IMG/VR virus record: IMGVR_UViG_3300010370_000263
Coordinates: 1-22,822 of that record
From: a virus
DNA length: 22,822 nt
Strand: one strand, 5' to 3'
Part shown: positions 1 through 22,822 of the stretch, one piece after another
How positions within the stretch are numbered: the first letter of the stretch is position 1
Layout: the number at the start of each line of letters is the position of its first letter
Notes under the pieces: generated by a model
Databases searched by the model: none
What the model was told of the DNA's origin: nothing
The model's input: the letters and a program-made list of their open reading frames with translations, nothing else
Translations under genes and position numbers: made by a program

Positions 1-573
1 CCATTGCGATATGAAATTGAAAATACTGCAGCAACTGCAAGCAGTAGCACATTAAAACAGATTTGTTCAAGCGTCATTTCTGAGGGTGGATACGAGCTGC
101 GCGGATTGCAGCAAGCAGTTTCTATTCCAATCAACTCGCCTCGCACGCTTGGAACCGCTGGCACCTTCTATCCAGTAATTTCGATTCGATTGAAATCAAC
201 TCGTTTGGATGGAATTGTTATTCTTACTGCTATTTCACTGCTTGCAACTTCAACTGGTAATTTCAACTGGCAAGTGCGCGCAACTGGTGACACTACGGGA
301 GGAGCATGGGTTAGCGCTGGAACCAATAGCTCCGTTGAATATAACATTACTGGAGCGTCGTACGCAAATGGCAGAGTTGTTGCTAGTGGATTTTTTAGCT
401 CAACAAACCAAAGTGGCGCAAGCGTTGACATTCTCAAGGAAGCATTATTTAAGTTTCAACTAGAGCGCGACTCGTTTACCTCCACTGCATATGAATTGAC
501 TCTCCTCGTCGCCTCCGATGGGGCAGATGATCAGGTTGTCGCTTCGATGGATTTTGAAGAGATCTCTCGCTGA
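1..573 (+). CDS. Virion structural protein, C-terminal part (cut by window start)
   Basis: The reading frame is already open at base 1 (codons P-L-R-Y-E-I) and stops with TGA at 571-573, so at least 190 residues of C-terminus are visible and the true start lies upstream. A TTG at position 4 could be read as a start, but I treat it as internal. The sequence is rich in Ser, Thr, Ala and Gly with alternating beta-type hydrophobics and has no Cys, no membrane segment and no catalytic motif. The segment TLKQICSSVISEGGYE resembles a stretch I recall from structural proteins of marine cyanophages and pelagiphages; this is recognition from memory. Its place directly before the tail chaperones suggests a head, neck or tail structural protein. 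Which one cannot be told from this fragment. Confidence 0.6.
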   Translation, partial: PLRYEIENTAATASSSTLKQICSSVISEGGYELRGLQQAVSIPINSPRTLGTAGTFYPVISIRLKSTRLDGIVILTAISLLATSTGNFNWQVRATGDTTGGAWVSAGTNSSVEYNITGASYANGRVVASGFFSSTNQSGASVDILKEALFKFQLERDSFTSTAYELTLLVASDGADDQVVASMDFEEISR

Positions 574-624
574 TTGCGTTAAGAGCCATTTTGCTCTATC
601 GTTTACTCTGACCACGGTTTTTCT

Positions 625-1002
625 ATGGCCGCCACTCCTGCTCCTACTTCAGCCGCTCCGATGAGGGCAATTGATCGCCTGCGTAAAGCAGCAAACTTTG
701 AGCCGATTAAACAAGTTGTAGAACTTGTTGATGGTAGCGAGTTTGTATTTTATGCGACCCCACTTACGGCGGCTGAACGCGAAAAAGCGCAAAAAGATGC
801 AAAGTCGGATAGCGCAAACGACTTTGCGATGCAACTCCTGCTCAGGAAAGCAATTGATGAGAACGGCGAACGTCTTTTCAAGCCTGGCGACGCACCTGTT
901 CTAAGGCAGGAAATTGAAGACGAAGATTTGCAGAAACTGATTCTTTGCGTCCTTCGCCCTCGCGGCTCGGAGGATGCTGAGCCCGATTCTAAAAGCGATT
1001 GA
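625..1002 (+). CDS. Tail assembly chaperone, short product (gpG-like)
   Basis: 125 residues. After a Pro/Ala/Ser-rich start, the core has a predicted beta pair (VVELVDGSEFVFYATPL) and a helical, charged part (LTAAEREKAQKDAK), then a conserved-looking Leu-rich stretch and an acidic Ser/Asp tail. This size and pattern, placed one gene before the tape measure and overlapping a small second ORF in another frame, is the standard gpG/gpGT chaperone arrangement of long-tailed phages. Such chaperones bind the tape measure and bring tube subunits to it, and are not usually in the mature virion. The ATG at 625 has no clear Shine-Dalgarno sequence. The ORF overlaps the next one by 29 nt and may yield a longer product by frameshifting. 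I infer function from context and general pattern, not from a close family match. Confidence 0.7.
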   Translation: MAATPAPTSAAPMRAIDRLRKAANFEPIKQVVELVDGSEFVFYATPLTAAEREKAQKDAKSDSANDFAMQLLLRKAIDENGERLFKPGDAPVLRQEIEDEDLQKLILCVLRPRGSEDAEPDSKSD

Positions 1003-1192
1003 GCAAGAGTTAGAGTCCGACAATAGACTTTACTTTCAGCTTTCTCTTGCAGAAGCCTTGCATTGCACCCTGTTTGAACTTAAGGACAGGGTGACAGACG
1101 AAGAGCTTGCTCTTTGGGCCGCCTATTTTTCGATTAAGAGCAAGCGGCAAGAGAAGGAGATCGAAAAGATCAAGCGCGAGACTCGTCGCTAG
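974..1192 (+). CDS. Tail assembly chaperone, second ORF (GT extension)
   Basis: If started at ATG 974 this is a 72-residue, highly charged helical protein (residues 14-72 rich in Glu, Lys and Arg, ending KRETRR). The frame is open from 941, just after a TGA at 938-940, so it can be joined to the upstream chaperone anywhere between 941 and 1002. Relative to the upstream ORF it lies in the +1 (equivalently -2) frame, not the -1 frame used by lambda G/GT. GGAGG lies at 969-973, directly against the ATG with no spacer, which is poor for ordinary initiation. This favours expression as a fusion made by frameshifting, as in many tail chaperone pairs. Slippage on AAAA at 991-994 would give a product of about 188 residues. 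Independent translation remains possible. Confidence 0.65.
   Translation: MLSPILKAIEQELESDNRLYFQLSLAEALHCTLFELKDRVTDEELALWAAYFSIKSKRQEKEIEKIKRETRR
989..1002 (+). promoter_or_regulatory. Candidate +1 ribosomal frameshift site in the chaperone overlap
   Basis: In the upstream frame the end reads TCT AAA AGC GAT TGA. A Lys tRNA on AAA (991-993) could move one base forward and pair perfectly with AAA at 992-994, after which GCG ATT GAG continues in the downstream chaperone frame. A second candidate is CCC-G at 982-985, where moving to CCG costs only the wobble base. The Shine-Dalgarno-like GGAGG at 969-973 lies 17 nt before the AAAA run and could act as a stimulator. The -1 frame is closed by stops here (TGA 978, TAA 990), so a lambda-type -1 shift is excluded. 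The exact site is an inference. Confidence 0.4.
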
Positions 1193-1213
1193 CCGCCTTC
1201 AGGGCGGCTTTTT
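1191..1213 (+). terminator. Rho-independent terminator-like hairpin before the tape measure gene
   Basis: AGCCGCC (1191-1197) pairs fully with GGCGGCT (1203-1209) around a five-base loop TTCAG, and the stem runs into TTTTT (1209-1213). It starts inside the stop codon of the second chaperone ORF. A 7-bp GC-rich stem plus a U tract is a classic intrinsic terminator. Because the downstream tail genes have no obvious promoter of their own, it probably acts as a partial terminator that lowers tape measure transcription relative to the chaperones. Confidence 0.75.
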
Positions 1214-1253
1214 CGTGTCTGAGTAGACTGCCAGCAAGTCTAGGTCGAACAAC

Positions 1254-4200
1254 GTGGCTAGCTACGAGGCAATTATTAATCTTGTAGTCCAGGGCGAGGC
1301 TGCGTTAAATCGTATTCAGAAAAAAATTGATAATTTATATAAAACTGTAGGCGATCTTGAAACGAAAAAAAAATTTCAAGGCTCTCAGGCCGCCGCTTCA
1401 TTTGTAAGACAACAGGCAGATGAGCTGGAAAGAGTTGTATCTGTATCGAAACAGCAAATTAAAGAGCAAGAGAGAAGTATTGTAAAGCAAAGCAAGCTCA
1501 ATGCTGCGGTTGACCTGTACGAAAGAAGACAAAGGCAGCTATCTCGTACGAGTGTAGCCAATCAGAAGCAATTTGCTGCTCAAATTAAAGACATAGAAGA
1601 TGGTTTTAAGTTTTTTAAAGATAGAAAAAACGCCGCTGGCGTTCAGGCAATTGCAACTGAGCTCGGAAGAATTATTGAATACGACAATGAGCTAAATAGA
1701 ATTTCCGATCGTAGGACCGCGAATCAACGTAAGCTTTATTCTTTTAGTAAAGAAATAGCAAAATACGAATCTTTTGGGCTAAAAACAGATAGGGCAAGAA
1801 AGACTCTTTCCAACTTTGAAGGAGTTGCTGGCAGCAATCAACTTAAGCAAGCCCAGCAATATGAATCTGCTCTTAAAAATCAATTAAAGCTGCTTAAGGA
1901 TCAATTCACAGAACAACAAAGAGTTGCAAGAATTGCGCCAAGTTCTCCCATCCGTGGAGGATTAAATTTTCCTGGTAGCCCTATAGCAGAGCAAAGGGCA
2001 CTTAAGGAAGCAAGAGCCGGCTTTCCATCATCGCCGATTCTTGGCTCTGTCACAATGGCTGGCAGTCCAAAGGCAGAGCAGGAAAGACTAAAACGTGAGA
2101 AAGAAATAGCTGAAGCTACTGGGCTTGCCGGAAAAGCTGCTCAGAGACTTGTTGGTGCTCAAGGCAGGGTTGAACTCACCTCCGCAATAGATCAATACTT
2201 GAGCGGTCTAGACAACATTCAGTCTGGTGCGCAAAAAATACTAAAAAAAGATGCAAGCCTTCTTAAGGATTTTGATCAAAAATTAAAAAATAGAGAAACT
2301 GCAAAAAAATCAGAAAAGGCAATTGCTGAAGCGACTGGGCTTGCCGAACAGGCCGCCCAAAGACTTGTCGGCATTGAAAACAGAACCGAACTTGCGTCTG
2401 CTATAGATGAATACTTGACGGGATTGAGTGATGTTCAGTCAGGCGCCGAAAAACTGCTTAAAAAGAACGCAAAGTCGCTCAAAGACTTTGATCAAAGACT
2501 CAAGGAGAGAGGCGATTTTCAAAAGTCACAAGAAAAAGCTATTGCTGATGCTTGGAAAATGCGCGGTGGCCCTGCGCTTCCGACTGGTTTTAACGAAGCT
2601 GGCATAATTAAACAAAAAGGAGCTTCTGTTGATATTGGCGCCCAAAGGCGCCTGCAAAGCGTTCTTGCGTCTGGAGCAATTATTGAACAAGGATTAATTA
2701 ATCTTAGGAGCAAAGGTGCCAATGTATCAAGAGAGCTTGTCGATCTTCAAAGCAGTCTAAATACTGCGAAGCAAAAAGATTACACCATATCAGAGAATAC
2801 GCTTGATGTTTTAGCTTCTCAGGTTTCCCTTGCTGGTAAGTTTGCTCAACTTCAACGAACCATCCTTGCTGGCCAAGCAGGCGGTGGACGTGGTGGAGCC
2901 GAAGTCACGACTTCTGGTCTTGAGCAGGCACTTCAGCGCCTTCAAGAAGCTCGTGGCGCGCGTCAGGCGTTTCTTGGTGATACTTCGCCTGCACAGGCAA
3001 TTGATCAAATCGTACGCGAGTTTAATAAAGGCGCATCTGGTGGCGGAGCTGGACAAGTCGCTGAAAACGTTGTTGACACTTATGCCTCGGGAATCAAGGC
3101 CGGGATTCCCGCTGTAGCTCAAGCAATGATGAATCTTGGCAAGGCGGGAATTGACGCAATCAAAAAAGCTCTTGGCATGGCAAGTCCATCAAGGGTGATG
3201 CTTGCAATTGCAAAAAATCAAATTGATACCTACGTTGATTTCTTGAGGGCCGCGCTTCCTGCTGTAGAAGCTGTTGCGAAATTACTGGGCGAAGCTGGCG
3301 CTCCAGAAGTTAGCGGTAGCAAATCGTTCATTGTTCCTGAATCTGCTATAAGAAGGCCAATTACGGAAAGGGCGCGCACAAGGCCGCTTAGCGCCCAAGA
3401 TCTTGAAAGAAATAGTGTCATAGCTGAATATGCGGCATCGCAAATCACAGGCCCGATGGGCCAGTTTGAAAACGTTAAGCGAAAAATTGAAGATTTTATT
3501 GACAAGACCAGAACAATTGTTGACCTGGACAAGCTTTTTGGCGGAAAAGAGAATGAACGGTTTGCTATGGCTACGCGTGGCGTTTCCGCTGGGCCGGAGT
3601 TTGACAAGACTAGGGCTGCGCTTGCTGACTTTTATCAAATACCTGCCGAGTTAACGCCTGATCTTGAGCGTGGCGCAAAGGCCGCAAACGAAGCAGGCGT
3701 AAGTGCCGATGAGCTTGCACGATATGTTTCTGGCCTTGCTGCGGGTATAGAGCAAATTGGCACGCTTCTTCAATCTGCTGCAAAGCTTCCCACTCCTTCG
3801 GTTGCGACCCCCGCAACTGTTGTTGATAATGAATTTACGCGAGCGCAAGAGGTCGCCGCCAGGGCAGACGCAGCCGCTGCAGAAGCAGCAAGGAAAAAAG
3901 CTGAAGCACAAAAACCGTTTGAAGCATCAATTCAAAAAGCCGCTGAGCTTGACGCCGAAGCCAAGCGCAAGGCAGATGCCGCCGTTTCTTCTGTCGTCCA
4001 AGCGCAGATTGAAGCAGATGCAAGGGCAGGTGCAGAAGCTATCTCCAGGTCAATTCTTGACCCGATTAAATCTGCTGCGCCTGAAGGCAAGCGTCAAGTG
4101 CGTTCCGCCATTGAAAATCTATTTGATCGAGTTACTGGCGCCCTTGGATTTGGTGGAGGAAGTGGCGGTCGTCCTCCCGTACCTCCGACCGGCGGTGGCG

Positions 4201-7025
4201 GCCCTGCTCGTGATCCCGAGGAGTTTAATCGTCGCCTATCTCAGGCCGTCGATGAAGGGGCTGGAGCAGTTCTCGGCCTAAGAGAACTGCGTGACCCAAC
4301 AAAGGCAACAACACTTGAACTTGAAGCGCTTAGCAATGTGCTGAAAGAATTCAGAAAGATTCTTGACCCGACCACTGAAGGTTTCGACCGTTTAGAGAAA
4401 CAGCTACGCGAGACAGCCGCAAATCTTGATCGACAGGTTGAACGCCGTGCTCCTGAGGCAGGCTTCCTGACTCGCCAATTTGGCCCCAGGACGGCTCGCG
4501 GCCTGAGTGAGGGCTTGATTGGTGGCGCCTTCCCGCTGCTCTTTGGGCAGGGCGTTGGGGCTGCTATTGGAGGTGGTGCTGGTGGCTTTGCTGGTGGCTT
4601 CGCTGGTGGCGGCCTTGGCTTTGGCTTGTCGCTGGTTGGCACTGCGCTTGGCACTGCATTTGATGCGCTTAATCAAGCAGCGCAAGATGCTGGCAAGGCG
4701 CTTAAGTATCCGGTTGAGGGATTTGAAAAGCTAAAAGAGGCTGGTTTGCTTGCTGGTCGTGAGCAGGAATACTATATTTCTAAATTAATAGAAGCTGGAA
4801 GAGCGACAGAGGCGGCTGGCGTAATTCAAGCTGAAATCATCAAAAAGATTGGAGTGAGTGGAGTTGAAGACCTCCAGCGTCTTGGGGATTCTTCTTCTCG
4901 CCTTAGTAAGACTTGGGCTGAATTCAATCTTCAGCTTCAGGCAGCTATCGCTGGGCCATTAGCTGGCCTATTGAGTTGGCTCGCCAGTGCAATATCTGTC
5001 ATCAACAGTGGCACAAGAGAAGTAGAAAGGCAGCGTGACATTACTTCCGGCTTGTCTCCTAGCGACCTTAAGTCGCTTCAGGCTGAAGAGCAAAGAATAC
5101 TTTCAGGCCTAAATATTTTCAATGAAGCTGCAAAGAGACAGCAGGTGTCTCAACTTTACAGTCAATTTGAATCCAAGGCAAATATCAATACTCCGGCTGC
5201 GCGACTCACTCCAGAGCAGCTTGATGCCCAAAAGAAAGCTGAAGGTGTAACAAAAGAACTGCAGGCCCAAGTTGAGCTTCAGTCAAAACAACTCTCGTTG
5301 ACTGGGCTGACGCTTGAAAAAGATGGAGCTCGTTATATAAATGCGGCAAAGGCTGTTGCGGTTCAAGAGTATGACAACAAACTCCTTGAGATCAAAAATA
5401 GTTGGATTGGGCAAATTTTTAATAAAGAGCAAAATCTTGCAAAGATTCGTGGCGCAAATCTTCAACTTGCTGCTCAGTTGAAGCAAATCAACGAGGAAGT
5501 TGCTCGCAGACAGGAAGAACTTTATCAAAATAGCCTTCAGGCCGAAATAGCGCTTTATCAGCAAAAGCAAAAAAATATTGATATTGTTATTCGTACTGCC
5601 GAGTTCAATAGAGGCGAAGAAGCTGGATTATATAAAAAATTAGCTCTTACGGAAGAAATAAATCGAACAAAAATTGCTGAGTTTCAAGCTGAGGAAGAAT
5701 TGGCGTTGATCGCTGCGCAAAAAAATGGAACATACGAGCAGACCTCAAGGCTGTTTCAAGCAAGATCGGTTGCGCTTGAAGCAGAGCTTAAGCTAGAAGA
5801 AGCGATTACTCGCCAGCAAATTGCTCAGCTTCAATTCAATAAATTTATTTCTATAGAGCAGGCAAAGCGTGAGGCGGTTGACCCATTTGTTCAGTTTAGA
5901 CAATCGCAACAATTCGATCAGCAGTATGCACAAACCTACCATCGTCTTCTGACTGAGGGAATTGCGCCAGCGGAAGCGCGAAGGATTGCCGACTTTGAAC
6001 GCCTTGTTGCTCAACAACTTAAGTCGCTTGATATTCAGGTTGCAATAGCTCAATCCACCTACAATGAAGCTGTTGCACGTGGAATTGCTGGACAAGAATT
6101 AAAGAATTATGCTGATAATCTTGAGAGACTGAAAGAGGCTCGTGGCGCCGCTGCAAAAGATGCCGCCGCTGGTCCGGGCCCTGCGCCCCAAGAGATACCG
6201 GGCGCAAAAATTCAAGAATTTATCTCTACCGCCGAAGAGGAATTAAAAGACCTTGAAGCTCTTGCTGTTCGTGTTTCTCAAGGCATTGGTGACGCAATTG
6301 CAAGTTCAATGGCAAACGGCATCACTGGGTTAATTGAAGGTACGACCACAGCAAAAGAGGTATTTGCTGGATTCCTGAAAGATGTTGGCAACATTTTGAT
6401 CAAAGAAGGTACGCGCATGATCGGCATGTATGTTGCTATTGGTATTGCGAAGATGTTTGCGGGGCTGCTCAGCGGTGCGGCTGGTGCAAGCAAGCCAGCT
6501 TTACCTGGATCAATGGGGCAAGCAACAAAAACCGGAATTGATGCCGGCGCCGGAAACATTTCGGATATGCTTAGCGGACTCGCTGCAGATGGAGCCTATT
6601 TTGCAAATGGAGTCGCGGCTTTTGCGAAAGGCGGCATGTTTACGAATTCTGTTGTTTCTTCGCCGACTCTCTTTAAGTTTGCAGATGGTGGCGTTCAGCG
6701 CACTGGCCTGATGGGTGAGGCCGGTCCAGAGGCGATCATGCCCCTGCGCCGCTCAGCTAGTGGTCGCCTTGGAGTCGAAGCCAGCGGTCTGCGCGAGGCA
6801 ATGAACTCGGGCGCTGGTGGCGGCATGGGCACTCCCTCACTCAACATGACCTTCGAGACCACCAACATTGGAGGCGTGGAGTACGTCAGCCGCGATCAAC
6901 TCGAAGCCGCAATGGCTGCTACTCGCCGTGATGCAGCTCGCGATGGCGCTCGTCAAGGAATGTCGATGACACTTGATAAGCTACAACAAAGCCCTGGCAC
7001 TCGTAGCCGAGTGGGACTCCGCTGA
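1254..7025 (+). CDS. Tape measure protein
   Basis: 1,923 residues, by far the largest ORF, straight after the chaperone pair. The N-terminal third is almost all helix and coiled coil rich in Lys, Glu, Gln and Ala. It contains a 72-residue tandem duplication (about residues 284-427). Near residue 640 is a hydrophobic helical stretch with ASPSRV, a motif often seen in tape measures. At about 1,089-1,136 is a Gly/Ala-rich hydrophobic segment that could enter the host membrane. The C-terminus carries GEAGPEAIMPL (about 1,821-1,831), typical of lambda-type tape measures, followed by a Gly-rich tail. No lysozyme or peptidase domain is visible. In this family the helical core sets tail length and the protein is ejected ahead of DNA. 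The start is GTG 1254, with no good Shine-Dalgarno. The stop overlaps the next start (TGATG). Confidence 0.93.
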   Translation: MASYEAIINLVVQGEAALNRIQKKIDNLYKTVGDLETKKKFQGSQAAASFVRQQADELERVVSVSKQQIKEQERSIVKQSKLNAAVDLYERRQRQLSRTSVANQKQFAAQIKDIEDGFKFFKDRKNAAGVQAIATELGRIIEYDNELNRISDRRTANQRKLYSFSKEIAKYESFGLKTDRARKTLSNFEGVAGSNQLKQAQQYESALKNQLKLLKDQFTEQQRVARIAPSSPIRGGLNFPGSPIAEQRALKEARAGFPSSPILGSVTMAGSPKAEQERLKREKEIAEATGLAGKAAQRLVGAQGRVELTSAIDQYLSGLDNIQSGAQKILKKDASLLKDFDQKLKNRETAKKSEKAIAEATGLAEQAAQRLVGIENRTELASAIDEYLTGLSDVQSGAEKLLKKNAKSLKDFDQRLKERGDFQKSQEKAIADAWKMRGGPALPTGFNEAGIIKQKGASVDIGAQRRLQSVLASGAIIEQGLINLRSKGANVSRELVDLQSSLNTAKQKDYTISENTLDVLASQVSLAGKFAQLQRTILAGQAGGGRGGAEVTTSGLEQALQRLQEARGARQAFLGDTSPAQAIDQIVREFNKGASGGGAGQVAENVVDTYASGIKAGIPAVAQAMMNLGKAGIDAIKKALGMASPSRVMLAIAKNQIDTYVDFLRAALPAVEAVAKLLGEAGAPEVSGSKSFIVPESAIRRPITERARTRPLSAQDLERNSVIAEYAASQITGPMGQFENVKRKIEDFIDKTRTIVDLDKLFGGKENERFAMATRGVSAGPEFDKTRAALADFYQIPAELTPDLERGAKAANEAGVSADELARYVSGLAAGIEQIGTLLQSAAKLPTPSVATPATVVDNEFTRAQEVAARADAAAAEAARKKAEAQKPFEASIQKAAELDAEAKRKADAAVSSVVQAQIEADARAGAEAISRSILDPIKSAAPEGKRQVRSAIENLFDRVTGALGFGGGSGGRPPVPPTGGGGPARDPEEFNRRLSQAVDEGAGAVLGLRELRDPTKATTLELEALSNVLKEFRKILDPTTEGFDRLEKQLRETAANLDRQVERRAPEAGFLTRQFGPRTARGLSEGLIGGAFPLLFGQGVGAAIGGGAGGFAGGFAGGGLGFGLSLVGTALGTAFDALNQAAQDAGKALKYPVEGFEKLKEAGLLAGREQEYYISKLIEAGRATEAAGVIQAEIIKKIGVSGVEDLQRLGDSSSRLSKTWAEFNLQLQAAIAGPLAGLLSWLASAISVINSGTREVERQRDITSGLSPSDLKSLQAEEQRILSGLNIFNEAAKRQQVSQLYSQFESKANINTPAARLTPEQLDAQKKAEGVTKELQAQVELQSKQLSLTGLTLEKDGARYINAAKAVAVQEYDNKLLEIKNSWIGQIFNKEQNLAKIRGANLQLAAQLKQINEEVARRQEELYQNSLQAEIALYQQKQKNIDIVIRTAEFNRGEEAGLYKKLALTEEINRTKIAEFQAEEELALIAAQKNGTYEQTSRLFQARSVALEAELKLEEAITRQQIAQLQFNKFISIEQAKREAVDPFVQFRQSQQFDQQYAQTYHRLLTEGIAPAEARRIADFERLVAQQLKSLDIQVAIAQSTYNEAVARGIAGQELKNYADNLERLKEARGAAAKDAAAGPGPAPQEIPGAKIQEFISTAEEELKDLEALAVRVSQGIGDAIASSMANGITGLIEGTTTAKEVFAGFLKDVGNILIKEGTRMIGMYVAIGIAKMFAGLLSGAAGASKPALPGSMGQATKTGIDAGAGNISDMLSGLAADGAYFANGVAAFAKGGMFTNSVVSSPTLFKFADGGVQRTGLMGEAGPEAIMPLRRSASGRLGVEASGLREAMNSGAGGGMGTPSLNMTFETTNIGGVEYVSRDQLEAAMAATRRDAARDGARQGMSMTLDKLQQSPGTRSRVGLR
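2088..2550 (+). repeat. Tandem 72-codon duplication inside the tape measure gene
   Basis: Two copies of a 216-nt unit are in register: the shared block GGGCTTGCC lies at 2121 and again at 2337. Both encode IAEATGLA, AAQRLVG, ELxSAIDxYLxGL, a QSGA-containing stretch and LKDFDQ blocks. A third partial start (EKAIADA, about 2534-2554) follows. The protein is well conserved while many third codon positions differ. Repeats of this kind change tape length in whole helical units. Confidence 0.85.
4515..4665 (+). repeat. Gly/Ala-rich low-complexity segment in the tape measure gene
   Basis: Repeated GGTGGC/GCTGGT-type codons encode runs such as GGGAGGFAGGFAGGG flanked by LLFGQGVGAAIG and LSLVGTALGTAF. 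The DNA is locally GC-rich and repetitive. The product is a hydrophobic, flexible segment of about 50 residues, consistent with the membrane-active part proposed for many tape measures. Confidence 0.6.
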
Positions 7026-7414
7026 TGACTGCACAATTTCCTAGCGTCAGACCCGCAGAGCGAAGCTTTCGTCCGGGCCAGTACCCGACAAAAAGTTACC
7101 GAGCGCTATCAGGAGCAATTGTCAAACGCGCATTTGGCAACCGAGCGTATGGATACGAGCTGCAGTTAAGCTTCAACAATATCACTGATTCCGTTACTGC
7201 CCAATTTGTTGATCATTACAACAATACAAGAGGTGGATTTGAAAGATTTACTCTTCCCGCTGAACTATTTGTTGGTATGGATGCAAATCTAACAAGCAAA
7301 ATTCAAGCGCCTACGCAAATCAAATGGGAGTACTCAGGCCCACCAGACATTAAATCCGTGTTTAACGGAAGAAGCACAGTGACAATTACTTTAACAGGGG
7401 AGCTTGAGTACTAA
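7025..7414 (+). CDS. Minor tail protein, lambda gpM-like
   Basis: 129 residues with a beta-rich pattern, one distal tyrosine-rich stretch (FGNRAYGYELQLSF) and a C-terminal beta segment (STVTITLTGELEY). Size, position right after the tape measure and predicted fold class match the gpM slot in the order tape measure - M - L - K - I/J. In lambda this protein joins the tail-tip initiator complex on which the tube polymerises. The start overlaps the tape measure stop (TGATG) and the stop overlaps the next ATG (TAATG), indicating translational coupling. Sequence identity to gpM itself cannot be judged here. It could instead be a distal tail protein analogue, since no diagnostic motif separates the two. 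Confidence 0.6.
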   Translation: MTAQFPSVRPAERSFRPGQYPTKSYRALSGAIVKRAFGNRAYGYELQLSFNNITDSVTAQFVDHYNNTRGGFERFTLPAELFVGMDANLTSKIQAPTQIKWEYSGPPDIKSVFNGRSTVTITLTGELEY

Positions 7415-7875
7415 TGTCAGAAATTCGCATCGCTCAGTATTTCAAGCTCGTTACCGCAACACAAACACTGCGCTACCAAAATTACTTTGTTGGGCAATCG
7501 AGTAGCTATCTAAGCGAATCTTACGATTTTGCTCCATTTCGAGCAGAGGGTGCACTTGCATCATTGAATGGTGACAATGAAAATCTGCGCATTCTTTTCC
7601 CGAACATTGAAGTTGCGTTGCGCCTTGTAGAACAAGCAAATGGAAATCGCTTAAGTGAGCTAACATTTGTTACTGCATGGCTGAATGCAAGCGAGCAAAT
7701 TATAAATCCAATGACTGATTACTATATTGGAATTGGTGCAAGTTATAGCGAAACAACAATTGAGCTTCGTTTTCGCTCTGCCGTTGACAGCGTTGGAAGT
7801 GGTTTTCCTGCTCGCACGTTAACCCGTGATCTTGTCGGGCCGCTCCCATTGAACAGCGAGCTTTACCTGAGGTGA
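7414..7875 (+). CDS. Tail tip protein, gpL / DUF1833-like
   Basis: 153 residues, beta-rich, without Cys. In lambda-type tails gpL bridges the tube and the tip and can hold an iron-sulfur cluster through C-terminal cysteines. Those cysteines are absent, so any likeness is at the level of position and fold, as with DUF1833-type tail proteins. The middle contains a regular beta pattern (NLRILFPNIEVALRLVEQ) and the end has RTLTRDLVGPLP. A Shine-Dalgarno-like AGGGGAG lies about 11 nt before the ATG, one of the better ribosome sites in the window. The stop overlaps the next GTG (GTGA). I infer the role mainly from synteny and moderate pattern similarity. Confidence 0.5.
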   Translation: MSEIRIAQYFKLVTATQTLRYQNYFVGQSSSYLSESYDFAPFRAEGALASLNGDNENLRILFPNIEVALRLVEQANGNRLSELTFVTAWLNASEQIINPMTDYYIGIGASYSETTIELRFRSAVDSVGSGFPARTLTRDLVGPLPLNSELYLR

Positions 7876-8252
7876 ACGATCTAATCGGCCTCAAGCGAGC
7901 CTGGGGCGCCTATCCAGGCGATGGATCTGGAACGGTGGACTGCTGCCTACTGTTTGCCGAAGTTCGCCGTCGATTGGGCTATTACGATCACACCCCAGAT
8001 TTTGCTTGGTACTTTGAGCATTACACCGACGAAACTTTTCCGCGTCGGATAATGGTTAAATGGCTTTTGCAAAATGGAACGCGACTGGACGGCCCTGAGC
8101 CTCATGCTGTTGTTCTGCTGCCTGGCTCAATGGGTGGCGCCATGGGTACAGTATTGAGTGATGGCAACGTGTTGTTCATCACAGAAAAGCTAGGCGTTGT
8201 AATCGCCCCAATCCCCTCAGGCATCGGTCACTACTTTCGCTTGCACAAATGA
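7872..8252 (+). CDS. NlpC/P60-like tail protein (gpK position), probably inactive
   Basis: 126 residues, starting at GTG 7872. The N-terminal part GSGTVDCCLLFAEVRRRLG aligns by eye with the catalytic Cys motif of NlpC/P60 peptidases (DCxGLV type), giving Cys24 or Cys25 as the nucleophile position. The second motif, normally with His in a HxGI pattern, reads AMGTVLSDG, so Met91 sits where the His belongs. The third polar residue also looks absent (FITEK). In lambda gpK and gene transfer agent peptidases this domain degrades peptidoglycan or supports tip assembly. Here the Cys site is retained but the His is lost, so a structural role is more likely than catalysis. Its slot between the L-like and J-like genes supports the assignment. 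It overlaps both neighbours by 4 nt. Confidence 0.6.
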   Translation: MNDLIGLKRAWGAYPGDGSGTVDCCLLFAEVRRRLGYYDHTPDFAWYFEHYTDETFPRRIMVKWLLQNGTRLDGPEPHAVVLLPGSMGGAMGTVLSDGNVLFITEKLGVVIAPIPSGIGHYFRLHK

Positions 8253-11200
8253 TGCGTCGTCTGCTGCCCTATGAACATCAGCTCATCAAAGAGTTGGGCA
8301 TCAGCGAAGCTGAGTATTTGGAATTTGCGCAGGCGCAATTTGATCACACTCGCCTGCCTGCGGATAAGCTTGCGACTCCGCAGAACTGGGAAACAGTTGC
8401 CATCGTCATGACGATTATTGGCGTTCTGTTTCAGGTTGGCGCAGCTTTGCTGGCTCCAAAGCCAGAGCTACCTTCACAGCAGAATCAGCGTCGTCGCAGG
8501 GATCAGGCATTTGCGCCAAGATTTGGGTTTAATTCAGCGCAAGAGCTTGCAAAGTATGGTGATCCAGTCAATCTTGTTTATTGCAATGTAGATCAAAATA
8601 CAACTGGCGGGGTTCGTGTTGCAACATCGCTTGTCTGGTCTGCTGTTCAAAGTCTTGGCTCCAGCCAATTCATGCAAATGATGGCAGTTGTCGGCGCGAG
8701 CAACATTGCGCCGCAGGGAATTGCCTTTGAGCGCACGGCTTTTGGGCAAACACCAGTACGACAATTTAGCAACCATAGCTATTCGCTATATTTTCGCCAA
8801 AATGGCATTTTGCAATTCAGTGATCTTAAGCTAGGGGCAATTACAGATCCGACACGCATAGGAGAAAATAGCAATTCTTACGTTTATCGTGCCAGCTTGG
8901 CCGGTTCACAAAGGAGTGATGGCTTTAGTCAAGCTTTTTCGCCATCGTCTTTGACAAAGTTTGGAATAACTGCGCCGATTCCAATCAATGTAGATTACTG
9001 CGATAGGTCTTCGACTGGGCAAGAGAGGACTGCACCGTTTGGTATCGAAATTGCAGATCAATATAGAGGTGGATACTGGCCTACGAACAAACTGGACAAT
9101 TCTCGTGACGTTGTACCCTTGGGGCATCGCATGGTCATTCGTTTCAGCGTTTTACCGCCGAGAGACGGTCAGGGACAGGTTCGACAGGCCGCTGGTGAAC
9201 TTCGTCGAGCCCTTATAAATAATTTTGACCTTGCCAGTACCTACAAGTTGGGTAGCGCGCACTTTCGCGTTGTTGGTCCGCTCGACGATTTAGAGCTAGA
9301 GCAAGATGGAGCAGGCATAACAATTGAATGCGTGCAAGCGGGTATTTGTCCAGAAGAAGACTACGGAACTGTTAATTTTAATCAAAATAGACAAGAAGCC
9401 ATCAATGAGGTTGTACGTCTTAATGGTGAAATCGCAGAGCTAGACAGGCTACTTACTTTAAACGAACCTATATTCAAGCCTGGCTTTGCGGATGCCGCCA
9501 ATGCACAGCTAGAAGAATTGCGAGCACGAAAGCAGCAGCTTGCTGATCTAACCGATAGGCAATGGACTGACGATGAATTGGAAGGTATCTTGGATGGCAG
9601 CATTGCCGTCGACGGACCTGTTAGGCGGGCTGCTGAAATTCTCGATGATATAAGACAGCAGCGTAGAGATGTGCAGTACAAAGTTGACGATGGACTGGCT
9701 GAGCTGGCAGATCTAGCTCCAGGCAATGCTAGACAAAGAAAAAGAGAAGCCGTTAATGCCCTCAAGGCGCAATTAGTTGACTGGAATAACAAGGTTAAAA
9801 AAGCGCAGGCGCGTTTAGATCGACGAATGGAGCGCTATGGACTAGCAGATAAGCTATATGACTGGGATTACAACAGAAGCCAGCCGCGATCTGCTAAGCA
9901 AGAGCGTGCATACATTATTGACAGAGAAAAAGATATTCTGAATGGACTCTATCAGCGAGCTGCAGAATCTGGCAACTTAGACCAAGCCGCAATGGAAACA
10001 AGAAATGCTGACTGGCGAAATCAAAAAAATGAAAAAATTAGCGAGAGAGCTTACTACCAAAGCGTTATCGACAATCCCGAAAAACAAAACGATTTCTTTA
10101 ATACGAAGTGTTTAGTAAAAATTGAAGAAGCTAGCTACGAAACAATTACTTCGTGTCGTATTGTTGACTTTGCTATAAAGGCTCGCGTATTTAAGCGCAT
10201 TCAAGGGCGTCAAAAGCAATACGGCGAGGTCACAATAGATAACTACAAAGACAGTGACAACGGAAATAGAATGCGTTCTGCATTTTTTTGGCTTTTATAT
10301 CGACGTACCGGTGGCGAGTGGTCGCGTGTGCCGCGCATTTTTGTTGTGCGCAGAGGGCAAGATCTGGATAATTTTATTTCACTCAAATTTATTGCTGATG
10401 ATAACAGAGGGAATTGGCAGTTTAAATTTGAGCCGATTGCCGATACGGCCGCAGAAATGCGCCGTCATGGCTTTGCTGATTACGCCTATCTGGAAGGTGT
10501 TGGCGCCGATCAAGAGATTATTGGCTTGGCTGGAGGGAAATTTACCTTTAAAGGAAAGCTGCGCTCGCGCGATGGCTATCTTTCTCGCGTTAATCGCAAT
10601 CCATCCGAGGTAGATGAATGGGGATTGTTCTCCATGCGCTCTGACACGCAGCTATCTTTTAGCTTTGACAATGGACCGGAATTTGAAATCAAAGCGGTAA
10701 CAGAGCAAAGCATAGAACCATTTACAAATTATCCATTGCTTTACAATAATTTGACAATGCTTGGATTTAATATTTATAGTGGTCAAGGCGTACAAGACCT
10801 GCGCTCAATGTCTGTTTTTGTTGAAAGGGGAAAACTCGTCCGCGAACTTTATAGCGATGGAACGTATAGTAGCGTTGAAAACGTTGCAACTAGCTATGCG
10901 CCAGAAGTTTTTCTAGATACAATCTTAGATAAAACTAATGGTATTGGTAAGTATGCTCAAATCGCTGGAATTGATTTAGTTGCGCTTGCAAAAGCAAAAC
11001 TTTTCTGTCAGCGCAATGGCCTGTTCTTTGATGGCGTGATTGCCGAAATCACTTCTTGGCGTCAATTCTGGGCGGAGGTGGCACCCTACAGCCTTTTGGA
11101 GTTCGGTCGAATTGGCGGCAAGGAGACTCTTGTTCCGGCCGTCCCTTGCGACGATGCAGGAAATATGATTCGCACGATCCCAATCACGGCAATGTTTACA

Positions 11201-11896
11201 AGTGGAAATATTCTTGAGGACTCGTATAAAGAAGAGTTTGTTGATTATGGCAGCAGTGTTCAAGATCTTATTGCAACAATTATTTATCGCAGCACGGAAC
11301 AAGAAGGTGTTTTCCCCCGCAATGCAAGCGTTGACGTTTCGTTGCGAGATGTAAACGAAGCAAACGCAATTCGTCAAACATTTGACCTCTCTCAGTATGT
11401 AACGAATCGCGCTCAAGCGATTATGTATGGCAAACTACTTTGCCAACAGCGTCGTCATATCAAAAAGAATATTGAATTTCAGACCTTTCCCACGGATAGC
11501 GTGCTTAGCCCAGGTGCGTATATTTACGTTGACATCGGGCAAAGAGAATGGCAAAATATTTATAGTGGGCGAATTGAAAGCGGTGGAGCGTTAAATGTTC
11601 CGCTTACGCAAACTGTCCCAAATGGCAACTACAGTGTTCTTTTACACAAAAGCGGTCAGAGTGTAATTAGCACCAGCGCTTCAATTTCAAGTAATACTGC
11701 AAGCTCTCTTGCCGGGTACGAAGGCTGGTTGTTTGTCTTGGGAACCGCTGTCAAAGCAAAGCGCGTGTTTCGCATCGTTGAAGTTCAAATGGAGGAAGAG
11801 GGCGAAGTTAGCGTCCGGGCCACTGAGCATCCATGCGATGAAAGTGGACAAAGCTTGATTGCTGATTTCAGCGACGGACTTTTCTCGATCCGCTAA
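8249..11896 (+). CDS. Tail tip / host-specificity protein J-like, with gpI-type N-terminus
   Basis: 1,215 residues. Residues 50-70 form a hydrophobic helix (AIVMTIIGVLFQVGAALLAP) followed by a Gln/Arg-rich linker and a segment with YGDPVNLVYCNV and GGVRVATSLVWS. This order resembles the C-terminal part of lambda gpI-type proteins, so I infer an I-J fusion. Residues about 376-613 are a long charged coiled coil (Glu, Arg, Gln, Asp) that looks inserted. Then come J-type beta domains (from CLVKIEEASYETITSCRIVD). Near 1,030-1,098 is the RQTFDLSQYVTNRAQA / LLCQQRRHIKKNIEFQTFP region, which matches the conserved J central domain. The C-terminus is beta-rich, with no long variable receptor-binding tail, so host binding may rest on the separate fibres. 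ATG 8249 overlaps the upstream TGA; ATG 8252 is an alternative start. Confidence 0.85.
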   Translation: MMRRLLPYEHQLIKELGISEAEYLEFAQAQFDHTRLPADKLATPQNWETVAIVMTIIGVLFQVGAALLAPKPELPSQQNQRRRRDQAFAPRFGFNSAQELAKYGDPVNLVYCNVDQNTTGGVRVATSLVWSAVQSLGSSQFMQMMAVVGASNIAPQGIAFERTAFGQTPVRQFSNHSYSLYFRQNGILQFSDLKLGAITDPTRIGENSNSYVYRASLAGSQRSDGFSQAFSPSSLTKFGITAPIPINVDYCDRSSTGQERTAPFGIEIADQYRGGYWPTNKLDNSRDVVPLGHRMVIRFSVLPPRDGQGQVRQAAGELRRALINNFDLASTYKLGSAHFRVVGPLDDLELEQDGAGITIECVQAGICPEEDYGTVNFNQNRQEAINEVVRLNGEIAELDRLLTLNEPIFKPGFADAANAQLEELRARKQQLADLTDRQWTDDELEGILDGSIAVDGPVRRAAEILDDIRQQRRDVQYKVDDGLAELADLAPGNARQRKREAVNALKAQLVDWNNKVKKAQARLDRRMERYGLADKLYDWDYNRSQPRSAKQERAYIIDREKDILNGLYQRAAESGNLDQAAMETRNADWRNQKNEKISERAYYQSVIDNPEKQNDFFNTKCLVKIEEASYETITSCRIVDFAIKARVFKRIQGRQKQYGEVTIDNYKDSDNGNRMRSAFFWLLYRRTGGEWSRVPRIFVVRRGQDLDNFISLKFIADDNRGNWQFKFEPIADTAAEMRRHGFADYAYLEGVGADQEIIGLAGGKFTFKGKLRSRDGYLSRVNRNPSEVDEWGLFSMRSDTQLSFSFDNGPEFEIKAVTEQSIEPFTNYPLLYNNLTMLGFNIYSGQGVQDLRSMSVFVERGKLVRELYSDGTYSSVENVATSYAPEVFLDTILDKTNGIGKYAQIAGIDLVALAKAKLFCQRNGLFFDGVIAEITSWRQFWAEVAPYSLLEFGRIGGKETLVPAVPCDDAGNMIRTIPITAMFTSGNILEDSYKEEFVDYGSSVQDLIATIIYRSTEQEGVFPRNASVDVSLRDVNEANAIRQTFDLSQYVTNRAQAIMYGKLLCQQRRHIKKNIEFQTFPTDSVLSPGAYIYVDIGQREWQNIYSGRIESGGALNVPLTQTVPNGNYSVLLHKSGQSVISTSASISSNTASSLAGYEGWLFVLGTAVKAKRVFRIVEVQMEEEGEVSVRATEHPCDESGQSLIADFSDGLFSIR

Positions 11897-11919
11897 TCTG
11901 AGCAGAGACTCTTCTGGTC

Positions 11920-12351
11920 ATGGCTTTTTTCACTGGTCGTACTGGCTCTTTGGTATTTGGGGGCAAGCCCGTTGCAAAGATTCGAGACTGGTCCCTTGAG
12001 ACGACAGTAGAACTTCTTTCTACTAATAGCATTAACAGTACCGTAAATACTTTTACTCCTGGTATCAAGGGTGCAACCGGTAGCGCCACTCTGATGTACT
12101 ATCGCCTTGAGGGAGGTGAAAGCGTAAGTCTTACTGAATTTACGGCGCTGCTGTCTAAAATCATGAAAACTGGCGCTGCATCCGAAAGCGATCGTGTGTT
12201 TCTTGAGTTAAATGTTGGCGGAAATGCTGCTGACGACATTAGCTTTTATGCTTACATTACTAGCGCTCAAGTTTCAGCAACAACCGGCGAACTTAGCGTT
12301 GTGCCAATTCAGTTCACAATGGACGGCGATTTTGTTGAGGTAATTGCATAA
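11920..12351 (+). CDS. Tail tube-like protein (possible major tail protein)
   Basis: 143 residues, beta-rich, no Cys. It opens with TGRTGSLVFGGKPVAKIRDW, a Gly-rich strand followed by the KIRDWSL element found in many tail tube proteins, and continues with FTPGIKGATGSATLMYYRL, the loop-and-strand motif that follows it in such proteins. The size fits a minimal tube subunit. The ATG lies 23 nt after the J-like gene, without a Shine-Dalgarno sequence, and the stop overlaps the next ATG (taATGA). If it is the major tube subunit, its place after the tip gene is unusual, because tube genes normally precede the chaperones. It could instead be a tip ring or tail-completion protein with the same fold. 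Confidence 0.6.
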   Translation: MAFFTGRTGSLVFGGKPVAKIRDWSLETTVELLSTNSINSTVNTFTPGIKGATGSATLMYYRLEGGESVSLTEFTALLSKIMKTGAASESDRVFLELNVGGNAADDISFYAYITSAQVSATTGELSVVPIQFTMDGDFVEVIA

Positions 12352-13226
12352 TGACAGTTTTTCTTGGCGGCAATGGCGCTGTTCGATTGCGGCGTGGATT
12401 GCGTTCGCCGCTAATTTCTATTACCGATGAAATAAGTCCAAATGATATTAATACAAGCCTTAATAGGCTTAGTTTTGATTCGTCGGCAGATAATTTACTT
12501 ACTGGCGATAGAATAGAAATTACTACAACAGACGCACGAGGACTCATCTGTTTTTCACCATCCTCTTGGTCTTCCGGTGCAGTTGAGAGCAGTATTTCTG
12601 CGTATGTCAATGTCAATGCGGTTGGCGGCTTAAGATTTTTCTCTTCATTTGAGCCAGCAGTAAACAATGATCGCTCTCAGGAATACACTCTTGCTAGCTT
12701 TTCCGACCCAGCGCTTGCTATTGCGTTTTCCGTAAGAGACGCCAAAGACAATTCAGTTGGGGACATTACTAGCTACACTCTGAATACAGAAAGAGAGGCA
12801 ATTGATGTAACAGCGCTTAGCGACAAATTTAAACGTCAATATTCTGCTGGAATCATTAGTGGAAGTGGTACCATTGATTGTGTTTTTAATTATACAAACG
12901 TAGGTGATAGAGAAAATTCATTGCTACTGATTCAGCTTATTCAACGAGTTGACATTGGTAGCGAGGTAGAGCTTTTTCTTTATTTAACAGACAAAGATCT
13001 TGACATTAATTTAACAACTGTTTTTTATCGCATGGAGGCGATGATTACGCGCTCTGGCGTAACAGTCGGAACAGATGATGTCATTCGATGCACGGTTGAT
13101 TTTGTTACAGTTGGCGAGATTCAGCTTTTGGTTGGCGCGCCCGCTTCTTATATTCTTACGGAAGACGATGATCGCGTTATTATAGAACAATCTCTTGATT
13201 ATCTCCTTCAGGAGACTGACGATTAA
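12351..13226 (+). CDS. Two-domain tail protein with tube-like C-terminal half
   Basis: 291 residues. The N-terminal half (FLGGNGAVRLRR to about residue 120) is beta-rich and not recognised. The C-terminal half begins near SVGDITSYTLNTEREAIDVT and includes SDKFKRQYSAGIISGSGTID, a pattern typical of tail tube proteins in which a strand is followed by the D(V/T)T, F and GxxSGSG elements. It therefore looks like a larger relative of the preceding protein, possibly with an added decoration or adaptor domain. The ATG overlaps the preceding stop. The gene ends at 13226 and is followed by 119 bases without a gene. Both proteins may form tube or tip rings. Their division of labour cannot be told from sequence. 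Confidence 0.5.
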   Translation: MTVFLGGNGAVRLRRGLRSPLISITDEISPNDINTSLNRLSFDSSADNLLTGDRIEITTTDARGLICFSPSSWSSGAVESSISAYVNVNAVGGLRFFSSFEPAVNNDRSQEYTLASFSDPALAIAFSVRDAKDNSVGDITSYTLNTEREAIDVTALSDKFKRQYSAGIISGSGTIDCVFNYTNVGDRENSLLLIQLIQRVDIGSEVELFLYLTDKDLDINLTTVFYRMEAMITRSGVTVGTDDVIRCTVDFVTVGEIQLLVGAPASYILTEDDDRVIIEQSLDYLLQETDD

Positions 13227-13345
13227 ATTAACGTAGTAATAAATGTTCTCACGATAAAATATCTAGAAGTTTTCATAGCGACCTGCAAAGTTTTTTCTCG
13301 ATACACTTGACCTAGACATCCCGCCGACCCTCTGCGCCTGAAGCC
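13227..13345. other. Intergenic gap before the first fibre gene
   Basis: 119 bases, AT-rich in the first two thirds and GC-richer near the fibre start. It is the longest non-coding gap on the late strand. I see no stable hairpin and no good sigma-70 promoter: TTGACC at 13307 lacks a -10 partner, and TAAAAT at 13255 lacks a correctly spaced -35. It may still hold a phage-type late promoter whose consensus I do not know. Confidence 0.4.
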
Positions 13346-16300
13346 ATGGCAGATCAGCGTATTACTCAGCTAACAGCACTGCCCAAAGCTGGGGTTTCGG
13401 CGACAGATGTGCTACCCATTGCGGATATTTCTGCAACAGAAACTAAAAAAGTTACAGCAAAAGATCTTGTTGCCGCCGGCATTGATCTTGTAGATGCTGG
13501 TGAAATTGACCTATCAAAGCTCGATCAAAATAGTGTCACAAAGATTGGGACAGTTGCGATTGAGTCGCGTGCAATCGTAGCTGACAAACTGGCACACAAC
13601 AGCAGTGTCATTCTTTCTGTTATCACGCCCGCCTCTAACAATTTTGAGGGCAGAGGATACTTCAATACGTCGACTGGCAATATTCAGTTTTTCAATGGAA
13701 CCGCTTATCAGCAGGTCGTCATGCCCACGGCGGGCATCGGAGATCTGCAGATAACGACCGGCAAGCTTGCAGATGGTGCCGTTACTACCGCAAAAGTAAC
13801 GGCGCTTGGCACGGCGGCTTATGCAGATAGCAGCGTCACCACTTTAAAGATTGCAGACGGTGCAATCACTGCTGTTAAGATTGCTGCGGATAGCATTACA
13901 GCGTCGCAGATTGCGCCCAGTGCAATTGGCGCATCAGAGCTGGCAGACAATGCTGTTGATACTGCATCTATTCAGGCGCTTGCTGTCACTGAAGCCAAGC
14001 TAGCAGATGGGGTCGTTACTACAAATAAGCTAGGCGATTTGGCTGTAACAAATGCCAAGATCGCTGCGTCCACGATTACGTATGGCAAACTCAATCTTGC
14101 CGATGGTTCGGTCCCTGGCGCAAAGATTACGTCAGATTCTATTACCAACGCGCAAATTGGCATCGGAGCAGTTCAGACCAGCAAACTGGGGGACTCTGCG
14201 GTTACAACAGTAAAGATTGCTGATGGCGCTGTTACTGCGGTCAAGATTGCGTCTGATTCGATTACTGCATCGCAAATTGCCGCAAACGCCGTTGGGTCTT
14301 CTGAACTGGCGGATGATGCAGTTGACACCGGAAGCATTGTAAATCTTGCTGTTACAGAAGGAAAGATTGCCGCAGGGGCGGTTACAAATGCAAAGCTTGG
14401 AGATCTTTCTGTTACTGATGGGAAGATCGCCAATGCAACAATCACATATGCAAAGTTAAATCTTTCTGATAACTCTGTACCTGGCGCAAAAATCGCAAAT
14501 GGGTCGATCACTTCGACTCAACTCGCATCTTCTGCTGTTGAAACAGCAGAAATCGCCAATGGCGCTGTTACTACAGCAAAGATTGCAGATGATGCTGTCA
14601 CTGCCGCAAAGCTTGGGCCTGAAGCTGTTGATTCAAGTGCTCTTGGCGCTGGTGCAGTTACAAATGCAAAAATTGGTTCTGCTGCTGTCACTTACGACAA
14701 AATTCAGAATGTCAGCGCTACTGATCGACTGTTGGGACGCTCCTCTGCTGGAGCTGGGTCGATTGAGGAGATCCCGCTGACCCCTGCAGGCCGCGCCCTG
14801 CTTGATGACGCCGACGCTACTGCTCAACGCGCCACGCTGGGCCTGGGCTCCCTTGCCACGCAGTCAGGCACCTTCTCTGGTACGCATAGCGGCACCACGT
14901 CTGGGACGAACACGGGTGATCAGACAATCACGCTCACAGGCGACGTAACGGGCTCGGGAACGGGCTCATTCGCTGCCAGTATCAGCACTGCTGCTGTCAC
15001 AGAAACAAAGATTGCCAGCAACGCTGTTACAACAACAAAGATTGCCGATGACAATGTTACTTCTGCAAAGCTTGCGGATAACTCTGCTGCAATCGTTGCC
15101 GCATCGGTTCCCGCTGGCTCAGGTGCATTTGTTGGTCAGCAGTGGATCAATACTGCTACTGCGATTGAATATACATGGGACGGAACTCAGTGGTTGAGAC
15201 AGGCTTCTCTCGGTACGATTTCATTTACGGATTCGACGCCGCTTACATTTGCTGTTAGCTACCCAGATGCGTACAGCGCAACAGTTACGGCAACTCTTGA
15301 CATTCAATCCGCCAATCGCATTTTTGCTGGTCCAACAACAGGATCTGACGCTGCGCCCACCTTCCGCGCAATTGTCCCCGCAGATCTACCAGATGCAACC
15401 AGTGTCGCCAAGGGAATCATTTTACCAGGTAGTGGATTAAGTATCAGCAGCGGCACGCTTAATCATAGCAACAGTACGACCGCTGGAACATATACAAAAG
15501 TTACCGTTGACGCGCAGGGTCATGTTTCGGCGGGTACGACTTTAATCGCTAGCGACGTTCCTGCGCTTGATACCAGCAAAATTACGACTGGAACGTTTGC
15601 AACAGCAATGCTTGCAAATGATAGTGTAACTGCGGCCAAGCTCGCTGATTACTCAACCGCGCAAATTGGGTCATCTCTTCCAACTCCCGATTTCATTGGC
15701 CAGTTACATCTGAACCCGCTAGAGCGAACCGTCTACATGTGGGACGGCAACGTTTGGCAGCCTGTTGGTATTACCGCTGGTACCGTTATTTTTGCTGGTA
15801 CGTATGACGCAAATACCAATCAAATTGCTTCTGTGACGAATGAGGGAAGCTCGCTTGGGTTGAGCGTTGGCAATCCACTACCAGCCGCAAGCACAAACAA
15901 CCAAAACTACTTTGTGATTGTTAGCAACGCTGGAACTGGTACAAGTCCAGCCCCGACCGTTGGACTGCTTCCGCCGGACCTTGTGCTTTCAACTGGAACA
16001 GCTTGGGTGCGAATTGAGTCGTCTGACGCTTACATTGCACAGGTTGCGACTCAGGTTTCCTTCACGCCCGCCGGTCAAATTTCCAGCACCAACGTGCAGG
16101 CGGCAATTGAAGAAGTAAGTAGTGAATGCCGCAATGCGACAAATATCACTAGCGGAACTCTTGCTGCAACCGTTGGTGGGACCGGAATTACCACATACGT
16201 AAAAGGTGATTTAATTGCTGGCTCGGGGACGAATACTCTTGCAAAGCTGGCGGTTGGCACAAATGGTTACGTACTAAAAGCAAACAGCAGCACGGCTACC

Positions 16301-16525
16301 GGATTGCAATGGGCCGCCTACGACGCGCTTGTGACTGGTGGTGGCACGATGACGGGAAATCTCGGAATCGGGAGCGCTGCAACAATTGTTTTCGAGGGGG
16401 CGACAGATGATACATATGAAACTGTTCTTACGGTTATTGATCCGACCGCTGACAATACAATTTCTCTTCCGAACAGTAGCGGGACAATTGCGCTGACAAG
16501 TGATCTTGATGACGGAACTTTTTGA
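13346..16525 (+). CDS. Tail fibre protein 1, with AVTxxKI-type repeats
   Basis: 1,059 residues. The N-terminus (QRITQLTALPKAG, DVLPIADISATETKKVT) matches an attachment-type N-terminus common in cyanophage fibres. Residues about 130-460 consist of short degenerate repeats such as GAVTTAKIAD and DSITASQIA, with a 122-residue block present twice. Then comes a GC-rich module (RLLGRSSAGAGSIEEIPLTP, LLDDADATAQRATLGLG, SGTNTGDQTITLTGDVTGSG) widely shared among phage fibres. Later parts include two short tryptophan modules (QWINTATAIEYTWDGTQWLR and MWDGNVWQPVG) and another fibre-type stretch. It ends with TISLPNSSGTIALTSDLDDG and a stop, with no globular tip or chaperone domain. This suggests that it forms the proximal shaft and joins another subunit. 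Such repeats form trimeric beta-structured shafts. Confidence 0.88.
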   Translation: MADQRITQLTALPKAGVSATDVLPIADISATETKKVTAKDLVAAGIDLVDAGEIDLSKLDQNSVTKIGTVAIESRAIVADKLAHNSSVILSVITPASNNFEGRGYFNTSTGNIQFFNGTAYQQVVMPTAGIGDLQITTGKLADGAVTTAKVTALGTAAYADSSVTTLKIADGAITAVKIAADSITASQIAPSAIGASELADNAVDTASIQALAVTEAKLADGVVTTNKLGDLAVTNAKIAASTITYGKLNLADGSVPGAKITSDSITNAQIGIGAVQTSKLGDSAVTTVKIADGAVTAVKIASDSITASQIAANAVGSSELADDAVDTGSIVNLAVTEGKIAAGAVTNAKLGDLSVTDGKIANATITYAKLNLSDNSVPGAKIANGSITSTQLASSAVETAEIANGAVTTAKIADDAVTAAKLGPEAVDSSALGAGAVTNAKIGSAAVTYDKIQNVSATDRLLGRSSAGAGSIEEIPLTPAGRALLDDADATAQRATLGLGSLATQSGTFSGTHSGTTSGTNTGDQTITLTGDVTGSGTGSFAASISTAAVTETKIASNAVTTTKIADDNVTSAKLADNSAAIVAASVPAGSGAFVGQQWINTATAIEYTWDGTQWLRQASLGTISFTDSTPLTFAVSYPDAYSATVTATLDIQSANRIFAGPTTGSDAAPTFRAIVPADLPDATSVAKGIILPGSGLSISSGTLNHSNSTTAGTYTKVTVDAQGHVSAGTTLIASDVPALDTSKITTGTFATAMLANDSVTAAKLADYSTAQIGSSLPTPDFIGQLHLNPLERTVYMWDGNVWQPVGITAGTVIFAGTYDANTNQIASVTNEGSSLGLSVGNPLPAASTNNQNYFVIVSNAGTGTSPAPTVGLLPPDLVLSTGTAWVRIESSDAYIAQVATQVSFTPAGQISSTNVQAAIEEVSSECRNATNITSGTLAATVGGTGITTYVKGDLIAGSGTNTLAKLAVGTNGYVLKANSSTATGLQWAAYDALVTGGGTMTGNLGIGSAATIVFEGATDDTYETVLTVIDPTADNTISLPNSSGTIALTSDLDDGTF
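13826..14557 (+). repeat. Duplicated 366-nt (122-residue) block in fibre 1
   Basis: Copy A is 13826-14191 and copy B 14192-14557. Both contain, in the same order, the elements VTTxKIADGA, DSITASQIA, AVDTxSI, LAVTExK, TITYxKLNL and SVPGAKI. In the 19 codons of GAITAVKIAADSITASQIA (13859-13915) against copy B, I count 7 identical codons, 10 synonymous changes and 2 replacements. Shorter AVTxxKI repeats continue on both sides. Confidence 0.88.
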
Positions 16526-16579
16526 ACTTTCTTGATCATTAATATGCGGGGGTAACTTCCGGCCTTCTGGCGTTAAGGA

Positions 16580-19318
16580 ATGTCCAACGCGAATCCCCTG
16601 CAGCTTCTTCGTAGCAATACAGCAAACAAGCGCCCCGACCCGACTGCGCTCGCCGATGGTCGCCCGGCCGTCAACACTAACGCCGTGAGCCCTGGCCTGT
16701 TCTTCAAGGACAGCGCAGGGAATCTCGTCAAGGTTGGCCCGGTCCATGTGGGTACGACTGCTCCGAATGCCTCCCCGGCCAGCGGCGGCGCTACCGGGAA
16801 CAGCTTGGGTGAGCAGTGGCTTGACACCACCGGCGGCGTTTATGTGCTGAAGATCTGGGATGGTTCTGCGTGGCGCAGTGAAACAGGAACATTCGTGGAC
16901 GCAAGTGGCGACACGATGACTGGGGCGCTCGTGATGGACAATCAACAGCAAGTGCGCTTCCGTGAAGTTACAGCAAATGGCACGAACTATATTGCACTTC
17001 AGGCGCCCGCATCTGTTGCCTCGGATAAGACAATCACGCTGCCTGACGTAAATGGTACTGTTGTTACGACTGGCGACACAGGAACTGTTACCTCAACGAT
17101 GATCGCCGATGCGACAATTGTTGATGCAGATATTAGCGCTAGCGCTGAAATTGCAGTTAGCAAGCTCGCCGATGGAACCGCACGTCAACTGCTGCAGACT
17201 GACGCCGCTGGCACTGGCGTTGAATGGACAAGCAATGTTGATGTCCCAGGAACACTAGACGTAACTGGTGCAGCAACCTTCGATAGCACCGTTGCCGTTA
17301 CGGGGGCACTTACAAAAAGCGGTAGCAATGTCGTAACTGTTGGTGATACTGGTACAGTTACATCGACGATGATCCTTGACGGAACTATCGTTAATGCTGA
17401 TGTGAATGCCAGTGCCGCAATCGCGGGCACCAAGATCAGCCCGGACTTCGGCAGTCAGAACGTCACCACAACAGGCACCAGCACGTCTGCCAGCTTCATC
17501 CCCACTAGCAGCGCCGTCCCAACCAACGGGGTCTATCTACCTGCGGCAAACAGCGTAGCCATCAGCACTGGTGGGTCTGGGAGGCTGTTTGTCAACAGCA
17601 CTGGGCTTGTTGGTATAGGAACATCTACCCCTGGCTACAGGCTGGACGTTCAAGATTCGATAAACATTCGCAAAGATGGTAGCGATAACGCCTACCTGTA
17701 TTTCAACGGAACCGCAACTCGGATTGGTTATAACGATGGAACTGGCAATTTAAGGTTTTTTACCAATAGTACCGAGCGTGCATACATCGGTTATGGGGGC
17801 GGTTTTAACATTTTAAATACTCTCAACCTTGGCGGAAACATTGTCTTGTCAGGCGGTGATCGCAGCATCATTAACAATGATACCAACGCTTTAATTTTTG
17901 GTACTAACGGGACCGAACGCGCACGCATCACCTCGGCAGGACTTGTAGGCATAGGGACTAGTTCGCCTAGTACTCTTTTACACATTCAAAGCACAGATCC
18001 TGCCTTCCGGTTTAAGCGGAGCGATGCTCTCACTGATGCCTATGGCGAGCTAACTACAGACACTAGCGGTCTAGTCACAATGAAATGTGATCCCGCTAAT
18101 GCTGCAGCGGGTAGTGGTTTCAGGATTACTGTCGATAATTCAGAAGCACTGCGCGTTAACTCATCAGGCCGTGTAGGGATTGGCACTACGAGCCCTAGTG
18201 CAACTTTGCAGGTATCCCCATCTTCTGGATCGGCAAACTTCCAAGTTAGCCGTGGTTCCAAGGGGCTTCAGATCAACCAAGACAGCGATTCTGCTGATCC
18301 AAACATCAACACCATTGGTACAACTGCGCTGAAGTTCCTTCGGGATGGCAGCGAGTCGATGCGTATTGATACGTCGGGACGGCTCCTAGTGGGCACGTCT
18401 ACTAACCTCACAAGTGACCCAGTACAAATAAGCCTTTCACAAGCCGACTCACTTGGCGGCCTGAGTATCACTAACCAACAGTGGTATGGTTATGGAGCGC
18501 GGATACTATTCCAAAGCAAGAACAACTCTGCAGGAGACATCAAGACACTAGGGGCAATTGTTGGCGAAGGGGATGGACAAAATAAAGGCCGCCTAGTGTT
18601 CTCCACTACTGCGGATGGGGCGAGTTCTCCGACGGAGCGGATGAGGATTGACAGCGCGGGATCATTAATTTACGGCACGTCAACCAGCCCAGGAGCCGAC
18701 ATTACATCTGGTACTGGTTTTTATTATCAAATCTCTACCGGACTTTTTTATATACGTAGTAACGGAAGTCCAGTTACTGCTTTCAATAGAGGCGGCAATG
18801 ACGGCACACTTGTTGAGTTTAAGCAAGATCAAATCACTGAAGGCACCATTTCTGTCTCCGGCACCACCGTCTCCTACAACGGTGCTCACTTAAGTCGTTG
18901 GTCTCAACTTCCTTCCGGTCAAGAGCGCACCGAAATCCTGCGCGGTTCCGTCCTCTCCAACATCGACGAAATGTGCGAGTGGGGCAACGAGGAAAACGAA
19001 CAGCTCAACCGGATGAAGGTGAGCGACGTTGAAGGTGACAAGAACGTGTCCGGTGTGTTCCAAACTTGGGACGATGACGACGACATTTACACCAACGACT
19101 TCTACTGCGCGATGACAGGTGACTTCATAATCCGTATTGGTGCTGGCGTAACTGTTGAGCGAGGTGATCTGCTCATGTCCGCTGGTGATGGCACTGCCAA
19201 ACCTCAGGACGACGACATCATTCGCAGTAAAACCATCGCCAAAGTCACCAGCACCAACGTGAGCTGCACCTACGACGACGGCAGCTACTGCGTGCCTTGT
19301 GTACTGATGGCCTGCTGA
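16580..19318 (+). CDS. Tail fibre protein 2, with VGIGT repeats and Cys-rich C-terminal domain
   Basis: 912 residues. The N-terminal 120 residues are encoded by GC-rich DNA (LLRSNTANKRPDPTALADGR, GEQWLDTTGGVYVLKIWDG). A MTGALVMDNQQQVRF module follows, ending in TITLPDVNGTVVTTG. Two copies of GDTGTVTSTMI...IVxADxxASA start at 17072 and 17342. Five SxGxVGIGTxxP-type motifs, some degenerate, are spread from about 17594 to 18690; these are characteristic of phage fibre shafts. The last 140 residues (from AHLSRWSQLPSGQERTEIL) form an acidic domain with SNIDEMCEW, ERGDLLMSAGDGTAKPQ and IIRSKTIAKVTS, ending in a Cys-rich tail (CVPCVLMAC). I recall this end domain from marine phage fibres. It may act as an intramolecular chaperone, but that is an inference. 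AAGGA abuts the ATG at 16580. Confidence 0.87.
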   Translation: MSNANPLQLLRSNTANKRPDPTALADGRPAVNTNAVSPGLFFKDSAGNLVKVGPVHVGTTAPNASPASGGATGNSLGEQWLDTTGGVYVLKIWDGSAWRSETGTFVDASGDTMTGALVMDNQQQVRFREVTANGTNYIALQAPASVASDKTITLPDVNGTVVTTGDTGTVTSTMIADATIVDADISASAEIAVSKLADGTARQLLQTDAAGTGVEWTSNVDVPGTLDVTGAATFDSTVAVTGALTKSGSNVVTVGDTGTVTSTMILDGTIVNADVNASAAIAGTKISPDFGSQNVTTTGTSTSASFIPTSSAVPTNGVYLPAANSVAISTGGSGRLFVNSTGLVGIGTSTPGYRLDVQDSINIRKDGSDNAYLYFNGTATRIGYNDGTGNLRFFTNSTERAYIGYGGGFNILNTLNLGGNIVLSGGDRSIINNDTNALIFGTNGTERARITSAGLVGIGTSSPSTLLHIQSTDPAFRFKRSDALTDAYGELTTDTSGLVTMKCDPANAAAGSGFRITVDNSEALRVNSSGRVGIGTTSPSATLQVSPSSGSANFQVSRGSKGLQINQDSDSADPNINTIGTTALKFLRDGSESMRIDTSGRLLVGTSTNLTSDPVQISLSQADSLGGLSITNQQWYGYGARILFQSKNNSAGDIKTLGAIVGEGDGQNKGRLVFSTTADGASSPTERMRIDSAGSLIYGTSTSPGADITSGTGFYYQISTGLFYIRSNGSPVTAFNRGGNDGTLVEFKQDQITEGTISVSGTTVSYNGAHLSRWSQLPSGQERTEILRGSVLSNIDEMCEWGNEENEQLNRMKVSDVEGDKNVSGVFQTWDDDDDIYTNDFYCAMTGDFIIRIGAGVTVERGDLLMSAGDGTAKPQDDDIIRSKTIAKVTSTNVSCTYDDGSYCVPCVLMAC
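17072..17455 (+). repeat. Two copies of a GDTGTVTSTM module in fibre 2
   Basis: GDTGTVTSTMIADATIVDAD begins at 17072 and GDTGTVTSTMILDGTIVNAD at 17342, an offset of 270 nt. Each unit is about 36 codons. They are separated by a TLDVTGAATFDSTVAVTG stretch. Confidence 0.8.
17594..18690 (+). repeat. Five SxG-VGIGT-type shaft repeats in fibre 2
   Basis: Motifs at about 17594 (NSTGLVGIGTSTP), 17929 (TSAGLVGIGTSSP), 18158 (NSSGRVGIGTTSP), 18368 (DTSGRLLVGTSTN) and 18650 (DSAGSLIYGTSTSP). The later ones have drifted from the consensus. Three are preceded within a few residues by a R(A/M)RI-type strand, and most are followed by a short linker and a new beta block. Confidence 0.8.
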
Positions 19319-19414
19319 TTAGTCCCCCTCTATTCTCGCCCTGACTTAAATGTAGTAATGTGGTGGAGCGGCGAGTTTTCATCTCCCGCTCCTGACCACA
19401 GTTTTACAGAAACC

Positions 19415-19705
19415 ATGACCCAACAAGATTACGACAACGATCTCGTCTTTCGCACAAATGGAGAAGAGCGCTTTCGTTTCGACGGAAATGGACCATGGAA
19501 AAGTGCAACTCCTTCTCAAAAGCTTGAGATCAAAAACAAGTGGGAGCCTAACTCCATCATCTTTAATACAAAAGACATCAATGAAATCGCTAAGTTCACC
19601 AACGAAGGCTTCTACTACAAAGGTGAATTTATTGAAGATGCCGGAGAGGTGTATCGCCTGCTGAAGGAAGTGCTGGGCCAGATGAAGAGTGAGCAAAGTC
19701 AGTAG
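19415..19705 (+). CDS. Small fibre-associated protein (unknown function)
   Basis: 96 residues from ATG 19415. An in-frame ATG at 19358 would add 19 residues, but I prefer 19415 because the preceding stretch has an unlikely composition (WWSGEFSSPAPD) and the recognised part starts later. The sequence DLVFRTNGEERFRFDGNG is close to a motif I know from small proteins next to cyanophage tail fibre genes (VFKTNGEExLRF). It reappears here as NSIIFNTKDINEIAKFTNEG, followed by FYYKGEFIEDAGEVYRLLKE, so the protein contains two copies of a (V/I)xF-T-Nxxxx-(R/K)F-xxxG unit and a C-terminal helix. These resemble single fibre-tip strands. It may be a fibre accessory or chaperone. That role is a guess from context. 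Confidence 0.65.
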   Translation: MTQQDYDNDLVFRTNGEERFRFDGNGPWKSATPSQKLEIKNKWEPNSIIFNTKDINEIAKFTNEGFYYKGEFIEDAGEVYRLLKEVLGQMKSEQSQ

Positions 19706-19714
19706 TCATTCGCA

Positions 19715-19912
19715 ATGCAAACACTCGATCAACACAATCAGCAGGCGCTAAGCGCGTTTCAATTAAGCACTCAGCCTCGCCACAACGGGATTTCCTGCCC
19801 TGAATGCCAGCACGAGTTGATGGATTCCAACCCATCAGTTTGTCTTGCAAGTTGGCCGCCGCAGTACAGCGTGCATTGCCCAAGCTGCGGTTACACCGGC
19901 AGTCGCTATTGA
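19715..19912 (+). CDS. Small zinc-ribbon protein
   Basis: 65 residues. Two CxxC pairs (CPEC at about 28-31 and CPSC at about 55-58) form a four-cysteine zinc ribbon, with QYSVHCPSCGYTGSRY after the second pair. A further Cys lies between them. The spacing and the closing CGYTG are those of small zinc-ribbon proteins I recall from cyanophage genomes. The role in such phages is not known; nucleic acid or protein binding is the general expectation for the fold. The start at ATG 19715 is 9 nt after the preceding stop with no clear ribosome site. It overlaps no neighbour and lies in the accessory run between the fibres and the lysis cassette. Confidence 0.7.
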   Translation: MQTLDQHNQQALSAFQLSTQPRHNGISCPECQHELMDSNPSVCLASWPPQYSVHCPSCGYTGSRY

Positions 19913-20006
19913 TTCAAGCCTGCTCTCACCTTGGCCGATTAAAGCTTGGCATTGCGCACAGACGGAGACCCGATGGCACTATGCAGGAATACAAAAGTCC
20001 TGTACT

Positions 20007-20354
20007 ATGACAGATGAAAGCTTTTTCTCTTTCATGACTGACACAACTTACACCTGGCGCGTTGCAAACATGGAGCGCGAAACAGACGATGGATATGTTT
20101 TCACGGTTCATTATACCGTTGAAGGCAAAAGCGCTGATGGCGTTTATGCTGCTGGCGCATATGGAAGTCTTGGACTTGAGCGTCCAGAAGGGGAACTCAT
20201 TCCCTATTCGGAACTCAAGGAAGATGTTGTTGTCGCCTGGGTATTGCAAAAACTTGGCGATGAAAAAGTTCTCGAAATTCACGCTGCATTAACTGCTCAA
20301 ATTGAAGAACAGCGTCATCCATCAAAAGCTGCAGGACTTCCTTGGAATTCCTGA
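20007..20354 (+). CDS. DUF7936-like conserved cyanophage protein
   Basis: 115 residues from ATG 20007; ATG 20034 (106 residues, starting MTDTTYTWRV) is equally possible and brings the start next to the conserved part. The frame is open further upstream, to 19845, but that extension overlaps the zinc-ribbon gene and looks non-coding. The pattern is TYTWRVxNxERE, then VFTVHYTV, SADGVYAAGAYGSLGLERPE, LIPYSEL and an amphipathic helix ending IEEQRHPSKAAGLPW. I recognise this layout from small proteins conserved in many cyanophages and marine phages (DUF7936-like). No function is known to me. The beta-rich middle and the C-terminal helix suggest a small structural or assembly protein. Soluble, without Cys. 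Confidence 0.65.
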   Translation: MTDESFFSFMTDTTYTWRVANMERETDDGYVFTVHYTVEGKSADGVYAAGAYGSLGLERPEGELIPYSELKEDVVVAWVLQKLGDEKVLEIHAALTAQIEEQRHPSKAAGLPWNS

Positions 20355-20375
20355 TCGCTGTCTAAGCTGCAGTCG

Positions 20376-20404
20376 GGGTGTGCTCAGTGCGCAGCGCACC
20401 CTTT
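20376..20404 (+). terminator. Candidate terminator hairpin after the DUF7936-like gene
   Basis: GGGTGTGC (20376-20383) pairs with GCGCACCC (20394-20401), 8 bp with one G-T pair, around a ten-base loop, followed by only TTT. The short U run makes it a weak or partial terminator. It lies in the gap before the next small gene. Confidence 0.45.
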
Positions 20405-20427
20405 GTACGCAAAACACGTCTGTAGAA

Positions 20428-20583
20428 ATGAAAAAATCAAAAAAGCTGACAACGGCACAAAAGTATGCAGCCCTTAAGCGCCAGACAGAAAATGCTGGCA
20501 TGAGCGTGCGAGAAGAGAAGGGAGAGCTAGTTGTTCGTCGCAAGTCCCAAAAGCGCAAAAGCAAGAAAAACGACTATCGTTAG
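20428..20583 (+). CDS. Small Lys/Arg-rich protein (unknown)
   Basis: 51 residues from ATG 20428. A longer reading from 20302 would overlap the preceding gene by 53 nt and adds an unrelated-looking stretch, so I use the internal start, after the hairpin. The protein starts KKSKKLTTAQKYAALKRQTE and ends with a dense basic tail (RRKSQKRKSKKNDYR), with a short beta-like GELVVR before it. It is highly basic and most likely binds nucleic acid or acidic proteins. I know no named family. It forms a pair with the next, also basic, small gene. Confidence 0.5.
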   Translation: MKKSKKLTTAQKYAALKRQTENAGMSVREEKGELVVRRKSQKRKSKKNDYR

Positions 20584-20608
20584 CCCTGTCACCCAATGGT
20601 AGCTAGCG

Positions 20609-20746
20609 ATGGCAGTAAAAGCAAAAACTGGTACTGCCAGTGTTAGCCATCAGTCTGGTCGCCCAAAAACGACAAGTCAGGGTTACGGTCAAAATTCTCG
20701 TCCCGCTCGACGTGGCAAGAAGAAGCTGAGGGGGCAGGGTCGCTAG
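20609..20746 (+). CDS. Very small basic protein ending in GQGR (unknown)
   Basis: 45 residues, ATG 20609 to TAG 20744-20746. The product is Ser, Gly, Gln, Lys and Arg rich, with no hydrophobic core (VSHQSGRPKTTSQGYGQNSR), and ends KKKLRGQGR. It should be mostly disordered. Small proteins ending in RGQGR or RGQGK are ones I recall from cyanophage genomes. Its colinearity with the neighbours (25 nt after the previous stop and 24 nt before the next start) supports it as a real gene. The function is unknown; a role as a nucleic-acid-binding or packaging accessory peptide is only a guess. Confidence 0.55.
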   Translation: MAVKAKTGTASVSHQSGRPKTTSQGYGQNSRPARRGKKKLRGQGR

Positions 20747-20770
20747 TCTTCAAGAAAATGCCCTAGAGCG

Positions 20771-21028
20771 GTGGCAGACGACGATCCAAATGAGTCGCGA
20801 ACTCCATTTAGCTGGAAAGGCGTAGAAGAGCAAGTTGCAGCCGGGCTGATCCTGATGGCAACATGCGGGATTGGGTTTATTGCATTTACGGTTCCCCAGC
20901 GACTTGATCTCATCCTTGAAAGATTGACAGCGGTTTCACAAAGAGTTGCAGTATTGGAAGATCGCGTTGATCGTGTCGAAGATAACGTTGAGGACCTAAA
21001 ACTAAAGACTCGTCACATGTGGAAATAA
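20771..21028 (+). CDS. Membrane protein with one helix and coiled coil (spanin- or holin-like)
   Basis: 85 residues from GTG 20771. A hydrophilic N-terminus (MADDDPNESRTPFSWKGVEE) leads to one membrane helix at about 22-41 (VAAGLILMATCGIGFIAFTV) and then a regular coiled coil (LDLILERLTAVSQRVAVLED onward, with heptad Leu/Val). This N-in, single-helix, coiled-coil-out layout is that of inner-membrane spanins (Rz type). It is also seen in small class III holins. Position at the head of the lysis cassette supports a lysis role, but no outer-membrane spanin lipoprotein is seen beside it. The stop overlaps the next start (TAATG). Confidence 0.6.
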   Translation: MADDDPNESRTPFSWKGVEEQVAAGLILMATCGIGFIAFTVPQRLDLILERLTAVSQRVAVLEDRVDRVEDNVEDLKLKTRHMWK

Positions 21029-21282
21029 TGCCAACTTGGCTGCAGCGATCAATAATGACAATTTCCGCTGTTATTGCAGTAACGGCACTTGTTCAATGGG
21101 GCGCCTGTCGTTTTTACACGCTCCCAACAGCTTGGCCTTGGTACGCAAAATACGTGGGCACAGAGCAAGGGGCTCGAATTGACATAACGCCGCTCGGTTG
21201 CAATGACGCAGACAACAAAACAATTACGGTTTTGATGACGGTTTTGACAACGCTGATTTCGCTGAGCCGAAATGCTGACTAA
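21028..21282 (+). CDS. Small two-helix membrane protein, putative holin
   Basis: 84 residues from ATG 21028, which overlaps the preceding stop (TAATG). GTG 21019 would add three residues. The first membrane helix is about residues 9-30 (SIMTISAVIAVTALVQWGAC), followed by an aromatic-rich loop (TLPTAWPWYAKYVG) and a polar segment with one Cys (PLGCNDADN). The second is about 64-78 (TITVLMTVLTTLISL), ending in a charged SRNAD. Two helices with a short hydrophilic middle and small size match class II holins. The place between a spanin-like protein and the endolysin strengthens this. I do not recognise a named holin family, so the call is by topology and context. Confidence 0.6.
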   Translation: MPTWLQRSIMTISAVIAVTALVQWGACRFYTLPTAWPWYAKYVGTEQGARIDITPLGCNDADNKTITVLMTVLTTLISLSRNAD

Positions 21283-21308
21283 GCTGAAGCGAGGTATTTT
21301 TTAAGACA

Positions 21309-21584
21309 ATGAAGGGCCTTCTCGTGCAACTCGCAAAGATCCTGCTAAAGCTCGCACTTGACAAAGCAGTCAGAGAGGCATTGCCGGTCATTTACGAAAA
21401 ACTTGATATTTCAGTACCTGTTGCAATCGTCAATGGCGCACCCCCTGCTGTCATCGAATCCGAGATCACGCATCTTGCAAGGAAATTCACAAGAGATACG
21501 GTTCCCGATAGCACGATTGAAGCACTAGCATTGCTTTACAACCCAGTCAAAAACGCTGCTCGCACACAGCGCAGGCAACGATGA
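21309..21584 (+). CDS. Small helical protein in the lysis cassette (unknown)
   Basis: 91 residues. An amphipathic or weakly hydrophobic helix opens it (LLVQLAKILLKLALDKAVRE), followed by a short beta-like part (VPVAIVNGAPPAVIESEI) and a basic C-terminus (NAARTQRRQR). There is no signal peptide and no Cys. The stop overlaps the endolysin ATG (ATGA), so the two are probably translated in coupling. I do not recognise a family. Possible roles are a lysis regulator, an antiholin or an endolysin partner, all guesses from the neighbourhood. A GAGG lies about 13 bases before the ATG, a weak ribosome site. Confidence 0.55.
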   Translation: MKGLLVQLAKILLKLALDKAVREALPVIYEKLDISVPVAIVNGAPPAVIESEITHLARKFTRDTVPDSTIEALALLYNPVKNAARTQRRQR

Positions 21585-22657
21585 GTGATTTTCTTAACGC
21601 CGCACGTTTCACTGACAAGAGCAACAGACTGCCGCATCAAGATGCCGCTTGGCGATGGGCGTGGGAACGTCTGAACGAGGATGAGCGCAAGCAATTCCTT
21701 GAGATGTTTCGAGCTGCGCCCGAACCTAAGGAGCCGCTCCCTGCGCCTTGGCTGGCTCCTGCGCTGCAGATCATCAAGACCTGGGAGGGTTGCCGCCTGG
21801 AGGCTTACAGGTGCTCAGCAGGCGTGCCCACGATCGGGTACGGGGCTACTCGGATGATCGACGGCCCAGTGCGAATGGGCGACAAGATCACACAGGAAAT
21901 GGCAGAAGAGCTGCTTGAAAACGAAGTAGTCAATCTATTTGCGCCGGGACTTTTTTCATTGCTCCCGATGATGAAGAAGTGGAAACCCAATCAACAAGCT
22001 GCACTTGTGAGTTGGGCATTCAATGTTGGATTGGGCGCAGTTGAAGAATCAACATTGCGCAAACGAATTCTTGCATCAGAAGACCCGACAAAAGTTGTCA
22101 TCGAAGAGTTGCCTCGCTGGAACAAAGCTGATGGCAAAGTTCTGGAGGGACTTGTTAGAAGAAGAAGGGCAGAGGTTGATCTTTTCACTGGGTCAACACA
22201 GACGACAATTAAAGATGAAGCCACTACAAGCCCAGTCAAAGTTGCTCCCTCTAGCCCATTCGCAACTCGTTTAACGGCGCACGTACAACTTGGTGAATTT
22301 GCACTCTGGCAAGAAGAGCGTCGTTTTGTGCATCAATATCAAGTTGACACGGCAGCAGAGCTTGCAGCTTTTCTAGAGCGTGTTCGTGTTGCTTTTGGGA
22401 ATAAAGCAATCATTATCACGAGTGGATTTAGACCGCCCGCCGTTAATAAATCAGTTGGTGGAGCAAGTTCGTCTGAGCATTTGTTCGATGCGCCCGGTGT
22501 TGGAGCCGTTGATTTTTACGTCAAAGACGCAGACATTAAAGCTGTAGAAAATTGGTGCGATAAAAATTGGCCTTTCTCAGTTGGGTACGGAGCTGTAAAA
22601 GGATTTTGCCATGTTGGAATCAGAAAAGGGCGCCCTCGTGTACGCTGGGATTATTGA
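21581..22657 (+). CDS. Two-domain endolysin: GH24-type muramidase plus M15-type peptidase
   Basis: 358 residues. Residues 1-50 form a helical region (LPHQDAAWRWAWERLNEDE, FLEMFRAAP) that I recall from cyanophage lysins. Residues about 58-203 are a phage lysozyme domain. WEGCRLEAYRCSAGVPTIGYG gives the family's catalytic pattern E69, then Cys78 after eight residues, then Thr84 after five, with C in place of the more common Asp. A Ser/Thr/Pro-rich linker (about 203-228) leads to a metallopeptidase M15-type domain: SEHLFDAPGVGAVDF gives His300 and Asp311, and GFCHVGI gives His344, the expected zinc ligands. It should cut glycan chains and peptide stems of peptidoglycan. There is no signal or SAR segment, so export through the holin is expected. 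The start overlaps the preceding stop by 4 nt. Confidence 0.88.
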   Translation: MSDFLNAARFTDKSNRLPHQDAAWRWAWERLNEDERKQFLEMFRAAPEPKEPLPAPWLAPALQIIKTWEGCRLEAYRCSAGVPTIGYGATRMIDGPVRMGDKITQEMAEELLENEVVNLFAPGLFSLLPMMKKWKPNQQAALVSWAFNVGLGAVEESTLRKRILASEDPTKVVIEELPRWNKADGKVLEGLVRRRRAEVDLFTGSTQTTIKDEATTSPVKVAPSSPFATRLTAHVQLGEFALWQEERRFVHQYQVDTAAELAAFLERVRVAFGNKAIIITSGFRPPAVNKSVGGASSSEHLFDAPGVGAVDFYVKDADIKAVENWCDKNWPFSVGYGAVKGFCHVGIRKGRPRVRWDY

Positions 22658-22818
22658 GCTCTAAGCCCTTCTCTTACTTTTAGCAAAAGCGCACATCTGT
22701 TAAGCCCATTCTGTTCTATCTTCTGCAATCTTCCACGCGACAACCCAGTCGCCTCGCATATATCCTTCCAGGGCGTTGGTGGATCTTTTGCGCGTTCAAG
22801 TACAACCATTTTTGTCAT
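22651..22818 (-). CDS. Small helix-turn-helix DNA-binding protein
   Basis: 55 residues on the reverse strand from ATG at 22818, stop TAA at 22651-22653, overlapping the endolysin 3' end by 7 nt. It contains PWKDICEATGLSRGRLQKIE, a good helix-turn-helix pattern of the Cro/XRE or LysR-like type (I-xx-xTGLSRGRLxK-I), followed by a Leu-rich helix (CALLLKVREGLRA). The start is not certain: only four bases remain before the ATG, so the frame may continue upstream beyond the window, and a second Met at position 4 is also possible. It is the only - strand gene seen. It probably belongs to a different transcription unit (early or regulatory) that converges on the late block. Confidence 0.6.
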   Translation of the reverse strand: MTKMVVLERAKDPPTPWKDICEATGLSRGRLQKIEQNGLNRCALLLKVREGLRAQ

Positions 22819-22822
22819 CTCA

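Follow-up and report, generated by a model that had tools for sequence, protein, structure and literature searches.

The two small overlapping reading frames that immediately precede the tape measure gene of the window (the whole stretch of 22,822 nucleotides analyzed here, from IMG/VR record IMGVR_UViG_3300010370_000263) are very probably the G and GT tail assembly chaperones of a siphophage-like tail module, expressed via a programmed +1 ribosomal frameshift. Based on a comparison of related sequences, we assign this reading a probability of about 0.88. The same comparison strongly supports AAA-AG as the predicted slip site, which appears to be a new type of +1 site.

A chaperone gene pair upstream of the tape measure gene

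All features described here lie on the plus strand. ORF1, the G part of the putative chaperone pair, spans positions 625-1002, encodes 125 amino acids and ends at a zero-frame TGA at 1000-1002; its 3' end reads GAG CCC GAT TCT AAA AGC GAT TGA in that frame. ORF2 lies in the +1 frame relative to ORF1, where a TGA at 938-940 is followed by an open frame from 941 to a stop codon at 1190-1192, while in the -1 frame stop codons flank the end of ORF1 on both sides. A first-pass annotation of the window had described ORF2 as open from 941 and the -1 frame as closed, and its coordinates check out. The T part that would be read after the slip spans 992-1192 and consists of 66 residues, counting the shared Lys. 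When AAAA is taken as a single step, the computed length of the fusion is 188 residues, in agreement with the approximately 188 given earlier. The chaperone pair lies directly 5' of a gene at 1254-7025 (1923 amino acids, GTG start), which we called as the tape measure protein gene from its size and position. The same gene order, chaperone followed by an annotated tape measure gene, is found in S-2L, MED4-184 and HTVC202P.

Profile searches matched ORF1 to PHROG 344, a tail assembly chaperone family (E 9e-5), and to phrog_20784 (E 7e-25), and matched ORF2 to PHROG 337 and 14766, both of which are tail proteins. Among aligned fusions, PHROG 344 was matched by 15 of 15 and PF16459 was matched weakly by six, and PHROG 14766 covers both halves of the fusion. 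We modelled ORF1 with AlphaFold at modest confidence (mean pLDDT 64.5). The PDB entry ranked first against this model is 2OB9, the tail assembly chaperone of HK97 (E 3e-3), and the viral matches of the model include named tail assembly chaperones. By profile and by predicted fold, then, ORF1 is a tail chaperone.

Frameshifting between tail chaperone genes is reportedly a conserved feature of phages, with the -1 shift of lambda G/GT described by Xu, Hendrix and Duda in 2004 (reviewed in PMC5009743). To our knowledge, tail-chaperone shifting is nearly always in the -1 direction, and few +1 sites have been found in bacteria and their phages. The window resembles lambda in having two small overlapping reading frames before the tape measure gene, a short G product with a predicted rarer G-T product, and a chaperone fold. 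It differs from lambda in the shift itself, which is -1 at an X XXY YYZ heptamer in lambda and would be +1 at AAA-AG in the window. No such heptamer is common to the +1 relatives of the window, which places them outside the canonical -1 class.

Conservation of AAA-AG and the choice of shift

We collected 75 relatives of the window and added others from further scans, and we sorted them by the frame of the T domain using blastp against known T domains, a procedure that is independent of the slip site. This produced a +1 set of 139 loci, 125 of them distinct (66 window-like and 59 marine), and a -1 set of 99 loci. An in-frame AAAAG is present near the end of ORF1 in 139 of 139 +1 loci (125 distinct) and in 0 of 99 -1 loci, counts that do not represent independent events because the relatives share ancestry. 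As judged from these sequences, the presence of AAA-AG in the +1 relatives and its absence from the -1 relatives is more than chance. An X XXY YYZ heptamer (CCCAAAA, CCCAAAG, AAAAAAC and others) occurs in 86 of the 99 -1 loci, and 12 of the 13 -1 loci that lack one carry GAC CCC AAG AAC.

In the window, the slip site occupies 991-995, with Lys codon AAA in the P site, AGC in the A site and AAA at 992-994 available for re-pairing after a +1 slip. The AAAA at 991-994, noticed by the first-pass annotation just before the TGA, is conserved in all 125 distinct +1 sequences. Every base of AAAAG is fixed in the 66 window-like +1 relatives while neighboring positions vary. The A-site codon among the 125 is AGC in 111, AGT in 12, AGA in one and AGG in one. 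Elsewhere in the ORF1s, Lys is encoded by AAG (283 codons) more often than by AAA (186), and at the site it is AAA in 66 of 66 window-like relatives. As a codon-blind check, we scanned IMG/VR with the pattern E-A-K-A-D/E-L-K-S/R, made degenerate at every synonymous place. All 112 chaperone matches have AAA, and the only two matches with AAG are unrelated genes. The GA of the Asp codon located two codons 5' of the slip codon (985-986) is also present in 66 of 66 window-like +1 relatives; an acidic residue is found at this place in -1 relatives as well, so the conservation of GA probably reflects a constraint on the protein.

The arrangement of stop and start codons narrows the location of the shift. 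In 87 of the 125 +1 relatives, the first A of AAAA is also the last base of a +1-frame TGA or TAA, indicating that in these the shift would have to occur at or after that A. We searched the +1 frame for ATG, GTG and TTG between its upstream stop and the twelfth codon beyond the site, and 98 of the 125 lack all three. Conservation of the T domain begins with the first codons past the slip site. Since the ORF1 stop codon lies anywhere from 2 to 9 codons 3' of the AAA, we regard it as lying outside the site. Taken together, the invariant AAA-AG, the placement of the stops and the missing starts pin the predicted +1 slip to AAA-A, lending strong comparative support to the earlier suggestion of a +1 shift there. 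We also looked among the relatives for a lack of a conserved slip site and for a clear separate ribosome site for ORF2, either of which would count against a frameshift, and found neither.

We infer that slippage occurs at AAA-A and that it involves the P-site tRNA. Most ribosomes would make the G protein (625-999) and stop at the TGA at 1000. In a minority of ribosomes, with AAA (991-993) in the P site and AGC in the A site, Lys-tRNA would detach and re-pair perfectly one base ahead on AAA (992-994). Reading would then resume at GCG ATT GAG and continue, yielding the 188-residue G-T fusion. A low frequency of slippage is suggested by analogy with lambda. As to the pentamer itself, in-frame AAA-AG is not avoided elsewhere in the window-like phages (114 observed and 119 expected with ORF1 removed), indicating that, on its own, the pentamer probably does not slip readily. 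We had considered avoidance of AAA-AGN as a mark of intrinsic slipperiness, and this signal disappeared once ORF1 was excluded from the count.

A -2 shift, also raised by the first-pass annotation, would reach the same frame and add one Lys to the fusion (DSKKAIE in place of DSKAIE), and upstream Shine-Dalgarno-like spacing is known from backward shifts. After such a shift, however, Lys-tRNA would meet TGA, TAA, CCA, CGA, GCA or TCA in the relatives, with only one or two matching positions, and it would not be explained why all four A residues are invariant. We therefore consider a -2 shift very unlikely and set it aside as an alternative. Translation of ORF2 as a separate gene, from an independent start codon or from a coupled one, is slightly less probable still. 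The window does have an ATG in the ORF2 frame at 974-976 with GGAGG immediately 5' of it. The spacing between that GGAGG and the ATG is 0 nt, though, and no start codon is present there in 98 of 125 relatives. Most relatives lack the ATG, others (such as L004 and L008-L016) have the same ATG followed directly by TAG, and the T domain begins right at the slip site, all of which argue against this ATG serving as the ORF2 start across the family. Thus it is the comparison of relatives that suggests that ORF2 has no start of its own and would be read by frameshifting.

The two other explanations that we weighed are the least probable of all, at similarly slight odds. One is that RNA polymerase slips at AAAA and produces a mixed mRNA. 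A homopolymer is indeed present, but four A residues fall far short of the runs of more than 7 A or more than 8 T at which transcriptional realignment has been described (PMC3711429), and polymerase slippage would need neither the fixed G that follows nor the in-frame phase. The other is that the shift takes place at CCC-G (982-985), the second candidate of the first-pass annotation, or elsewhere, with AAAAG conserved for some other reason. CCC is known as a +1 slip codon from Listeria phages and SPP1 gene 17.1, and it is present in the window. Nevertheless, CCC-G is found in only 16 of 66 window-like and 0 of 59 marine relatives, and the +1 frame is interrupted by a stop between its position and AAAAG in 28 of 66 and 59 of 59, respectively, which led us to reject it as the slip site.

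Candidate stimulators and known +1 systems

For the predicted +1 slip at AAA-AG, we examined elements that might stimulate it. The first-pass annotation had proposed GGAGG (969-973), a Shine-Dalgarno-like sequence 17 nt 5' of the slip codon, as a stimulator. The sequence is present, but at its exact place it occurs in only 22 of 66 window-like relatives and in no marine relative. More generally, pairing to the anti-Shine-Dalgarno at -22 to -11 is stronger than expected from synonymous shuffling in each of the two +1 groups, where none of 200 shuffles was as strong; among the -1 relatives, 61 of 200 shuffles were. The spacing of this pairing equals or exceeds the 9-14 nt reported as the working distance for -1 shifts, and differs from the 3 nt reported for +1 shifts (PMC5009743). 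Nearer the site (-14 to -3), anti-Shine-Dalgarno pairing is weaker than in synonymous shuffles, and among 43 thinned members we found no Shine-Dalgarno sequence 3 nt upstream, with windows from -12 on never passing -4 kcal/mol. The Shine-Dalgarno-like stretch 11-22 nt upstream is thus a possible driver of the slip, one that, if real, would act unlike the element in prfB given the 3 nt rule. A GGCTC...GAGCC hairpin around the GGAGG, seen by eye in the window, is lost in other lineages.

RNAalifold analysis of the downstream region in 25 relatives, carried out as a search for nested structure, gave three pairs and -0.06 kcal/mol, and revealed no conserved structure. Compared with shuffles, the 80 nt downstream fold with slightly greater stability in the +1 relatives (mean z of about -0.9) and with clearly greater stability in 13 -1 relatives (mean z of -2.3). 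Codon usage offers a candidate driver in the marine group only, where AGC is rare (3.9 per 1000, versus 20.4 for AGT) and yet occupies the A site in 61 of 66. A rare A-site codon fails as a general driver, as the window-like relatives use AGC more than any other Ser codon, and the C of AGC could also be held in place by the +1-frame Ala codon GCN. Just upstream of the slip codon, GAGGCTAAAGCC was present in 66 of 66 members of a first marine sample (AG-345-A17-like) and in 59 of 112 members of a wider sample. In the former (L162-L241), this sequence at -18 to -7 shows zero synonymous variation among 66, even though two of its codons, both for Ala, are four-fold degenerate. In other subgroups of the marine relatives, GAAGCGAAAGCA or GAAGCGAAGGCA stands at -18 to -7.

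The +1 shift in prfB, which encodes release factor 2, depends on two elements, an A-site stop codon and, 3 nt before CUU, a Shine-Dalgarno sequence. Like the slip proposed here, it is a bacterial +1 slip of a P-site tRNA. The two differ in that the A-site codon of the chaperone relatives is AGN in 125 of 125 and never a stop, and close anti-Shine-Dalgarno pairing is below the null. The CCC-U sites of Listeria phages PSA, A118 and A500 and of SPP1, in tail tube or capsid genes, are likewise +1 shifts of phages in which the P-site codon is homopolymeric, but the gene and the codon are different, and where a tail gene is concerned the A site holds a stop codon. Euplotes AAA-TAR sites (PMC4759687) share the +1 direction and the Lys AAA slip codon, and differ in being eukaryotic, in having a stop as the next codon and in re-pairing to AAT and not AAA.

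With respect to the same gene pair, +1 tail-chaperone shifts have been described in haloviruses HSTV-2 and the HF1 group (PMC5009743, PMC7230728), where they were likewise proposed from conserved sequence only. The HF1 group consists of archaeal myoviruses with TTT-CGC near the ORF1 stop, whereas in the window and its +1 relatives the motif is AAA-AGN and the ORF1 stop comes 2 to 9 codons after the AAA; the TTT-CGC motif was absent from the slip-region sequences examined. Among the motifs of PRFect is a generic forward one made up of four identical bases (PMC10885494). We found no earlier report of an AAA-AG +1 site in the open-licence literature. These comparisons agree with the first-pass view that +1 tail-chaperone shifts are known but rare and that this one may be a new site type.

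Changes of shift direction, relatives and host

The T domains of the -1 and window-like +1 relatives align in register, both starting from the same Lys, and in the marine relatives the domain is shorter at its slip-site end by about seven residues. A tree of ORF1 from 58 thinned members requires six changes of direction, at least four of which are forced by well-supported branches; the T-domain tree is poorly resolved. As read from the ORF1 tree, shift direction has changed several times within one family. The ORF1 proteins of one +1 locus (L138) and one -1 locus (L242) are identical over L138 residues 3-107 and diverge thereafter, as would be expected of recombination at the junction. At the nucleotide level, these two loci (L138 2501-3026 and L242 485-1002) have near-identical chaperone genes with a breakpoint near the end of ORF1, and differ in shift direction and T half.

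A broader proposal is that AAA-AGN is a new bacterial +1 site that works with no A-site stop, no close Shine-Dalgarno sequence and no 3' structure, perhaps aided by a distant Shine-Dalgarno-like element, and that recombination at the G/T junction lets tail modules exchange -1 for +1 cassettes, or the reverse, with the fused protein staying the same. We consider the odds on this proposal as a whole to be about even. Such a compact +1 site, kept over more than 100 distinct sequences beside -1 relatives predicted to make the same fusion, would provide naturally matched +1/-1 pairs in which the determinants of slippage direction could be tested. A further consequence is that the T half in such +1 phages would be missed by gene callers and by scans for -1 motifs.

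Relatives that bear names comprise two cyanophages, KBS-S-2A, whose host is Synechococcus (54%), and S-2L (39%), together with AG-345-A17, a marine virus from a single cell (40%), and a pelagiphage. A later tail protein of the window resembles those of Synechococcus and Microcystis phages, and a cyanobacterial host is likely. A search for psbA-type genes as host evidence found none in 20 records. The +1 form was not found in the cultured relatives examined, as KBS-S-2A, S-2L, MED4-184, S-H1, HTVC026P and HTVC202P all have T in the -1 frame. In several of these, a T half reachable by a -1 shift lies unannotated between G and the tape measure gene: at 3331-3533 of the KBS-S-2A GenBank record (L076), 2343-2542 of MED4-184 (L477) and 2244-2409 of HTVC202P (L479). 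MED4-184 (L477 2292-2340) would need a -1 shift, yet its G gene ends in GCA AAG GAA TCC TAA and has no classic heptamer.

Elsewhere in the window, positions 13346-16525 encode a structural protein of 1059 residues that consists mostly of ITxxKIADGAVTxxKIA-like repeats and is probably a tail fibre. Positions 21581-22657 encode a protein of 358 residues in which, reading by eye, a lysozyme-type domain is followed by a peptidase-like domain, and which is probably an endolysin.
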